From Pseudomonas sessilinigenes (lineage in GTDB: Bacteria > Pseudomonadota > Gammaproteobacteria > Pseudomonadales > Pseudomonadaceae): 64,000 nucleotides of DNA. A program made the translations under genes and the position numbers. Below are positions 1 to 64,000 of the stretch, one piece after another; position 1 is the stretch's first letter; each line of letters starts with the position of its first letter. The stretch spans positions 4,216,001 through 4,280,000 of the forward strand of contig NZ_CP027706.1 in the NCBI RefSeq assembly GCF_003850565.1. The letters are read 5' to 3'. Under the pieces are notes generated by a model that saw only the letters and a program-made list of their open reading frames with translations, was not told the DNA's origin and ran no database searches.

Positions 1-543
1 CTGGTTGACGTCATAGGTGGTGATGTCGGCGACACCCCCTTTTTCATCCTTGATCTGGATGTTGTGCGGGCCATTCATCATCAGCCACAGCTTGCCACCG
101 GACACGGTGGTCAGTTCGGCCTTGCCGCCGCCCGCCTGGATCCGCTTGGACAGCTCCATCATGTCCAGCTTGCCGGCGACCACGTGGTAGGTGAGCACGT
201 GGGTCAGGGCTGCCTTGTTCTCTGGCTTGAGCAGGGTGTCGACAGTGCCGGCAGGAAGCGCGGCGAAGGCTGAATTGACTGGGGCGAACACGGTGAACGG
301 ACCTTTGCCCTTCAAGGTCTGGACCAGCCCGGCCGCTTTCACCGCTGCTACCAGGGTGGTGTGATCGGCGGAATTGACCGCATTGTCGATGATGTCCTTG
401 GTCGGCAGCATGGCCTGGCCGCCAACCATGACGGTGTCGTGGTTCATTTCGGCGGCCTGGACGCTGGCCAGGCCCATGGCGGTGCCCAAGGTCAGGCTCA
501 ACAGGCTGGCAATCAATGGGGCTTTGATCGAGTGGCGCTTCAT
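1..543 (-). CDS. Fasciclin (FAS1) domain secreted protein, 3' end cut off
   Basis: Secreted or periplasmic protein with one FAS1 domain, a fold linked to adhesion or surface interactions; its substrate or partner in Pseudomonas is not established. The first 181 codons are visible and the gene runs off the left edge, so the C-terminus is missing. Residues 1-31 form a signal peptide (basic start, hydrophobic core, ending Val-Gln-Ala-Ala). The two FAS1 signature segments are present: [11 protein letters not shown] at residues 83-93 and YHVVAGK at 119-125. The ATG at 543 follows AAGGA at a normal distance. A longer frame on the same strand overlapping it is a shadow. Family call is firm, biological role open. 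Confidence 0.9.
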
Positions 544-754
544 GATGGTGATCCTTGTGAGAGTACGGCCAGACAATTTCTGCCCGTGTGGGGTATACGC
601 AGACCACCGGCACTTGGATGCAGCTTTTTTCGACTAGATTTCAAGCAGCCATGGATCTTGAAGTCGCTTGGAACATTCGTGGCTGCACTGAGTCCAACGG
701 CTGTTTTCCCGCCACTCGATTCCGGGTGGTTTCTCGCCCCATGAGGTTGTTTCG

Positions 755-1321
755 ATGAATATTCCACGCGGTTTCGCCCTGGCTACCCTGATGACCCTGG
801 CAGCCGGTTCGGCTTTTGCCGGCGGTTTCAGCCTGAATGATGCGGCCAATGCCATTTCCAGCATGCAAGGCGGCGACAAGGCCGCCGCCACGGCGCCAAC
901 CTCGCAGACCGCCGGCCTGCTGGGGGCCCTGGGCTCGCAGCTCAATGTCACGCCCCAACAAGCCATCGGTGGTACCGGCGCCATGCTCGGCCTGGCGAAG
1001 AATCAACTGAGCGGCTCGGACTACTCGCAATTGAGCAAGAGCGTCCCGGGCCTGGACAAGCTGTCGGGCAGCAATGCGCTGGGCAGCCTGGGGGCCTTGA
1101 GCGGTGTGCTCGGCCAGTCTTCGGGGCAGAACTCCGGCCTGGACAGCGCACTGGGTAACGTCAAGAACACCAGTGACCTGAACAATGCGTTCGGCGCCCT
1201 GGGCATGGACAGCGGCATGGTCGGGCAATTCGCCCCGGTGATCCTGCAGTACCTGGGCCAGCAAGGGGTGGGCGGCTCGCTGCTGCAAAGCCTGAGCAGC
1301 ATCTGGGGCGTGGCCAAGTAA
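755..1321 (+). CDS. DUF2780 family secreted protein
   Basis: Protein of 188 residues with a signal peptide (residues 1-22, ending Ala-Phe-Ala), so exported. The mature part is rich in Gly, Ser, Leu and Gln and has the low-complexity helical character of the DUF2780 (VcgC/VcgE-like) family, whose function is unknown. It stands alone: the neighbour on the left is divergent and the next gene to the right starts about 100 bases on with its own ribosome binding site. A GAGG motif precedes the ATG. Export is directly supported; family assignment comes from overall character and size. Confidence 0.82.
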   Translation: MNIPRGFALATLMTLAAGSAFAGGFSLNDAANAISSMQGGDKAAATAPTSQTAGLLGALGSQLNVTPQQAIGGTGAMLGLAKNQLSGSDYSQLSKSVPGLDKLSGSNALGSLGALSGVLGQSSGQNSGLDSALGNVKNTSDLNNAFGALGMDSGMVGQFAPVILQYLGQQGVGGSLLQSLSSIWGVAK

Positions 1322-1426
1322 GGCGACGGGCCCCGGTGCCAGCGCGCCGGGGCCAATCCTCCAGTGTTCGGCGAATCGGGCCTGTGATATATCTCGCGCC
1401 CCGTTTTCCAAGGAAGCCCGAACGCG

Positions 1427-1855
1427 ATGTTCATGGATGCACTGAAGATGTCTCTGCCCGCCAATGCGGTGCTTGGTTTTACCCTCTACATGCTGGGCGC
1501 GGCCCTGGTCTTCGCCCTCTACGCCTTCATCTACACCCGCCTGACGCCCCATAACGAATTCGCCCTGATCCGCCAGGGCAACAGTGCGGCGGCTATCGCC
1601 CTGGCCGGTGCCTTGCTGGGCTTCGCGATCCCGGTGGCCAGCGCCATTTCCCACTCCATCTCGATCATCGACTTCCTGCTCTGGGCGGCGATTGCCGCCG
1701 TGGTGCAACTGCTGGCGCTATTGGCCGTGAGCCTGACGCTCAAGGGCTTGTCCCAGCGCATCGTCGACCAGGAGAACGCCGCGGCGATCCTGGTGGCTGC
1801 GGTTTCCGTCGGTGTCGGCCTGCTGAATGCGGCCTGCATGACCCCATCGACCTGA
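1427..1855 (+). CDS. DUF350 inner-membrane protein (YjfL-like)
   Basis: Small polytopic membrane protein of 142 residues with four hydrophobic segments (about residues 13-37, 50-75, 82-107 and 115-137), matching the DUF350 / UPF0719 family typified by E. coli YjfL. AAGGAAG lies 10 bases before the ATG at 1427. The next gene starts 10 bases after the stop, so it is probably the first gene of a three-gene operon with the DUF1190 lipoprotein-like protein and the ATP-grasp enzyme. The same trio occurs in enterobacteria (yjfL/yjfM/yjfC, ygiB/ygiC). Biochemical function is unknown. Confidence 0.85.
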   Translation: MFMDALKMSLPANAVLGFTLYMLGAALVFALYAFIYTRLTPHNEFALIRQGNSAAAIALAGALLGFAIPVASAISHSISIIDFLLWAAIAAVVQLLALLAVSLTLKGLSQRIVDQENAAAILVAAVSVGVGLLNAACMTPST

Positions 1856-1865
1856 GGGCGCAGCG

Positions 1866-2636
1866 ATGAAACGCAGTAGAAGCGTGCGCCTGGTTCTGCT
1901 GGGCAGTGTGCCGTTCGCCCTGGCGGCCTGTGATGGGCAACCCCAGGCGACCCGGGTCGTGCGCCAGGTCCAGCATTTCAGCACCCCAGAGGAGTGCGCC
2001 CAGGCGCAGGTTCCCATGGATATCTGCCTGGACGCTCGTCACGATGCCTGGGCATATGGCCAAGAGGACGGCCCGCGTTATTGGGACCTGAAGCGTTGCG
2101 AGGCGGATTTCCTGCCGGGCGCTTGCACCCTCTCCAGCGATGGCCGGGCCTATGTGCCGATGTTCTACGGGTTCGCCCTGACCACTGATCGCACGGTGCC
2201 GGTTACTCCAGAGGAAGAGCAGCAGGCGGCGACCGATAGTTCCAGCAGCAGCTCCAGTAGCACCGGTTCCAGTAGTGGCAGTAGCTCGGTCAGTGGTGGT
2301 GGTGGTGGTGGTGGTGGTGGTCACAGTTCGAGCTCCTCGGGTTCGAGTTTCTGGCGCTGGATCGGCCTGGACTCGACGCCTGAGCCACGCTACTTCACCG
2401 AAGGCCTGTACAAGGAGCGTGACGCCCAGGGCGGTGAACGCCTGAGTACCCTCGGCCAGCAGGTCGAGGGCGGCAAGAGCTTCCCCGGCGCCAGCAGCGG
2501 CCGTTTCGCTATCTCCAGCCCCGAGCACTTCACCAGCACAGGCAGCTCCTTTTCCGGTGCCCATGAGGTGGTCAGTCGCGGCGGCTTCGGCTCCAGCTCC
2601 AGCTCCGGCCACAGCAGCTGGGGGTTCGGTTCTTGA
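1866..2636 (+). CDS. DUF1190 (YgiB/YjfM-like) protein with Ser/Gly-rich linker
   Basis: Protein of 256 residues. The N-terminus is a signal sequence ending Leu-Ala-Ala-Cys (about residues 18-21), a plausible lipobox, so likely a lipoprotein. A conserved cysteine-containing region follows (EECAQAQ, MDICLDARHDAW, RCEADFLPGAC), typical of YgiB. The centre is a Ser-rich stretch interrupted by nine consecutive glycines encoded by nine GGT repeats (2295-2321). The C-terminus is again Ser/Gly-rich and ends in a Gly-Phe-Gly-Ser tail. The stop overlaps the TTG start of the next gene, so the two are translationally coupled. Role unknown; likely partner of the ATP-grasp protein. Confidence 0.85.
   Translation: MKRSRSVRLVLLGSVPFALAACDGQPQATRVVRQVQHFSTPEECAQAQVPMDICLDARHDAWAYGQEDGPRYWDLKRCEADFLPGACTLSSDGRAYVPMFYGFALTTDRTVPVTPEEEQQAATDSSSSSSSSTGSSSGSSSVSGGGGGGGGGHSSSSSGSSFWRWIGLDSTPEPRYFTEGLYKERDAQGGERLSTLGQQVEGGKSFPGASSGRFAISSPEHFTSTGSSFSGAHEVVSRGGFGSSSSSGHSSWGFGS
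2295..2321 (+). repeat. (GGT)9 in-frame triplet repeat
   Basis: Nine uninterrupted GGT triplets encode nine glycines in the linker of the DUF1190 protein. The neighbouring serine codons are mixed AGC, AGT, TCC and TCG, so the perfect GGT run is a real microsatellite rather than simple codon bias. Confidence 0.95.
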
Positions 2637-3790
2637 AGCGGGTCCACAGCACGCCGCGCCCGGACTGGCAGGCCACGGCGCAGCGACTGGGGTTCGGCTT
2701 CCACACTTTCGATGGCGAGCCCTATTGGGACGAGTCGGCCTACTATCAGCTCAGCCTGCGACAGATCGAGGAGCACCTGGAGGACCCGACCCAGGCGCTG
2801 CATGAGTTGTGCATGGAGCTGGTGGCCGAGGTGGTGGAGAGCGAGGAGCTGCTGCAGCGCCTGGCCATTCCCGAGGCGTTCCACGAGCTGGTCCGCAGCT
2901 CGTGGAAGCGCCGCGATCCGCACCTCTATGGACGCATGGACCTGTGCTACGACGGCCACGGCCCGGCCAAGTTGCTGGAGACCAACTACGACACCCCGAC
3001 CTCGCTGTACGAGGCGAGCTTCTTCCAGTACGTCTGGCTCGAGCAGCAGATGCAGCGTGGCCAACTGCCGGCGGGTTGCGACCAGTTCAACAGCATCGAG
3101 GACAAGCTGCTGCAAGCCTTCGTGCAGGGTGGCTTCGGCTCGCCGTTGTACTTCTCCTCGGTCCGTGGCTCGGTGGAAGACCGGGGCACCGTCGAATACC
3201 TGCGCGACATCGCCCGCCAGGCTGGCCTGCGCACGCGGATGATCGATATCGAGGACATCGGCCTCGATGCTGGCGGGCGTTTCGTCGACCTGCAGGGCAC
3301 GCCCATCGACAACCTGTTCAAGCTCTATCCGTGGGAGCAGATGTTCAACGAAGACTATGGCCGGGCCATCGCCGCTAGCCGCACCGGCTTCGTCGAGCCG
3401 CCATGGAAGGCGATCCTCTCCAACAAGGGCGCCATGGCCCTGCTCTGGGAGCGTCATCCGGGGCATCCGAACCTGTTGCCGGCGTTCATCGACGAGCAGC
3501 CGACCGGCGACCTGCAACCGGGCTGGGTACGCAAGCCGTTCTTTTCCCGGGAGGGCGCCAATGTGCAGATCCGTACAAACGCTGGCGAACGGTTGAGCGA
3601 GGCCGGGCCCTACGGCGCGGGCCCGAGCATTCGCCAGCAGTTCCAGCCGTTGCCGAACTTCGCCGGCAACCACACCGTGATCGGTAGCTGGGTGATCGGC
3701 GACCGGCCGGCGGGGATCGGCATTCGCGAGGACAATTCGCCGATCACCAAGGACAGCAGCCGTTTCCTGCCCCATGTGATCCTCGACTGA
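2633..3790 (+). CDS. Glutathionylspermidine synthase-like ATP-grasp protein (YgiC/YjfC)
   Basis: Protein of 385 residues matching the YgiC/YjfC family, homologous to the C-terminal synthetase half of bifunctional glutathionylspermidine synthase but without the amidase half. Visible signatures are the ETNYDTPTSLYEASFFQY segment (about residues 115-132), the WEQMFNEDYG region and a C-terminal glycine-rich ATP-grasp segment (VIGDRPAGIGIREDNSPIT). The start is TTG at 2633, overlapping the upstream stop by four bases with a GGGGG tract just ahead; no in-frame ATG lies nearby. The real substrate of this family is not settled, so the synthase name should be read as homology only. Confidence 0.87.
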   Translation: MKRVHSTPRPDWQATAQRLGFGFHTFDGEPYWDESAYYQLSLRQIEEHLEDPTQALHELCMELVAEVVESEELLQRLAIPEAFHELVRSSWKRRDPHLYGRMDLCYDGHGPAKLLETNYDTPTSLYEASFFQYVWLEQQMQRGQLPAGCDQFNSIEDKLLQAFVQGGFGSPLYFSSVRGSVEDRGTVEYLRDIARQAGLRTRMIDIEDIGLDAGGRFVDLQGTPIDNLFKLYPWEQMFNEDYGRAIAASRTGFVEPPWKAILSNKGAMALLWERHPGHPNLLPAFIDEQPTGDLQPGWVRKPFFSREGANVQIRTNAGERLSEAGPYGAGPSIRQQFQPLPNFAGNHTVIGSWVIGDRPAGIGIREDNSPITKDSSRFLPHVILD

Positions 3791-3930
3791 ACCCTGTCCG
3801 ATACCGCCTCGCAGGGGACGTGTCGTCGCTTACAAAAAATCCCCGCTAAGCCTGGCGCTGCAAGTGCCGGGCTAGAGGGCTCTTTTTGGCATGGGCCGAT
3901 CCTGCTGGCGCGCCGGGGGTTGCGCGGTGC

Positions 3931-3960
3931 TTGACAAGGTTTCTGGCGCGGCGCTTAGAT
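3931..3960 (+). promoter_or_regulatory. Sigma-70 promoter of the amidase operon
   Basis: A perfect -35 hexamer TTGACA (3931-3936) is followed after 18 bases by TTAGAT (3955-3960), a fair -10. It lies about 145 bases upstream of amiE and just ahead of the leader hairpin, the arrangement known for the P. aeruginosa ami operon, where transcription starts constitutively and is controlled later by antitermination. The interval 3791-3930 holds no gene that I can see. Confidence 0.7.
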
Positions 3961-3962
3961 AA

Positions 3963-5144
<1,182 letters not shown>

Positions 5145-5224
5145 CCTGCGCTGCAGGTTGAGCGGCGGGCTGCTGCCGGGCGGCCCGCGTCCTTTTCTTC
5201 CCAGCGCAAGATGGAGTCATTCCC

Positions 5225-6343
5225 ATGCCCTTCCTGACCGACATGCTGGAGCAGTCGCAGCGTCGCCAGGCCCAGGACCAGGCCCTGGCCAGCGAGAACC
5301 GCGCCGATGCGCCGCTGGCCCAGGCCCACCTGGCCAGCCAGGCGGCGCTGCACAGCCGTTACCGTTTCGATATCGAGGCCATCATGGCCAGTTTGCGCGC
5401 CGAGATCCTCGGCCAGGACCAAGCCTTGCGCAGTGTCCAGGACATGCTCCGGGTGGTGCGCGCAGACATCACCGATCCACGCCGCCCGCTCTACACCGCG
5501 TTGTTCCTGGGGCCCACCGGGGTGGGCAAGACCGAGATCGTGCGGGCCCTGGCCAGGGCCCTGCATGGCGATGCCGATGCCTTCTGCCGCATCGACATGA
5601 ACACCCTGTCCCAGGAGCACTATGCCGCCGCGCTCACCGGGGCGCCGCCCGGCTACGTGGGGGCGAAGGAGGGCAACACCCTGTTCGACCAGGACAAGCT
5701 CGACGGCAGCCTCGGGCGCCCCGGCATCGTGCTCTTCGACGAGCTGGAAAAGGCCAGCCCGCAGGTGGTCCAGGCCCTGCTCAACGTGCTGGACAACGGC
5801 ATGCTCACGGTGGCCTCGGGCGAGCGCAGCTACAGTTTTCGCAACAGCCTGATCTTCATGACCAGCAACCTCGCGGCCCGGGAGATCCAGGGCTACGACC
5901 AGCGCCGCAAGGGCTGGCTGGGCTGGTTGTTGCCCTCCACCGCGGCTTCACGGCATCGGGCGGTGGAGAAGCTGGTCAGGGCCCGCTTGCTCAAGGCTTT
6001 CGCCCCGGAGTTCGTCAACCGTATCGACAACATCATTACCTTCAACTGGATCGAGCGCGGCCTGGTGGAGCAGTTGGTGGCGCTTGAGGTGCAGCGGCTC
6101 AACCGGCGCCTGGAGAAACACCGCTGCAGCCTGGTGGCCACGCCCCAGGTGCTGGCCCATGTGGCCCGTGCCGGTTTCGACCGGCAGTTCGGCGCCCGTG
6201 CGTTGCGCCGCAGCGTGCGCCAGCATCTGGAAGTGCCCCTGGCCGAATTCCTCCTGGAGTACCACGCTCCGGTCATGGGCGAGCCGCCGGTGGTCTATGC
6301 GGCGCACATGGCGCAGGGCAGGATCGGGTTCAGCCGCCAGTAG
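5225..6343 (+). CDS. amiB: AmiB, AAA+ ClpX-like chaperone of the amidase operon
   Basis: AAA+ ATPase of 372 residues, ClpX/ClpA-like, with Walker A GPTGVGKT at residues 96-103, Walker B LFDE at 170-173, a sensor segment FMTSNLAARE and a C-terminal ClpB D2-small domain with the arginine-finger-like FGARALRR region. In P. aeruginosa AmiB has been discussed as an accessory ATPase acting with the AmiS membrane protein; its substrate is not known. It lies 80 bases after amiE with GGAG ahead of the ATG, second in the operon. No N-terminal zinc-binding domain and no Lon or ClpP protease domain is visible. Confidence 0.93.
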   Translation: MPFLTDMLEQSQRRQAQDQALASENRADAPLAQAHLASQAALHSRYRFDIEAIMASLRAEILGQDQALRSVQDMLRVVRADITDPRRPLYTALFLGPTGVGKTEIVRALARALHGDADAFCRIDMNTLSQEHYAAALTGAPPGYVGAKEGNTLFDQDKLDGSLGRPGIVLFDELEKASPQVVQALLNVLDNGMLTVASGERSYSFRNSLIFMTSNLAAREIQGYDQRRKGWLGWLLPSTAASRHRAVEKLVRARLLKAFAPEFVNRIDNIITFNWIERGLVEQLVALEVQRLNRRLEKHRCSLVATPQVLAHVARAGFDRQFGARALRRSVRQHLEVPLAEFLLEYHAPVMGEPPVVYAAHMAQGRIGFSRQ

Positions 6344-6357
6344 CTGCGTTGAATTAG

Positions 6358-8114
<1,757 letters not shown>

Positions 8115-8146
8115 ACCAAGAACAACAATAACGCGAGGGTATCGTC

Positions 8147-8653
8147 ATGCTGCTTGGATTGATTCTGCTGTACGTGGGCGCCGTGCTGTTCGTCAACGGC
8201 ATCTGGCTGATGGAGCGCATCAGTGGCAGGGAGGTCGCGGTGATCAATGCCCTGGTCGGCAGCCTGAGCCTGCTGGTGGCCCTGTACATGATCTTTCTCG
8301 CCGGCGAGGTGCGGGGCGGGGCGCTGACCCTGCTGTTCGCGTTCACCTACCTGTGGGTGGCGGCCAACCAGTGGCTGGGCAACGACGGTCGGGGGCTAGG
8401 CTGGTTCTGCCTATTCGTCAGCCTCACCGCGGCCACGGTGGCGATCCAGGCGCTGGGCGATCTGGGCGGGGCTTTCGGGGTGTGGAACGCGCTCAACTGG
8501 CTGGCCTGGACCCTGCTGTGGTTCACCTTCTTCCTGCTGCTGGGGCTGTCGCGCAAGATCCAGCGCCAGGTGGCGTTGTTGACCCTGGTGTGCGCGATCG
8601 GTACCGGCTGGATTCCCGGGCTGTTGATCCTCGGGCAGGTGCTCAAGCCCTAG
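8147..8653 (+). CDS. amiS: AmiS, UreI/AmiS family amide channel
   Basis: Inner-membrane protein of 168 residues with six hydrophobic segments, the layout of the AmiS/UreI family of urea and short-amide channels. Conserved family features are [15 protein letters not shown] at the start, the YLWVAANQW segment near residue 69 and the [16 protein letters not shown] segment near residue 120. Last gene of the amidase operon; it starts 32 bases after amiR. Likely role: uptake of acetamide for AmiE. The gene runs convergently into the acyltransferase gene with only about 30 bases between stops. Confidence 0.93.
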
Positions 8654-8684
8654 GGGCGGCGCCCCCAGGGTAGCGGGATGGGGC

Positions 8685-9572
8685 TCAGTCGGCCCCGGCC
8701 AGCAACGCGTCGATACGCTGGTCCTTGTCGGTCCACAGCTGGTTGACCCAGTCCTGGACCTGCTGGCGGAACGCCGGGTCGTTCTCGTAGTCGCCGTGCC
8801 ACAGAGCCGGGTCCAGCTCACGGGTGCGGATATCGATGATCACCTTGGGCACGTTGCCGCTGATCAAGTCCCAGAAGCCGGGAATGCGTTCCTGGGGGTA
8901 GACCACGGTGACGTCCAGCATGGCGTCCAGCTGTTCGCCCATGGCGGCCAGGACGAAGGCCACGCCGCCGGCCTTGGGCTTGAGCAGGTGGCGCAAGGGC
9001 GAGGCTTGCTGCTCGCGCTTGGCCGGGGTGAAGCGGGTGCCTTCCAGGTAGTTGACCACGGTCACCGGCTGGCGCTTGAACAGCTCGCAGGCGGCCTTGG
9101 TGATCTCCAGGTCCTTGCCTTGCAGTTCCGGGTGCCTGGCCAGGAAGGCCTTGCTGTAGCGCTTCATGAAGGGGTAGTCCAGCGCCCACCAGGCCAGGCC
9201 CAGGAACGGCACCCAGATCAGTTCCTTCTTGAGGAAGAACTTGAAGAACGGCGTGCGCCGGTTGAGGGTCTGGATCAGGGCCGGGATGTCGACCCAGGAT
9301 TGGTGGTTGCTGACCACTAGGTACGAGGTGTCTTCACGCAGGCCTTCGCCACCGCGAATGTCCCAGCGGGTGGGGATGCAGGAGGCGAAGATCAGCTTGT
9401 CGATCTCGGCCCAGGTCTCGGCGATCCACATCACCGCGCCGGAGGCATAGTCCCGCAGGCGGCCCGGCAGGACCAGCTTGAGCAGGGCGAACACCATCAG
9501 GGGCCCGAACAGCACCAGGGTGTTGAGCAGAAGCAGCAGGGTGACGAGACAGCCGGTGAGCAGTCGGCGCAT
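8685..9572 (-). CDS. PlsC-family acyltransferase (YihG-like)
   Basis: Membrane-anchored glycerolipid acyltransferase of 295 residues. An N-terminal hydrophobic segment (about residues 8-32) anchors it. The acyltransferase HX4D motif is NHQSWVD, followed by a FFLKKEL block and the EGTR motif in VVNYLEGTRFTP. This arrangement fits YihG-type lysophosphatidate acyltransferases. The ATG at 9572 is preceded by AAAGAG; an upstream TTG/ATG extension adds a poorly supported leader. It stands alone on the minus strand, and the acyl substrate cannot be read from the sequence. Confidence 0.88.
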   Translation of the reverse strand: MRRLLTGCLVTLLLLLNTLVLFGPLMVFALLKLVLPGRLRDYASGAVMWIAETWAEIDKLIFASCIPTRWDIRGGEGLREDTSYLVVSNHQSWVDIPALIQTLNRRTPFFKFFLKKELIWVPFLGLAWWALDYPFMKRYSKAFLARHPELQGKDLEITKAACELFKRQPVTVVNYLEGTRFTPAKREQQASPLRHLLKPKAGGVAFVLAAMGEQLDAMLDVTVVYPQERIPGFWDLISGNVPKVIIDIRTRELDPALWHGDYENDPAFRQQVQDWVNQLWTDKDQRIDALLAGAD

Positions 9573-9804
9573 AAGGCACTCTTTACAATTTTTGGGGCGC
9601 GTAATGATAAGCAGCTTCGGCGAGCAGGCCAAATTCTAGTGTGCTGGCGAATGTTTCACCTGCGCTATGACAAGCTTTTTACAGTAACGCTCGGAACGGG
9701 CCGATCGTGCCCGAGGAAGCGGATAGCCTTTGCCGACTTTACGGATTTTCCCTGTTTCGCCACAGGCGCCTAATCGGCCGATACCCTCAATCGGAGCCTG
9801 TCCC

Positions 9805-10680
9805 ATGAACCGCCCCCTGGACCCAGCCGCCCTGGCGGCCTATTTCGATAGCCAATACAACGCCCGGGCCAGCGTCGCCGATTATGCCCAGTACCCGCGC
9901 CTGTACCGAGCGCTATCGGACGCCGCCCATGCCCGTACACCTTGTCATCGCGATGTGGCCTACGGCAGTGGAGCCAACGAGCGACTGGATATCTTTCCGG
10001 CAGCGCAGAGCGGGGCACCGGTGCTGCTGTTCATCCATGGCGGTTACTGGCGCGCGCTGTCGAAGGCCGACTCGGCGTTCATGGCTCCGGCACTCACCGC
10101 TGCCGGGGCCTGTGTGGTGGTGCTGGACTACGACCTGGCGCCCGCCGTGACCCTGGACCAGATCGTCGACCAGGCCCGCCGTGCATTGGCCTGGCTCTAC
10201 CGGCACGCCAGCGAATTCGGTGGCGATCCTCAGCGGCTCTATGCCAGTGGCAGTTCGGCGGGTGGCCATCTGGTGGGCATGCTGATGGCCGGAGGCTGGC
10301 AGGCTGGCCTGGGCGTACCGGACGATGTGCTGCGTGGTGCGCTGCCGATCAGCGGGCTGTTCGACCTGGAGCCGCTGCGCAGTACCCATATCAATGAGTG
10401 GATGCAGTTGAGCGTCGAGGATGCCCGGCGCAACAGCCCGCTGTTCCATTTGCCAAGCAGTGGTGCAGGGGAGCTGGTGATCAGCCACGGGGGCCTGGAA
10501 AGCGCGGAGTTCGCCTGGCAGTCCGCAAGCTTTCTCAAGGCCTGGAGGGATAGCGGATTTACCGGGCGGATGGTACCGGCGCCCGATAAGAACCACTTCG
10601 ATGTGGTGCTCGAACTGGGCCAGCCCGGTACACCACTTTACCAGGCGCTGTGCCGGCTCATGGGGCTGGACGTGCGGTAA
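9805..10680 (+). CDS. Alpha/beta hydrolase, arylformamidase-like
   Basis: Serine hydrolase of 291 residues with an HGGYW oxyanion motif (about residue 75), a nucleophile elbow GSSAGGH (about 153-159) and a late Asp/His pair (APDKNHFD). The HGGYW plus SAGGH combination is shared with kynurenine formamidases and BD-FAE type esterases. No signal peptide. The ATG at 9805 follows a CGGAGCC motif. It lies upstream of an AraC regulator and, beyond that, of genes for a flavin monooxygenase and a quinolone ring-opening dioxygenase. That enzyme would release N-acylanthranilate, a fitting substrate for this hydrolase. The hydrolase call is firm; that substrate is inference from context. Confidence 0.85.
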   Translation: MNRPLDPAALAAYFDSQYNARASVADYAQYPRLYRALSDAAHARTPCHRDVAYGSGANERLDIFPAAQSGAPVLLFIHGGYWRALSKADSAFMAPALTAAGACVVVLDYDLAPAVTLDQIVDQARRALAWLYRHASEFGGDPQRLYASGSSAGGHLVGMLMAGGWQAGLGVPDDVLRGALPISGLFDLEPLRSTHINEWMQLSVEDARRNSPLFHLPSSGAGELVISHGGLESAEFAWQSASFLKAWRDSGFTGRMVPAPDKNHFDVVLELGQPGTPLYQALCRLMGLDVR

Positions 10681-10689
10681 CACCCGTTG

Positions 10690-10705
10690 CCGGCGGTAAC
10701 GCCGG
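10690..10705 (+). other. GNRA-type hairpin after the hydrolase gene
   Basis: CCGGCG-GTAA-CGCCGG, a 6-bp stem closed by a GNRA tetraloop, begins ten bases after the hydrolase stop. No T-run follows, so it is at best a 3'-end stabiliser or weak terminator. Nothing else stands out in 10706-10888. Confidence 0.35.
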
Positions 10706-10888
10706 GTGACTGGAGCCAGGGGCGGCAGGCGGGCTGCCCGCCCGCGAGTTATCCGGAAAAACCGCCAATGTTATCCACCGGCTGCCCTGGCCGACGGGTG
10801 CCGGCCAAGCTGGCATGGAGCGTGCCTCAGCGACCTGGAGTACGCCACAAGAGCGTGCGTCCGATCTTGCATTCCAAGGTGCCGTGCG

Positions 10889-11893
10889 ATGAACACCATC
10901 AATTCCATTCGAGACATTTGCACTGAGGGCCGCGACCTTGCCTACGCCCAGCATTGGATGACCGCCATTTGCGGGCCCCATGAGTTGAGCTCTCGTGGTC
11001 CCGGCCAGGTGCGCTTCAGCCATCGCGGTACGGTACTGCGCTCGACGGCCATGACCTTGGGCCTGATGCACCACGGTGCCGAGGTCAGTGTCAGCATCGA
11101 AGATGGCGTGGGCCTGGACTGCTACAGCCTGAGCCTGCCCTTGAGCGGCGAGCAGCAGGTCAATGTCGGCGGATGCACCCTGGGCTCGGATCGCAACCGT
11201 GGGGTAATTCTTTCGCCCTATGGGGCCCAGCAACTGGATATCGCCGCCAATTGCCTGCAGTTGCACATAGCGATCCCGCGCCAGGCCATGGAGCAGGGCC
11301 TGGAGCATCTGCTGCAGCGACCGATGCAGGAGCCGCTGCGCTTCGAGCCTTCGATCGATGCCGTGCAGGGCGCCTCCGGCAGTTGGTGGCGCATGGTCGA
11401 GCATCTGGTACAGGACCTGCGCACCAGCATCGCCCTGTATGACCAGCCCGGGTTCACCCGGGACCTGGAGCATGCATTGATCAAGGGCCTGCTCCTGGCC
11501 CAGCCGAACAACTACAGCGCCAGGTTACGCCAGGATCAGGAGCGCCACCTGCCGCATTACCTGGTACGGGCCCGGGAGTTCATCCATGCCCATGCCCGGG
11601 AGGCGTTGGACCTGGACGCGATCGAAGCGGCCGCTGGGGTGTCGCGCTCCAAGTTGTTCGAGTGTTTTGGCCGGTACCTGGGGGTACCGCCGATGATCTA
11701 CCTCAAGCGCTATCGCTTGAATGGCGTGCGCGAGCAACTATTGGAGGACGGTTGCCCGGGCAATATCTCGGCGATTGCCATGTCTTGGGGATTTTTCCAC
11801 CTGGGGCGGTTTTCTGGCGAGTACCGCAAGCTGTTCGGCGAGACGCCCAGCGCGACCTTGCAACGCCTGGTGGCGCGGCGGGGCGGCCACTAA
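10889..11893 (+). CDS. AraC family transcriptional regulator
   Basis: Regulator of 334 residues. The N-terminal 200 residues resemble the AraC_binding_2 sensor domain of XylS/AntR-type aromatic-degradation regulators. The C-terminal double helix-turn-helix lies at about 225-330, with AGVSRSKLFECFGRYLGVPP in helix region one and WGFFHLGRFSGEYRKLFGETPS in region two. The GFxHLGRFSxxYxxxFGExPS pattern is the AntR/BenR style. The ATG at 10889 is preceded by AAGGT. It runs convergently to the monooxygenase-dioxygenase pair and is the natural candidate regulator of that pair and of the hydrolase upstream; the inducer is unknown. Confidence 0.9.
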   Translation: MNTINSIRDICTEGRDLAYAQHWMTAICGPHELSSRGPGQVRFSHRGTVLRSTAMTLGLMHHGAEVSVSIEDGVGLDCYSLSLPLSGEQQVNVGGCTLGSDRNRGVILSPYGAQQLDIAANCLQLHIAIPRQAMEQGLEHLLQRPMQEPLRFEPSIDAVQGASGSWWRMVEHLVQDLRTSIALYDQPGFTRDLEHALIKGLLLAQPNNYSARLRQDQERHLPHYLVRAREFIHAHAREALDLDAIEAAAGVSRSKLFECFGRYLGVPPMIYLKRYRLNGVREQLLEDGCPGNISAIAMSWGFFHLGRFSGEYRKLFGETPSATLQRLVARRGGH

Positions 11894-11920
11894 CGCCGCG
11901 CCGCGCTGGCAGATGGGCTT

Positions 11921-13060
11921 CTAGCTCGGGGTGCCCGTTGGCTGGCTGCACGCGGCCCGCAGGAACTGCCGGCGTACCCACTCATCCCCCATGCCATGTT
12001 GCAGCACCCGTTGCCGGGCTTCGTCCGGTAGGGTCGAGACCTCGCCGTACAGGCACGACCAGCGCTGGCAGTGCTCGGCCAGCTCCCGCTCGCCGGCTTC
12101 CCAGGCCGCCAGGCGCGCCGGGATATCGCGGCGATCCTGCAAGCCTTCCAGGTAATGGGCCAGGGCCAGCCCGGTTTGCATCGACATGCCGCCGCCCTGG
12201 CCCAGGTGCGGTGGCTGGGCATGGGCGGCATCGCCGATCAGCGCCGTGTGCCCCGCCGACCAGGCTCGGACCTTGACGATGCTGTATTGCGCCCAGGGCA
12301 GCACTTCGTCCACCCGTTCGATCAGGTGCGCCCAGGTCGGAAAGGCCTCGCACCAGGTCGCATGATCCAGCGGCGAGGCCTTGCCCCGGATGTCGTCCTT
12401 CTGGCAGGTCAACGCCAGGTAGATGCGTTTTCCGTCCAGCGGGGTGATCAGCAGGCGGCGGTTGCCGCTCCAGCACTCGAGGTACTTGCCCTGGCCGTCC
12501 GGGCCGAGCTCCTGCTGGGTACCGGGAATGATGGCGCGCAGGGCGCCTTCGTCGGTCTGCTGGTGGAACTGTTCCAGCCCCAGCGTTCGTCGTACCACCG
12601 ACCACACGCCATCGGCACCGATGGCCAGGTCCGCTTGCTCGTGTCGGGCACCGGCGAACAACAATTCGCCAGCAGCGCTGGCGCCGAGCACTTCGCAGCC
12701 GGTGCGGATATTTACCCCGGCGGCCAGTGCCGCGTCCCTCAGGCCCGCCAGCAAGGCGCTACGGGCCACTGTCACCAGGCGTATCCCGGACGGTAGCTGG
12801 CCTGCCTCGAGTATTCGTCCGGCACCGTCGCGCTGCTCCATGGCCCGGCCATGGAAGGCATCGGCGGCAATCGCCTTAACGCCCAGGGCCTCGAGGATAC
12901 GCAGGCCGTTTTCCCAGATGTAGATGCCCGAACCCTGGGCCCGCAGTTCGGCCTGGCGTTCGTAAATGGTCACCGACCAACCTCGCTGCGCCAGGGCTGT
13001 GGCGGCGGCGAGGCCACCGAAACCTCCGCCGGCGATGATCGCGTTGAAACCCTTGTTCAT
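11921..13060 (-). CDS. FAD-dependent monooxygenase, probable 4-quinolone 3-hydroxylase
   Basis: Class A flavoprotein monooxygenase of 379 residues: dinucleotide-binding GGGFGGLAAATALAQRG (about residues 10-26), the DG motif IGADGVWS (about 155-162) and the GDAAHAQPPHLGQGG motif (about 282-296). The ATG at 13060 has AGGAG seven bases ahead; an upstream TTG is rejected. It begins 14 bases after the stop of the ring-opening dioxygenase gene, so the two form an operon. In known 4-oxoquinoline and alkylquinolone pathways a flavin monooxygenase makes the 3-hydroxy compound that the dioxygenase then cleaves. That assignment is inferred from the partner gene; the enzyme class is read directly. Confidence 0.87.
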   Translation of the reverse strand: MNKGFNAIIAGGGFGGLAAATALAQRGWSVTIYERQAELRAQGSGIYIWENGLRILEALGVKAIAADAFHGRAMEQRDGAGRILEAGQLPSGIRLVTVARSALLAGLRDAALAAGVNIRTGCEVLGASAAGELLFAGARHEQADLAIGADGVWSVVRRTLGLEQFHQQTDEGALRAIIPGTQQELGPDGQGKYLECWSGNRRLLITPLDGKRIYLALTCQKDDIRGKASPLDHATWCEAFPTWAHLIERVDEVLPWAQYSIVKVRAWSAGHTALIGDAAHAQPPHLGQGGGMSMQTGLALAHYLEGLQDRRDIPARLAAWEAGERELAEHCQRWSCLYGEVSTLPDEARQRVLQHGMGDEWVRRQFLRAACSQPTGTPS

Positions 13061-13074
13061 GGGATCGCTCCTAT

Positions 13075-13869
13075 TCAAGCGCAGAAGAAATCATCGATGG
13101 CCCGGGCCACGGCCTGGGGGTTCTCCAGAGTCGGGAAGTGGGTATTGCCGGGGATGTGGCAGGGGTCGAACCAGCTGTGTTCGGCGGCGAAGTCCTGCTG
13201 CATGCGCCGGTAGCCCGGGTCCAGCGGTTGCGAATAGATATGCCGCACCAGGGGCTTGTCAGCGATGCTCGACATGCGCTCCAGCGGGCTGCCCCAGCGC
13301 CGGTAGCAGATCTCGATCTCGCGGCAGGCGCGGCGCCACATGGTGCCGTCGAACCAGGGCATTTCGTGGCGCAGGTGCTGGAGCACATCGGCGTTGTCGG
13401 TGCTGGCGGCCCACTCGTCGAAGAAGCTCTGGCGACCGGTGGCATAGTCGGTGGGGTGCTGGCCTTGGGCGAGCTGCTGCCAGAAGCCCTCATGGGGATG
13501 CATCAGCCAGTCGACCACCACGGTCTTGGGGAGGCGTTTGCTACCCAGGCGTTCGCAGACCTCCAGGTTGACCCAGCAGCCGTGGGACGTGGAGACCAGG
13601 CGCACTGAGTCCAGGCCCTTGAAGTCAATGAAGGCCAGCAAGTCGTCGGCCAGGTCCAGGGCGCTGAAGTCGCCGCCGTCTGTCTGCTTCGGGTCGTGGC
13701 CGCGCCAGTCCAGGCACATCACATGAAAGCGCTCGGCCAGCAGTGGCGCCAGGCTCTTGAACAGCCGGCGATCCTGGCACCAGCCGCTGAGCAGCAACAG
13801 GCTCGGGGCTTCGGAGTCGCCGGTTTCGGTATAGGTCATCAGGACATCGTTCAGGTGCACGGTCTGCAT
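13075..13869 (-). CDS. qdo: Cofactor-free 1H-3-hydroxy-4-oxoquinoline 2,4-dioxygenase-like enzyme
   Basis: Alpha/beta-hydrolase-fold protein of 264 residues that closely resembles, from memory, Qdo of Pseudomonas putida 33/1 (EC 1.13.11.47). That enzyme opens the heteroring of 3-hydroxy-4-quinolones with O2, releasing CO and N-acylanthranilate without metal or cofactor. Matching features are LLSGWCQD near residue 26, DWRGHD at 54-59 and the nucleophile elbow STSHGCW with Ser95. Asp120 (VVVDW) and His244 (GNTHFP) complete a triad at the same numbers as I recall for Qdo. It is first in a two-gene operon with the FAD monooxygenase. Substrate (unsubstituted, 2-methyl or 2-alkyl quinolone) is not resolved. 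Confidence 0.82.
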   Translation of the reverse strand: MQTVHLNDVLMTYTETGDSEAPSLLLLSGWCQDRRLFKSLAPLLAERFHVMCLDWRGHDPKQTDGGDFSALDLADDLLAFIDFKGLDSVRLVSTSHGCWVNLEVCERLGSKRLPKTVVVDWLMHPHEGFWQQLAQGQHPTDYATGRQSFFDEWAASTDNADVLQHLRHEMPWFDGTMWRRACREIEICYRRWGSPLERMSSIADKPLVRHIYSQPLDPGYRRMQQDFAAEHSWFDPCHIPGNTHFPTLENPQAVARAIDDFFCA

Positions 13870-14100
13870 GGTGTCGCTCCTTTGCGATTGAGTGGGCGAG
13901 GCAGCGGGACGCGCTGGCCGGCGCCAGTCAATGGTGCGCCGGGGGTGGGGGACGGGCTATCCGGTGGGTGGGGAGTCGTTGTCCGCAGAGTCCCAGGCTG
14001 GGGCTACAGACGTTTGCCGCGATAGCGCGATATCGTGCGAACCAATTACTTGGCGGCGGTCTAAAATCCCGCTGTCCCTTTCCTCGAGGAATCCTGCGTC

Positions 14101-14601
14101 GTGAAATCCGTCCTTGCTCTGCTGTCTCTGGTGGCGTTGCCGGTCCTGGCCGCCGAACCGACCCTGTACGGTCGCTACGAAAACATCCGTTTGCCGGAGA
14201 TCGGCGAAACCTTGCAGGCCAAGATGGATACCGGGGCCCTGACTGCGTCGCTGTCGGCCAGGGACATCCAGACCTTCACCCGCGATGGCCAGACATGGGT
14301 GCGCTTCCGCCTGGCCACCAAGGATGCCGGCGACAAGGTCTACGAACACAAGGTGGCGCGGATCAGCAAGATCAAGAGCCGCTCCGACGAAGACGACGAG
14401 CGTGAGGAGCCCCAGGCGGCCAAGCGCCCGGTGGTGGAGTTGGAAATGTGCCTGGGCAACGTCAAGCGCACGGTGGAGGTCAACCTCACCGACCGCAGCA
14501 GCTTCAACTATCCGCTGCTGATCGGCGCCAAGGCCCTGCGTGAATTCGGCGCGGCAGTGAACCCGGCACGGCGCTACACCGCCGACAAGCCTGACTGCTG
14601 A
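14101..14601 (+). CDS. Retropepsin-like (DUF/Zn_protease PF05618) exported protein
   Basis: Protein of 166 residues with a short signal peptide (residues 1-17, ending Val-Leu-Ala-Ala). The mature part has the aspartic-protease-like motif KMDTGALTASLSA (about residues 42-54) and the later FNYPLLIGAKALREFG motif of the family once named ATP-dependent zinc protease and now regarded as retropepsin-like (RloA/RimB-like). A charged insertion RSDEDDEREEPQAAKRP sits in the middle. The start is GTG at 14101, with GAGGAA ahead. It stands directly upstream of creBC, as in P. aeruginosa. Substrate unknown; one catalytic Asp per chain implies a dimer. Confidence 0.85.
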   Translation: MKSVLALLSLVALPVLAAEPTLYGRYENIRLPEIGETLQAKMDTGALTASLSARDIQTFTRDGQTWVRFRLATKDAGDKVYEHKVARISKIKSRSDEDDEREEPQAAKRPVVELEMCLGNVKRTVEVNLTDRSSFNYPLLIGAKALREFGAAVNPARRYTADKPDC

Positions 14602-14693
14602 TGGGGCTGCCGCGCGCGGCGGTGCAAGCTCCGATTGACTGTCCATAAGGCATCCGGCACCGTTCGCCCATTGAATTTGCGTGCTTGGATGCC

Positions 14694-15377
14694 ATGCCCC
14701 ATATCCTGATTGTCGAAGACGAAGCGGCGATTGCCGACACCCTGGTTTTTGCCCTGCAGGGCGAAGGCTTCAGCACCACCTGGCTGAGCCTTGGGCAGGC
14801 CGCCCTGGAGTACCAGCAGGCGACCCCGGCGGACCTGATCATCCTCGACATCGGCCTACCGGATATCAGCGGCTTCGAAACCTGCAAGCAACTGCGGCGC
14901 TTCAGCGAAGTGCCGGTGATGTTCCTCAGCGCCCGGGACGGCGAGATCGACCGGGTGGTGGGCCTGGAGATCGGCGCCGACGACTACGTGGTCAAGCCCT
15001 TCAGCCCGCGGGAAGTGGCGGCCCGGGTCAAGGCCATCCTCAAGCGCATGGCGCCGCGCCCGGCACCGGAGCCGGAAGCGGCGGCCTTGTTCACCATCGA
15101 TCCCGAGCGGGTGCAGATCAGCTATCGCGGCCAGGCCCTGAGCCTGACCCGGCATGAGTTCCGCCTGTTGCAATGCCTGCTGGAGCAACCCGAGCGGGTG
15201 TTCAGCCGCGAGCAACTGCTCGATGCCCTGGGGGTGATGGCGGACGTGGGTTACGAGCGCAACATCGACAGTCATGTGAAGAGCCTGCGGGCCAAGCTGC
15301 GCCTGGTGGCGCCCCAGGCCGAACCGATCCAGACCCATCGCGGCCTGGGCTACAGCTACAGCCCGAGTCACGCCTGA
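14694..15377 (+). CDS. creB: Response regulator CreB
   Basis: OmpR-type response regulator of 227 residues: receiver domain with phospho-acceptor Asp52 (LDIGLPD), acidic pocket VEDE at 7-10 and Lys in VVKPFSP; winged-helix DNA-binding domain from about 125, with the VKSLRAKLR recognition helix and a C-terminal HRGLGYSY hairpin. It starts MPHILIVEDEAAIADTLV, as CreB does. With CreC it controls creD and, in P. aeruginosa, part of the response to penicillin-binding-protein inhibition, with effects on fitness and biofilm. The start at 14694 lacks a strong Shine-Dalgarno. The stop overlaps the creC start by one base. Confidence 0.93.
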   Translation: MPHILIVEDEAAIADTLVFALQGEGFSTTWLSLGQAALEYQQATPADLIILDIGLPDISGFETCKQLRRFSEVPVMFLSARDGEIDRVVGLEIGADDYVVKPFSPREVAARVKAILKRMAPRPAPEPEAAALFTIDPERVQISYRGQALSLTRHEFRLLQCLLEQPERVFSREQLLDALGVMADVGYERNIDSHVKSLRAKLRLVAPQAEPIQTHRGLGYSYSPSHA

Positions 15378-16795
15378 TGACCCTGGGCCTGCGGATCTTC
15401 CTGGTCTACCTGCTGTTCATCAGCTTCACCGGTTATTTCGTGCTGAGTACGGTGATGAAGGAGATCCGTCCCGGGGTGCGCCAATCCACCGAGGAAACCC
15501 TGGTGGACACCGCCAACCTGCTGGCGGAGATCCTGCGCGACGACTTCAAGGCCGGCACCCTCAGCGAGAATCGCTGGCCGCAACTGCTGCGGGCCTACGG
15601 CGAGCGCCAGCCGGCGGCGACCATCTGGGGCCTGCCGAAGAACCAGGTCAACCACCGGATCTACGTGACCGATGCCCGGGGCATCGTGGTCCTGGACTCC
15701 AGCGGCCTGGCGGTGGGCCAGGACTATTCACGCTGGAACGACGTCTACCTGACCCTGCGCGGGCAGTACGGCGCACGTTCGTCACGGGCGGTGGCCGATG
15801 ACCCGAATTCTTCGGTGATGCACGTGGGCGCGCCGATTCGCGACAACGGCCAGATCATCGGCGTGGTGACGGTGGCCAAGCCCAACAGTTCGTTGCAGCC
15901 CTATGTCGACCGTACCGAGCGGCGCTTGCTGTGGTACGGCGCCGGGCTGATCGCCATGGGCCTGTTGTTCGGTGCTTTGCTGTCGTGGTGGTTGAGTGCT
16001 GCGCTGCGGCGCATGACCGGTTATGCGCTGGCGGTAAGCGAAGGGCGGCGGGCCGAGTTGCCGCATTATCGCGGCGGCGAGATGGAGCAACTGGCCACGG
16101 CGGTGGAGCGCATGCGCACCCAGCTGGAGGGCAAGGCCTACGTCGAGCGCTACGTGCACACCCTGACCCATGAACTGAAAAGCCCGCTGGCGGCGATCCG
16201 TGGCGCGGCGGAACTGCTCCAGGAAGACATGCCCCAGGCCCAGCGCCAGCGCTTCGTCGGCAATATCGATAGCGAAAGCGCACGCATGCAGCAATTGATC
16301 GAGCGCCTGCTGAACCTGGCCCAGGTGGAGCAACGCCAGGGCCTGGAGGAGCGGGTCAAGGTGCCGCTGGCGCCCCTGGTCCAGGACTTGCTCGACAGCC
16401 AGCACGGGCGTATCGAAGGCAAGCAGTTGCAGGTGGAGCAACAGGTGCCGGCGGACCTGGCCTGGTCCGGCGAACCCTTCCTGCTGCGCCAGGCCCTGGG
16501 CAACCTGCTGGCCAACGCCCTGGACTTCAGCCCGGCCCAGGGTGTGTTGCGCTTTGCGGCCCGGCACACGGAGGAGGGTGTGGAGCTGGTGCTGTTCAAC
16601 CAGGGCGAGCCGATTCCTGACTACGCCCTGCCACGGTTGTGCGAGCGCTTTTACTCCCTGCCGCGCCCGGACAGCGGGCGCAAGAGCACGGGCCTGGGGC
16701 TGAACTTCGTCGACGAGGTGGTGCAGCTGCATGGCGGCCAGCTACGGATCGACAACGTGCCCGGTGGTGTCCAGGTGACGTTGCGCCTGCCTTGA
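15377..16795 (+). CDS. creC: Sensor histidine kinase CreC
   Basis: Membrane sensor kinase of 472 residues. TM1 is at about residues 7-27 and TM2 at about 182-205, enclosing a periplasmic CreC-type sensor. A HAMP-like linker, a dimerisation helix with His265 in THELKSPLAAIRGAAELL, an N box (LGNLLANALDFSP) and a G box (STGLGLNFVDEV) follow. The ATG at 15377 shares one base with the creB stop, so the pair is coupled. The signal sensed is not evident from the sequence. CreB phosphorylation by CreC is known family behaviour. Confidence 0.93.
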   Translation: MTLGLRIFLVYLLFISFTGYFVLSTVMKEIRPGVRQSTEETLVDTANLLAEILRDDFKAGTLSENRWPQLLRAYGERQPAATIWGLPKNQVNHRIYVTDARGIVVLDSSGLAVGQDYSRWNDVYLTLRGQYGARSSRAVADDPNSSVMHVGAPIRDNGQIIGVVTVAKPNSSLQPYVDRTERRLLWYGAGLIAMGLLFGALLSWWLSAALRRMTGYALAVSEGRRAELPHYRGGEMEQLATAVERMRTQLEGKAYVERYVHTLTHELKSPLAAIRGAAELLQEDMPQAQRQRFVGNIDSESARMQQLIERLLNLAQVEQRQGLEERVKVPLAPLVQDLLDSQHGRIEGKQLQVEQQVPADLAWSGEPFLLRQALGNLLANALDFSPAQGVLRFAARHTEEGVELVLFNQGEPIPDYALPRLCERFYSLPRPDSGRKSTGLGLNFVDEVVQLHGGQLRIDNVPGGVQVTLRLP

Positions 16796-16849
16796 CCTGC
16801 GGATGTGGCGAGGGAGCAAGCCCTCTTGCCACAAAGGCCTTGGGGATTC

Positions 16850-16865
16850 TCCACAGAGTCTCCAC
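16850..16865 (+). promoter_or_regulatory. Candidate cre-tag (CreB box) upstream of creD
   Basis: Direct repeat TCCAC-AGAGTC-TCCAC with 11-bp period, 66 bases before the creD start codon. The published CreB box is TTCAC-N6-TTCAC, so each half has one change at the same position while spacing is exact. An AT-rich CATAAAA about 8 bases downstream could be the -10 of creD. Position, geometry and known creD regulation make this a reasonable but untested site. Confidence 0.5.
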
Positions 16866-16930
16866 ACGGGCTCCATAAAACCCCCATGGTGGGGGCCCAG
16901 ACTCTCCTGCATTCACACACGGAGAGCCCC

Positions 16931-18307
16931 ATGAACCGCAATCTGACTTTCAAGCTCGGGGCCATCGGCCTCTTGATCATGCTGTTGCTGATACCGCTGC
17001 TGATGATCAGCGGGCTGATCAGCGAACGCCAGCAATTGCGCGATGGCGTGCTCGAGGATATCGCCCGCAGTTCCAGCACCCAGCAGCAGCTTCGCGGGCC
17101 GGTGCTGGTGGTGGACTATCGCAAGACCGTGCGCACCTGGAAGACCGACGAAAAGACCAAGAAGCGCTATCAGGAGGTGGGCGAAGAGCAGGGGCGCCTG
17201 TTCTTCCTGCCGGAGCAGTTCGAGCTGGACGGCAAGGTCCAGACCGAGCTGCGCGCCCGGGGTATCTACGAGGCGCGGCTGTTCCACGCCGACAACCACA
17301 TCAGCGGCCAGTTCGTGGTGCCCGAGCAATACGGGATCAAGGAGGATTTTGCCGACTACCAGTTCGACCAGCCATTCCTGGCCGTGGGCATCAGTGATAT
17401 CCGTGGGATCGAGAATGCCCTGCAACTGCAACTCAACGGCCAGGTCCTGGACTTTGCCCCGGGCACTTTCGTCAATTGGCTGGATGAAGGGGTGCATGTG
17501 ATGCTGCCGCCCCTGGACCTGAGAAAGGCCAGTCGCCTGGACTTCGCCTTCGACCTGCGCCTGCAGGGTACCGGCCAGTTGACGGTGCTGCCGGTGGGCA
17601 AGACCAGCAAGGTCCTGCTGACGGCCAACTGGCCGCACCCGAGTTTCATCGGCAACTACCTGCCGGTACGTCGGGAAGTCACCGAGAAAGGCTTCTCGGC
17701 CATCTGGCAGACCTCGTTCTTCTCCACCAACCTGGAACAGGCCATGGAGCGTTGCGCATCCGGCACGCAGTGCCAGGGTTTCAACAGCCGCAGCTTCGGC
17801 GTGAGTTTCATCGATCCGGTGGACCAGTACCTCAAGAGCGACCGGGCGATCAAATACGCCTTGCTGTTCATCGGCCTGACCTTCGCCGGCTTCTTCCTCT
17901 TCGAAGTGCTCAAGAGCCTGGCGGTGCACCCGATACAGTACGGCCTGGTGGGCGTGGCGCTGGCGTTCTTCTACCTGTTGCTGCTGTCGTTGTCCGAGCA
18001 CCTGGGCTTCGAGCTGGCCTATGGCGTGTCGGCTGCGGCCTGTGTGGGGTTGATCGGTTTCTATGTCAGCCATGTGCTGCGCAGTTGGCGTAACGGCGCG
18101 ATGTTCGCAGGCGCCCTGGCTGCCTTGTACGGCCTGCTCTACGGCTTGCTGAGCGCCGAGGACTACGCGCTGCTGATGGGCTCGTTGCTGCTGTTCGGCC
18201 TGCTGGGGGTGTTCATGGTGCTGACCCGCAAGCTGGACTGGTATGGCGTTGGCCAGCGCAAGGAGGCGCAACCGCTGCACTTCGACCTGGGGGTGATCCG
18301 TGAGTAG
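16931..18307 (+). CDS. creD: Inner membrane protein CreD
   Basis: Membrane protein of 458 residues with one N-terminal TM segment (about 7-30), a long periplasmic domain (about 31-305) and a C-terminal bundle of five or six TM segments from about 310 (FIGLTFAGFFLFEVLKSLAVHPIQYGLVG is diagnostic of CreD). It is the main output of CreBC and its expression changes envelope and beta-lactam phenotypes; molecular function is unknown. GGAGAG sits directly upstream of the ATG at 16931. It is separated from creC by 135 bases containing a likely CreB box, so it probably has its own promoter. Confidence 0.93.
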   Translation: MNRNLTFKLGAIGLLIMLLLIPLLMISGLISERQQLRDGVLEDIARSSSTQQQLRGPVLVVDYRKTVRTWKTDEKTKKRYQEVGEEQGRLFFLPEQFELDGKVQTELRARGIYEARLFHADNHISGQFVVPEQYGIKEDFADYQFDQPFLAVGISDIRGIENALQLQLNGQVLDFAPGTFVNWLDEGVHVMLPPLDLRKASRLDFAFDLRLQGTGQLTVLPVGKTSKVLLTANWPHPSFIGNYLPVRREVTEKGFSAIWQTSFFSTNLEQAMERCASGTQCQGFNSRSFGVSFIDPVDQYLKSDRAIKYALLFIGLTFAGFFLFEVLKSLAVHPIQYGLVGVALAFFYLLLLSLSEHLGFELAYGVSAAACVGLIGFYVSHVLRSWRNGAMFAGALAALYGLLYGLLSAEDYALLMGSLLLFGLLGVFMVLTRKLDWYGVGQRKEAQPLHFDLGVIRE

Positions 18308-18382
18308 GTCGCTGGGTTTGCGTGAGGACCAGCGCCTGGGGCAGACCCTGGCGCTGCGGATTGCCGGCCTGTTCGTACCGGA

Positions 18383-18410
18383 TGCCTGCTGGCTGGAGCG
18401 CCAGCAGGCA
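18383..18410. other. Perfect 11-bp inverted repeat between creD and the GST gene
   Basis: TGCCTGCTGGC (18383-18393) and its exact complement (18400-18410) flank a six-base loop TGGAGC. It lies between the convergent creD and glutathione S-transferase genes, so a bidirectional terminator or REP-like hairpin is likely. No T-run follows on either strand. The rest of 18308-18472 shows nothing coding. Confidence 0.45.
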
Positions 18411-18472
18411 GGCTTAGGCAAACCGGCGGTGCGTATGGCAAGGCACCGCTACCGTTCGGACCGGTTGACCGA

Positions 18473-19099
18473 TTAGCGCGGCTGGCTGTCGAGCATCGAG
18501 GCGCGTTCGCTGACCTCGGCGTACCAGGCGGCGAGCCGGGGCTGGGCCTGGCGCCACTCCAGGTCGGGGTGGCGGAAGTCCAGGTAGCCCAGGGCACAGG
18601 CGACGCTGATGGCGGCGATGTCGAAGTGGCTGGCCAGCTCGGCAATGGCGTGGGCCTCGAGCTCTGCCAGGCCCCGACGGATCTTGTCGCGCTGGCCCTC
18701 GATCCATGGCTCCCACTGCTGTTCGGGCGCACGCAGGATCAGTTCGTAGCGCACCAGCAGCGAAGCATCCATGATGCCGTCGGCCAGGGCCGCGAGGGTC
18801 AGGCGCCGCCAGCGGGCCGAGCCCTCGCGGGGGATCAGCGGGTTGCCGACGTGCTGCTGGTCGAGGTAGTCGAGGATCACCCGGCTGTCGTACAGCACTT
18901 GGCCGTCGGCCAGGCGCAGGGCGGGGATCTTGCCCAGGGGGTTGTCCTGGTTCAGCGTGGCATCGGGCTTGACCGGGGTCAGCTGGCAGTCGTGCAGGGC
19001 GACTCGATCCAACTGCCCGGTTTCATGCAGCAGCACCATGACTTTGCGTACATAGGGTGATGCCGGGTTGTGGAACAGCGTCATGCTTGGGGTGGACAT
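18473..19099 (-). CDS. Glutathione S-transferase family protein
   Basis: Soluble GST of 208 residues. The N-terminal thioredoxin-fold domain has NPASPYVRKVMVLLHETG (about residues 9-26, Ser in the position that activates glutathione), a cis-Pro in NPLGKIPAL and the ExS-like glutathione contact YDSRVILDYLD. The C-terminal helical domain runs from about 90. The ATG at 19099 follows GAGGAA. A GST gene is found next to creBCD and the fiu genes in P. aeruginosa as well. Electrophile substrate cannot be predicted. Confidence 0.9.
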   Translation of the reverse strand: MSTPSMTLFHNPASPYVRKVMVLLHETGQLDRVALHDCQLTPVKPDATLNQDNPLGKIPALRLADGQVLYDSRVILDYLDQQHVGNPLIPREGSARWRRLTLAALADGIMDASLLVRYELILRAPEQQWEPWIEGQRDKIRRGLAELEAHAIAELASHFDIAAISVACALGYLDFRHPDLEWRQAQPRLAAWYAEVSERASMLDSQPR

Positions 19100-19204
19100 G
19101 AATATTCCTCGTGGATAGGGGAGCACAGGCTCTCGCCCGAGGATCTTAGCGCAGCCGGTGGCACAGGCCACAGGTGTGCATGGGCTATGGACAAGGAGTA
19201 GTGG

Positions 19205-19627
19205 ATGCGCAGGTCTTATCTTCGGCACGGGCTGATCAGCCTGGCCCTGACCTTGCTAGGGGCCCTGGCGGTGTACCTGGCCCTGCAGTACGAGTTTCGC
19301 CGCAAGGGCGAGGGCGAACCGGAGCTGATCATGGCATTCGCCTACATGGCCTGGTACTGGGCCTTGCCGGCGCTGACGCTGCCGGCCCTGGGCTGTGCCC
19401 TGCTGGGCCTGCGCGGCCCGGCCCGGGTGACCCGCCCCTGGCGCTGGGGCCTGGCGGCCAGTTATGTACCGTTGCTGGGGCTGGCGCTGTTCAGCGTGCT
19501 GGTGGCCATCGAGGCGCTGCAGGAAAACCACGGGTTCATCCCGGTGATGCTGGTCGGCCTGGTGCTGTCCATGTACCTGTGGCGCGGTTTCCCGGCTGCC
19601 GGGGTCAAGCCGCGCCCTGGCGCTTGA
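19205..19627 (+). CDS. Hypothetical four-TM membrane protein
   Basis: Protein of 140 residues with four hydrophobic segments (about 8-28, 44-68, 80-101, 111-128), ending in a short basic tail. I do not recognise a family. GGAGTAGTGG lies before the ATG at 19205. It runs convergently to the small membrane protein of the iron cluster, overlapping its end by 23 bases. Codon use resembles the neighbours, and hydrophobic segments are well formed, so it looks real. Confidence 0.65.
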   Translation: MRRSYLRHGLISLALTLLGALAVYLALQYEFRRKGEGEPELIMAFAYMAWYWALPALTLPALGCALLGLRGPARVTRPWRWGLAASYVPLLGLALFSVLVAIEALQENHGFIPVMLVGLVLSMYLWRGFPAAGVKPRPGA

Positions 19628-19793
19628 ACAGGCCACGCAGGGCGATCAGCGCCGGCAGGCCCAGGCCGATCCAGCTCAGGCTGTCCCACAGGCCGTCGCC
19701 CAACAATGCCGCGAACAGCCCGGCGGCGCTGAGCAGGCCGATGGCCAGGGGCGCGGCGAAGACCTTCCAGAAGCTCGCTTGACGGCGTTTCAT
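19605..19793 (-). CDS. Small membrane protein in the iron-uptake cluster
   Basis: Peptide of 62 residues with two hydrophobic segments (about 9-30 and 36-52) and a basic C-terminus. Its ATG overlaps the stop of the PepSY gene in an ATGA junction, so it is translationally coupled to it. Small proteins of this kind often follow PepSY genes in siderophore loci; function is unknown. The coupling is the main support for it being a gene. Confidence 0.65.
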   Translation of the reverse strand: MKRRQASFWKVFAAPLAIGLLSAAGLFAALLGDGLWDSLSWIGLGLPALIALRGLFKRQGAA

Positions 19794-20911
19794 GGGCGCG
19801 CCTCCGGTAACGGCCTGGCGGCTCGACGGCGGACGATCCACAGGTACAGGCCGCTGCCCAGGACGATGATGGTCAGCACGTCCATTACGGCCCACAGCAC
19901 CTTCATCGGCATGCCGCCGTAGTCACCGAAGTGCAGCGGTTGCGACATGCCCATGGCATCCATGTACCAGGGACGGCCGGCCACGGCAGTGACTTTCAGG
20001 GTGCTGGCGTCGATCAGCACCGGGGTCAGCAGGTGCGAGGTCAGGTGGCTGTCGCCCTTGAGGAACACTGCATAGTGATGCTCGCTGGAGAAGCGCGTGC
20101 CGGGGAAGGCGATGAAGTCCGGTTGCATGCCTGGGACTGCGTCCCGGGCGATGTCCAGCAGGCGACTGGCCGGCGCCAGCGTTTGCAGCGGCGGCGCATC
20201 GCGATAGGGCGCGACCATCGCCGCGAGGCTGTCGTTGCGCCAGGCGGCGATGATCAGGTCGGCACAGGCGCTGATCACCCCCGTCACTCCCACCACCAGG
20301 GCCCAGGTCAGGGTCACCACGCCGATCAGGTTGTGCAGGTCGAGCCAGCGCAGGCGGCGGGACTTGTCCTGGCGCACGGTGGCGAATTTCAGGCGGCGCA
20401 TGAACGGCAGGTAGAGCACGGTGCCGGAGACGATCGCCAGCACGAACAGCACGCCCATGAAGGCCAGCAGCAACTTGCCCGGCAACTCGGCGAGCATGTC
20501 CACGTGCAGGCGCAGGATGAACATCATCAGGCCGTCGTTGGCCGAGGGCGTCTCCAGTGCCTCGCCGGTACGGGCGTCGAGCATGAAGGTATAGGAGAGG
20601 TTGGGGTCGGTGCCGGCGGTCTTGGCCATGATGGTGGTCACGCCGTTGGGCTCGTCATCTTCCCAGCCGAAGTACTGCAGGACCTCGCCCGGCCGATGGG
20701 CCTCGGCGGCCTTGACCAGTTGCTGCAAGTCCAGGCGCGGCGTATCGGCGGGCATCTCCCGCAACTCGGGGGCATTGCCCAGCAGGTGGTCGATCTCGTG
20801 GTGGAAGATCAGCGGCAGCCCGGTGAGCGCCAGCATCAGCAGGAACACCGTGCAGATCAGGCTGGTCCAGGTGTGGATGAAGGACCAGCGGCGGATGGTT
20901 GTGCTTTTCAT
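19790..20911 (-). CDS. PepSY-associated TM protein (PiuB/FpvG-like), iron-siderophore reductase candidate
   Basis: Inner-membrane protein of 373 residues with the PepSY_TM layout: TM segment at about 11-31 (FIHTWTSLICTVFLLMLALTG) with a conserved His, a periplasmic PepSY region, TM pair around 135-160 and 195-215 (DLHNLIGVVTLTWALVVGVTG), second periplasmic part and a final TM near 340-360. Relatives such as FpvG help reduce ferric siderophores in the periplasm, with heme or quinone contacts through membrane histidines. It follows the FiuA-type receptor by about 60 bases and probably shares its transcript. Confidence 0.86.
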   Translation of the reverse strand: MKSTTIRRWSFIHTWTSLICTVFLLMLALTGLPLIFHHEIDHLLGNAPELREMPADTPRLDLQQLVKAAEAHRPGEVLQYFGWEDDEPNGVTTIMAKTAGTDPNLSYTFMLDARTGEALETPSANDGLMMFILRLHVDMLAELPGKLLLAFMGVLFVLAIVSGTVLYLPFMRRLKFATVRQDKSRRLRWLDLHNLIGVVTLTWALVVGVTGVISACADLIIAAWRNDSLAAMVAPYRDAPPLQTLAPASRLLDIARDAVPGMQPDFIAFPGTRFSSEHHYAVFLKGDSHLTSHLLTPVLIDASTLKVTAVAGRPWYMDAMGMSQPLHFGDYGGMPMKVLWAVMDVLTIIVLGSGLYLWIVRRRAARPLPEARP

Positions 20912-20934
20912 TCATTAGCCTTCAGACACGCGAA

Positions 20935-20954
20935 GGCCGTCCTGGTGGACGGCC
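20935..20954 (-). terminator. Weak hairpin after the fiuA-type gene
   Basis: GGCCGTCC / GGACGGCC with loop TGGT between the receptor stop and the PepSY start. No T-run follows on the minus strand, so it more likely tunes read-through or mRNA stability between receptor and downstream genes than ends transcription. Confidence 0.4.
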
Positions 20955-20973
20955 CGGTCGTTAACTCAGCGGG

Positions 20974-23403
20974 TTACCACTGGTAGGTGGCGCTGGCGAC
21001 CACGCTGCGCTGATCGCCGAAGTAGCAGTACGACCCATCGCAAGTGGAGATGTAGTCCTTGTCGAACAGGTTGGTGGCGTTGAGTTTCAACGACGCCCCT
21101 TTCAGGCTCTTGTCCAGGCGGCCGAGGTCGTAGTGCACGGCGGCATCGAACACGGTGTAGGCGTTGGCCTTGCCCAGCCAGGTGTTTTCCTGGTCGCCGT
21201 AGGTATTGCCGGTATAGCGCGCACCGGCACCGATGCCGAAGCCATCCAGTACGCCGTCGTGCCAGGTGTAGTCGGCCCACAGCGAGGCTTGCTGGTTCGG
21301 TACCCGTTGCAGGCGGTTGCCCTTGTAGATGCCTTTTTGTATCTCGGACTTGGCCAGGCTATAGGCGGCGATGACCTTGAGGTTGTCGGTCACGTCGGAG
21401 ACCGCCTCCAGCTCCAGGCCCTTGACCTTCACTTCACCGGTCTGGCTGGTGATCGACTCGCCACCTGCCCCGATACTGGTTACCTGGACGTTCTTCTGGG
21501 TCAGGTCATAGACCGCTGCGCTCAGCAGGGTGTTCGAGCCTGGCGGCTGATACTTGATGCCCAGCTCCCACTGCTTGCCTTCGGTAGGTTTGTACGACTC
21601 GAGCGGGTCGGCGCTGGCATTGCTCGCCGGCTGGAAGGATTCGGCATAGGACAGGTACGGCACGAAACCTGAATCGAATACATAACTGAGCGCCGCGTTG
21701 CCGCTGAAGTTCTTGCTGCGATCCGTGTTGGTCACGTCTTTCTTGTTGAAGTAGGTGGTGCCCTGGTGAACCCAGTCTTCACGCCCCCCGAGGCTCAGGC
21801 GCCAGTTGTCCAGGGCCATCTGGTCCTGCACGTAGAGGCCGGTCTGGACGGTTTTCTGGTTGTAGTCGTAATAGGCGCCGGAGCGCGCCGGGCGCACGAT
21901 CGGCTGGCCGTAGATCGGGTTGAAGATGTTGGTTTTGCCGCCGTCGCCGTAGATCGACAGATAAGAGGTGTCGGAGCGCTGGTGGTCCAGCCCGAGCAGG
22001 ACGGTGTGGCTGATATCGCCGGTGGTGAAGTCGGCCTGGAAGTTGTTATCCACGGCGAACTGGCCGATGTCCTCGTTGACGTTGGTCGAGATCCGGCTGA
22101 TGTTGCCCGCCGCGTCGGCTGGCGAGTAGGCGTAGGAGCCCACGGTCAGTTGCTGGAAGGACAGCTCCGACTTGGTGTAGCGCAGGTTCTGGCGGAACTG
22201 CCAGACATCGTTGATGCGATGTTCAAAGGCGTAGCCCAAGGCGTAGTAGGTACGGTCGTAGAACTCGTAGTCCGGATCGCCCAGGTTCTTGTGGTGGGAG
22301 ACCTTGCCCAGCGGTGACTTGATCTTGGTGCCCTGGATCGGCATGAACTGGCTGGTGGCGCCGGTATCGTCGCGGGTGAACTGCGACAGCAGGGTCAGCT
22401 TGGTGTCGGTGTCGATGTTCCAGGTCAGGCTGGGAGCGATGTTGTAGCGCTTGTTATCGATGTGGTCGACCTGGGTCCCGGCATCGCGGATGACACCGCT
22501 GAGCCCATACAGGAACCGGCCTTCGTCATCGATCTTGCCGGTGCTGGCGAAGTTGAGCTGGCGATAGTTGTCGCTGCCGTATTGCAACTGGATGGAGTGG
22601 CTGGCTTCGGCACTGGGGCGCCGGCTGACCATGTCCAGCAAGCCGCCCGGAGGCGTCTGGCCATAGACCGAGGATGCCGGGCCGCGCAGCAAGGCCAGGC
22701 GGTCTAGGTTCCAGGTCTCGGCTTTCGGGTTGGCGTACACGCCCCGTGGCAGTGGCAGGCCGTCGAGGAACTGGGTGGGTTCGAAGCCGCGCACCAGCAT
22801 CCAGTCGTAACGGGTGTCACTGCCGTAGCTGGCGGAGACGATGCCGGGCATGTAGCGCACCGCGTCGTCGAGGTTCTGGACGTTGCGGTCCTCCATCTGC
22901 TGGCGGGTAGCAACGGAAATCGAACGCGGCGCCTCTACTAGCGAGGTATCGGTCTTGGTGCCAGCGGCAGTACGGGTAGCGACATAGCCTTCCACCGGTC
23001 CCCAGGCACTTTCATAGGCCTGCTGGCCACTGATATTGGTTTCCGGCAGGGCCACGACGCCGTCCGGTGCAGCCACCAGGCTGTAGGTGCCGGCGCCGCT
23101 GTGCTCCAGTTGCAGGCCAGTACCGCGCAGGGCTTCGCGCAGGGCGCCGGCGGCGTCGAACTGGCCCTGGACCGGGGCCGAGGTCTTGCCGGCGGCCAGG
23201 GACGGATTCAGGCTCAGGGCCAGGCCGGCCTGGCTGGCGATCTGGTTCAGGGTGCTGGCCAGGGGCGCCGCCGGCAGGTTGTAGGCGCGCACGCTGGAGG
23301 ACTGCTCGGCCGCCATCAGCAACGGGCTGGCCAGGGGGGCGCTCAGGGCAATGGCAATGGCCAGCAGGCTGGGGCGCAACAGGGTGTCTAGCGGGCGGGA
23401 CAT
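20974..23403 (-). CDS. fiuA: TonB-dependent hydroxamate-siderophore receptor with signalling domain (FiuA-type)
   Basis: Outer-membrane receptor and transducer of 809 residues. A signal peptide ends at about residue 32. An STN signalling domain (about 45-100) contacts FiuR, and a plug domain (about 150-275) contains TPPGGLLDMVSRRP. A 22-strand barrel follows, with the terminal LFDKDYI...CDGSYCYFGDQRSV pattern of the FhuA/FoxA/FiuA group and a terminal aromatic residue. In P. aeruginosa FiuA takes up ferrichrome, and the receptor gene sits beside fiuR and fiuI as here. GGAG precedes the ATG at 23403. The exact ligand is inferred; a ferrioxamine-type ligand is the alternative. Confidence 0.88.
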   Translation of the reverse strand: MSRPLDTLLRPSLLAIAIALSAPLASPLLMAAEQSSSVRAYNLPAAPLASTLNQIASQAGLALSLNPSLAAGKTSAPVQGQFDAAGALREALRGTGLQLEHSGAGTYSLVAAPDGVVALPETNISGQQAYESAWGPVEGYVATRTAAGTKTDTSLVEAPRSISVATRQQMEDRNVQNLDDAVRYMPGIVSASYGSDTRYDWMLVRGFEPTQFLDGLPLPRGVYANPKAETWNLDRLALLRGPASSVYGQTPPGGLLDMVSRRPSAEASHSIQLQYGSDNYRQLNFASTGKIDDEGRFLYGLSGVIRDAGTQVDHIDNKRYNIAPSLTWNIDTDTKLTLLSQFTRDDTGATSQFMPIQGTKIKSPLGKVSHHKNLGDPDYEFYDRTYYALGYAFEHRINDVWQFRQNLRYTKSELSFQQLTVGSYAYSPADAAGNISRISTNVNEDIGQFAVDNNFQADFTTGDISHTVLLGLDHQRSDTSYLSIYGDGGKTNIFNPIYGQPIVRPARSGAYYDYNQKTVQTGLYVQDQMALDNWRLSLGGREDWVHQGTTYFNKKDVTNTDRSKNFSGNAALSYVFDSGFVPYLSYAESFQPASNASADPLESYKPTEGKQWELGIKYQPPGSNTLLSAAVYDLTQKNVQVTSIGAGGESITSQTGEVKVKGLELEAVSDVTDNLKVIAAYSLAKSEIQKGIYKGNRLQRVPNQQASLWADYTWHDGVLDGFGIGAGARYTGNTYGDQENTWLGKANAYTVFDAAVHYDLGRLDKSLKGASLKLNATNLFDKDYISTCDGSYCYFGDQRSVVASATYQW

Positions 23404-23478
23404 ACGGCGGCTCCTGGATGGAAATGTTTCGCAATTGCCTATGAGCCGGATGAGATTCGAAAAGTGATAGGGCGAATT

Positions 23479-23497
23479 GAAAATAATTTAGATTTGC
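23479..23497 (-). promoter_or_regulatory. AT-rich element, weak Fur-box candidate ahead of fiuA
   Basis: A 19-base stretch 76 bases upstream of the receptor start, matching the classical Fur consensus at 12 of 19 positions on the minus strand. It stands out in a GC-rich background, but the match is modest. The interval 23404-23558 otherwise holds only the receptor leader and any FiuI-dependent promoter. Confidence 0.3.
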
Positions 23498-23558
23498 GAA
23501 AGAAGGGCAGTCGCCCGCCGGCTCCAAGGCAGGTTGGAGTCGGCGGGGAAAGGGGATG

Positions 23559-24536
23559 TCAGGGCTTGGGATCGGCCTTGGCGACGACGTTGACCCACCA
23601 GTCGGTACGCCGCTCGATCTGCACTGGCAGGGTCGGCAGCAGGGCGTCGAGCGCCAGGTCGGTGTTGTGCAGCGGGAAGCTGCCGGTGATGCGCAGGTCG
23701 GCCACTTCGGGGGCGACACCCAGGTAGCCGTGGCGATAGCGGCCCAGTTCCTTGATCAGGTCGCCCAGGCGGGCGTTGTCCACCACCAGCATGCCCAGGC
23801 TCCAGGCATCGGCACCCATGGCCAGGGCCTGCGGCGCTTGCAGGCCATCGCGCTGCATCAGCACCTGCTGGCCTTCCTTGAAGACTTTTTCGTCCTGGCC
23901 TTCCTGGGGCCGCGCCGCCACCGCCGACTGCAGCACGCCCAGGCGCGTGCCCTGGTCCTCGCGCTTGACCAGGAACCGCGTACCCAGGGCCCGTAGCCGG
24001 CCGTCGCGGGTCTCGACGATGAACGGGCGACTGTCGCCGTGTCCGGTCTCGATCAGGACTTCGCCTTCCTGCAGGATGAGGCGCCGCTGCTTGTCGTCGA
24101 AGCGTACGTCCAGCGCGCTGTGGGTATTGAGGTTGATCAGGGTGCCGTCGGACAGGCGCAGCATGAGTTGCTCGCCGGTGCCGGTGCGCTGGTCGGCCAG
24201 CCAATAGTCCAGCGGCAGGTAGTGCTGCTCGAGGAACAGCCCCAGGCCCCCCACCAGCACCACGCTGGCGATCCCGCGGCCCAGCTTGCGCACGCGCCGG
24301 CGCAGGCCTTCGCGCGATTGCACCAGGGCATTGCGGGCCGGGCCCGGAGCCAGGTTGAAGCGTTGGTCGAGCATGCCCAGCTGGCGCCAGGCACGGGCGT
24401 GTTCTTCATGGGCGCAGTGCCACTTGGCGAACTCTTCGTGCTCCAGGGCGCTGGCGCCGCCGTCCAGCGACAGTTGCCAGGCGATGGCGGCGTCCAGCAC
24501 CCGGGCGGACACCGGCTTGGAACTGATGGGGGTCAT
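23559..24536 (-). CDS. fiuR: FecR-family anti-sigma regulator (FiuR-type)
   Basis: Inner-membrane anti-sigma factor of 325 residues. The N-terminal cytoplasmic DUF4880 domain (about 8-50, with AWQLSLDGG and FAKWHCAHEEHARAW) is followed by one TM segment near 88-104 and a periplasmic FecR domain (SDGTLINLNTHSALDVRFDDKQR, about 130-152). The C-terminal STN-like part reads the receptor's signalling domain. On ligand binding FiuA signals through FiuR to release FiuI. The ATG at 24536 overlaps the fiuI stop (ATGA). Confidence 0.9.
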   Translation of the reverse strand: MTPISSKPVSARVLDAAIAWQLSLDGGASALEHEEFAKWHCAHEEHARAWRQLGMLDQRFNLAPGPARNALVQSREGLRRRVRKLGRGIASVVLVGGLGLFLEQHYLPLDYWLADQRTGTGEQLMLRLSDGTLINLNTHSALDVRFDDKQRRLILQEGEVLIETGHGDSRPFIVETRDGRLRALGTRFLVKREDQGTRLGVLQSAVAARPQEGQDEKVFKEGQQVLMQRDGLQAPQALAMGADAWSLGMLVVDNARLGDLIKELGRYRHGYLGVAPEVADLRITGSFPLHNTDLALDALLPTLPVQIERRTDWWVNVVAKADPKP

Positions 24537-25051
24537 GTCGGCTCCCCGTAGAGGGCGATGTAGCATTGGCGGATGCCCTGGGCCAGGTACTGGCGGACCC
24601 GGGGTACGGAGACCCCCAGGCGGGTGGCGATCTCGGCGTGGCCCAGGCCATCGAGGCGGTTGTAGAGAAAGGCCGCGCGGGCCTTGCTCGACAGTTTATC
24701 GAGCAGGCGGTCGATAGTCTTGAGGTCTTCGAGGATCATTTGCTGTTCTTCCGGCGAGGGTTGTTCGGCCTCGGGGATCAGCAGCAACTCGTTGAGGTAG
24801 GCCTGCTCCAGGGCGGCACGGCGGAAATGATCGAACAGCAGGCCCTTGGCGATGGCCGCCAGGAAGGCCCGGGGCTCACGGGGGGCCTTGAGTTCATCGC
24901 GCCCCAGCAGGCGCACGAAGGTGTCCTGGCTCAGGTCTTCGGCCCGTTGTGCACAGGCCACGTTGCGCCGTAGCCAGGCCAGCAGCCAGCCACGATGGTC
25001 GCGATACAGGGTATCAACCAGCTCATTGCGGGGACTTTGGACTGACGACAA
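24533..25051 (-). CDS. fiuI: ECF sigma factor, FecI family (FiuI-type)
   Basis: Iron-starvation sigma factor of 172 residues with region 2 (about 10-75: AEDLSQDTFVRLLGR, AKGLLFDHFRR) and region 4 (about 115-165: YNRLDGLGHAEIATRLGVSVPRVRQYLAQG). It should direct transcription of the fiuA receptor gene. The only reasonable start near the conserved N-terminus is TTG at 25051, without a strong Shine-Dalgarno, which may keep its level low. A Fur-box candidate sits directly upstream, consistent with iron control of the whole cluster. Confidence 0.9.
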   Translation of the reverse strand: MSSVQSPRNELVDTLYRDHRGWLLAWLRRNVACAQRAEDLSQDTFVRLLGRDELKAPREPRAFLAAIAKGLLFDHFRRAALEQAYLNELLLIPEAEQPSPEEQQMILEDLKTIDRLLDKLSSKARAAFLYNRLDGLGHAEIATRLGVSVPRVRQYLAQGIRQCYIALYGEPT

Positions 25052-25076
25052 CGGGAATCACCAGGGGGAAGTTTCA

Positions 25077-25095
25077 AATAACGAGAATTATTCGC
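25077..25095 (-). promoter_or_regulatory. Fur box candidate ahead of fiuI
   Basis: AATAACGAGAATTATTCGC matches the 19-bp Fur consensus at 13 positions and resembles Pseudomonas Fur boxes containing an ATAATTCTC core on the minus strand. It ends 25 bases from the fiuI start codon, where a repressor would block initiation. Confidence 0.6.
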
Positions 25096-25200
25096 GATTG
25101 TGGCAGAGGCGAAACAGTGGCGCAATTGACGCTGGTCGGCAATCGATCCATGGGGTGGGGCCGGTTGCGGTGAGGTAGCGAGCTCCCTCACCCGCGAAAC

Positions 25201-25908
25201 CTAGAAGGAGGGAGCCTGCCGGCGGCGTCTCCACTGGCCCAGGCGCTGTTGCAGGCTCAAGGGGCTGTGGATTTGTTGCTGTTGCGCGCGGTTGAACAGG
25301 ATCAGCGCCAGTTCGGCAGTGGCCAGGGCATCGGCCGCGGCATGGTGGCGTTCCACCACCTGTAGCTTGAACCAGTCGACCCAGTCATCCAGGCCGGCCT
25401 CGCGGATAGGCGCTTGTGGGCAGAGCAGCGGGGCCATGTCCGCCACATCGAGGAAGTCGTGCTGCAAGCGGTAGCCCAGGCTGTCCTTCAGTGCGCGGCC
25501 AAGCATGTGCTGGTCGAACGGGGCGTGGAAGGCCAGCAGCGGGCTGTCGCCAACGAACTCCATGAAGTCCAGCAGGGCCTCCAGCGGATCGCTGCCGGCC
25601 GCGATGGCGCTGGGGCCCAGGCCGTGGATCAGTACGCTGGGGCTGAGCTTGTGCCCCTCGCGCTGCAGGGTGCGTTCGAACTGCTGGCTGAAGTCGATGG
25701 CCCCGTCCTCGATCACTACGGCCCCGATGGACAGCACCTGGTCGCGATTGAGGTTCAGGCCGCTGGTCTCGACGTCCACCACCACCCAGCGTTGTTCGCG
25801 CAGGCTGCGCTCATCCAGCGGGGTGAATGCCGGCAGGCGATCGCGGCGCTGTTGCTGGGTGCTGTCCAGGACGCTGGCGGCAGGGCGAAACCAGTTGAAC
25901 AGGCTCAT
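25201..25908 (-). CDS. DEDDh 3'-5' exonuclease, DnaQ-like
   Basis: Exonuclease of 235 residues with the DEDDh active site: ExoI motif VVDVETSGLN (about residues 43-52), ExoII around LLAFHAPFDQHML and ExoIII HHAAADALATAEL (His and Asp conserved). The N-terminus has an amphipathic MSLFNWFRP stretch. It resembles the DNA polymerase III epsilon family but is a stand-alone enzyme. The ATG overlaps the stop of the upstream cNMP/CBS/DUF294 gene (ATGA), and the pair recurs in pseudomonads, often near acetate permease genes. Substrate (DNA or small RNA) is unknown. Confidence 0.9.
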   Translation of the reverse strand: MSLFNWFRPAASVLDSTQQQRRDRLPAFTPLDERSLREQRWVVVDVETSGLNLNRDQVLSIGAVVIEDGAIDFSQQFERTLQREGHKLSPSVLIHGLGPSAIAAGSDPLEALLDFMEFVGDSPLLAFHAPFDQHMLGRALKDSLGYRLQHDFLDVADMAPLLCPQAPIREAGLDDWVDWFKLQVVERHHAAADALATAELALILFNRAQQQQIHSPLSLQQRLGQWRRRRQAPSF

Positions 25909-27839
25909 AGCTGGTACCGCAGGGCCAGGCTGCTCTGCAGGCGCTGGGCCTGGCGCAGGGACTCGCGCAGGATGCGCCGGTCCAGGTGGTTGAGGCTGTC
26001 CGGGTCGAGCCGGTTGGAGTAGGGCTGGTTGTCCCGGGTCTGGCGCTGGTGCTGTTGCATGCGGGTTTGCTGGATGAAGTGGTAGGCCTCTTCATAGGCG
26101 GCGCCGTCCAGCGGCTCGATGACTTGCTTGGACACCAGTTGGCGCAGGCGCTCCAAGGTGTTGATGGCGCCGATGCCGTTGGCCAGGGCCAGCAGCCGGG
26201 CACCGTCGACGAAGGGCGTGAGGCCCTGGACCTTGAGGTCGAGGGTGGCTTTCTCGCCGTTCTTTTTGGCCAGTACGAACTCGCGAAAGCGCCCCACCGG
26301 CGGGCGCTGGCGCAGGGCGTTTTCTGCCAGCATGCGCTGGAACAGGCGATTGTCGGCCACCTGGTCGAGGATGCCGCGGCGCAACTGCTCGGCACCTTGC
26401 TCGTCGCCCCAGACCACCCGCAAATCGAAATAGATGCTCGAGCCCAGCAGGTTCTCCGGGGTCGCCTCGCGGATGAAGGCGGCGAAGCGCCGGGCCCATT
26501 CGGCTCGGGACAGGCACAGCTCGGGGTTGCCGGCCATGATGTTGCCCTTGCACAGGGTGAAGCCGCACAGAGCCAGGCTCTGGTTGATCTGCTGGGCGAT
26601 GGGCAGCAGCTTGCCGCGGATCTCGGCGGCGTGGGCCGCGTCCCGGGCCTCGAACAGGATGCCGTTGTCCTGGTCGGTGTGCAGGGTCTGTTCGCGCCGG
26701 CCTTCGCTGCCGAAGCACAGCCAGCTGAAGGGCACGCCGGGGTCGCCCTTGTCGGCCAGGGTCAGCTCGATCACCCGGCACACGGTGTGATCGTTGAGCA
26801 GAGTGATGATGTGAGTGATCTGGGTCGATGAGGCGCCATGGGCCAGCATGCGTTCCACCAGTTGGCCGATCTCGCCGCGCAGCGCCACCAGGTGTTCCAC
26901 TCGCGGCGCGTTGCGGATGGTGCGTGCCAGGTGCACCAGGTCGACCCGTTGCAGGGAAAACAGGTCGCGCTCGGACACCACGCCGCACAGGCGTTGCTCC
27001 TTGACCAGGCAGACGTGGGCGATATGGCGCTCGGTCATGGCGATGGCGGCGTCGAAGGCGCTGTGGTCCGGGCTGAGGAAGAACGGCGCCTGGGTCATGT
27101 GGCGTTCGATAGGCTGGTTGAGGTCCTGGCTGCCGTCGGCCACCACCTGGCGCAGGTCGCGCAGGGTGAAGATCCCCAGGGGCGCCTTGCGTTCGTCCAC
27201 CACCACGATGCTGCCTACCTGTTGTTCATGCATCTGCGCCACGGCTTCGCGCAGCGGCGTGGCCGGGGAGCACGTCACGGGGTGGCGCATGGCAAGCTCA
27301 CCCAGGCGGGTGTTCAGCGAGTATTGGGTGCCGAGGGTTTCGACAGCCTTGCGCTTGACCTGCTGGTTGACCTGGTCGAGCAGGCTGCTGACCCCACGCA
27401 GGGCGAAGTCGCGAAACTCCGCCGAGAGGGCGAATAGCTTGATGAAGGCGTCCTTGTTTAATTGCAGGCAGAAGGTGTCTTCGGCGGCCCGGTGTTCGGT
27501 ACGGGTGGCGCGTTCGCCCAGCAGCGCGGCCAAGGGGAAGCACTCACCGGTGGTGATCTCGAAGGTGGTTTCGGTGCTGCCCTTGGCGGCGTGGGTGCGC
27601 TCACCCACCACACGGCCCTGCTTGACGATGTAGAAGTGCTCCACCGGGCCGTCGGCGGGCTTGATGATGCTGTCGCCGGGGCCGTAGAAGCGCAGTTGGC
27701 ACTGTTCTACCAGATAGGCCAGGTGCAGGTTTTCCATCTGGTTGAAAGGGGGGAAACGTTGCAGGAACTGCACAGTGCCCTGGATGTTCTGCAACACCGC
27801 GGTCTTCCCTGCCTGGATGAAGGCGTCCGCTTTACTCAT
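25905..27839 (-). CDS. cNMP-binding / CBS / DUF294 nucleotidyltransferase-like protein
   Basis: Cytoplasmic protein of 644 residues built from an N-terminal cyclic-nucleotide-binding beta-roll (about 25-140), a pair of CBS domains (about 170-290), a DUF294 GlnD-like nucleotidyltransferase domain (about 325-465, with GSEGRREQTLHTDQDNGIL as the G-S/DxD signature) and a DUF294 C-terminal helical domain (about 500-640). The architecture suggests a nucleotide-sensing regulator that modifies a protein. Its target is unknown. It is translationally coupled to the downstream exonuclease. The ATG at 27839 is the natural start. Confidence 0.9.
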   Translation of the reverse strand: MSKADAFIQAGKTAVLQNIQGTVQFLQRFPPFNQMENLHLAYLVEQCQLRFYGPGDSIIKPADGPVEHFYIVKQGRVVGERTHAAKGSTETTFEITTGECFPLAALLGERATRTEHRAAEDTFCLQLNKDAFIKLFALSAEFRDFALRGVSSLLDQVNQQVKRKAVETLGTQYSLNTRLGELAMRHPVTCSPATPLREAVAQMHEQQVGSIVVVDERKAPLGIFTLRDLRQVVADGSQDLNQPIERHMTQAPFFLSPDHSAFDAAIAMTERHIAHVCLVKEQRLCGVVSERDLFSLQRVDLVHLARTIRNAPRVEHLVALRGEIGQLVERMLAHGASSTQITHIITLLNDHTVCRVIELTLADKGDPGVPFSWLCFGSEGRREQTLHTDQDNGILFEARDAAHAAEIRGKLLPIAQQINQSLALCGFTLCKGNIMAGNPELCLSRAEWARRFAAFIREATPENLLGSSIYFDLRVVWGDEQGAEQLRRGILDQVADNRLFQRMLAENALRQRPPVGRFREFVLAKKNGEKATLDLKVQGLTPFVDGARLLALANGIGAINTLERLRQLVSKQVIEPLDGAAYEEAYHFIQQTRMQQHQRQTRDNQPYSNRLDPDSLNHLDRRILRESLRQAQRLQSSLALRYQL

Positions 27840-28149
27840 GACGATTACCGCAAGCTTTTTGGATTTGTTGTGTTCGGATCAGGGCAATGGTCGGCCCAGG
27901 GACTGGCAGGTGCCCATTGGACGTAAGTCTAGGAGGCGCCTCGCTATTGCCGTGCTCTTGGGTCGCGTTGCTTCGGGCTTGGCCGGTTCGGCTACCGGGG
28001 GCCGGACATTTGGCTTTGAGCCACAGGCCATCGATGCAAAAAAGCTCTGATCAAGACTCTTGGCAATTTTTCCGACGAAGTGCACATTGGAGGCCTGCCT
28101 GGCGATGTCTGACCACTGTGCTAGGTGATTCGATCCTGTAGAGAACTGT

Positions 28150-28596
28150 ATGTCCGACCACGATATCTTGAGCGATGCCGAGCGCGAGGCGCTGAGTGCC
28201 GTCATGCTGGAGCCCGATCTGCCGGCGCAGCGGGTGTTGATCGCCGATGACGACAAGGATGCCCGCGAATTGCTTTCGGAGATCCTCGGTCTTGATGGCA
28301 TTCGTTGCATGACCGCGGCCAGTGGCAAGGCTGCGTTGGAAATGCTCGAGTCGAACAAGTCCATCGGCCTGTTGATCACTGACCTGCGCATGGCACCTTG
28401 CAGTGGCCTGGACCTGATTCGCCAGGTGCGTGAATCGGAACGGGCGGCGTTGCCGATCATCATCATTTCCGGCGATGCCGATGTGCGCGACGCCATCGCC
28501 GCCATGCACCTGAGCGTGGTGGACTTCCTGCTCAAGCCCATCGACACCGGCAAGCTGTTGGCGTTGGTCAAGCACGAGCTGGGCGTGGTGCTGTAG
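28150..28596 (+). CDS. Stand-alone response regulator receiver protein
   Basis: Protein of 148 residues with an N-terminal extension of about 26 residues and one receiver domain: acidic pair ADDDKD at 32-37, phospho-acceptor Asp78 (LLITDLRM), Thr/Ser in IIISGDAD and Lys in FLLKPIDTG. No output domain. It lies divergently from the cNMP/CBS/DUF294 gene, with no kinase gene adjacent, and ends at a strong bidirectional terminator. It may act by protein contact or in a phosphorelay. The 310-base gap 27840-28149 upstream must hold both divergent promoters; I see no clear motif in it. Confidence 0.88.
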   Translation: MSDHDILSDAEREALSAVMLEPDLPAQRVLIADDDKDARELLSEILGLDGIRCMTAASGKAALEMLESNKSIGLLITDLRMAPCSGLDLIRQVRESERAALPIIIISGDADVRDAIAAMHLSVVDFLLKPIDTGKLLALVKHELGVVL

Positions 28597-28622
28597 CGCC
28601 AAGGGGGCAGCGAGCCGAAATG

Positions 28623-28654
28623 AAAAAGCCCCGGTCATGGACCGGGGCTTTTTT
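28623..28654. terminator. Bidirectional intrinsic terminator
   Basis: A perfect 14-bp stem (AAAAAGCCCCGGTC / GACCGGGGCTTTTT) with loop ATG between the convergent receiver gene and glcB. A-run on one side and T-run on the other allow termination in both directions. Confidence 0.93.
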
Positions 28655-28672
28655 GTTGCTGGTGCTGCGCCG

Positions 28673-30850
28673 TTACAGGCCGTTCTTGGCCTTGAACTCA
28701 CGGCGCCGACGGTGCAGGACCGGCTCGGTGTAGCCGTTGGGCTGCTTGGTGCCTTCGATCACCAGTTCCAGGGCAGCCTGGAAGGCGATGTTGCTGTCGA
28801 AGTTCGGGGCCAGTGGGCGGTACAGCGAGTCGCCGGCGTTCTGCCGGTCAACGACTGGAGCCATGCGCTTGAGGCTTTCGAGCACCTGCTCCTGGGTCAC
28901 CACGCCATGGCGCAGCCAGTTGGCGATGTGCTGGCTGGAGATCCGCAGGGTGGCGCGGTCTTCCATGAGGCCGACATCGTTGATGTCCGGCACCTTGGAA
29001 CAGCCCACGCCCTGGTCGATCCAGCGCACCACGTAACCAAGGATGCCCTGGGCGTTGTTGTCCAGTTCGTTCTTGATCTGCTCCGGCGTCCAGCTCGGGT
29101 TGACTGCCAGCGGGATGGTCAGGATGTCATCCACCGAAGCACGGGCGCGCTTGGCCAGTTCGGCCTGGCGGGCGAATACGTCGACCTTGTGGTAGTGCAG
29201 CACGTGCAGGGCGGCGGCAGTCGGCGACGGCACCCAGGCAGTATTGGCACCGGCCAGCGGGTGGGCGATTTTCTGTTCGAGCATCGCTGCCATCAGGTCG
29301 GGCATCGCCCACATGCCTTTACCGATTTGCGCACGACCTTGCAGGCCGGTGCTCAGACCGATATCGACGTTCCAGTTCTCGTAGGCGCCGATCCATTTCT
29401 CGGCCTTCATGTCGGCCTTGCGCACCATGGCGCCGGCTTCCATGGAGGTGTGGATCTCGTCGCCGGTGCGGTCGAGGAAGCCGGTGTTGATGAACACCAC
29501 GCGCTCGCTGGCCGCCTTGATGCAAGCCTTGAGGTTGACCGTGGTACGGCGCTCCTCGTCCATGATCCCGACTTTCAGGGTGTTGCGCGGCAGGTTCAGC
29601 ACCTCTTCGATGCGGCCGAACAGCTCGTTGGTGAACGCGGCTTCTTCAGGGCCGTGCATCTTCGGCTTGACGATGTACACCGAGCCGGTGCGGCTGTTCT
29701 TGCGCGAGGTGTTGCCGTTGAGGTTGTGGATCGCCGCGAGGCTGGTGACCAGGCCGTCGAGGATGCCTTCCGGCACTTCGTTGCCGTGCTGGTCGAGGAT
29801 CGCGTCGATGGTCATCAGGTGGCCGACGTTACGCACGAACAGCAGCGAGCGACCATGCAGCTTCACGGACTTGCCGTCGGCGCCGGTGTACTCGCGGTCG
29901 TCGTTCATGGTGCGGGTGAAGGTCTTGCCGCCCTTGGCCACTTCTTCGGCCAAGTCGCCTTTCATCAGGCCCAGCCAGTTGCGGTAGATCACTACCTTGT
30001 CGTCGGCATCGACCGCGGCGACTGAGTCTTCGCAGTCCATGATGGTGGTCAGGGCCGCTTCCATCAGCAGGTCCTTGACCCCGGCGGCGTCGGTCTGGCC
30101 GACGGGGCTTGCGGCGTCGATCTGGATCTCGAAGTGCAGGCCGTTGTGCTTGAGCAGGATCGCGGTCGGTGCCGCGGCATCGCCCTGGTAGCCGATCAGT
30201 TGGGCATCGTTGCGCAGGCCGATGTTGCTGCCGCCCTTGAGGCCTGCCACCAGCTTGCCGCCAACGATCTTGTAGCTCACCGAATCCACGTGGGAGCCAG
30301 CGGTCAAGGGGGCGGATTCATCGAGGAAGGCGCGGGCGAAGGCGATGACCTTGTCGCCGCGGACCTTGTTGTAGCCTTTGCCCTTTTGCGCCCCATCGGC
30401 TTCGCTGATGGCGTCGGTGCCGTACAGCGCGTCGTACAGCGAGCCCCAGCGGGCGTTGGAGGCGTTGAGGGCGAAGCGGGCGTTCATCACCGGCACTACC
30501 AGCTGCGGGCCGGCCATGCGGGCGATCTCTTCATCGACGTTTTGGGTCGTCGCCTGGAAATCCGCTGCTTCTGGCAGCAGGTAACCGATGTCTTGCAAGA
30601 AGGCTTTGTAAGCCACGGCGTCATGCGCCTGGCCGGCACGAGACTGGTGCCAGGCATCGATCCGGGCCTGGAAGTCGTCGCGCTTGGCGAGTAGGGCTTT
30701 GTTCTTCGGGGCCAGGTCGTGGATGACCTTGTCGGCACCGGCCCAGAACGCGTCGGCGGTGAGGCCGGTACCGGGAATGGCTTCGTTGTTCACGAAGTCG
30801 AACAGGACTCTGGCGACCTGCAGGCCACCGACTTGAACGTGTTCAGTCAT
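28673..30850 (-). CDS. glcB: Malate synthase G
   Basis: Condenses glyoxylate with acetyl-CoA to malate, the second step of the glyoxylate shunt and of glycolate use; cytoplasmic and Mg-dependent. The protein has 725 residues, the usual length for form G. Visible signatures are [17 protein letters not shown] (about 265-281), [18 protein letters not shown] (about 425-442), [20 protein letters not shown] and the C-terminal catalytic Asp region [16 protein letters not shown]. The ATG at 30850 has GAGG ahead; a slightly longer start is less likely. It stands alone, in the same relative position as in P. aeruginosa. Confidence 0.96.
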
Positions 30851-31044
30851 TGCTTGCCTCACTCTGCTCAGCTATTTCGCTTTTCAGCTCTTCAAATTAA
30901 CAATGAAGCCGGCGGCCATTTAAAGCACAACCCTGATCACCAGTACATGCCATCGCTGGCGGCTGGGTGCTTCCAATCAACGGCGGAGCCTTGCTGACGG
31001 GGATTGCGGGGGTTGTGATCAAGCCTTGGCAGACATCGTTCCAA

Positions 31045-31080
31045 CATTATGTAGTGCGCGCTGCGGCATACTACATGATG
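31045..31080. promoter_or_regulatory. Imperfect palindrome between glcB and gcvR
   Basis: CATTATGTAGT and ACTACATGATG form 11-base arms with 10 of 11 complementary positions around a 14-base GC-rich spacer. The site lies about 200 bases upstream of glcB and 240 upstream of gcvR. The symmetry suggests a dimeric regulator site or a hairpin; I do not recognise the consensus. Confidence 0.45.
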
Positions 31081-31190
31081 AATTGCGGTTGTGAAAATTA
31101 GACTAAATACGTCGTTTCGCGACTCAATAATGCAGTGCGGTCACGCTGGGAAGCTTGGTGTTCGCAAAAAGCCGATGGATTGTTCCATAT

Positions 31191-31221
31191 AAATACAAAA
31201 AGTTGTACACGATTTGTATTT
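31191..31221. promoter_or_regulatory. Perfect 9-bp inverted repeat upstream of gcvR
   Basis: AAATACAAA (31191-31199) and TTTGTATTT (31213-31221) flank a 13-base spacer that itself contains TGTACA. It is about 100 bases upstream of gcvR in an otherwise GC-rich region, so an operator or promoter element is likely. The interval 30851-31322 has no gene that I can support. Confidence 0.5.
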
Positions 31222-31285
31222 TTGGGCTACCGGCCCATTTGCCTGGCCTCGACCAGGGGCACCGGGCGCTGCTGGCGAGGCTGCC

Positions 31286-31291
31286 TATAAT
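31286..31291 (+). promoter_or_regulatory. Probable -10 element of gcvR
   Basis: A perfect TATAAT 31 bases before the gcvR start codon. No good -35 is visible at 16-18 bases, so the promoter would need an activator or other contacts; part of the palindrome upstream lies in a suitable place. Confidence 0.45.
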
Positions 31292-31322
31292 TGCTCTTCC
31301 ACCCGTAAAAGAGGGCTGTGCC

Positions 31323-31841
31323 ATGGACCATCTCGTTCTCACGGTATTCGCTGCGGACAAGGCCGGGCAGGTCGAACGCATTGCCCAGTGCATCGCCGCC
31401 CACGGTGGCAACTGGCTGGAAAGCCGCCTGTCGCGCATGGCCGGGCAGTTCGCCGGCATTCTCCGGGTGGCGGTGCCGGCCGAAGCCTACGATGAGCTGG
31501 TGGACGCCTTGCAGGGGCTTTCGGCCCAGGGCATCCGCGTGTTGATCGCGCAAAGCGGCATCGAGCAATCTTGCACCTGGAAACCCATTGCCATGGAACT
31601 GGTGGGTAACGACCGACCGGGGATTGTCCGGGACATCACCCGCTTGCTGGCGGAGCAGGGGGTCAATCTGGAGCGGCTGGTGACGGAAGTGCGGCCGGCG
31701 CCCATGAGCAGCGAGCCGCTGTTCCATGCCGAGGCCATCCTGGCAGTGCCCCTGACCCTGTCCCTTGAGGTCTTGCAGGCACGCCTGGAAACCCTGGCGG
31801 ACGACCTGATGGTGGAGTTGGTGCTACGCAGCGAAGGCTGA
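31323..31841 (+). CDS. gcvR: GcvR-type ACT domain regulator
   Basis: Protein of 172 residues made of two ACT domains (about 3-80 and 90-170), with DHLVLTVFAADKAGQVERIAQCIAAHGGNWLE at the start and ELVGNDRPGIVRDITRLLAEQGVNLERL in the second. This is the layout of GcvR, which in E. coli antagonises GcvA at the glycine cleavage operon. No gcv gene is nearby. GAGGG precedes the ATG at 31323. An alternative is another regulatory double-ACT protein with a different partner. Confidence 0.82.
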   Translation: MDHLVLTVFAADKAGQVERIAQCIAAHGGNWLESRLSRMAGQFAGILRVAVPAEAYDELVDALQGLSAQGIRVLIAQSGIEQSCTWKPIAMELVGNDRPGIVRDITRLLAEQGVNLERLVTEVRPAPMSSEPLFHAEAILAVPLTLSLEVLQARLETLADDLMVELVLRSEG

Positions 31842-31882
31842 GGGCCGTTGGATGGGTTATCCCAGTAAAGCGTGCATGCGCC

Positions 31883-32003
31883 TGTGGATAACCTGTAGAG
31901 ACCCGTCGCTGGCCCAGGGATGTCGCGGCTTCCCGTGAATTGATCAAAAAACCGGCAATTTCAAGGGCTTGTGCACAAACGGCGGGGACCAGCCTGTGGA
32001 TAA
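31883..32003. other. Two perfect DnaA boxes in the gcvR-rarD gap
   Basis: TGTGGATAA, the complement of the DnaA box TTATCCACA, occurs at 31883-31891 and 31995-32003 in the same orientation, 112 bases apart, with a short AT-richer stretch between. The gap 31842-32066 has no coding sequence. The boxes could titrate DnaA or regulate rarD; neither use is shown. No origin-type gene cluster is nearby. Confidence 0.4.
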
Positions 32004-32066
32004 GCTTGGGAAGAACCGCCGCAGGCCACAGGGGACGTGGCCTGCAGATGATTGATTGTTTATTGA

Positions 32067-32954
32067 TCAGTTACGTCCGCGCAGGCTCAGCCAGGCATCC
32101 ACGCTGTACACCGCCAGGCCCGCCCAGATGAACATGAAAGCCACCAGGGTGCTGGAAGAGAGTTGCTCACCGAACAGCAGCACGGCCTGGAGCAGCACCA
32201 GGGTCGGGGCCAGGTATTGCAGGAACCCCAGGGTGGTGTAGGGCAGGTCCCGGGCGGCGGCGTTGAAGCACACCAGCGGGATCAGCGTCACCGGGCCGGC
32301 CGCCACCAGCCACCAGGCTTCTGAGCTGGTCCAGAAGGCCGCATGGGCGCTGCTGGCGTCCGGGTGCAACAGCAACCAGGCCATTGCGATGGGCACCAGC
32401 ATCCAGGTTTCCACCACCAGTCCCGGCAAGGCCTTCACTGGAGCCTGCTTGCGGATCAGGCCATAGAAACCGAAGCTCAGCGCCAGGGCCAGCGAGACCC
32501 AGGGCAGGCTACCCAACTGCCAGACCTGCTGGGCCACCCCGACCGCCGCCAGCAGCACCGCCAGCCACTGCAGGCGGCGCAGGCGCTCGCCGAGGATCAG
32601 CATGCCCATCAGTACGTTGATCAGCGGGTTGATGTAGTAGCCCAGGCTGGCCTCGACCATGCGCCCGTTGTTTACCGACCAGACATAGGTCAGCCAGTTG
32701 GCGGCGATCAGGGTGCCGCTCAGGGCCAGGATCGCCAGGCGCCGTGGGTTGTCCCGCAGTTCCCGCCACCAGCCGGGGTGCTTCCAGACCACCAGCAGCA
32801 GGCCGCCGAACAGCGCTGACCAGAGCACCCGGTGGACGATGATTTCCACGGCGGGCACGCTGGCGATGGCTTTGAAATAGAGCGGAAACAGACCCCAGAT
32901 GATGTAGGCGGTCAGGCCCAGGATGTACCCGCGGCGCGGGTTGGCGGCTTGCAT
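32067..32954 (-). CDS. rarD: RarD/EamA family transporter
   Basis: Polytopic inner-membrane protein of 295 residues with ten hydrophobic segments in two EamA repeats. The start RRGYILGLTAYIIWGLFPLYFKAI and the SVNNGRMVEASLGYYINPLINVLMG segment (about 95-119) are typical of RarD, annotated as chloramphenicol-sensitive protein. Relatives export metabolites or small molecules; the substrate here is unknown. The ATG at 32954 has AAGGA ahead, and an upstream TTG is rejected. It is transcribed alone. Confidence 0.92.
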   Translation of the reverse strand: MQAANPRRGYILGLTAYIIWGLFPLYFKAIASVPAVEIIVHRVLWSALFGGLLLVVWKHPGWWRELRDNPRRLAILALSGTLIAANWLTYVWSVNNGRMVEASLGYYINPLINVLMGMLILGERLRRLQWLAVLLAAVGVAQQVWQLGSLPWVSLALALSFGFYGLIRKQAPVKALPGLVVETWMLVPIAMAWLLLHPDASSAHAAFWTSSEAWWLVAAGPVTLIPLVCFNAAARDLPYTTLGFLQYLAPTLVLLQAVLLFGEQLSSSTLVAFMFIWAGLAVYSVDAWLSLRGRN

Positions 32955-33058
32955 GGAGAATCCTTGCTTAGGCAACTATCAAAGGCGCGATTGTAAGGAT
33001 AATTGTCTATACCTGTCCTGGCTTTTCCGTGCATGGCCTGCCGTTCCCGTCCGGGGCT

Positions 33059-34033
33059 TCAGAACAGCCGCAGGGGTTCTTCGTCGAGCGCCGCCAATTG
33101 TTCGCGCAGGGCCAGTACCTGGTCGCCCCAATAACGTTCGCTACCGAACCAGGAGAAGCTGCGGGGGAACGCCGGGTCATCCCAGCGCCGGGCCAGCCAG
33201 GCGCTGTAGTGCATCAGGCGCAGGGCCCGCAGCGGCTCGATCAGTGCCAGTTCGCGAGGGTTGAAATCGTGAAACTCGCTGTAGCCGTCCATCAACTCGG
33301 ACAACTGGCCGAGGCGTTCCTGGCGGTCCCCCGCGAGCATCATCCACAGGTCCTGCACCGCAGGGCCCATGCGACAGTCGTCGAGGTCGACGATATGGAA
33401 CACCTCGTCGCGGCACATCATGTTGCCCGGGTGGCAGTCGCCATGCAGGCGGATGTTCTGGTGCGTAGTGGACTGATAGAGGGCTTCCACGCGCTTGAGC
33501 AGGTCGCGGGCGACGGACTCATAGGCCGGCAACAGGCTCTTGGGAATGAAGTTGCCTTGCAGCAGAGTCGCCAGGGAGTCGTGGCCGAAGTTCTGTACGC
33601 CCAAGGCCTCGCGGTGGCTGAACGGGCGGCTGGCACCGACGGCGTGCAGGCGGCCCAGCAGTTGCCCGAGGCGATAGAGCTGGTCGAGGTTGCCCGGTTC
33701 CGGGGCGCGGCCACCACGCCTTGGGAACAGGGCGAAACGAAATCCCGCATGCTCGAACAGGCTGCGCCCTTCATGGACGATCGGCGCCACCACCGGCACC
33801 TCGCACTCAGCCAGTTCGAAGGTGAAGCTGTGTTCTTCGAGGATGGCCTCGTCGTTCCAGCGCTGGGGGCGGTAGAACTTGGCCACCAGCGGCTCGCCCT
33901 GGTCGATGCCGACCTGGTAGACGCGGTTCTCGTAGCTGTTGAGGGCCAGGACCCGGGCATCACTGAGAAAGCCGATGCTTTCCACGGCGTCCAGGACCAG
34001 GTCGGGGGTGAGGGTATCAAACGGGTGCGACAT
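33059..34033 (-). CDS. srkA: Stress response kinase A (YihE/SrkA-like)
   Basis: Aminoglycoside-phosphotransferase-fold Ser/Thr kinase of 324 residues. Key motifs are LNSYENRVYQVG near the start (nucleotide loop), VAKFYRP (catalytic Lys), the Brenner motif LHGDCHPGNMM (about 200-210) and IVDLDDCRMGP (Mg-binding Asp). SrkA in E. coli counters MazEF-type stress death. AGGAG precedes the ATG at 34033. It lies between rarD and the PhoX gene on the same strand, each with its own spacing, so probably monocistronic. Confidence 0.92.
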   Translation of the reverse strand: MSHPFDTLTPDLVLDAVESIGFLSDARVLALNSYENRVYQVGIDQGEPLVAKFYRPQRWNDEAILEEHSFTFELAECEVPVVAPIVHEGRSLFEHAGFRFALFPRRGGRAPEPGNLDQLYRLGQLLGRLHAVGASRPFSHREALGVQNFGHDSLATLLQGNFIPKSLLPAYESVARDLLKRVEALYQSTTHQNIRLHGDCHPGNMMCRDEVFHIVDLDDCRMGPAVQDLWMMLAGDRQERLGQLSELMDGYSEFHDFNPRELALIEPLRALRLMHYSAWLARRWDDPAFPRSFSWFGSERYWGDQVLALREQLAALDEEPLRLF

Positions 34034-34160
34034 GCTTACTCCTGCGCGCAGCAGGCTGCCGCGTCCGGCCCAGCATGGTAACGCAGACGGGCAGGCCGGT
34101 GGAGGGCGCTATGGCGCCTGCCTCGGCCAGAGGCAGGCGCCGGCTCGGCACGCGCTTGGA

Positions 34161-36062
34161 TCAAGCGCCGATGATGCCGCCATCTTCCCGGGTAATGGCC
34201 ATCACCGAGGACCGCGGCTTGCCGTTGGGCAAGTGCTCAGGGAAGGTCGAACCGCCGTTTTCCCCCGGGTGCTGGATGCCCACGAACAGGGTCTTGTGGT
34301 CCGGGGCGAAGGCGATCCCGGTGACTTCGCAGCCCACCGGTCCGACCATGAAACGGCGGATCTCGCCGCTGTCGGGATCGGCGCAGAGCATCTGGTTGTT
34401 GCCCATGCCGGCGAAGTCGCCGCTGTTGCTGTAGTCGCCGTCGGTGAGGATCCACAGGCGCCCGGCCTTGTCGAAACCCAGGCCATCGGGGCTGTTGAAC
34501 ATGTTCTGCGGGGTGATGTTGGAGGAGCCGCCCTTGGGCTTGCCGGCGTGCACGCCAGGGTTGCCGGCGACCACGAACAGGTCCCAGGAGAAGTTCAGCG
34601 AGCCATGGTCGTCGCCACCGGTGCGCCAGCGCAGGATCTGCCCATAGACGTTTTTCTCCCGCGGGTTGGGGCCGCCCACCGGCATGCCGTCTTCACCGCG
34701 CTTGGAGTTGTTGGTCAGGGTGCAATACACCTGGCCATCCTTGGGGCTGACCACGATCCACTCGGGACGGTCCATGCGTGTGGCCTGGACCACGCTGGCG
34801 GCCAGGCGAGCCTGGATCAGCACCTGGGCCTGGTCGGCGAAACCGCTGCTGGCGTCGATGCCGTTCTTGCCATGGGTCAGCTCGATCCACTGGCCCTGGC
34901 CCTTGGGGTGGTCCGGGTTGCCATCGCCTGCATCGAAACGCGCCACATACAGCGTGCCGTGGTCCAGCAGGTCGCGGTTGGCCTTGGGATGACGGTGGTT
35001 GATGCGGTCGCGGCTGATGAATTTGTAGATGAACTCACCGCGTTCGTCGTCGCCCATGTAGACCACGGCGCGGCCATCGCGGGTTTGCGCCAGGGCGGCG
35101 TTCTCATGCTTGAAGCGGCCCAGGGCGGTGCGCTTGATCGGGGTCGATTGCGGATCGAAAGGGTCGATCTCCACCACCCAGCCGTGGCGGTTGAGCTCGT
35201 TGGGGTTCTTGGCCAGGTCGAAGCGCGGATCGTGCAGGTGCCAGTTGATGTCGCGGCTGGCCACCGAGGCGCCATAGCGCTTCTGGGCGGCGTCGAACTT
35301 GTGCTCGGCGTTGCTGCTGCCGAAGCAGTCGGTGAAGTTCTCTTCGCAGGTCAGGTAGGTGCCCCACGGGGTCTTGCCATTGGCGCAGTTCTGGAAGGTG
35401 CCGAGGACTTTCTTGCCCTTGGGGTCGGCGCTGGTCTTGAGCAGCGCGTGGCCGGCGGCGGGGCCGCTGAGGCGGATCGGCGTGTTGCCGTGGATACGCC
35501 GGTTGTAGCGCGAGCCCTGGACGAACTGCCACTGGCCGTTCTTGCGTTGCACCTCGATCACTGAAACGCCTTCGCTGGCCTGGGCCTTGCGTGCGTCCTC
35601 GGCCGACTGTGGCAGGCCGCCGTGGGGGAAGAGGTAGCGGTAGTTGGTGTATTCGTTGTTGATCGCCATCAGGGCCCGGTTGCGGTCATCCGGGAAGGCG
35701 AACAGGCTCATGCCGTCGTTGTTGTCGCCAAATTGCACTTCTTGGGCCTGGGCGGTGCCATTGCCACTCGGGTCGAAGGCCGGGCCGTTCTTGTGCAACG
35801 GCTGGCCCCAGCTGATCAGCACCGAGGACTTGTAGCCCGGCGGCAGGGTGATGGTGTCGCTGGTGGCACTGGGGATGCTGGCAAAACCCAGCAGTTGGCC
35901 GTTGCCGGCGCTGACACCGGCAGCCAGGGCGCTGCGGCTCAGCAGGCTGCCGCCCAGGAACAGGGCTGCGCCGCACAGGGCGCCGGCACCGATGAAGCCC
36001 CGGCGGCTGAGGCCGACGATCTGTTCCAGGTCGGTGGGTTGGTCTTCTTCTAACAGGCTCAT
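34161..36062 (-). CDS. PhoX-family (DUF839) protein with Tat signal
   Basis: Exported protein of 633 residues. A twin-arginine signal lies at residues 18-50 (SRRGFIGAGALCGAALFLGGSLL), so export is in the folded state with cofactor. The rest matches the DUF839/PhoX beta-propeller: WGTYLTCEENFTDCFG, NRHGWVVEIDPFDPQS, YMGDDERGEFIYKFIS and a C-terminal FDKAGRLWILTDGDYSN segment. PhoX enzymes are Ca/Fe-dependent periplasmic alkaline phosphatases; phosphatase activity for this branch is inferred. The ATG at 36062 follows GGGAG; a longer start lacks support and would precede the Tat signal. Confidence 0.9.
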   Translation of the reverse strand: MSLLEEDQPTDLEQIVGLSRRGFIGAGALCGAALFLGGSLLSRSALAAGVSAGNGQLLGFASIPSATSDTITLPPGYKSSVLISWGQPLHKNGPAFDPSGNGTAQAQEVQFGDNNDGMSLFAFPDDRNRALMAINNEYTNYRYLFPHGGLPQSAEDARKAQASEGVSVIEVQRKNGQWQFVQGSRYNRRIHGNTPIRLSGPAAGHALLKTSADPKGKKVLGTFQNCANGKTPWGTYLTCEENFTDCFGSSNAEHKFDAAQKRYGASVASRDINWHLHDPRFDLAKNPNELNRHGWVVEIDPFDPQSTPIKRTALGRFKHENAALAQTRDGRAVVYMGDDERGEFIYKFISRDRINHRHPKANRDLLDHGTLYVARFDAGDGNPDHPKGQGQWIELTHGKNGIDASSGFADQAQVLIQARLAASVVQATRMDRPEWIVVSPKDGQVYCTLTNNSKRGEDGMPVGGPNPREKNVYGQILRWRTGGDDHGSLNFSWDLFVVAGNPGVHAGKPKGGSSNITPQNMFNSPDGLGFDKAGRLWILTDGDYSNSGDFAGMGNNQMLCADPDSGEIRRFMVGPVGCEVTGIAFAPDHKTLFVGIQHPGENGGSTFPEHLPNGKPRSSVMAITREDGGIIGA

Positions 36063-36168
36063 ATCAGGCTCCCTGCGGGTTTTTGCAGCCACCTTAATGA
36101 GCACCGATGACGAATTTGTTGCAGGCCCAAGACCTTGAAAAGGGGCGTCCGGGAGCTTGGGGCCAGGG

Positions 36169-36933
36169 TCAGAGCGGAGTTCCCAGGAGCACATGGGAGG
36201 GGGAGAACTGCACCTGGACCGGCCGGTCTTGCGCCAGCCCCAGGGTTTTCAACAGCAGCGGCTCGGCCAGGGCACAGAGAACCTGGCCATTGGGCAGGGC
36301 GATCCGGACTTCGCAAGGGCCGTCCTCGGCATCGAGAATTCGCTCGATGGTGCCTGTGAGGCAATTGTGTCCAGTTGTTACCGGGGCCCCGACGGCCTGC
36401 ACGTCCAGCCATCCCGCCTTGATCAGGGCCACGACCTCGGTGCCGGGGGCCAGTTCCAGGCGCTGGGTGCTGTCGTGGGTGATCTGCGCCTTGAGCTGGA
36501 CCCCGTCGGGCAGTTCCAGGCTGAGCAGGTCGTTGCAACCCTGCGGGACAATTTCATGGACCTTGCCGTGCAACTGGTTGCGCGCACTGGTGCGTAGCAT
36601 CAAGCGCCCCAGCAGGTCGAAATCGCTGGCGTCTTCAGCCGCTTCCAATACCTGGGCCTGCAGCACCTGCAGGCGCTGATAGAGGCGCAAGACCCGTTCA
36701 CCTTCGGCGGACAGCCTGGCGCCGCCACCGCCCTTGCCGCCAACGCTGCGCTCCACCAGCGGGTTCTGGGCCAGGTTGTTGAGCTCGTCGATGGCGTCCC
36801 AGGCCGCCTTGTAGCTCAGGCCGGCACTTTTCGCTGCACGGGTGATGGAGCCCTGCTCGGCGATGTGCTGCAACAGCGCGATGCGCTGCGGGCGACGGGC
36901 GATGTGTTGGGTCAACAGGGTGGGCAGGGACAT
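36169..36933 (-). CDS. modE: ModE-family molybdate-responsive regulator
   Basis: Regulator of 254 residues: N-terminal winged helix-turn-helix (about 18-85, QHIAEQGSITRAAKSAGLSYKAAWDAIDELNN) with the glycine-rich SVGGKGGGGARLS turn typical of ModE, followed by two TOBE (Mop) domains (about 125-188 and 195-254) that bind molybdate. It would repress or tune molybdate uptake and molybdoenzyme genes, none of which is adjacent here. The ATG at 36933 has a weak Shine-Dalgarno; earlier in-frame starts exist but add unconserved residues. Confidence 0.9.
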   Translation of the reverse strand: MSLPTLLTQHIARRPQRIALLQHIAEQGSITRAAKSAGLSYKAAWDAIDELNNLAQNPLVERSVGGKGGGGARLSAEGERVLRLYQRLQVLQAQVLEAAEDASDFDLLGRLMLRTSARNQLHGKVHEIVPQGCNDLLSLELPDGVQLKAQITHDSTQRLELAPGTEVVALIKAGWLDVQAVGAPVTTGHNCLTGTIERILDAEDGPCEVRIALPNGQVLCALAEPLLLKTLGLAQDRPVQVQFSPSHVLLGTPL

Positions 36934-36997
36934 GGCTGGGACGCTTCGGGCACGGAAGATGGACTGGGAGTTTGCGGCTTGAGCGACGAGAGTCAAG

Positions 36998-37738
36998 TCA
37001 GTCCGGGGCCTTGGGCCTGGGAGTACGGGCCAGGCAATAGACGTCCACCTGGCGGGCTCCGGCTGCCAGTAGCAGGCGAGCCAGGGCCTGGGCGGTGGCG
37101 CCGGTGGTCAGGACGTCGTCCACCAGCGCCAGGTGCCGGCCCCTGACCTGGGCATCGCTTGCCAGGGTGAACGCCCGGCGCAAGTTACCCTGGCGAGCCC
37201 GTGCCCCCAGGCCTTGTTGTGCAGGCGTGTCCTGGGTGCGCCGGACCCACTGTGGCTCGACCGGTAGTTGCAGTTGCCGACCCAACCAGTGGGCCAGCAT
37301 GCCGGCCTGGTTGAAACCGCGCTGGCGCAGGCGGCGCCGGGACAGTGGCACCGGCACCAGGCAGTCCGGCCGGGGTAACCCCTCGTCGAAACGATAATGC
37401 AGGAACTGCCCGAGAAGCTCGGCCATCAGGCGGCCAAAAGGCCACTTTTCATGGTGTTTGAAGCGGCTGACCAGGCTGTCTATCGGGAAGTCGTAGCGCC
37501 AAGGGGCGATGACCTTGGTGAACGCCGGAGGTCGTTGCAGGCATTGGCCGCAGGTCGATCCCGCGACCGGCAACGGCAGGGCGCAGACCGGGCACTGGGC
37601 CCCGAGCCAGGGCAGGTCGTGCAAGCAGGGCGTGCACAGGGCCATGGCTGAATCGCTGGGTTCGTCGCAGAGCAAACAGGGTTGTTTGTTTTTTAGCCAG
37701 ATGTAAACCGGTATTTTTCTTTCTGGTTGACAGTGCAT
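36998..37738 (-). CDS. comF: ComF family phosphoribosyltransferase-like protein
   Basis: Protein of 246 residues. The N-terminal zinc-binding part has four Cys pairs (21/24, 35/38, 49/52, 63/66), and a type I PRTase domain from about 110 carries the PRPP loop LVDDVLTTGAT (about 200-210). ComF/GntX proteins act in DNA uptake or DNA metabolism; the exact reaction is unknown. AAGGA sits seven bases before the ATG at 37738. The first codons overlap the BirA operator and the -35 of the divergent bioB promoter, so biotin control and comF expression may interfere. Confidence 0.9.
   Translation of the reverse strand: MHCQPERKIPVYIWLKNKQPCLLCDEPSDSAMALCTPCLHDLPWLGAQCPVCALPLPVAGSTCGQCLQRPPAFTKVIAPWRYDFPIDSLVSRFKHHEKWPFGRLMAELLGQFLHYRFDEGLPRPDCLVPVPLSRRRLRQRGFNQAGMLAHWLGRQLQLPVEPQWVRRTQDTPAQQGLGARARQGNLRRAFTLASDAQVRGRHLALVDDVLTTGATAQALARLLLAAGARQVDVYCLARTPRPKAPD
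37701..37733. promoter_or_regulatory. BirA (biotin repressor) operator
   Basis: ATGTAAACC (37701-37709), a 15-base spacer and GGTTGACAG (37725-37733) match the bacterial BirA operator TTGTAAACC-N15-GGTTTACAA at most positions with exact spacing. The right arm overlaps the -35 of the bioB promoter, so biotin-bound BirA would block bio transcription. The site lies inside the first codons of comF. Confidence 0.82.
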
Positions 37739-37755
37739 GGCGGCTTCCTTAAATA
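37727..37755 (+). promoter_or_regulatory. bioB promoter
   Basis: TTGACA (37727-37732), a 17-base spacer and TAAATA (37750-37755) form a good sigma-70 promoter reading towards bioB, 76 bases from its start codon. Overlap with the BirA operator explains its likely biotin repression. Confidence 0.75.
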
Positions 37756-37830
37756 TGCCGAACATCCGTGTTGCGGCTGTGGACTTTCCCTGTCCCGCAC
37801 CGCCTGCCAAGCATAATCAAGGAACCGCCC

Positions 37831-38886
37831 ATGAGCGCCAGCACCACCGCCACCTTGCGTCATGACTGGACTTTGGCTGAAGTCAAAGCCCTGTTCACCC
37901 AGCCGTTCAACGACTTGCTGTTCCAGGCGCAGACGGTGCACCGCGCGCATTTCGATGCCAATCGGGTCCAGGTTTCCACCCTGCTGTCGATCAAGACCGG
38001 CGCTTGCCCGGAAGATTGCAAATATTGTCCGCAGTCCGGTCACTACAACACCGGCCTGGAAAAGGAAAAACTCCTGGAAGTGCAGAAGGTCCTGGAAGAG
38101 GCTGCCCGGGCCAAGGCCATCGGCTCCACGCGTTTTTGCATGGGCGCGGCTTGGAAGCATCCTTCCGCCAAGGACATGCCCTACGTGCTGGAGATGGTCA
38201 AAGGGGTCAAGGCCATGGGCCTGGAGACCTGCATGACCCTGGGCAAGCTCGACCAGGAGCAGACCGAGGCCCTGGCCCAGGCTGGCCTGGACTACTACAA
38301 CCACAACCTGGACACCTCGCCGGAGTTCTACGGCAGCATCATCACCACCCGCACCTATAGCGAACGCCTGCAGACCCTGGCCTATGTGCGCGATGCCGGG
38401 ATGAAGATCTGTTCCGGCGGCATCCTGGGCATGGGCGAGTCCCTGGACGACCGTGCCGGGCTGTTGATCCAGCTGGCCAACCTGCCCGAGCACCCGGAGT
38501 CGGTGCCGATCAACATGCTGGTGAAAGTGGCCGGTACGCCGCTGGAAAATGCCGATGACGTTGACCCGTTCGACTTCATCCGCATGCTCGCCGTGGCGCG
38601 GATTCTCATGCCGCAATCCCATGTGCGCCTCTCCGCTGGTCGTGAGGCCATGAACGAGCAGATGCAGGCCCTGGCCTTCTTCGCCGGCGCCAACTCGATT
38701 TTCTATGGCGACAAGTTGCTGACCACCGCCAATCCGCAGGCCGACAAGGACATGCAGCTGTTCGCCCGCCTGGGCATCCAGCCCGAAGCGCGCGAAGAGC
38801 ATGCCGATGAAGTGCACCAGGCGGCCATCGAACAGGCCCTGGTGGAGCAAAAGAGCAGCGAGCAGTTCTACAACGCTGTCGTCTGA
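37831..38886 (+). CDS. bioB: Biotin synthase
   Basis: Radical SAM enzyme of 351 residues that inserts sulfur into dethiobiotin, the last step of biotin synthesis. The [4Fe-4S] motif is [10 protein letters not shown] (CX3CX2C, about residues 53-60), with YYNHNLDT and [11 protein letters not shown] as further BioB signatures for the auxiliary cluster and substrate site. AAGGAA lies before the ATG at 37831; an upstream in-frame ATG at 37768 overlaps the promoter region and is unlikely. First gene of bioBFHCD. Confidence 0.97.
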
Positions 38887-39027
38887 GCGACCGACCACCC
38901 GTAGCCCGCTGCCACAGGCCGCGACCGACCCGAAAGGGGGCGAGGATCAGGAGTGCATCCCGATCTCGTACACCTGTCGCGGCCAGGGGCAGAGGCGACG
39001 GCTCATCTTTTGATCATCGAGGCCTGC

Positions 39028-40206
39028 ATGTCTTTTGATCTTGCCGCGCGCCTCGCTGCGCGCCGTGCCGAACATCTGTATCGCCAGCGTCCCCTGCTCG
39101 ACAGCCCCCAGGGGCCGCAAGTGGTGGTTGACGGCCAGCCATTGCTGGCGTTCTGCAACAACGACTACCTGGGCCTGGCCAATCATCCGCAAGTGATCGA
39201 AGCCTGGCGCGCCGGTGCCAGTCGCTGGGGCGTGGGCGGTGGCGCCTCGCACTTGGTGGTGGGCCATAGCGGCCCGCATCACGCCCTCGAAGAGGCCTTG
39301 GCAGAACTCACCGGCCGCCCTCGGGCGTTGCTGTTCAGTACCGGCTACATGGCCAATCTCGGGGCGGTCACGGCCCTGGTGGGGCAGGGCGACACGGTGC
39401 TGGAAGACCGTCTCAACCATGCTTCGCTGCTGGATGCCGGGCTGCTCAGTGGCGCGCGTTTCAACCGCTACCTGCACAACGATCCGGCCAGCCTGGCCAA
39501 GCGCCTGGAAAAGGCTACCGGCAATACCCTGGTGGTCACCGACGGGGTATTCAGCATGGATGGCGATGTGGCCGATCTGCCGGCCCTGGCCCGTGAAACC
39601 AAGGCCCGAGGCGCCTGGCTGATGGTGGACGACGCCCATGGCTTCGGTCCCCTGGGTGCCAACGGCGCGGGCCTGGTAGAACATTACGGCCTGGGCCTGG
39701 ATGAGGTGCCGGTGCTGGTGGGGACCCTGGGCAAGGCTTTCGGAACCGCTGGGGCCTTTGTCGCAGGGAGCGAGGAATTGATCGAGAGCCTGATCCAGTT
39801 CGCCCGGCCCTACATCTATACCACCAGCCAGCCGCCAGCGTTGGCCTGTGCCACCTTGAAGAGCCTGGAGCTACTGCGCAGCGAACACTGGCGCCGCGAG
39901 CACCTGGCAAGCCTGGTCCGCCAGTTCCGCCGGGGCGCCGAGCAGATCGGCCTGGCGCTGATGGACAGCTTCACTCCGATCCAGCCCATCCTGGTCGGCG
40001 ACAGCGCCCGGGCCATGCGCCTGTCACAGAGCCTGCGCGAGCGCGGGATCCTGGTCACCGCCATTCGCCCGCCGACGGTCCCGGCCGGCAGCGCGCGGTT
40101 GCGCGTGACCTTGTCCGCCGCTCACAGCGAAAGTCAGGTACAGCTATTGTTAGACGTATTGGCAGATTGCTTCAGTGAACGGCAGGCGGGACCAAGCCAT
40201 GCGTGA
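39028..40206 (+). CDS. bioF: 8-amino-7-oxononanoate synthase
   Basis: PLP enzyme of 392 residues that condenses pimeloyl-ACP with alanine. Features are [13 protein letters not shown] near residue 47, the HxxH-type [20 protein letters not shown] region, [13 protein letters not shown], the PLP-Asp/His pair DDAHGFG and the Schiff-base lysine in [11 protein letters not shown] (about residue 237). GAGG precedes the ATG at 39028. It follows bioB by 141 bases in which I see no terminator. The stop overlaps bioH. Confidence 0.96.
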
Positions 40207-40930
40207 TCGACTGATTCTGTTGCCCGGCTGGGGCCTGGGCGTGTCACCCCTGGAGCCCCTGGCGGCGGCATTGCAAGGATTGGATGAGCACCTGAGGGTG
40301 GAGATCGAGCCGTTGCCGGAACTGGTATCCAGCGATCCGGCGGACTGGCTGGATGAACTCGATGACGCCCTGCCCGATAACGCCTGGCTGGGCGGCTGGT
40401 CCTTGGGAGGCATGCTCGCCTCGGAGTTGGCGGCACGGCGTGGCGAGCGTTGTTGCGGCCTGCTGACCCTGGCCAGCAATCCCAGTTTTGTCGCCCATGA
40501 GCACTGGGCCAGCGCGATGGCCGGGGAGACCTTCGATGGGTTCCTGGCGGGCTGCGCTGGCGACCCGCGTGCCACCCTCAAGCGCTTCTCGCTGCTTTGC
40601 GCCCAGGGTGCTGGCGACCCGCGAGGTTTGTCCCGGTTGCTGCTCGGTGGCGCGCCGGTCACCCAGCCCGAGGTGTTGATGGCTGGCCTGGAGTTGCTGG
40701 CGCAGCTCGACACCCGTGAGGCCTTGCAGGGTTTTCGTGGGCCGCAGTTGCATCTGTTCGCCGGGCTCGATGGCCTGGTGCCTGCCGAGGCGGCGAGTGA
40801 GTTGCTGGCATTGTTGCCGGATGTAGAGGTTGGCCTGATTGAACAGGCCAGCCATGGTTTTCTCCTGGAGGACCCCCATGGAGTGGCGGGTGCGATCCAG
40901 GCTTTCTTGCATGAGTCCGGCGATGACTGA
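40199..40930 (+). CDS. bioH: Pimeloyl-ACP methyl ester carboxylesterase
   Basis: Alpha/beta hydrolase of 243 residues that removes the methyl ester from pimeloyl-ACP methyl ester, freeing it for BioF. Oxyanion/early motif LLPGWGLG, nucleophile elbow GGWSLGGM (Ser about residue 69), later Asp in FAGLDGLVP and His in QASHGF. The ATG at 40199 overlaps the bioF end by eight bases, and the bioH end overlaps bioC by eight, so F-H-C are coupled. The fold is directly visible; the substrate is set by operon context. Confidence 0.93.
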
Positions 40931-41735
40931 CCTGTCTGTTCCCGTCCCACCTACAGGCCTGCCTGACAAGCGCCGGGTTGCGGCCTCGTTCTCCCGTGCC
41001 GCCGCCAGCTATGACAGCGTTGCCGAGTTGCAACGAGCGGTTGGCCAGCAATTGCTGGAGCGCTTGCCCACTGGCTGGGCCCCTGCACGCTGGCTGGACA
41101 TGGGGTGCGGCACCGGGCACTTCAGCCGGGCGTTGGGCGCACGCTTTCCTGATGGCCAGGGCCTGGCCCTGGATATTGCCGAGGGTATGCTCGAGCATGC
41201 CAGGCCCTTGGGCGGCGCTGAGCATTTTATAGCGGGAGACGCCGAGCGCCTGCCGTTGCGGGTGGACAGCTGTGAGTTGATCTTTTCCAGCCTGGCGGTG
41301 CAGTGGTGCGCTGATTTCGCCGCGGTGCTCAGGGAGGCGCGACGAGTCCTCAAGCCCGGTGGTGTGCTGGCCTTCGCCAGCCTGTGCGTGGGCACCTTGC
41401 ACGAGCTGCGCGAGAGCTGGGCACAGGTGGATGGGCAGGTGCACGTCAATCGCTTTCGCGAGTTCGAGCGCTATCGCCAATTGTGCGACGCCAGCGGTTT
41501 GCGAGTGCGGAGCCTGGAGCGGGTACCCCATGTCCTGCACTACCCGGACGTGCGCAGCCTGACCCATGAACTCAAGGCCCTGGGCGCGCACAACCTCAAT
41601 CCTGGTCGCCCTGGTGGCCTGACTGGGCGGGCACGGATCGCAGGGTTGATCGCGGCCTATGAGGGCTTTCGCCAGGCCAAGGGGTTGCCGGCGACTTACC
41701 AGGTAGTCCATGCCGTATTGGAGAAACCACTATGA
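40923..41735 (+). CDS. bioC: Malonyl-ACP O-methyltransferase
   Basis: SAM-dependent methyltransferase of 270 residues that methylates malonyl-ACP to start pimelate synthesis by the fatty-acid machinery. Motif I is [14 protein letters not shown] (about residues 57-70), followed by [10 protein letters not shown] and the acidic GDAERLPL; BioC-type [16 protein letters not shown] lies near the N-terminus. The ATG at 40923 sits inside the bioH end. The stop overlaps the bioD start (ATGA). Confidence 0.95.
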
Positions 41736-42412
41736 GTCCTGCCTATTTCATCACCGGCACCGACACCGAGGTGGGCAAGACCACCATCGCCGCTGGCCTG
41801 CTGCATGCCGCGCGCCTGGCCGGGCTGAGCACGGCGGCGGGCAAGCCGGTGGCGTCCGGTTGCGAGCTGACGGCCAAGGGCCTGCGCAATGCCGATGCCT
41901 TGGCGTTGCAAGCGCAGGCGTCGTTGCCACTGAGCTATGAGGAGGTCAACCCGATCGCCTTCGAGCCGGCCATCGCTCCGCACCTGGCCGCACGCGAGGC
42001 GGGCGTGGCATTGACGGTGCAGTCGTTGCTGCTGCCCATGCGCCACATCCTGGCCAAGGGCGCGGATTTCACCCTGATCGAAGGTGCAGGTGGTTGGCGC
42101 GTACCCCTGGCGGGCCAGGACAATCTCTCGGACCTGGCCATGGCCCTGGGGTTGCCGGTGATCCTGGTGGTGGGGGTGCGGCTGGGGTGCATCAACCATG
42201 CCTTGCTGACTGCCGAAGCCATTGCCCGGGATGGCCTGCAACTGGCGGGTTGGGTGGCCAATATCGTCGATCCGAAGACCTCTCGTCTGGAAGAGAACCT
42301 GGCGACCCTGGCCGAGCGTCTTCCTGCGCCGTGCCTGGGTAAGGTGCCCTGGCTCCGGCTGGCTGGGGCCGAGGCAGTGGCCGAACACCTGCAACTGGAT
42401 CTGCTGGACTAG
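41732..42412 (+). CDS. bioD: Dethiobiotin synthetase
   Basis: ATP-dependent ring-closing carboxylase of 226 residues. P-loop [10 protein letters not shown] at residues 8-17, substrate loop KPVASGC near 37, and [10 protein letters not shown] near 115. It converts diaminononanoate to dethiobiotin. The last gene of the operon, coupled to bioC. No bioA is in this window; Pseudomonas usually has it elsewhere. Confidence 0.96.
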
Positions 42413-42450
42413 ATTTTGCCTATGGCAGGGCATTTGGCCATTAGTGTTTT

Positions 42451-42494
42451 TGACGGGCGTTTTCTTGACGGGTCTGCTTCAATGACACCCGTCA
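42451..42494. promoter_or_regulatory. TGACGGG repeat cluster ahead of the 98-residue protein gene
   Basis: TGACGGG occurs at 42451-42457 and 42466-42472 in direct orientation, and its complement CCCGTCA at 42488-42494. The second and third form an 8-bp inverted repeat (TGACGGGT / ACCCGTCA). It may be an operator with three half-sites or a hairpin in the leader; a TTGACG -35 is embedded. Confidence 0.45.
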
Positions 42495-42519
42495 TTCATT
42501 TTCCAGGTCGAGTTCTCTC

Positions 42520-42816
42520 ATGGAAATTTCCGGGAACAGCGCTTTCTACGCCGGGCTGAACGCGATTCAGGCCGGGCAGAATCGTGTCGATCAAGCCGCT
42601 GGCCAGATTGCCAGCACCGCTGTCGACCGCTCCGCGGGCAGTCAGTCGTCGGAGCTTCAGGTCAACCGCCTGCGCGGTGTGGACCGCAGCCAGGAGTCGG
42701 ACGTGGCCAGCAGCGTGGTGGAAATGTCCGCCGGCAAGTTCCAGGTGGAACTGGGCGTCAAGGTCGCCAAGGCCTCGGATGAAGCCCTCGGTACGCTGAT
42801 CGACACCTACGCCTGA
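42520..42816 (+). CDS. Conserved small protein (PA0505-like)
   Basis: Protein of 98 residues without signal peptide or TM segment, rich in Ala, Ser, Gln and Val. The N-terminus MEISGNSAFYAGLNAIQAGQ and the C-terminal half with heptad-like hydrophobic spacing hint at a coiled coil and resemble rod/flagellin-type ends, but I would not assign a function. A gene of this size between bioD and the acyl-CoA dehydrogenase is, as I recall, conserved in pseudomonads. It ends at a strong terminator, so forms its own short unit. Confidence 0.75.
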   Translation: MEISGNSAFYAGLNAIQAGQNRVDQAAGQIASTAVDRSAGSQSSELQVNRLRGVDRSQESDVASSVVEMSAGKFQVELGVKVAKASDEALGTLIDTYA

Positions 42817-42830
42817 TTGTCCTTTCGTCG

Positions 42831-42865
42831 AAGCCCGGCCCCCGTTTTCGGGGGCCGGGCTTTTT
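42831..42865 (+). terminator. Intrinsic terminator
   Basis: A perfect 14-bp stem (AAGCCCGGCCCCCG / CGGGGGCCGGGCTT) with loop TTTT, followed by T residues, 15 bases after the stop of the 98-residue protein gene. Confidence 0.93.
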
Positions 42866-43010
42866 CATGCCTGTCTTTATGCCATGTCCTCGGCTGAATT
42901 CTTGCGCTGACTGATTGCCGACTAGCCGGCTTCTACACTTCATGGCAGTGCCGTGGGCCTTGGCCTACGCGGGTGTTACATGGCGATGACGAAAGGTATT
43001 TGTCCGACGC

Positions 43011-43039
43011 TTGACAAGATTTGGGCGTAAACGTATGTT
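43011..43039 (+). promoter_or_regulatory. Promoter of the first acyl-CoA dehydrogenase gene
   Basis: TTGACA (43011-43016), 17-base spacer, TATGTT (43034-43039). The -10 lies within the first of two adjoining PsrA-type boxes, so repressor binding would block polymerase. Confidence 0.75.
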
Positions 43040-43054
43040 TCAAACAACTGTTTG
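43028..43054. promoter_or_regulatory. Twin PsrA-type operator boxes
   Basis: TAAAC-GTAT-GTTTC (43028-43041) and CAAAC-AACT-GTTTG (43041-43054) adjoin and share one base. The PsrA consensus is G/CAAAC-N2-4-GTTTG/C; the second box is a perfect match, the first differs at one end. PsrA is the TetR-type fatty-acid sensor that represses beta-oxidation genes in Pseudomonas, so this fits the gene downstream. Confidence 0.78.
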
Positions 43055-43115
43055 ACCGCTATAAAAACTCAACGCGGTTGTTCATTCCCGGTTACATCAG
43101 CAGAGGTTTATCGCT

Positions 43116-44921
43116 ATGCCTGACTACAAGGCCCCCTTGCGTGATATTCGCTTCGTTCGTGACGAGCTGCTTGGTTATGAGGCGCACTATCAGAGCCTCC
43201 CGGCTTGCCAGGACGCCACTCCGGACATGGTTGACGCCATTCTCGAGGAAGGTGCGAAGTTTTGTGAGCAGGTGCTGGCGCCGCTGAACCGTGTAGGCGA
43301 CCTGGAAGGTTGCACCTGGAGTGAATCCGGCGTTAAGACCCCAACCGGCTTCAAGGAAGCCTACAAGCAGTTCGTCGAAGGCGGCTGGCCAAGCCTGGCC
43401 CACGACGTCGAACACGGCGGCCAGGGCCTGCCTGAGTCGCTGGGCCTGGCGGTCAGCGAAATGGTCGGTGAGGCCAACTGGTCGTGGGGCATGTACCCAG
43501 GCCTGTCCCATGGCGCGATGAACACCATTTCCGCCCACGGTACGCCTGAGCAGCAAGACGCCTACCTGACCAAGCTGGTGACCGGCGAGTGGACCGGCAC
43601 CATGTGCCTGACCGAGCCACATTGCGGCACCGACCTGGGCATGCTGCGCACCAAGGCCGAGCCTCAGGCCGACGGTTCCTACAAAGTCACCGGTACCAAG
43701 ATCTTCATCTCCGCCGGTGAACACGATATGGCCGACAACATCGTCCACATCGTACTGGCTCGCCTGCCGGACGCCCCGGCCGGCACCAAGGGTATCTCGC
43801 TGTTCATCGTGCCCAAGTTCCTGCCCAACGCCGATGGCTCTGTCGGCCAGCGTAACGCCGTGAGCTGCGGTTCCCTGGAACACAAGATGGGTATCCACGG
43901 CAACGCCACCTGCGTGATGAACTTCGACGCGGCCACCGGTTTCCTGATCGGCCCGGCGAACAAAGGCCTGAACTGCATGTTCACCTTCATGAACACCGCT
44001 CGCCTGGGTACTGCGCTGCAAGGCCTGGCCCACGCCGAGATCGGTTTCCAGGGTGGCCTGAAATACGCTCGCGACCGCCTGCAAATGCGCTCGCTGACCG
44101 GCCCGAAAGCACCGGACAAGGCTGCCGACCCGATCATCGTGCACCCGGACGTGCGTCGCATGCTGCTGACCATGAAGGCGTTCGCCGAAGGCAACCGCGC
44201 CATGGTCTACTTCACCGCCAAGCAGGTGGACATCGTCAAGTACGGTGTGGATGAAGAAGAGAAGAAGAAGGCCGATGCCCTGCTGGCCTTCATGACCCCG
44301 ATCGCCAAGGCCTTCATGACCGAGGTGGGCTTCGAATCCGCCAACCACGGCGTGCAGATCTACGGTGGCCACGGTTTCATCGCCGAGTGGGGCATGGAGC
44401 AGAACGTTCGCGACAGCCGTATCTCGATGCTGTACGAAGGCACCACCGGTATCCAGGCCCTGGACCTGCTGGGCCGCAAGGTGCTGATGACCCAGGGCGA
44501 GGCGCTGAAGGGGTTCACCAAGATCGTCCACAAGTTCTGCCAGAACAACGAAGGCAACGAAGCCGTGAAGGAATTCGTGGCACCGCTGGCGGCACTGAAC
44601 AAGGAATGGGGCGAGCTGACCATGAAAGTGGGCATGGCCGCGATGAAGGACCGTGAAGAAGTCGGTGCTGCTTCGGTGGACTACCTGATGTACTCCGGTT
44701 ATGCCTGCCTGGCCTACTTCTGGGCCGACATGGCACGCCTGGCGGCCGAGAAGCTGGCTGCCGGCACCACCGAAGAGGCCTTCTACACCGCCAAGCTGCA
44801 GACCGCGCGCTTCTACTTCCAGCGCATCCTGCCGCGTACTCGCACTCATGTCGCCACCATGCTGTCGGGCGCCAACAACCTGATGGACATGAAGGAAGAG
44901 GATTTCGGCCTGGCTTACTAA
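43116..44921 (+). CDS. Acyl-CoA dehydrogenase (FadE-type)
   Basis: FAD enzyme of 601 residues for the first step of fatty-acid beta-oxidation, larger than the 380-residue classical form, with a C-terminal extension (about 465-601). It carries [20 protein letters not shown] (about 162-181) with FAD contacts, [14 protein letters not shown], the FGGHGF-type segment [21 protein letters not shown] and the catalytic-base region [16 protein letters not shown]. It resembles PA0506 of P. aeruginosa, reported to be FadE1 for long acyl chains. Own promoter with PsrA boxes; ends at an intrinsic terminator. Paralogous to the gene at 46828. Confidence 0.94.
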
Positions 44922-44941
44922 GCCTGTCCGGCTCCACTGCG

Positions 44942-44976
44942 AAGCCGCTCGCCCCTCGGGGCGAGCGGCTTTTTTG
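44942..44976 (+). terminator. Intrinsic terminator
   Basis: A 13-bp stem AAGCCGCTCGCCC / GGGCGAGCGGCTT with loop CTCG and a T-run, 20 bases after the acyl-CoA dehydrogenase stop. Confidence 0.93.
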
Positions 44977-45052
44977 CATCTGCGGACCTTCGGTAAAAAT
45001 TCCCGACTAAAACGCTAAGCTGAAGCGATTCCCTGCCGTTACAGAGGTGGCA

Positions 45053-45070
45053 ATGTGACGCCTGTCACAT
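45053..45070. promoter_or_regulatory. CRP/Vfr-type site
   Basis: ATGTGA-CGCCTG-TCACAT, a perfect palindrome of the CRP consensus TGTGA-N6-TCACA, which the Pseudomonas cAMP receptor Vfr also recognises. It is centred 78 bases before the TTG I take as the diguanylate cyclase start. A start at 45074 would place the site directly against the start codon. Confidence 0.72.
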
Positions 45071-45139
45071 CGCATGTGCTTAACTTCTGCAATGAAGGCA
45101 CAATGCCATCTACTGATAAGCCGGGTTGGAGTTTTACCC

Positions 45140-46432
45140 TTGCCGCGTTCTTCCGCTGTACGTTTCAGTCACTTTCTTCCGTCTTTACTGCTTCTGCTTG
45201 CTGGGCTGGCGGCCGCCTACGTCAAGGACCTCAACGTATTCTTCACTTCGCTGTTCAACGTGCTGCCGACCCTGGTGCTGTTGCTCGGCGGGGCGTATTG
45301 CGCGGTGTATCGACGCCAGCGCGAGCTGTTCCTGATGGTCACGGTGTACATCGCCTACTTCCTGCTCGATACCCAGACCGACTTCTACCGGGACAATGGC
45401 CGGGTCCGTGAGGATGCCGCGGTGGTATTCCACCTGTGCTGCCTGTTGCTGCCCTTGCTGTTCGGTTTGTTCGCTGCCTGGCAGGAGCGCACGCATCTGT
45501 TCCAGGACATGGTGGCGCGCTTCGCCGTGTTGCTCGCCTTCGGCAGCGTGGCCCTGGGCCTGGAGCAAAGTTATCCCCAGGCGCTGCTGGCCTGGCTGGC
45601 AGAGATTCGCTGGCCAGCCCTGCATGGCAGCTGGATGAGCCTGATCCAGTTGTCCTATCCGGTGTTCTTCGCCGCCTTCCTGCTGTTGGCGATCCAGTAC
45701 TGGCGCAGCCCACGGCCGCTGCATGCGGCACAACTGGTGGGCTTGCTCGGGCTGTTCTGGATGCTGCCCAAGACGTTCATCCTGCCCTTCACCCTGAACA
45801 TCATGTGCAGCCAGGTGATGTTGATGATTGCCTCTGCGGTGGCCCACGAGGCCTACCAGATGGCCTTTCGCGATGAGTTGACCGGGCTGCCGGGGCGCCG
45901 TGCCCTGAACGAACGCATGCAGCGGCTGGGGCGCAACTACGTGCTGGCCATGACCGACGTCGACCACTTCAAGAAATTCAACGACACCCATGGCCATGAC
46001 GTGGGTGACCAGGTGCTGCGCCTGGTGGCCAGCAAGTTGTCGAAGGTCACCGGTGGCGGCCGGGCCTATCGTTATGGTGGCGAGGAGTTCGCCGTGGTGT
46101 TCGCCGGCAAGAGCCTGGATGAATGCATGCCGCACCTGGAGATGATCCGCGAGATCATCGCCGGCTATAACATCCAGTTGCGCAACCAGGAAAATCGTCC
46201 CCAGGACGACCAGCAAGGTCGCCAGCGCCGTGGCGCCGCAGGGGCTTCCAGCGTGTCGGTGACCATCAGTATCGGCGTTGCCGAGCGGCTGATGGAGCAC
46301 CGGACTCCCGAGGAAGTGCTCAAGTCTGCCGACCAGGCGCTCTATAGCGCCAAGGGCGCGGGGCGTAACTGCGTGATGGCCTTTGGGCAGAACCGACGCG
46401 GCGCAGTGCGGATGGACGCGGCCGCAGGTTAG
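45140..46432 (+). CDS. Membrane-bound diguanylate cyclase (GGDEF)
   Basis: Makes cyclic di-GMP. From the TTG at 45140 it has 430 residues: an N-terminal block of seven or eight TM segments (about 10-245) and a GGDEF domain (about 265-425) with intact RYGGEEFAVVF active site and the DVDHFKKFNDTHGH metal/nucleotide segment. The usual RxxD inhibitory I-site is replaced by Thr-Gly-Gly-Gly, so product inhibition is probably absent. An Arg/Gln-rich insert lies near 365. The TTG has GGAG eight bases ahead; in-frame ATGs at 45074 and 45092 lack ribosome binding sites. No EAL domain. Confidence 0.87.
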   Translation: MPRSSAVRFSHFLPSLLLLLAGLAAAYVKDLNVFFTSLFNVLPTLVLLLGGAYCAVYRRQRELFLMVTVYIAYFLLDTQTDFYRDNGRVREDAAVVFHLCCLLLPLLFGLFAAWQERTHLFQDMVARFAVLLAFGSVALGLEQSYPQALLAWLAEIRWPALHGSWMSLIQLSYPVFFAAFLLLAIQYWRSPRPLHAAQLVGLLGLFWMLPKTFILPFTLNIMCSQVMLMIASAVAHEAYQMAFRDELTGLPGRRALNERMQRLGRNYVLAMTDVDHFKKFNDTHGHDVGDQVLRLVASKLSKVTGGGRAYRYGGEEFAVVFAGKSLDECMPHLEMIREIIAGYNIQLRNQENRPQDDQQGRQRRGAAGASSVSVTISIGVAERLMEHRTPEEVLKSADQALYSAKGAGRNCVMAFGQNRRGAVRMDAAAG

Positions 46433-46640
46433 GTGATGGCGGCGTATTCAGCGCCCGTACGATCATTGGCAGGCCTGGATGGCGGCAGTAGGTTGCAATG
46501 ACCTGTTGCCGCAAACGCCGATGCCGGTGCGCCCAGCACCACCGTGCGCTGGCCAGGCCGGCCCCCACGTTTCTTGATTTCCATCGACTGCTGCCAGGGG
46601 CCAAGGTCCGTCTGCCGGTAGCACTTTTCAGCGGTTAGAC

Positions 46641-46727
46641 AAACGGTCACATCTGTCAAAAGCCCCGCTCTCGGCCGGCCTTGTCATGCTATTGCCAGTT
46701 ATTGACTAAAAATTACAAAACGGTCAC
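46641..46727. promoter_or_regulatory. Direct repeat AAACGGTCAC upstream of the second dehydrogenase gene
   Basis: The ten-base sequence AAACGGTCAC occurs at 46641-46650 and 46718-46727 in the same orientation. The second copy leads into GGTCA-CCAGA-TGACC, a small inverted repeat. The gap 46433-46827 otherwise has no gene I can support and must contain the promoter of the dehydrogenase. Confidence 0.35.
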
Positions 46728-46827
46728 CAGATGACCCTATGTGTCTCAAAAGTTGTTCGGGTACACTCGACTCTCCGTAAATGGGCCCACTCCGGCCCGC
46801 TTGTCTTTAGATCTTGCGAGGTTTGCC

Positions 46828-48606
46828 ATGGCTGACTACAAAGCGCCCCTGCGCGATATGCGCTTCGTCCTCAATGAAGTCTTCGAGGTCGACAAACTCT
46901 GGGGCCAGTTGCCGGCGCTGGCAGAAACGGTGGATGCCGAGACCGTCGAGGCGATCCTGGAAGAAGCGGGCAAAGTCACCGCCAGGAGCATCGGCCCGCT
47001 GAGCCGCAGTGGCGATGAAGAGGGCTGCCGCTGGAACGATACTGCGGTCACCACTCCAGAAGGTTTTCCACAGGCCTACCAGACTTACGCCGAGGGCGGC
47101 TGGGTCGGGGTCGGTGGTGATCCCGAGTTCGGTGGCATGGGCATGCCCAAGGTGGTATCGGCCCAGGTCGAGGAAATGGTCAACTCCGCCAGCCTCGCGT
47201 TCGGCCTGTACCCGATGCTGACTGCCGGGGCGTGCCTATCGATCAACGCCCACGCCAGCGAAGAGCTCAAGGCCACTTACCTGCCGAACATGTATGCCGG
47301 TGTCTGGGCCGGTTCCATGTGCCTGACCGAGCCTCACGCCGGCACCGACCTGGGGATCATCCGCACCAAGGCCGAGCCACGGGCCGATGGCGCCTATGCG
47401 ATCACCGGGACCAAGATCTTCATCACGGGTGGCGAACACGACCTGACGGAAAACATCATCCATCTGGTGCTGGCCAAGCTGCCGGATGCACCGGCTGGTC
47501 CCAAGGGCATCTCGCTGTTCCTGGTGCCCAAGTTCATGGTCAACGCCGATGGCAGCCTGGGCGAGCGCAACCTGGTGAGCTGCGGTTCGATCGAGCACAA
47601 GATGGGCATCCAGGCTTCCGCTACCTGTGTGATGAACTTCGACCAGGCTCTGGGTTACCTGGTGGGCGAGCCGAACAAGGGCCTGGCGGCCATGTTCACC
47701 ATGATGAACTACGAGCGCCTGGGGGTGGGCATCCAGGGCCTGGCCACTGGCGAGCGTTCCTACCAGAACGCGGTGGAGTACGCCCGTGACCGCCTGCAGA
47801 GCCGTGCACCGACCGGCCCGCAAGCCAAGGACAAGCCTGCCGATCCGATCATTGTCCACCCGGACGTGCGCCGCATGCTGCTGACCATGAAAGCGGCCAA
47901 CGAAGGCGGTCGGGCATTCTCCACTTATGTGGCGATGCAACTGGATACCGCCAAGTTCAGCGAGGATACCGACACCCGCAAGCGTGCGGAGAGCCTGGTG
48001 GCCCTGCTGACCCCCGTCGCCAAGGCATTCCTTACGGACCTGGGCCTGGAAACCACGGTCCATGGCCAGCAGATCTTTGGTGGCCACGGTTACATCCGCG
48101 AGTGGGGTCAGGAACAACTGGTGCGTGACGTGCGCATTACCCAGATCTATGAGGGCACCAACGGTATCCAGGCCCTGGACCTGGTAGGGCGCAAGATCGT
48201 TGGTAGCGGCGGTGCGTTCTACAAGCTGTTTGCCGAGGAGATCCGCCACTTCACCGCGACCGCCGATGCCACGCTGGGTGAGTTCGTCCGTCCGCTCAAT
48301 GCGGCACTGGACAACCTGGATGAGCTGACCACCTGGGTGCTGGATCGCGCGGCGACCAATTCCAACGAGATTGGCGCAGCGTCCGTGGAGTACCTGCAGG
48401 TATTCGGCTACACGGCCTATGCCTACATGTGGGCACTGATGGCCAAGGCGGCCCTGGGCAAGGAGCAGAACGATGATTTTTATGCCAGCAAGCTGGGAAC
48501 GGCGCGTTTCTACTTCGCTCGCCTGCTGCCGCGTATTCATTCCCTGAGCGCTTCGGTCAAGGCCGGTAGCGAATCACTGTTCCTGTTGCCTGCGGAGCAG
48601 TTTTGA
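46828..48606 (+). CDS. Acyl-CoA dehydrogenase (FadE-type), second paralogue
   Basis: FAD enzyme of 592 residues, clearly paralogous to the gene at 43116 along its whole length (same [14 protein letters not shown] start, CLTEPHAGTDLGIIRTKAEP, TGTKIFITGGEHDL, GGHGYIREWGQEQLVRD, YEGTNGIQALDLVGRK). It resembles PA0507/PA0508, for which a medium-chain role (FadE2) has been reported. The ATG at 46828 follows GCGAGG; upstream in-frame starts add a non-conserved leader. No PsrA box is visible ahead, so it may be regulated differently. Confidence 0.93.
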   Translation: MADYKAPLRDMRFVLNEVFEVDKLWGQLPALAETVDAETVEAILEEAGKVTARSIGPLSRSGDEEGCRWNDTAVTTPEGFPQAYQTYAEGGWVGVGGDPEFGGMGMPKVVSAQVEEMVNSASLAFGLYPMLTAGACLSINAHASEELKATYLPNMYAGVWAGSMCLTEPHAGTDLGIIRTKAEPRADGAYAITGTKIFITGGEHDLTENIIHLVLAKLPDAPAGPKGISLFLVPKFMVNADGSLGERNLVSCGSIEHKMGIQASATCVMNFDQALGYLVGEPNKGLAAMFTMMNYERLGVGIQGLATGERSYQNAVEYARDRLQSRAPTGPQAKDKPADPIIVHPDVRRMLLTMKAANEGGRAFSTYVAMQLDTAKFSEDTDTRKRAESLVALLTPVAKAFLTDLGLETTVHGQQIFGGHGYIREWGQEQLVRDVRITQIYEGTNGIQALDLVGRKIVGSGGAFYKLFAEEIRHFTATADATLGEFVRPLNAALDNLDELTTWVLDRAATNSNEIGAASVEYLQVFGYTAYAYMWALMAKAALGKEQNDDFYASKLGTARFYFARLLPRIHSLSASVKAGSESLFLLPAEQF

Positions 48607-48793
48607 TCGGGCAAAGTGCCTGTAAGTCATCTCTTACATCACGTGCTGCAGTTCGCCCATATCGGTGGATAAGGGGTACAGCTAATCTACGTTACATGGA
48701 CGTCGCGCAGGAAGCGCAAAGCAACAACACGGACACGTAGGATTCCGCCAGGATGGTGGAGTGAAATGGATGTCAGGGAAACAGTCTGCAAAG

Positions 48794-48813
48794 CCCCGCT
48801 TCGGCGGGGTTTT
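48794..48813. terminator. Intrinsic terminator between dehydrogenase and LysR genes
   Basis: CCCCGC-TTCG-GCGGGG (UUCG tetraloop) followed by TTTT, between the convergent second dehydrogenase and LysR genes. The rest of 48607-48843 shows no gene. Confidence 0.82.
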
Positions 48814-48843
48814 CTTTTGCCCGGATTTTTTCCTCTCGCTGTT

Positions 48844-49773
48844 TCAGCCCAGGGTTTCCGGCAGCACCGGGCCACTCAGGCGTCCGTCCTGGGTATGCAG
48901 CGGGTCCTCCAATAGCGTACGCAGCAATTCCAGCGTTCCTTGCTGACGCTGCAGGTCACGGCACACCAATCCGACTTTCAGCGGCACCCTGGGCTCGCTC
49001 AAGGGCTTCCAGAGCAATTCCCGGTTGCCGTGCTGCTGCTGGGAGCGTCCCGGCAAGACCGTGGCCAGCCGGGTATGAGGCAGGCTGTCGAGAATCCCCG
49101 CCATATTATTCAATTCCGCTTGCACCTGCGGACGCCGTCCCAGGTTGGCCAGTTGTGCCTGCCAGATCTGGCGGATCTGGAATTCCTCCCCGAGCAACAG
49201 CATCGGTAGCTCGGCCGCCTGGCTCATGGATACTTTCTTGAATTCGCGCAGGGGATGCTGCTCGGGGATGACCAGGGTCAGCTCGTCTTCGTACAGTGCA
49301 ACGCCATGCAGCCCCGGTTGCCGCGGTGGCAGATAGCTGATGCCGATGTCCAGCGAACCGTTGAGCAGGCGCCGTTCGATTTCCAGCCCGGTCAATTCGT
49401 AGATCTGCACCACCAGGTGTGGCTGGGCCTTGCGCACCCGTTCCAGCATTTGTGGTACCAGGCTGCTGTGCACGGTTTGCAGCACGCCGATGGCCAGGGT
49501 GCGCAGGGCCTGGCCCTTGAAGTTGCGCAGGGCCTCGCGAGCCTGTTGCAGGCCATCGAGCAGGGGCAGCGCGTGATTGTACAGGGTATGGGCGGCGAGG
49601 GTCGGCAACAGGCGCTTGCTACTGCGTTCGAACAGACTGACATCCAGGTGCTGTTCCAGCTGGCGGATCTGCTGGGAGAGCGCCGGTTGGGAGATCGAAA
49701 GACGCTCGGCGGCACGCCCTACATGGCCTTCTTCATACACCGCGACGAAGTAACGCAGTTGCTTAAAATCCAT
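48844..49773 (-). CDS. LysR family transcriptional regulator
   Basis: Regulator of 309 residues. The N-terminal winged helix-turn-helix (about 1-60, MDFKQLRYFVAVYEEGHVGRAAERLSISQPALSQQIRQLE) is followed by the LysR effector-binding domain (about 88-295) of the CynR/TcbR type. It is divergent from the aminotransferase gene, with 230 bases between, the usual arrangement for a LysR regulator and its target. The effector is unknown. The Shine-Dalgarno before the ATG at 49773 is weak. Confidence 0.9.
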   Translation of the reverse strand: MDFKQLRYFVAVYEEGHVGRAAERLSISQPALSQQIRQLEQHLDVSLFERSSKRLLPTLAAHTLYNHALPLLDGLQQAREALRNFKGQALRTLAIGVLQTVHSSLVPQMLERVRKAQPHLVVQIYELTGLEIERRLLNGSLDIGISYLPPRQPGLHGVALYEDELTLVIPEQHPLREFKKVSMSQAAELPMLLLGEEFQIRQIWQAQLANLGRRPQVQAELNNMAGILDSLPHTRLATVLPGRSQQQHGNRELLWKPLSEPRVPLKVGLVCRDLQRQQGTLELLRTLLEDPLHTQDGRLSGPVLPETLG

Positions 49774-50003
49774 AAGTATTTCTTATCGAAAAAGCTTAAA
49801 AATCGAAATGGCCCGAAGCCCCGTGGAAGCCTAGTCTAGCGCCTATTCACAAGGCTTACAGGGCCGCGCAAGGCGATGAGTACCGTTCGGGTCGATGGCA
49901 TTTACATAGGCAAGGCAAAAAATACGGGCCGTGCTCAGCTCGGTAACCGCGACAAACGTCCAGTTGCCAGCCGACCTGGGATGTGGCTCCAGGGGCTGCC
50001 GGC

Positions 50004-51287
50004 ATGAACCTGTTCAGCCTGCGCCGTTCCCCGCCCAGCCTGGACGACCTGGCCATCGCCCCCAGCCCGGCCGCCATGGCCGACAGCTTGTCCAGCGATT
50101 GCCTGATGCCCAGCGTCCAGCGCCCCCAGCCGGTATTTGTCCGGGGGCAGGGGTCCTGGCTCTGGGACAGCGACGATCGTACCTACCTGGACTTCACCCA
50201 GGCCGGAGCCGCCAACAGCCTTGGCCACAGCCCGTCGGTGCTGGTCAATGCGCTGACGGCCCAGGCGCAATCGTTGATCAACCCGGGCTCCGGGTTCTAC
50301 AACCGCGGCATGCTCAAGCTGGCCGCTCGCTTGTGCCGCAGCACCGGCAGCGACCAGGCCTATCTGCTGGGCAGTGGTAGCGAGGCCTGCGAGGCGGCGA
50401 TCAAGCTGGCCCGCAAGTGGGGCCAGCTCCATCGTGGTGGAGCGGCGGGGATCATCACGGCCAGCCAGGCCTGCCATGGTCGAGGTTTTGCCGCGCTGTC
50501 GGCGGCAGGCGGTGGCGCCGCGGGTAATCGTTTCGAACCGCGCCTGCCGGGTTTCAGCCAGGTGCCGTTCAATGACCTGCCAGCCCTGCATGCGGCGGTG
50601 GACGCACAAACCGTGGCGATCATGCTCGAACCGATCCAGGGCGAGGCCGGGGTCGTACCGGCCACCGAGCATTACCTCAAGGGCGTGGAGCGGCTGTGCC
50701 GTGAGCTGGGCATCCTGTTGATCTTCGACGAAGTCCAGACCGGTATCGGCCGTTGCGGCACCTTGCTCGCCGAGCAGTTGTATGGCGTGCGTGCCGACAT
50801 TATCGCCCTGGGCAAGGGCCTGGGCGGTGGAGTGCCGCTGGCGGCACTGCTGGCCCGGGGCAAGGCCTGCTGTTTCGAACATGGCGAACTCGACGGCACC
50901 CATCACGGTAATGCCCTGATGACTTCGGCCGGCCTGGCGGTGCTCGATTGCCTCCAGGAGCAGGGGTTCCTGCAACAGGTACGCAGCCATGGCCAGTATC
51001 TGGGGCAGGGGCTGGCTCGCCTGGCCAGCCGTTACGCCCAGGGTCAGGTCCGTGGCCAGGGACTGCTCTGGGGCATGAGCCTGGCAGACGATTCGGCGCA
51101 GGCGGTGGTCAAGGCTGCATTGCAGGAAGGGCTGCTGCTCAACGCCGTGCAACCGGACTGCCTGCGTTTCACTCCGGCGCTGACCGTGAGCAAGGGCAAT
51201 ATCGACGAGATGCTGCTGCGCCTGTCCAGGGCCTTTGCCCGGGTCCGCACCGCACAATTGCAATGTCGCAAGGGAGTGGCCGTCTGA
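50004..51287 (+). CDS. Class III PLP aminotransferase
   Basis: Aminotransferase of 427 residues in the acetylornithine/4-aminobutyrate group: PLP-phosphate loop GSGSEACEAAIKLARKW (about 114-130), LIFDEVQTGIGRCG (PLP Asp) and Schiff-base lysine in ALGKGLGGGVPLAAL (about residue 265). The start MNLFSLRRSPPSLDDL at 50004 has AGGGG ahead; a GTG at 49983 is possible. The stop overlaps the start of the amidotransferase-like gene by one base, so both are made together. Substrate is unknown; an omega-amino acid from lysine or polyamine breakdown is plausible because lysine genes lie nearby. Confidence 0.88.
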   Translation: MNLFSLRRSPPSLDDLAIAPSPAAMADSLSSDCLMPSVQRPQPVFVRGQGSWLWDSDDRTYLDFTQAGAANSLGHSPSVLVNALTAQAQSLINPGSGFYNRGMLKLAARLCRSTGSDQAYLLGSGSEACEAAIKLARKWGQLHRGGAAGIITASQACHGRGFAALSAAGGGAAGNRFEPRLPGFSQVPFNDLPALHAAVDAQTVAIMLEPIQGEAGVVPATEHYLKGVERLCRELGILLIFDEVQTGIGRCGTLLAEQLYGVRADIIALGKGLGGGVPLAALLARGKACCFEHGELDGTHHGNALMTSAGLAVLDCLQEQGFLQQVRSHGQYLGQGLARLASRYAQGQVRGQGLLWGMSLADDSAQAVVKAALQEGLLLNAVQPDCLRFTPALTVSKGNIDEMLLRLSRAFARVRTAQLQCRKGVAV

Positions 51288-52012
51288 TGCGTGTACTGAT
51301 CCTGCAGCATTCCCCGGCCGCTGGCCCGGGCCGTATCAGTCAGTGGCTGCTGGAGCGAGCCACGGCGGTACACATCTGCCACCTGCATGCCCATGCCCGT
51401 TTGCCGCGACTGGACAGCTTCGACCTGCTGATCCTCCTGGGTGGCCCCATGAGTGTCCATGACGAGGTGAAGGCGCCCTGGCTGGCTGCGGAAAAGCGCC
51501 TGCTGCGCAAGGCATTGTCTGCCGGCAAACGGGTGCTGGGCATCGGCCTGGGTGGCCAGCTCCTGGCCCAGGCCCTGGGCGCCCAGGTCCGCCCCTGCGC
51601 TGCTAGCGAGATTGGCTGGTGGCCCGTGGAGAAGTACCCCAGCGCCCAGGACTCGCCCCTGGGACTGGCGTTGCCGGAACGCTTGATGGCGTTCCATTGG
51701 CATGGTGAGAGCTTCGATCTGCCCAAGGGCGCCTTGCCGCTGTATCGCTCTGCGGCTTGTGCCAACCAGGGGTTCATCTGGCAGGAGCGCGCCATTGGCT
51801 TGCAATGCTTGCTGCAGAGCGACCTGCAAAGCATCGAGGCGCTCTTGCAGTCGCGCCCCAAGGGGTGGTTGAGCGCCGAACAGGATGCAGGCCCCGAGAG
51901 TGTCGAAGATCGCCAGGCGATCCTCGCTGGCATCCCTCATTGCAGCGGCCTGGCCCCGACGTTATTCCGGGTGCTGGACTATTTGTCCGGACCTCACCCA
52001 ACCCTGCGCTAA
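51287..52012 (+). CDS. Glutamine amidotransferase-like protein lacking the catalytic triad
   Basis: Class I GATase-fold protein of 241 residues. The fold is clear (LLILLGGPMSVHDEVKAPWL, VLGIGLGGQLLAQALGA, MAFHWHGESFDLPKGA, then a late GLQ segment), but the nucleophile position GIC-LG reads Gly-Ile-Gly-Leu-Gly, with Gly87 for Cys. The usual GLQFHxE reads Gly-Leu-Gln-Cys-Leu-Leu-Gln, with Leu175 for His and Gln177 for Glu. All three catalytic residues are therefore gone although the frame is intact. It is coupled to the aminotransferase upstream. Probably a non-catalytic partner or sensor. Confidence 0.86.
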   Translation: MRVLILQHSPAAGPGRISQWLLERATAVHICHLHAHARLPRLDSFDLLILLGGPMSVHDEVKAPWLAAEKRLLRKALSAGKRVLGIGLGGQLLAQALGAQVRPCAASEIGWWPVEKYPSAQDSPLGLALPERLMAFHWHGESFDLPKGALPLYRSAACANQGFIWQERAIGLQCLLQSDLQSIEALLQSRPKGWLSAEQDAGPESVEDRQAILAGIPHCSGLAPTLFRVLDYLSGPHPTLR

Positions 52013-52046
52013 CAGCATTCCTGAACCGTCTCGCGGTATAACGCAT

Positions 52047-52083
52047 CGCCCCGTGTCCGATCTTTCGCACGGGGCGTTTTTTT
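52047..52083 (+). terminator. Intrinsic terminator
   Basis: A 9-bp stem CGCCCCGTG / CACGGGGCG with a 12-base loop and seven T residues, 35 bases after the amidotransferase-like gene. Confidence 0.88.
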
Positions 52084-52186
52084 GTCTCTGTTTTTTCCAG
52101 ACCTGAATGGCAATAAACACCCCAGCGGCCTGGCCCTCAAGCTGCTGGGCACCGTGCACAAACACGGAGTCGAGATCCTCGCTTGA
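52082..52186 (+). other. Short open frame of 34 codons, possible remnant
   Basis: A frame from TTG at 52082 reads SLFFPDLNGNKHPSGLALK and then LLGTVHKHGVEILA before TGA. Composition is protein-like, but there is no Shine-Dalgarno (the upstream bases are the terminator tail) and no recognised family. It may be the tail of a decayed gene or chance. Confidence 0.25.
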
Positions 52187-52286
52187 GCGGGCCATAGGCC
52201 GGTTGGCAATTGGGCTGAACCCTGGCCAGAGGCCAGGGTCGATTGCAGGTAGGGCTCATCCGAGCCATTTCTGTCAGGAGTCATCC

Positions 52287-52445
52287 ATGGATCTGATCCG
52301 CATTATCTTCGCCATCCTGTTGCCGCCCCTTGGCGTGTTCCTGCAAGTGGGATTCGGCGGCGCCTTCTGGTTGAACATCCTGTTGACCTTGTGCGGATAC
52401 ATCCCCGGTATCGTGCATGCGGTGTACATCATCGCCAAGCGCTAG
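52287..52445 (+). CDS. Pmp3/YqaE family small membrane protein
   Basis: Hydrophobic peptide of 52 residues with two TM segments and the Pmp3 signature LLPPLGVFLQVGFGGAFWLNILLTLCGYIPGIVHAVYII (about residues 12-49 in outline). Relatives such as yeast Pmp3 and YqaE affect membrane potential and stress tolerance. AGGAG lies six bases before the ATG at 52287. It is alone between terminators. Family assignment is firm despite its size. Confidence 0.92.
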   Translation: MDLIRIIFAILLPPLGVFLQVGFGGAFWLNILLTLCGYIPGIVHAVYIIAKR

Positions 52446-52450
52446 AAAGC

Positions 52451-52477
52451 ATCAGGCCCGCTCCAGGCGGGCCTGAT
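52451..52477. terminator. Hairpin between the Pmp3 and S9 peptidase genes
   Basis: An 11-bp perfect stem ATCAGGCCCGC / GCGGGCCTGAT with loop TCCAG, between convergent genes. There is no T-run, so termination would be weak or need other factors. Confidence 0.6.
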
Positions 52478-52479
52478 AT

Positions 52480-54312
52480 TCAGTGCTGCGCCTGCAACAC
52501 CTTGCGGTAGAACAGCCACTCCTGTTCCAGGGCGTGGGCCTGGTTTGCGGCCTTGCGAAAACCGTGGCGTTCTTCCGGGTAGTAATGGGCCTCGGCGGCA
52601 AGCCCCTGCTCTTGCAGGGCCTTGAGCATGACCCGGGTTTGTTCGGGGACCACCACGGCGTCCAGCTCGCCCTGGAAGAACACGACGGGCACCCGGATCT
52701 GACCGGCGTGCAGCAACGGCGTACGCGCCAGGTAGCGCTCGCGATCCTGCTCGGGATCACCGATCAACCAGTCCAGGTAGTCGCCTTCGAACTTATGGGT
52801 GGTGCGGGCCAGGGCCAGGGGATCGCTGACGCCATACAAGCTGGCGCCGCCACAGAAGACCTGGCGCGAGGCCAGGGCGCAGAGGGTGGTATAGCCCCCG
52901 GCGCTGCCGCCACGAATGAATGCCTGCCGCGGATCGATCAGGCCCTGCTCGGCCAGGTGAGCTACCACGGCGCAGGCATCTTCCACGTCCACTTCGCCCC
53001 AGCGCAGGTGCAGCGCCTGGCGGTAGGCACGGCCATAACCCGTGCTGCCCCGGTAATTCAGGTCGGCTACGGCAAAGCCACGCTGGGTCCAGAACTGGAT
53101 ACGAGGGTCGAGCATCGGATAGCAGGCCGACGTCGGGCCACCGTGGATGAACACCACCAGGGGTGGGCGCTGTACGCCATTCATGGCCGGATAGAAGAAA
53201 CCATGGGCCTGGCCATCGCCACTGGCGTAGCACAGTGTTTGCGGCCGACTGATGCTGTGTGCCGGTAAGGGGGCGACGCCTCCGGCCAGCACCTGGACCT
53301 GGTGAGTCTCGCGGTCGATGGCGATCACCGCCGAGGGACTGATGGGCGAGGCAGCGATGCAATAGATGTGGTGTGCATCCACCGCCAGGCTGCGAAAACG
53401 GCTGTAGTCGCCAGTGAAGTCATCGTGCGAGCCATCCGCTTGGTGCAGGCCGAGGCGGCCGAAGCCTGCTTCGGTCCAGCTGGCCAGCCAGGTCTCTTCG
53501 CCGAGGGGCAGCCAGGTACAGCCACCCAATTGCCACGGGGCCGGGGCATGGTCCGCCGCTGCACAGGGCAAGGCTCGCAGGCCGTTGCCCGACTCGATCC
53601 AGGGTTGCCAGAAGCCCTGGCGATCGGTGAGGCAGCACAGTCGGTCATCGCGGTCGAAGCGCGGTTGCTGCAACGACTCCTGGGCGTTGTCACCCGCCAT
53701 GCAACGCGGCGCCCCCCAGCGACCGTCGGCCTGGCGTTCGGCGAGCATCAGGCGAGTGCTGGTCCAGGGCTGATGGGGGCGGTCCCATTCGATCCAGGCC
53801 AGGCGCTGGCCATTGGGGCTCAGGGTGGGCGCGGCATAAAAATCGGCACCGGCGGCCAGCAGCTGCTGGTGCCCGGTTTCGATATCGATGGCCAGCAAGC
53901 GATGGCGGTCATCGCATTCCTCCACGGCCAGGACCTGGCCGGCGTAATGCTGGACATCTCCATAGCGGCAGTCGCCCCGGGTCAGCGCCACGGGAGTGCC
54001 ACCGGCCAACGGCTGGCGATACAGCTGCTGGTCCTCGTCGTTGACGAACAGCAGGCTGTCGGCGCCGATGCAGAAGGCACCACCGCCGTATTCGTAGACC
54101 CGGCTGCGGGCACTGAAGCCGGGTGGGATCAGGCAACGAGCCTGGCCCTGATGCCAGTGCCAGATCCGGCAACTGGCATCTTCTGGGCGATATTCGTTCC
54201 AGAACAGGCCCTGGGGCGTCAGTTGCAGTTCGGCGAAGTCGACGCCAGCGGCGGTGGCCTGGCTGGCACTGAAGGGTTCAACCCTTGGCGATGAGGCGTG
54301 AGTTTCGTTCAT
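52480..54312 (-). CDS. Prolyl oligopeptidase family (S9) peptidase
   Basis: Serine peptidase of 610 residues: N-terminal beta-propeller (about 40-350) and C-terminal alpha/beta hydrolase domain with oxyanion [12 protein letters not shown] (about 388-399), nucleophile elbow GGSAGGYTT (Ser about 468), Asp in QGELDAVV and His in ERHGFRK. The start overlaps the pqqE end by 35 bases, so it belongs to the pqq transcript, as in other pseudomonads, where a gene of this type is named pqqM in some strains. A role in processing PqqA or its product has been suggested but is not shown here. No signal peptide. Confidence 0.88.
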
Positions 54313-55408
54313 TGCGAAATGCCAATTGCTCGATGGTCTGGGTGGCGGTTTCGGACTCTTCCCGGGCCTTGAGGATCATTCCGTGGTGCGGCGACTTGCT
54401 GCATACCGGGTCGGCATTGCTGGCGTCGCCGGTCAGCATGAAGGCCTGGCAACGGCAGCCGCCGAAGTCCTGTTCCTTTTCGTCGCAGGAGCGGCACGGT
54501 TCGGGCATCCAGTCGTAGCCGCGAAAGCGGTTGAAGCCGAAGGATTCATACCAGATGTGCTGCATGCTGTGCTCGCGCACATTGGGAAATTGCACCGGCA
54601 GCTGGCGAGCACCATGGCACGGCAGGGCCGTACCGTCCGGGGTCACGGTGAGGAACAGGCTACCCCAGCCGTTCATGCAGGCCTTGGGGCGTTCTTCGTA
54701 GTAGTCCGGAGTGACGAAGATCAGTTTGCACGGATGCCCCTGGGCCTCCAGCTTGGCGCGGTATTCGTTGGTGATGCGCTCGGCGCGCACCAGTTGCTCC
54801 TGAGTCGGCAGCAGGCCAACACGATTGAGCTGGGCCCAGCCATAGAACTGGCAGGTGGCCAATTCGACGAAGTCGGCTTCCAGGGCGATGCACAGTTCGA
54901 TGATGCGGTCGATCTTGTCGATGTTGTGCCGATGGGTGACGAAGTTCAGCACCATCGGGTAGCCGTGGGCCTTCACCGCTCGGGCCATCTCCAGCTTCTG
55001 CGCGAAGGCCTTCTTGGAGCCGGCCAGCAGGTTGTTCACCTGCTCGTCGCTGGCCTGGAAGCTGATCTGGATATGGTCCAGGCCAGCCTTCTTGAAGTCG
55101 CTGATCTTCTGCTCGGTGAGGCCGATGCCGGAGGTGATCAGGTTGGTGTAGAACCCCAGCTTGCGTGCCTCACCGATCAGTTCGGCCAGATCCTGGCGCA
55201 CCAGCGGTTCGCCGCCGGAAAAGCCCAGCTGCGCGGCGCCCATCTCCCGGGCCTCGCGAAACACCTTGAGCCACTGGGCAGTATCGAGCTCCTTGCCCTG
55301 TGCCGCGAAGTCCAGCGGGTTGGAGCAGTACGGGCATTGCAGCGGGCAGCGATAGGTCAGCTCGGCCAGCAGCCACAGCGGCAGGCCGATCTCCGGCTTG
55401 GCGGGCAC
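54278..55408 (-). CDS. pqqE: PqqA peptide cyclase (radical SAM)
   Basis: Forms the Glu-Tyr carbon-carbon crosslink in PqqA, the first step of PQQ synthesis. 376 residues from the GTG at 55408. The radical SAM cluster motif is CPLQCPYC (CX3CX2C, about residues 22-29), GFSGGEP follows, and the SPASM domain at the C-terminus has CMNGWGS, CHGA and [16 protein letters not shown] for two auxiliary clusters. GTG is the only start close to the conserved [20 protein letters not shown]; its Shine-Dalgarno is poor, and it begins seven bases after the pqqD stop, so coupling is likely. Confidence 0.95.
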
Positions 55409-55415
55409 GTTGGAA

Positions 55416-55691
55416 TCAGCCGAGTTCGATCCAGTGCTGGGCACGGGCGACCTCCATGAATTGCTCGATATCGTCACCGAGCTCGGCGACCCCGGGGAAC
55501 TGCACCTGCAGTTCGCCGATGATCGCTGCCACGTCGCGCTCGCCATCGATCAAGCCGCCGATCAGGGCGGCGCTGTCGTTGAGCTTGATCATGCCCTCGG
55601 GGTACAGCAGGACATGGCCCTTTTGCGCCGGCTCGTACTGGAAGCGGTAGCCGGGGCGCCAGCGTGGGGTTTTGCTGCGATCGAAACTCAT
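55416..55691 (-). CDS. pqqD: PqqD, PqqA-binding peptide chaperone
   Basis: RiPP recognition element protein of 91 residues that binds the PqqA precursor and delivers it to PqqE. Winged-helix RRE pattern: [22 protein letters not shown] then [23 protein letters not shown]. The ATG overlaps the pqqC stop (ATGA), and the end is seven bases from pqqE. Some species fuse it to PqqC or PqqE; here it is separate. Confidence 0.95.
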
Positions 55692-56440
55692 AAGGTGATC
55701 CCTTTGTGCCAGACCCGCTGCTCGGTGACGCTGTGATAAGGCGGGCGGTTCAGTTCATAGGCCATGCTCATGGCATCGAGCATGCTCCAAAGAATGTCCA
55801 GTTTGAACTGGAGAATTTCCAGCATGCGCTCCTGGCCCGCGCGGGTGGTGTAGTGCTGCAGGGTAATGGCCAGGCCGTGCTCCACGTCTCGCCGGGCCTG
55901 GCCCAGGCGCGTGCGGAAGTACTGGTAGCCGGCCGGGTCGATCCACGGATAGTGCTGGGGCCAGCTGTCCAGGCGCGACTGGTGGATCTGCGGGGCGAAC
56001 AGTTCGGTCAGGGAGCTGCTGGCGGCTTCCTGCCAACTGGCGCGCCGGGCGAAGTTGACGTAGGCATCCACGGCGAAGCGCACCCCCGGCAATACCAGCT
56101 CCTGGGAGCGCAACTGGTCCGGGTCCAGGCCCACGGCCTGGCCCAGGCGCAGCCAGGCCTCGATGCCACCGTCCTCGCCGGGGGCGCCGTCATGGTCCAG
56201 CAGGCGCTGGATCCACTCGCGGCGTACTTCCCGGTCCGGGCAGTTGGCGAGGATCGCCGCATCCTTCATGGGGATGTTCACCTGGTAGTAGAAGCGGTTG
56301 GCGACCCAGCCCTGGATCTGCTCGCGGCTGGCCCGGCCTTCGTACATCGCCACGTGGTAGGGGTGATGGATGTGGTAATAGGCGCCCTTGGCGCGCAGGG
56401 CCTGTTCGAATTCGGCGGGGGACAGCGGGGTGTCGGTCAT
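55688..56440 (-). CDS. pqqC: Pyrroloquinoline-quinone synthase
   Basis: Cofactor-free oxidase of 250 residues that carries out the final ring closure and eight-electron oxidation. TENA/PqqC helical fold with [15 protein letters not shown] (active-site His and Tyr), [24 protein letters not shown] and the C-terminal [32 protein letters not shown] take the ATG at 56440 ([19 protein letters not shown]), which matches the usual family length; a longer frame upstream lacks support. Confidence 0.96.
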
Positions 56441-56533
56441 CTGGGTTCTCCGGGGCTTGGCCTGGTCGCGGGCGGGCCCGCGGTTGCGCAAACGGCCCCA
56501 GGGCGCTGGGGCCGAGCTTGTATGGGATCGGCC

Positions 56534-57445
56534 CTACAGCTCAATACTCATTCCGTCGTAAGCCACTTCCACCTTTCGGCGTACCAGTTCGGCACGTTCG
56601 GCGGAGTCTTCGTCGAGGATCGGGTTGGTGTTGTTGATGTGGATAAGCACCTTGCGCTGGCGTGGCAGCTGTTCCAGCACTTCGAGCATGCCGCCGGGGC
56701 CGTTCTGCGCCAGGTGGCCCATCTCCCGGCCGGTACGGGTGCCGACGCCACGGCGCTGCATTTCGTCGTCTTCCCACAAGGTGCCGTCCACCAGCAGGCA
56801 GTCGCTGGCGGCCATGATCTGCAGCAGCGGCGCGTCCACCTTGCCCAGGCCCGGTGCGTAGAACAGCTTGCCGCCGGTGCGCAGGTCCTCGACGACCAGG
56901 CCGATGTTGTCGCCCGGGTGCGGGTCGAAGCGATGGGGCGAGTAGGGCGGTGCGGCGCTGCGCAGGGGCAGCGGGGTGAAGCGCAGGTTGGGGCAGGCAG
57001 GCACGCTGAAGCTCTGGTCCAGTTCGATGCGGTTCCATTGCAGGCCGCCGTTCCAGTGGCTGAGCATCTTGAACAGCGGGAAGCCGGTGCTCAGGTCCTC
57101 GTGGACCATGTCGGTGCACCAGACCTGATGCGGGCAGCCTTCGCGCAGGCTGAGCAGGCCGGTGGTGTGGTCGATCTGGCTGTCCATGAGGATGATGGCG
57201 CTGATCCCGGTATCACGCAGGGCTCGGCCGGGTTGCATGGGGGCAAAGCCCTGCAGTTGGGCGCGAATATCCGGGGAGGCGTTGCACAGCACCCAATTCA
57301 CCCCGTCATCGGAGATTGCAATGGACGACTGGGTACGGGCCTGGGCGCGCAGGCTGCCGTCGCGAAATCCCGCGCAGTTCACGCAGTTGCAGTTCCACTG
57401 CGGAAAACCACCGCCGGCGGCGGAACCTAGAATCTGGACAAACAT
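56534..57445 (-). CDS. pqqB: PqqB, metallo-beta-lactamase-fold hydroxylase
   Basis: Protein of 303 residues needed for PQQ synthesis, reported to act as an iron-dependent hydroxylase on the crosslinked tyrosine. N-terminal [18 protein letters not shown] (CxCxxC zinc site), then metallo-beta-lactamase-fold elements [16 protein letters not shown] (Asp/His ligands), [10 protein letters not shown] and a C-terminal HINNTNPI ligand region. It starts 103 bases after pqqA, across an attenuator hairpin. Confidence 0.95.
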
Positions 57446-57494
57446 GGACGCTCCCTGGGCTGTGACTTGAAGATTGTGGACGACTGAAAATGAA

Positions 57495-57519
57495 AACGCC
57501 CCGGACGGGCCGAGGCGTT
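57495..57519 (-). terminator. Attenuator hairpin between pqqA and pqqB
   Basis: A 10-bp stem (AACGCCTCGG / CCGGGGCGTT on the transcribed strand, one G-T pair) with a five-base loop, followed by TTC and then T-rich sequence. It should partly stop transcription after pqqA, giving more precursor peptide than enzymes. Confidence 0.75.
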
Positions 57520-57548
57520 GCGCTGGATGTTCCGACCGAGGTCAGAAA

Positions 57549-57623
57549 TCAGCGGCTGGCGAAGTACATGGTGACTTCGAAGCCGATGCGCAGATCAGTG
57601 TAAGCAGGTTTGGACCAAGTCAT
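57549..57623 (-). CDS. pqqA: PqqA, PQQ precursor peptide
   Basis: Ribosomal precursor of PQQ, 24 residues, [19 protein letters not shown] followed by YFASR. The crosslinked pair is Glu16 and Tyr20 in the conserved E-V-T-M-Y segment; all PQQ carbon and nitrogen come from these two residues. The 157 bases up to the pqqF stop (57624-57780) probably hold its promoter; an AT-rich TATACATATA lies at 57662-57671 and a CCCAT-A-ATGGG palindrome near 57724-57734, neither clearly assignable. Confidence 0.97.
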
Positions 57624-57780
57624 GAAAGTGCTCCATTGAGGTGGGTGGGACGGGTGCTGCCTATACATATAGTCCACCTCCGGGCGGAGATGTTCAGATG
57701 CTTAGGCGGCTATCTTACTAAATTCCCATAATGGGTTGTCCGCAATTCTTCAAGAAAGCTTATTGCAACGCCGGTAATGA

Positions 57781-60246
57781 TCATGTTGCCGCTTGCCAGG
57801 GCGAACCCGGGCAAGGGCCGTTGGCCAGGGCCCTCCAGCCTCCGGCCGCCTGCTGCAATTGCTGGGCGGCCCGGATCACCGCGGTGGGCGTCAGGGCTTC
57901 GATGCTGGCCTGCAGTTGTTGCAGATAGTCCGACGGATGGCCAGCCAGGCGTGCTTGCCACAGCAGTTGTGCCGCCTGTTCCAGGGGCAGCTGGGCTGGC
58001 TGCAACTGCTGGGCCAGGGCCTGGCGCTGTTCGACCCAGGCCTGGGCATCGAGAGCCTGCAGGCGTTCGGGCAATTGCTGGAGGAACTGTTCCAGGTGGC
58101 CCAGGATCTCGACGAGACTGCTGTTGGGCGACTGCACGCCGAACAGCAGGCCGGTGCGGCCATCGCGTTGACGCACCGCGCTGAAGACGCCGTAGCCCAG
58201 TTGCAGCTCGACCCGCAGGCGCTGGTAGAACGGGGTCTGGCAGAGTTGCCCCAGCAGGCGCCAGGCCGCTTCGTCGGCCAGCAGGCTCGATGGGCTTTGG
58301 CAGAACAGCAGCAGTGCCTGCTCTGCGCTGTCCATGGACACCGTCTGCCAGGCATGGCCGGTTTGCGCCAGCAGCGCCTGGCTCAGCTGGGTATCCGCGG
58401 TGCCGGGCATTCGTTGTAGAGATCGGGCCAGTGCATCTTGCATGTGGGCCGGCACGGCGACCGCCAATCCGTCCCAGCGGGTCTGGTCCCACAGTGCTTG
58501 CAGGGCCTCGGCGGTCAAGGCTTCGCCCCTGTCGGGCAGGGGTTGTTCGGCGAAGGCCTTGAGCAGTTGGCGCAGGGGCATTGGCGGCGCCTCTTCGTTG
58601 CCTTGGCCTGCTTGCCAGAACGCCGGCGCGGGTTGTGCCAACTGCTGCAAGGCCTGTTGCAGCACTGCGGGCATGGGCTGGTGCAGGCCGCGCAGTTGCA
58701 GTAGCCAGTCTGTGCCAGAGGCTGTGAAGCTCAGCTCCACCCCGGCTTGCCGGGCATCGTCGGCCAGAGCCCCCAGGCTGCGCTGCAAGCGCTGGTGCCA
58801 GCCGCTCGGGATTGCTGTGGCCAGGCGCCAGCGCAACAGTAATTGCCCTTCGCCGCTATCGGCGGGCAATGCCTGGCTGTAGCTCAGGGCCGAGTGCTCG
58901 CGTCGGCCCCGGCTACGGTCCTGGGCGAAGGTGCGCAACCCGCGGTGTTTACTGCTCTGTCCGCGAATCAGGCCCGCCGGGGGCGCCTCTGTGGGGCTGC
59001 GCAGGAAGGGGTTGGCAGGTGGCAGCTGCCAATCGCCACTGAAACTGTCCACAGCCTGGGGCTGCAATTGCCGCAGCAAGGCCTGGAGGGCTGCAAGCCC
59101 GCAGTCGTCCAGGTCCTGGGCGGTATGGCCGCTATCCCGGCGTGCCAGTTCCAGGGCGCTGCCGACCTGCACGCGACGTTGTTGCAACAGGGCGTACTCC
59201 TCGCGCAATGGCGGCCAGTCGCCCTGGGCGGTGAAGAACCCCAGCCAGTCCAGCAACAATTGGCGAACCTGTTGCTGCGCTTCGCGGCTTGCCTGGTTCA
59301 ACTGCAATTCCAGGTGCAGCAGCCCCTGGCCGGCAAACTGATACAGCGCCTGGGCCTTGAGGCTGTGGGCCAGTGACTGTTGTTGGAGCTTGGCGAGCAA
59401 TCCGCCGGGTTTGCCCGATTGCAGCCAGGTACAGAGGAAGTCCAGCGCCGTATCGGCGCCCTGCGGCAACTCTTCAAGGGCGAACACCAGGTCCAGGCGC
59501 TGGCCGTCCAATCGTTGATAAGGGTTGGGTCCAGTGGCCAGCAAAGGCGGTGGGGGCGCTTGCTCCCGGCGTTGGCCCGCTGGCAAGCCAGCGCCGTAGC
59601 GTTCGGCCAGGGCCCTGAGTTCGGCCACAGGCTGTGGCCCGGCCAGGCTCAAGGTCATCTGCCCGGCCTGGTAGAAATCATCATGGAATTGCCGCAGGCC
59701 TTGCTGGAAGGCGGGGCTGGCCAGGTTCAGGCTGTAGCGATTGCCCGCATGGAAGGCCCGCAGCGGATGGGCCGCGGACAGGCCGTCGAACAAGGCGAAC
59801 TGGCGTTGGGCCGTGGCATCGCGGGACCAAGCGAGGAATTCCGCATGGAGCACCTCGCGCTCGCGCCGTTGTTCGGCGAGGTCCAGGCGGGGCCGGGCGA
59901 GCATGTCGCACAGGCGCTCCAGTCCTGCGGCGAAGGCATTGGCCGGCAGTTCGAAAAAGAACTCGGTGCTGCGCTCGCAGGTCTTGGCGTTCAGTTGCCC
60001 GCCCTGGGCGCGAACATAGGCCATCAACCCCTGATCGGCAGGAAACCGCTCGGTGCCGAGAAACAGCAGGTGCTCCAGGAAGTGCGCCAGGCCCGGCCAG
60101 GCCGGTGGTACGTCATGACTGCCAGCGGCGACCCGCAACGTTGCGGCGCAACGCTTGAGGTGAGGGGCATGGCGCACGGAAACCTGCAGGCCGTTGGCCA
60201 GGGTTTCCAGGTGGGGCAGGGGGTGGTTCGGCGCGGGCATGGGCAC
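57781..60246 (-). CDS. pqqF: PqqF, M16 family zinc peptidase
   Basis: Pitrilysin-type peptidase of 821 residues thought to release the crosslinked Glu-Tyr dipeptide from PqqA. Inverted zinc motif HFLEH at residues 55-59, with the downstream glutamate in the CERSTEFFFEL segment. Further M16 and PqqF C-terminal domains follow; the C-terminal half is a degenerate, Gln/Leu-rich repeat of the fold (LQQALQQLAQ and similar). It precedes pqqA on the same strand, so the cluster reads pqqFABCDE plus the S9 peptidase. In-frame ATGs at 60246 and 60240 are both possible. Confidence 0.93.
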   Translation of the reverse strand: MPMPAPNHPLPHLETLANGLQVSVRHAPHLKRCAATLRVAAGSHDVPPAWPGLAHFLEHLLFLGTERFPADQGLMAYVRAQGGQLNAKTCERSTEFFFELPANAFAAGLERLCDMLARPRLDLAEQRREREVLHAEFLAWSRDATAQRQFALFDGLSAAHPLRAFHAGNRYSLNLASPAFQQGLRQFHDDFYQAGQMTLSLAGPQPVAELRALAERYGAGLPAGQRREQAPPPPLLATGPNPYQRLDGQRLDLVFALEELPQGADTALDFLCTWLQSGKPGGLLAKLQQQSLAHSLKAQALYQFAGQGLLHLELQLNQASREAQQQVRQLLLDWLGFFTAQGDWPPLREEYALLQQRRVQVGSALELARRDSGHTAQDLDDCGLAALQALLRQLQPQAVDSFSGDWQLPPANPFLRSPTEAPPAGLIRGQSSKHRGLRTFAQDRSRGRREHSALSYSQALPADSGEGQLLLRWRLATAIPSGWHQRLQRSLGALADDARQAGVELSFTASGTDWLLQLRGLHQPMPAVLQQALQQLAQPAPAFWQAGQGNEEAPPMPLRQLLKAFAEQPLPDRGEALTAEALQALWDQTRWDGLAVAVPAHMQDALARSLQRMPGTADTQLSQALLAQTGHAWQTVSMDSAEQALLLFCQSPSSLLADEAAWRLLGQLCQTPFYQRLRVELQLGYGVFSAVRQRDGRTGLLFGVQSPNSSLVEILGHLEQFLQQLPERLQALDAQAWVEQRQALAQQLQPAQLPLEQAAQLLWQARLAGHPSDYLQQLQASIEALTPTAVIRAAQQLQQAAGGWRALANGPCPGSPWQAAT

Positions 60247-60288
60247 ATCCAGGACAGAGAGGTGCCCATGCTAGCGGATATCCCGGGA

Positions 60289-61083
60289 TCAGCGCTTGCC
60301 CAGCGCCGTGTAAAGCTCGGGACGACGGTCGGCCAGGTAGCGATTCAGCGCCCGGGATTCGTTCATCAGTGCTCGGTCCAGGGTGCCGATGATCAGGGCC
60401 TCGTCCAACCCGGCCAGGGCGATGCGGCTGCCATCCGGGGCCGCGATGCTGCTCTGGCCACAGTAGCGGATCTGGTCTTCCTGGCCGCAGTAGTTGGCAT
60501 AGGCCACGTAGCACTGGTTCTCGAAGGCCCGGGCACGGATCGTGACATCAGCGACGAAATCGTAGGGAATCATGTTCGCCGTCGGCACCAGGATCAGTTC
60601 GGCGCCGGCCAGGGCCAGGCGCCGGGCGTTCTCCGGGAACTCGATGTCGTAGCAGATCAGGAAGCCGAGCTTCCAGCCGTTGAGCTCCACCAGGGGGAAG
60701 TCGTCTGCGCCGGCGCTGAACATCGAATGGTCCAGGTCGCCGAACAGATGGGTCTTGCGGTAGTTGCACAGGCGCTGGCCGCTGGCGTCGATCAATTGCA
60801 CGGAGTTGTAGATCTGGCCATCGGCGCTGCGCTCCGGATAACCGTAGAGAATGGCCATCCCGGTGGACTGGGCGATGGCGGCGATACGTTGGGCCGCCGG
60901 GCCGTCCTGGGGCTCGGCCAGCGCACTGACGGCCTCCAGGCCGATGTTGTAGCCGCTGAGGAACATTTCCGGCAGCACCAGCAGGTCGACTGCGCTGGCC
61001 TGCGTGGCCACCTGCTGCAGCCGATGCAGGTTAGCGGCTACGTCCAGCGGCTGTGGAGGGCACTGATACAGGGCGACACGCAT
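60289..61083 (-). CDS. davA: 5-aminopentanamidase (delta-aminovaleramidase)
   Basis: Nitrilase-superfamily amidase of 264 residues converting 5-aminopentanamide to 5-aminovalerate and ammonia in lysine breakdown. Catalytic Glu39 (LPEMFLSG), Lys110 (YRKTHLFG) and Cys144 (LICYDIEFPE). The ATG at 61083 has AGGAG at good distance; the GTG nine bases upstream is less likely. Its gene follows davB on the same strand, with 111 bases between that contain a hairpin. The P. putida pair davB-davA is in the same position beside pqqF. Confidence 0.93.
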   Translation of the reverse strand: MRVALYQCPPQPLDVAANLHRLQQVATQASAVDLLVLPEMFLSGYNIGLEAVSALAEPQDGPAAQRIAAIAQSTGMAILYGYPERSADGQIYNSVQLIDASGQRLCNYRKTHLFGDLDHSMFSAGADDFPLVELNGWKLGFLICYDIEFPENARRLALAGAELILVPTANMIPYDFVADVTIRARAFENQCYVAYANYCGQEDQIRYCGQSSIAAPDGSRIALAGLDEALIIGTLDRALMNESRALNRYLADRRPELYTALGKR

Positions 61084-61105
61084 GTTCTTCACTCCTCTGA
61101 CTTGC

Positions 61106-61130
61106 GGTGGCGGCTATCTTCGCCGCTACC
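61106..61130 (-). other. Hairpin in the davB-davA spacer
   Basis: GGTGGCGGC and GCCGCTACC pair over nine positions (one G-T) around a seven-base loop, 23 bases before the davA start. It has no T-run; it could stabilise the davB message or tune davA translation. Confidence 0.4.
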
Positions 61131-61194
61131 ACAGGCTCGGGCCAAGCCCGTTTGGCGCCTTTGCAGGTGCCGGGTCGGCCGGCCCCGGTGTGGC

Positions 61195-62877
61195 TCAATC
61201 GGCCAGGGCAATAGGGCCTATCTCGTTGAACACATCGCCCGGTCCCGGATTCTCCGGATGGGAGGCGCCGCCGAAGTGTTTCATGATGCCCCACACCGCA
61301 TTGAGGGAGGTCTGTACCGCACCTTCGACCCAGGCTGGGGTCCAGGACACATCGTCGCCAGCGATGAAGATACCGCGCTGCTCGGCCGGCATGTCGTCCT
61401 GCATGAAGTGTGCATACATCCGCTGGTTGTAGCGGTAGTGGCCCGGCAGCGCGCCCTTGAAGGCACCGAGGAAGTGCGGGTCGGCCTCCCAGGAGACGGT
61501 GATCGGGTTGCCGATGACGTGGCCGGCGATGTCCACCTTCGGGTAGACCTTCTTCAATGCGTCCAGCGCAAGCTGCACACGTTTTTCCACCGGGTGCGGC
61601 AGCATCTTCATGGCATCGCTCATCCAGGAGTAGGACAGGCAGATCACCCCTGGCTTGTCGTCGCCGTTGTCGAACAGGTAGGTACCGCGAGTCAGGCGAT
61701 CGGTGAGGGTCATGCTCATCACGTCGCGACCGGTCTGCGGGTCCTTGTCCTTCCAGAATGGCCGGTCGACCATGACGAAGGTCTTCGACGATTGCATGTA
61801 GCGGGTGCGGTCCAGGGCCATCCACATCTTCTGCGAGAACAGCGCTTCCTCGCACTCGATCTGGGTGGTCAGCAGCCAGGTCTGGCAAGTGGCCAATACC
61901 GCCGCGTAGTGGCGAGTATCGCCCCAGTAGTCGGTAACGGCGAAGGTGCCATCGGCGGCGCGGGCGATCTTCTTCACGCCGGGGCGCGGTGCGCCGTTGT
62001 GCAGCTTGGCCAGGGAGGTACCGGCCGGCCAGTGGGCGCATTGTTCCGGGATGTGGCTCCAGATGCCGCGGGGCACTTGTTCGACGCCGCCCACCACCAG
62101 GTGCTGGTGGTCGTCGCAGTTGGTCATCACCACGCGGAAGATTTCCAGCATGGAGTTGGGGAAGTCCGAGTCCCAGCCGCCGGTGCCGAAGCCTACTTGG
62201 CCGAAGATTTCGCGGTGGCGGTAGGACAACTGCGAGAACGCCTTGGAGGTGGCGACGAAGTCATAGAAGGTGCGGTCGTCCCACTTGGGCACCAGCTCGT
62301 CCCACAGGGCCTTGAGCTTGAGCGTGTCGCGCTCGCGGATGGCGTCCTGGATCTGTGAGAAGCGTGCACCGTCTTCCAGGGCATCGGCCCAGGCCCGGGC
62401 CACTTCGCGGAAGATTTCCGGCAGATCGTCCATCTTCTCGGCGTAGTGGCTGGTGCCTTCCAGGTCGACCACGGTGCTGCCCGAGGCTGGCGTCAGCGGG
62501 TTGGGGAAAGGACGGGTTTCCAGGCCGAGCTTGTCGACGTAGTGGTAGAAGGCGGTGCTGGACACCGGGAAGCGCATGCCACCCAGCTCGGCGATGATGC
62601 CGTCGGCGCCTTCGAAGGTTTCCGAACGCAGGCGGCCGCCCATTTTCGATGCTTCGTAGACCACTGGCTTGAGGCCCATCTTCATCAATTCATAGGCTGC
62701 AACCAGCCCGGAGATGCCGGCGCCGACGATCGCCACTTCGGCGCCGTGCTGGGCCTTGGGAATGCTGCCCAGGCCGGCGGGGTGCTCGATCCAGTCATCG
62801 AAGGCGAAAGGGAAATCCGGGCCGAAGATGGTGATCGGTTTCTTGCCGTCTGCAGGATGGCGATTGTTCTTGTTCAT
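61195..62877 (-). CDS. davB: L-lysine 2-monooxygenase
   Basis: Flavoprotein of 560 residues that oxidatively decarboxylates L-lysine to 5-aminopentanamide, first step of the aminovalerate route. Amine-oxidase fold: dinucleotide motif VAIVGAGISGLVAAYELMKMG (about 47-67), the GGRLRS motif near 82, ELGGMRFPVSS near 98 and the C-terminal FAD segment IFIAGDDVSWTPAWVEGAVQTSLNAV. Close relatives act on tryptophan or arginine; pairing with davA and the adjacent Lrp regulator favours lysine. The ATG at 62877 follows AAGG. Confidence 0.93.
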   Translation of the reverse strand: MNKNNRHPADGKKPITIFGPDFPFAFDDWIEHPAGLGSIPKAQHGAEVAIVGAGISGLVAAYELMKMGLKPVVYEASKMGGRLRSETFEGADGIIAELGGMRFPVSSTAFYHYVDKLGLETRPFPNPLTPASGSTVVDLEGTSHYAEKMDDLPEIFREVARAWADALEDGARFSQIQDAIRERDTLKLKALWDELVPKWDDRTFYDFVATSKAFSQLSYRHREIFGQVGFGTGGWDSDFPNSMLEIFRVVMTNCDDHQHLVVGGVEQVPRGIWSHIPEQCAHWPAGTSLAKLHNGAPRPGVKKIARAADGTFAVTDYWGDTRHYAAVLATCQTWLLTTQIECEEALFSQKMWMALDRTRYMQSSKTFVMVDRPFWKDKDPQTGRDVMSMTLTDRLTRGTYLFDNGDDKPGVICLSYSWMSDAMKMLPHPVEKRVQLALDALKKVYPKVDIAGHVIGNPITVSWEADPHFLGAFKGALPGHYRYNQRMYAHFMQDDMPAEQRGIFIAGDDVSWTPAWVEGAVQTSLNAVWGIMKHFGGASHPENPGPGDVFNEIGPIALAD

Positions 62878-63043
62878 GGCTGACCTTGGCGGGCGGCTCA
62901 GCGAAATGCTGAGTATAGGAAAAGGTGGCAGCCATTCTAGAGAGGGGTGTGCTCGTAAATAAGACGCAAATTGTCGTCGTTATGCATTGTTATTTATCAA
63001 TATGACGAATTATTCGAGCATGTTGACGAAATCTTGCCAGGCC

Positions 63044-63505
63044 CTAGAGCGCATGCCCGCGATCGATCTTGCTGCTGAGGATGATCGAGGTGGTGGTCTT
63101 TTCCACGCCGTCGACACTGCCGATCTGGTCCAGCAGTTGATCCAGCTGTTCCGGGGATTCGGTGCGCAGCCAGGCCACGTAGTCGAATTCGCCACTGACC
63201 GCGCACAGTTGCTGGACCTGGGCCATGCCACTCAAGCGGCGCAGGACTTCCTTGCCGGAGCGCGGTTGGACCTTGATGCCGACATAGGCCTGCAACCCGC
63301 CATCGATCACCCGCTGGCCCAGGCGTACGCCATAGCCGGTAATGACCCGGGCCTTTTCCAGGCGCGCCAGGCGCGAGGTCACGGTGGTACGGGCGATGCC
63401 CAGTTGCCGGGCCAGCATCGCCACGCTTTCGCGTGCGTTGATTTGCAGGGCGGCGATCAGCTGACGGTCGACTTCGTCGAGAACGGGAGGACGGCTATCG
63501 GACAA
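63044..63505 (-). CDS. Lrp/AsnC family regulator of the dav genes
   Basis: Regulator of 153 residues from a TTG at 63505 that has GGAG ahead; a GTG at 63538 would add eleven residues. N-terminal helix-turn-helix (about 8-60, DEVDRQLIAALQINARESVAMLARQLGIARTTVTSRLARLEK) and C-terminal RAM ligand domain (about 70-150). It lies upstream of davB on the same strand with a 166-base AT-rich gap (62878-63043), where it probably binds. Lysine or aminovalerate would be likely effectors; this is inference from position. Confidence 0.9.
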   Translation of the reverse strand: MSDSRPPVLDEVDRQLIAALQINARESVAMLARQLGIARTTVTSRLARLEKARVITGYGVRLGQRVIDGGLQAYVGIKVQPRSGKEVLRRLSGMAQVQQLCAVSGEFDYVAWLRTESPEQLDQLLDQIGSVDGVEKTTTSIILSSKIDRGHAL

Positions 63506-63599
63506 GATGGGCTCCAGCGCGGTGGTCGGGGAGCGCACATGTTAGCGCCTCCCACGGCCCGCCGCTCGTCGCCGGGAGCTGCCTTTGGGCGACGCGGGC

Positions 63600-64000
63600 T
63601 CAGGCGGGAATGACCTGGGCGAAGGCGTGGCGAAAGCGCTGCATGTCCTGCTCGTCGCCGATGCTGACCCGTGCCCAGTTCGGCCAGCTGTCCCAGACCC
63701 GACCGATCTTCACTTGGCGTGCCGCCAGGGCATCCACCACGTCCTGGGCCGGGCGCTGGACATCGACCATGAAGCAGTTGGCCTGGGAGGCGGTGCAGTT
63801 GAACCCGCGTTGCTGCAACCAGGCGATGGTCGCGTCGCGCAATTGTTGGTTGTGTCGCTTGCGCTCGGCCAGCAGGTGCGGGTCTTCCAGGCTGGCTAGC
63901 CCTCCCAGCAAGGTCGACGCCGCCGGCACGTTGTAGCCGCCGTAGGTTTCCAGGCGCTCGAGCAGCGCCGGCTGGCCCACGGCTAGCCCCAAGCGAGCCC
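63600..64000 (-). CDS. Class I/II aminotransferase (HisC-like), 5' part cut off
   Basis: The C-terminal 133 codons of a PLP aminotransferase; the frame stays open to the right edge. The visible start ARLGLAVGQP matches the segment just after the PLP lysine in histidinol-phosphate aminotransferase-like enzymes (GLAxxRxG type). The end contains ANCFMVDVQRPAQDVVDALAARQVKIGRVWDSWPNWARVSIG, with the conserved Arg near WARVSIG that binds the substrate carboxylate. Next to an Lrp regulator and davBA it may act in amino acid breakdown, but substrate cannot be read. Confidence 0.85.
   Translation of the reverse strand, partial: ARLGLAVGQPALLERLETYGGYNVPAASTLLGGLASLEDPHLLAERKRHNQQLRDATIAWLQQRGFNCTASQANCFMVDVQRPAQDVVDALAARQVKIGRVWDSWPNWARVSIGDEQDMQRFRHAFAQVIPA

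Follow-up and report, generated by a model that had tools for sequence, protein, structure and literature searches.

A probable 4-quinolone catabolic island with an AntR-type regulator in a Pseudomonas genome

In a 64-kb window of the Pseudomonas sessilinigenes chromosome, the whole stretch of DNA analysed here, four adjacent genes encode two predicted oxygenases, a hydrolase and a regulator, and an earlier note on this DNA had suggested that they destroy alkylquinolone signals. The question is whether this locus is a quorum quencher or a catabolic pathway for a simpler quinolone. The answer favored here, with a probability of about 0.78, is the predicted catabolism of unsubstituted 4-quinolone (4-hydroxyquinoline), of the type represented by QDO of Pseudomonas putida 33/1, to anthranilate and CO.

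The inserted segment

All four genes are open and lie where the earlier note had placed them, and PDB, Pfam and NCBIfam searches indicate that the enzyme classes had been read correctly (Table 1). The break in the conserved gene order between ami and cre, which had also been pointed out, turned out to be a lone insert of about 4.35 kb with an acyltransferase gene and a zinc-protease-like gene as exact neighbors; AmiS is encoded to the left of the former, and creB, which scores over its cut-off, comes after the latter. The comparison with related genomes that the note had recommended reveals the absence of the segment at this site in all 7 relatives read (picked from 79 genomes), with 36-223 bp instead; the flanks in each of them align to 9610-9661 and resume from 14014-14101. 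For the whole 6.7 kb region, the only full-span match among the matches listed is the genome itself. There is no integrase gene among the island ORFs and no transporter gene within the island, no further genes besides the four were recognized there, and no convincing repeats at the island ends were detected among the 20 direct families (out of 60 or more) and the 25 inverted pairs (out of 109) inspected. A scan for sigma-70 promoters found 1 against 0.7 expected, and an Rfam search returned nothing at gathering scores. The codon-position GC of the island genes (0.76-0.88) overlaps that of the neighbors (0.85-0.92) and is weak evidence on the origin of the island. Probably, the island is a horizontally acquired catabolic segment.

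Table 1. Features of the island and its surroundings (window positions)
Feature	Position	Strand	Basis or remark
Acyltransferase gene, left neighbor of the island	8685-9572		PF01553
Inserted segment (island)	9660..14037	.	flanked by the two neighboring genes listed in this table; each end is placed to within a few tens of bp
Candidate AntR-type operator GGATA-N17-GGATT	9721..9747	+	1 mismatch; 57 bp before hydrolase start
Alpha/beta hydrolase, predicted N-formylanthranilate (N-acylanthranilate) amidase	9805-10680	+	motifs, homology, context
Candidate AntR-type operator, exact	10750..10776	-	112 bp before regulator start
AraC/XylS-family regulator, paralogue of the host's AntR	10889-11893	+	homology, Pfam, NCBIfam
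FAD monooxygenase, predicted 4-quinolone 3-monooxygenase	11921-13060	-	homology and QDO-locus context
Cofactor-free 3-hydroxy-4-quinolone 2,4-dioxygenase (QDO), predicted	13075-13869	-	homology, tree, conserved catalytic residues
Candidate AntR-type operator GGACA-N17-GGATA	13958..13984	-	1 mismatch; 88 bp before dioxygenase start
Zinc-protease-like gene, right neighbor of the island	14101-14601		PF05618

The two oxygenases

A PDB search started with the dioxygenase identifies QDO (3ibt) with an E value of 1.3e-132, compared to 1.5e-52 for AqdC and 8e-51 for HOD. The island protein and QDO of strain 33/1 are identical at 180 of 262 residues (68.7%), whereas the identity is 35.2% to HOD, 34.1% to AqdC2 and 34.6% to AqdC of M. 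abscessus. The compared active-site positions are the same as in QDO 33/1 in 18 cases out of 18, with HOD differing at 6 of these; Asp120 and His244 are retained, the latter being named as catalytic in QDO in PMC6479552, which also gives unsubstituted 3-hydroxy-4-oxoquinoline as the QDO substrate. The elbow residue is Ser, in contrast to Ala in AqdC and AqdC2, and the pocket residues are Gly/Phe/Cys/Thr, as opposed to Leu/Leu/Gly/His in HOD and AqdC2. In the phylogenetic tree, the dioxygenase is the sister of QDO 33/1 together with a P. synxantha protein (support 98/96), within a QDO clade of 25 rows (100/100); HOD and two AqdC proteins form a separate clade (98/91), where the long HOD branch is marked as uncertain. 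The Qdo-like assignment in the earlier note is thus upheld, QDO being the closest of the proposed references (Qdo, Hod and AqdC) by E value, identity and tree alike: the protein is of the QDO type, with the corresponding activity predicted. Before QDO and HOD, no oxygenase with the alpha/beta-hydrolase fold had been found (PMC10548524). QDO-like dioxygenases are present in 2 of 398 Pseudomonas genomes, this one included.

The dioxygenase gene is followed, head to tail and after a gap of 14 bp, by the FAD monooxygenase gene, with an ATG at 13060 (the queries began at 13063, one codon before it). The monooxygenase is similar to 2-methyl-3-hydroxypyridine-5-carboxylate oxygenase (E value of 1.6e-54) and is 67% identical to the P. 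edaphica enzyme, 64-70% to the enzymes of alphaproteobacterial QDO loci, 38% to the pAL1 monooxygenase and 37% to AqdB2. Among 199 Pseudomonas genomes, a sample that does not include P. edaphica, it was detected in this genome only. The enzyme class is as had been read before, and hydroxylation at C3 would be coherent with the rest of the pathway. That the monooxygenase shares only 37-38% identity with its pAL1 and aqd counterparts counts against the 4-quinolone reading.

In other genomes, similar partners are encoded next to QDO-like genes. An FMO gene with 64-70% identity belongs to the same locus in 9 of 9 cases (L018-L025 and L080); the P. edaphica locus consists of genes for a regulator, FMO, hydrolase, QDO and a second regulator; and in Paraburkholderia an AraC-type gene (29%) is accompanied by hydrolase, QDO and FMO genes. 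The hydrolases of the P. edaphica and Paraburkholderia loci are of another subfamily (30-32%). The order FMO, HQD and a hydrolase of the island type (40-49%) is found in 25 of the 64 loci analysed (L017-L080).

The hydrolase

The hydrolase (291 aa) has the HGGYW motif at residue 78 and GSSAG at residue 149, and matches the BD-FAE/Abhydrolase_3 domains, in agreement with the arylformamidase-like enzyme that had been proposed to release anthranilate. Its family is very large, 6806 of the 7999 candidates scored reaching E <= 1e-30, which weighs against the 4-quinolone reading. Over 285 aa, the protein shares 40% identity with the hydrolase encoded beside HOD on pAL1, and the value is 42% for the one from the FMO-HQD operon of Aminobacter; the match to AqdA2 is a local one of 110 aa. 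The pAL1 gene, which we take to be that of N-acetylanthranilate amidase (Amq), is annotated in its record only as an alpha/beta hydrolase. Homologues also occur in two genomes where no QDO was found, namely, in an antR-antABC-transporter cluster (69%, genome G001) and adjoining an AntR homologue (72%, genome G202). Full-length homology and the HQD and FMO neighbors are compatible with a predicted N-acylanthranilate amidase activity. A role as the only kynurenine formamidase of the host was considered and ruled out by the canonical kynB gene at G000:C1:814158.

The regulator and a candidate operator

The regulator, previously described as an AntR-style member of the AraC family, is indeed 55% identical to the product of the gene beside the host's antA (G000:C1:823620-824603) and contains AraC_binding_2 and HTH_18 domains. 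The best NCBIfam model is AndR, with 140.6 bits against a cut-off of 350 (148.1 for the host AntR). Analysis of the regions upstream of AntR homologues reveals the repeat GGATA-N17-GGATA in 35 of 40 genomes at no more than one mismatch, and exactly in 28, leaving 5 regions without it; the exact copy before the island regulator has a similar place and the same orientation. The window contains 3 matches at this threshold against 0.69 expected, all in the island promoter regions; the same number is obtained in 4 of 100 shuffles, and two of the three island sites carry one mismatch. The GGATA elements at the two outer island promoters had been noticed before the spacing was found elsewhere. In the complete 6.9-Mb genome there are 7 exact copies, against 1 for the reversed-pattern control, and the 7 include the copy at antR-antA and the one before the island regulator. 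The 9-mer CGGATAGCC, present at both outer promoters, is not significant alone (2 found, a count reached in 9 of 100 shuffles), and the XylS consensus TGCA-N6-GGNTA has no match in 9301-14200. At the antABC promoter of P. fluorescens, the AntR site was reportedly sought in 2006 as a XylS-type consensus and not found; the same study marked a 9-bp direct repeat there. By homology and by the candidate operator upstream of its gene, the island regulator fits with the AntR regulators, and a response to anthranilate is predicted. The island and antABC likely share an anthranilate-responsive regulon.

Proposed pathway and alternatives

The FAD monooxygenase would hydroxylate 4-quinolone at C3, after which QDO, as its close homology suggests, would open the ring with the His-Asp dyad and O2, in the absence of a cofactor, yielding N-formylanthranilate and CO. 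Removal of the formyl group by the hydrolase, to which homology and genome contexts point, would produce anthranilate. This series of 3-hydroxylation, ring opening with loss of CO and deacylation, put forward in the earlier note, is supported by the homology of the three enzymes. Anthranilate could then enter central metabolism via antABC and the catechol genes of the host: antA scores 974 bits (cut-off 672), catechol 1,2-dioxygenase is over its cut-off, a kynureninase gene is near antA, and kynB, kynU and antABC lie within about 12 kb. The AntR paralogue, probably sensing anthranilate, would act through GGATA-N17-GGATA to switch on the two transcription units and, perhaps, the regulator gene itself. 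The repeat is also found upstream of antA, in the host's own drain, so that the island pathway and the drain would respond jointly to the anthranilate formed.

Degradation of HHQ or PQS by an analogue of aqdABC, and hence quorum quenching, is the least probable of the readings and was rejected as the main role. The same three reaction types are found in both systems, the FMO is 37% identical to AqdB2, and HOD, with a 2-methyl compound as the physiological substrate, cleaves PQS with low activity (PMC8961568). However, the dioxygenase groups with QDO, apart from AqdC and HOD, and has the QDO residues at all compared positions, including the elbow and the pocket, and neither an AqdC-clade dioxygenase nor an AqdA-type carboxylesterase nor a TetR regulator of the AqdR type is encoded in the island. 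A weak, partial argument in the same direction comes from two of the five FabH-type synthases of the host that were compared with PDB: PqsD is far down the list for one (E value of 9e-36, the best being 2e-109), and there is no PqsD match at E <= 1e-30 for the other. Destruction of alkylquinolones therefore appears much less likely than breakdown of 4-quinolone, and a side activity on alkylquinolones is possible.

It is also unlikely, if less so, that the pathway serves a different 4-quinolone, either unsubstituted at C2 or carrying ring substituents, or kynurenate once it has been decarboxylated. More distant relatives of the dioxygenase are encoded next to 3-hydroxyanthranilate 3,4-dioxygenase genes, suggesting that the family may accept ring-substituted quinolones; the proximity of kynB, kynU and antABC in the host is in line with such a substrate; and leaf-beetle faeces contain 4-hydroxyquinoline beside kynurenic acid, according to PMC12745818. 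Against this stand the perfect match to QDO 33/1 at the compared positions and the lack of any recognized island gene beyond the four. A comparably small chance is given to two unrelated modules, a hydrolase-regulator pair and a dioxygenase-monooxygenase pair, with the hydrolase acting on a different anthranilate ester or amide. The hydrolase homologues next to AntR or antABC in the two genomes where no QDO was found are compatible with such a split, as is the other hydrolase subfamily used by P. edaphica, but all three units have the same type of candidate operator upstream and share one insert, and the same hydrolase family follows the FMO and HQD genes on pAL1 and in the 25 loci mentioned above.

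Catabolism of unsubstituted 4-quinolone might be part of a broader scheme, which we propose tentatively and at somewhat less than even odds. The island could be a plug-in extension of the tryptophan-anthranilate metabolism of the host, in which a quinolone-opening pathway was captured by a duplicated AntR acting via a single operator; GGATA-N17-GGATA would then be the site that the 2006 study had sought for AntR, and the product would induce the upstream pathway and the drain in a feed-forward manner. If this is the case, the strain could draw nutrients from quinolones that insects or other hosts release through kynurenine metabolism.

Relation to known systems

The closest relative, QDO of strain 33/1, is known here from the enzyme; a literature search found no account of its gene cluster or neighborhood, whereas in the island the monooxygenase, the amidase-like gene and the regulator are seen alongside the dioxygenase. 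The 2-methylquinoline cluster on pAL1 of Arthrobacter sp. Rue61a encodes the same three enzyme families (38%, 35% and 40% identity for the monooxygenase, HOD and the hydrolase, respectively) but, unlike the island, also a molybdopterin-type dehydrogenase and an MFS transporter; its HOD belongs to the other clade, the gene order is different, and no AntR-type regulator is annotated. Compared to aqdRABC of Rhodococcus erythropolis BG43 and Mycobacterium abscessus, the identity is 37% for the monooxygenase and 35% for the dioxygenase; that system differs in the carboxylesterase AqdA, the TetR-type AqdR (PMC5332414) and a dioxygenase of the AqdC clade, where the elbow residue is Ala. The sequence marks described here allow catabolism of the QDO type to be told apart from quorum quenching of the AqdC type, and an HQD gene need not imply quenching of alkylquinolone signals. 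All steps of a candidate pathway are represented in the locus, together with a specific regulator and a testable operator that is common to antABC. The Pseudomonas antR-antABC system itself shares with the island a regulator of the same type and the candidate operator, but the island regulator is encoded with quinolone-opening enzymes, in an insert away from antABC.

A rare QDO-type island

The four genes described in an earlier note are present, together with the enzyme families named there, and the Pfam assignments agree (see the table). The dioxygenase and monooxygenase genes form a single unit with a 14-bp gap, the dioxygenase leading.

Genes and candidate operators of the island
Feature	Position	Strand	Remarks
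Candidate operator	9721-9747	+	<=1 mismatch
Alpha/beta hydrolase	9805-10680	+	Pfam BD-FAE/Abhydrolase_3
Candidate operator	10750-10776	-	exact; 112 bp before regulator start
AraC-type regulator	10889-11893	+	Pfam AraC_binding_2 plus HTH_18
FAD monooxygenase	11921-13060	-	Pfam FAD_binding_3
Dioxygenase	13075-13869	-	Pfam Abhydrolase_6
Candidate operator	13958-13984	-	<=1 mismatch

In Pseudomonas samples that include the genome studied here, a search at E <= 1e-30 detects the dioxygenase in 2 of 398 genomes. In the 199-genome sample, which lacks P. edaphica, the monooxygenase is found in one genome (1e-60; a lower bound for the genus because P. edaphica lies outside the sample), the hydrolase in 3 (1e-70) and the regulator family in 60 (1e-60). 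The island flanks were searched in 79 genomes, and at all 7 hand-picked sites that were read the segment is missing, with 36-223 bp in its place, which bears out the view that it is an insert in otherwise conserved gene order. The island ORFs include no integrase, and no convincing flanking repeat accounting for insertion is seen among the repeats listed.

Enzymes of the island

A phmmer search started with the dioxygenase identifies 3ibt, the 3-hydroxy-4-oxoquinoline 2,4-dioxygenase (QDO) of P. putida 33/1, as the best PDB match (E 1.3e-132), followed by AqdC (6ra2, 1.5e-52) and the pAL1 enzyme HOD (2wj3, 8e-51), so that the earlier description as Qdo-like holds. Identity to QDO 33/1 is 180/262 (68.7%), with 93/264 for HOD, 90/264 for AqdC2 and 89/257 for M. 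abscessus AqdC. We compared 18 active-site positions, namely the 19 ligand-contact residues of HOD given in PMC10548524, minus Gly35, Cys37 and Gly103, plus Asp126 and His251. All 18 are the same as in QDO 33/1; HOD departs from both proteins at six (H38, L143, L156, S188, G189 and H100, HOD numbering), and the elbow residue is Ser in QDO and the window protein versus Ala in both AqdC sequences. A maximum-likelihood tree was built on 52 rows, picked out of 80 loci, 64 proteins and the references. It makes the window dioxygenase the sister of QDO 33/1 and a P. synxantha protein (support 98/96), inside a 25-row QDO clade (100/100). HOD falls with the two AqdC sequences in a separate group (98/91), the placement of the long HOD branch being unsure. 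Judged by sequence, the dioxygenase is a member of the QDO group.

The monooxygenase is 67% identical to a P. edaphica enzyme; the values for its pAL1 counterpart and for AqdB2 are 38% and 37%. The hydrolase shows 40% identity over 285 aa to the product of the gene just after HOD on pAL1, annotated in the record as alpha/beta hydrolase and taken here to be the N-acetylanthranilate amidase Amq. The window hydrolase is also 42% identical to its counterpart in an Aminobacter operon, and its match to AqdA2 is local (110 aa). Given that this family is very large (6806 of 7999 scored candidates at E 1e-30), homology by itself does not settle the role of the hydrolase. Two other Pseudomonas genomes contain homologs: one (G001, 69%) clustered with an AntR homolog, antA, a branched-chain-type permease and an OprD porin, the other (G202, 72%, with one internal TGA) adjoining an AntR homolog.

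Gene neighborhoods of related dioxygenases

A scan of genome contigs found 107 relatives; the best 80 loci were retained, and gene order was analyzed in 64 of these (L017-L080). In nine loci (L018-L025 and L080) from Bradyrhizobium, Mesorhizobium, Metarhizobium, Beijerinckia and Paracoccus, a QDO-like gene (55-61%) invariably shares the locus with a monooxygenase gene (64-70%), either adjoining or about 6 kb off. All nine also contain a binding-protein-like family, the single tested member of which resembles ABC transporter binding proteins with scores below the cut-offs. In the Bradyrhizobium locus L018 (5783-7964), an isochorismatase-type amidohydrolase (RutB/biuret-hydrolase-like, scores below cut-offs), possibly a replacement deformylase, and a second FAD monooxygenase stand in place of the window-type hydrolase.

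In P. edaphica (L017) the monooxygenase, hydrolase and QDO genes stand in that order between two regulator genes, and an integrase-core (rve) gene lies close to the contig end. In the Paraburkholderia locus (L027) an AraC-type gene (29%) is followed by hydrolase and QDO genes, then by an MFS-like gene (by eye) and a monooxygenase gene. Both hydrolases belong to a different subfamily (30-32% to the window hydrolase). Directly before the P. edaphica monooxygenase gene (about 3435-3573, minus strand) lies an internally deleted second-QDO remnant, in the order seen in the window, detected as two fragments (E 1e-6 and 2e-5).

The order monooxygenase, dioxygenase (42-48%), hydrolase (40-49% to the window hydrolase) occurs in 25 of the 64 loci, mostly from Aminobacter, Brucella, Nitratireductor, Mesorhizobium and related rhizobia. 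Downstream of this operon in L033 (10431-14781) and similar loci among L032-L070 are genes for a 3-hydroxyanthranilate 3,4-dioxygenase (281 bits versus a cut-off of 220 for the one protein tested; family present in 16/64 loci), an aldehyde dehydrogenase, a DapA-like aldolase and a lactonase-like protein, which suggests an 8-hydroxy-4-quinolone (xanthurenate-type) pathway.

A candidate AntR operator

GGATA repeats at 22-bp spacing were first met upstream of antA, of the P. edaphica and G202 hydrolase genes and of several regulator genes. The test set comprised 40 regions (L159-L198), one per genome, upstream of AntR homologs that were chosen by regulator homology from the 199-genome search, with the regions used for motif discovery excluded. 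Up to a distance of 60 bp, GGATA copies on one strand in these regions are spaced by 22 and by no other value (28 cases). Exact repeats occur in 28/40 regions, and 35/40 have the repeat with <=1 mismatch; it is missing in 5/40. Shuffled controls give means of 0.0 and 0.4 regions; the regions share descent, some being almost identical, so the argument is one of conservation and not of the shuffle figure. The repeat lies mostly 108-143 bp before the aligned regulator start (not exactly its ATG) and mostly on the antA-coding strand.

The 64-kb window contains three matches at <=1 mismatch (expected 0.69; three reached by 4 of 100 shuffles), all in the three promoter regions of the island. The whole genome has 7 exact copies versus 1 for the reversed pattern; two of the seven are at antR-antA and the island regulator. 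PMC1360089 reports that antABC of P. fluorescens is activated by AntR and that a XylS consensus site was not found there; a 9-bp direct repeat marked in its figure may belong to the GGATA element. These patterns make GGATA-N17-GGATA a candidate AntR operator in Pseudomonas and the island a probable member of an AntR-type regulon, the one regulatory feature of the locus that is testable and may be new.

Predicted pathway and host genes

The earlier note proposed 3-hydroxylation, ring opening and hydrolysis to anthranilate, and suggested alkylquinolone signals as substrates; the chemistry is right in outline, but the signal idea is unsupported. The locus is a rare QDO-type catabolic island with 4-quinolone as the predicted substrate; the product, inducer and activation of the pathway are likewise predicted. 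PMC12745818 reports 4-hydroxyquinoline alongside kynurenic acid in leaf-beetle faeces, which makes a natural supply plausible.

Drain genes for anthranilate are present in the host: antA (974 bits versus a cut-off of 672) and a catechol 1,2-dioxygenase gene scoring above its cut-off. The regulator gene adjacent to antA encodes a protein with 55% identity to that of the island. A kynureninase gene is located near antA, with kynB about 8 kb away. Elsewhere in this genome (6753216-6755933), two FabH-type synthase genes (L125 and L128) lie close together, next to an aminotransferase-like and a short-chain dehydrogenase-like gene (by eye); the best match of the L125 protein is 3gwa.
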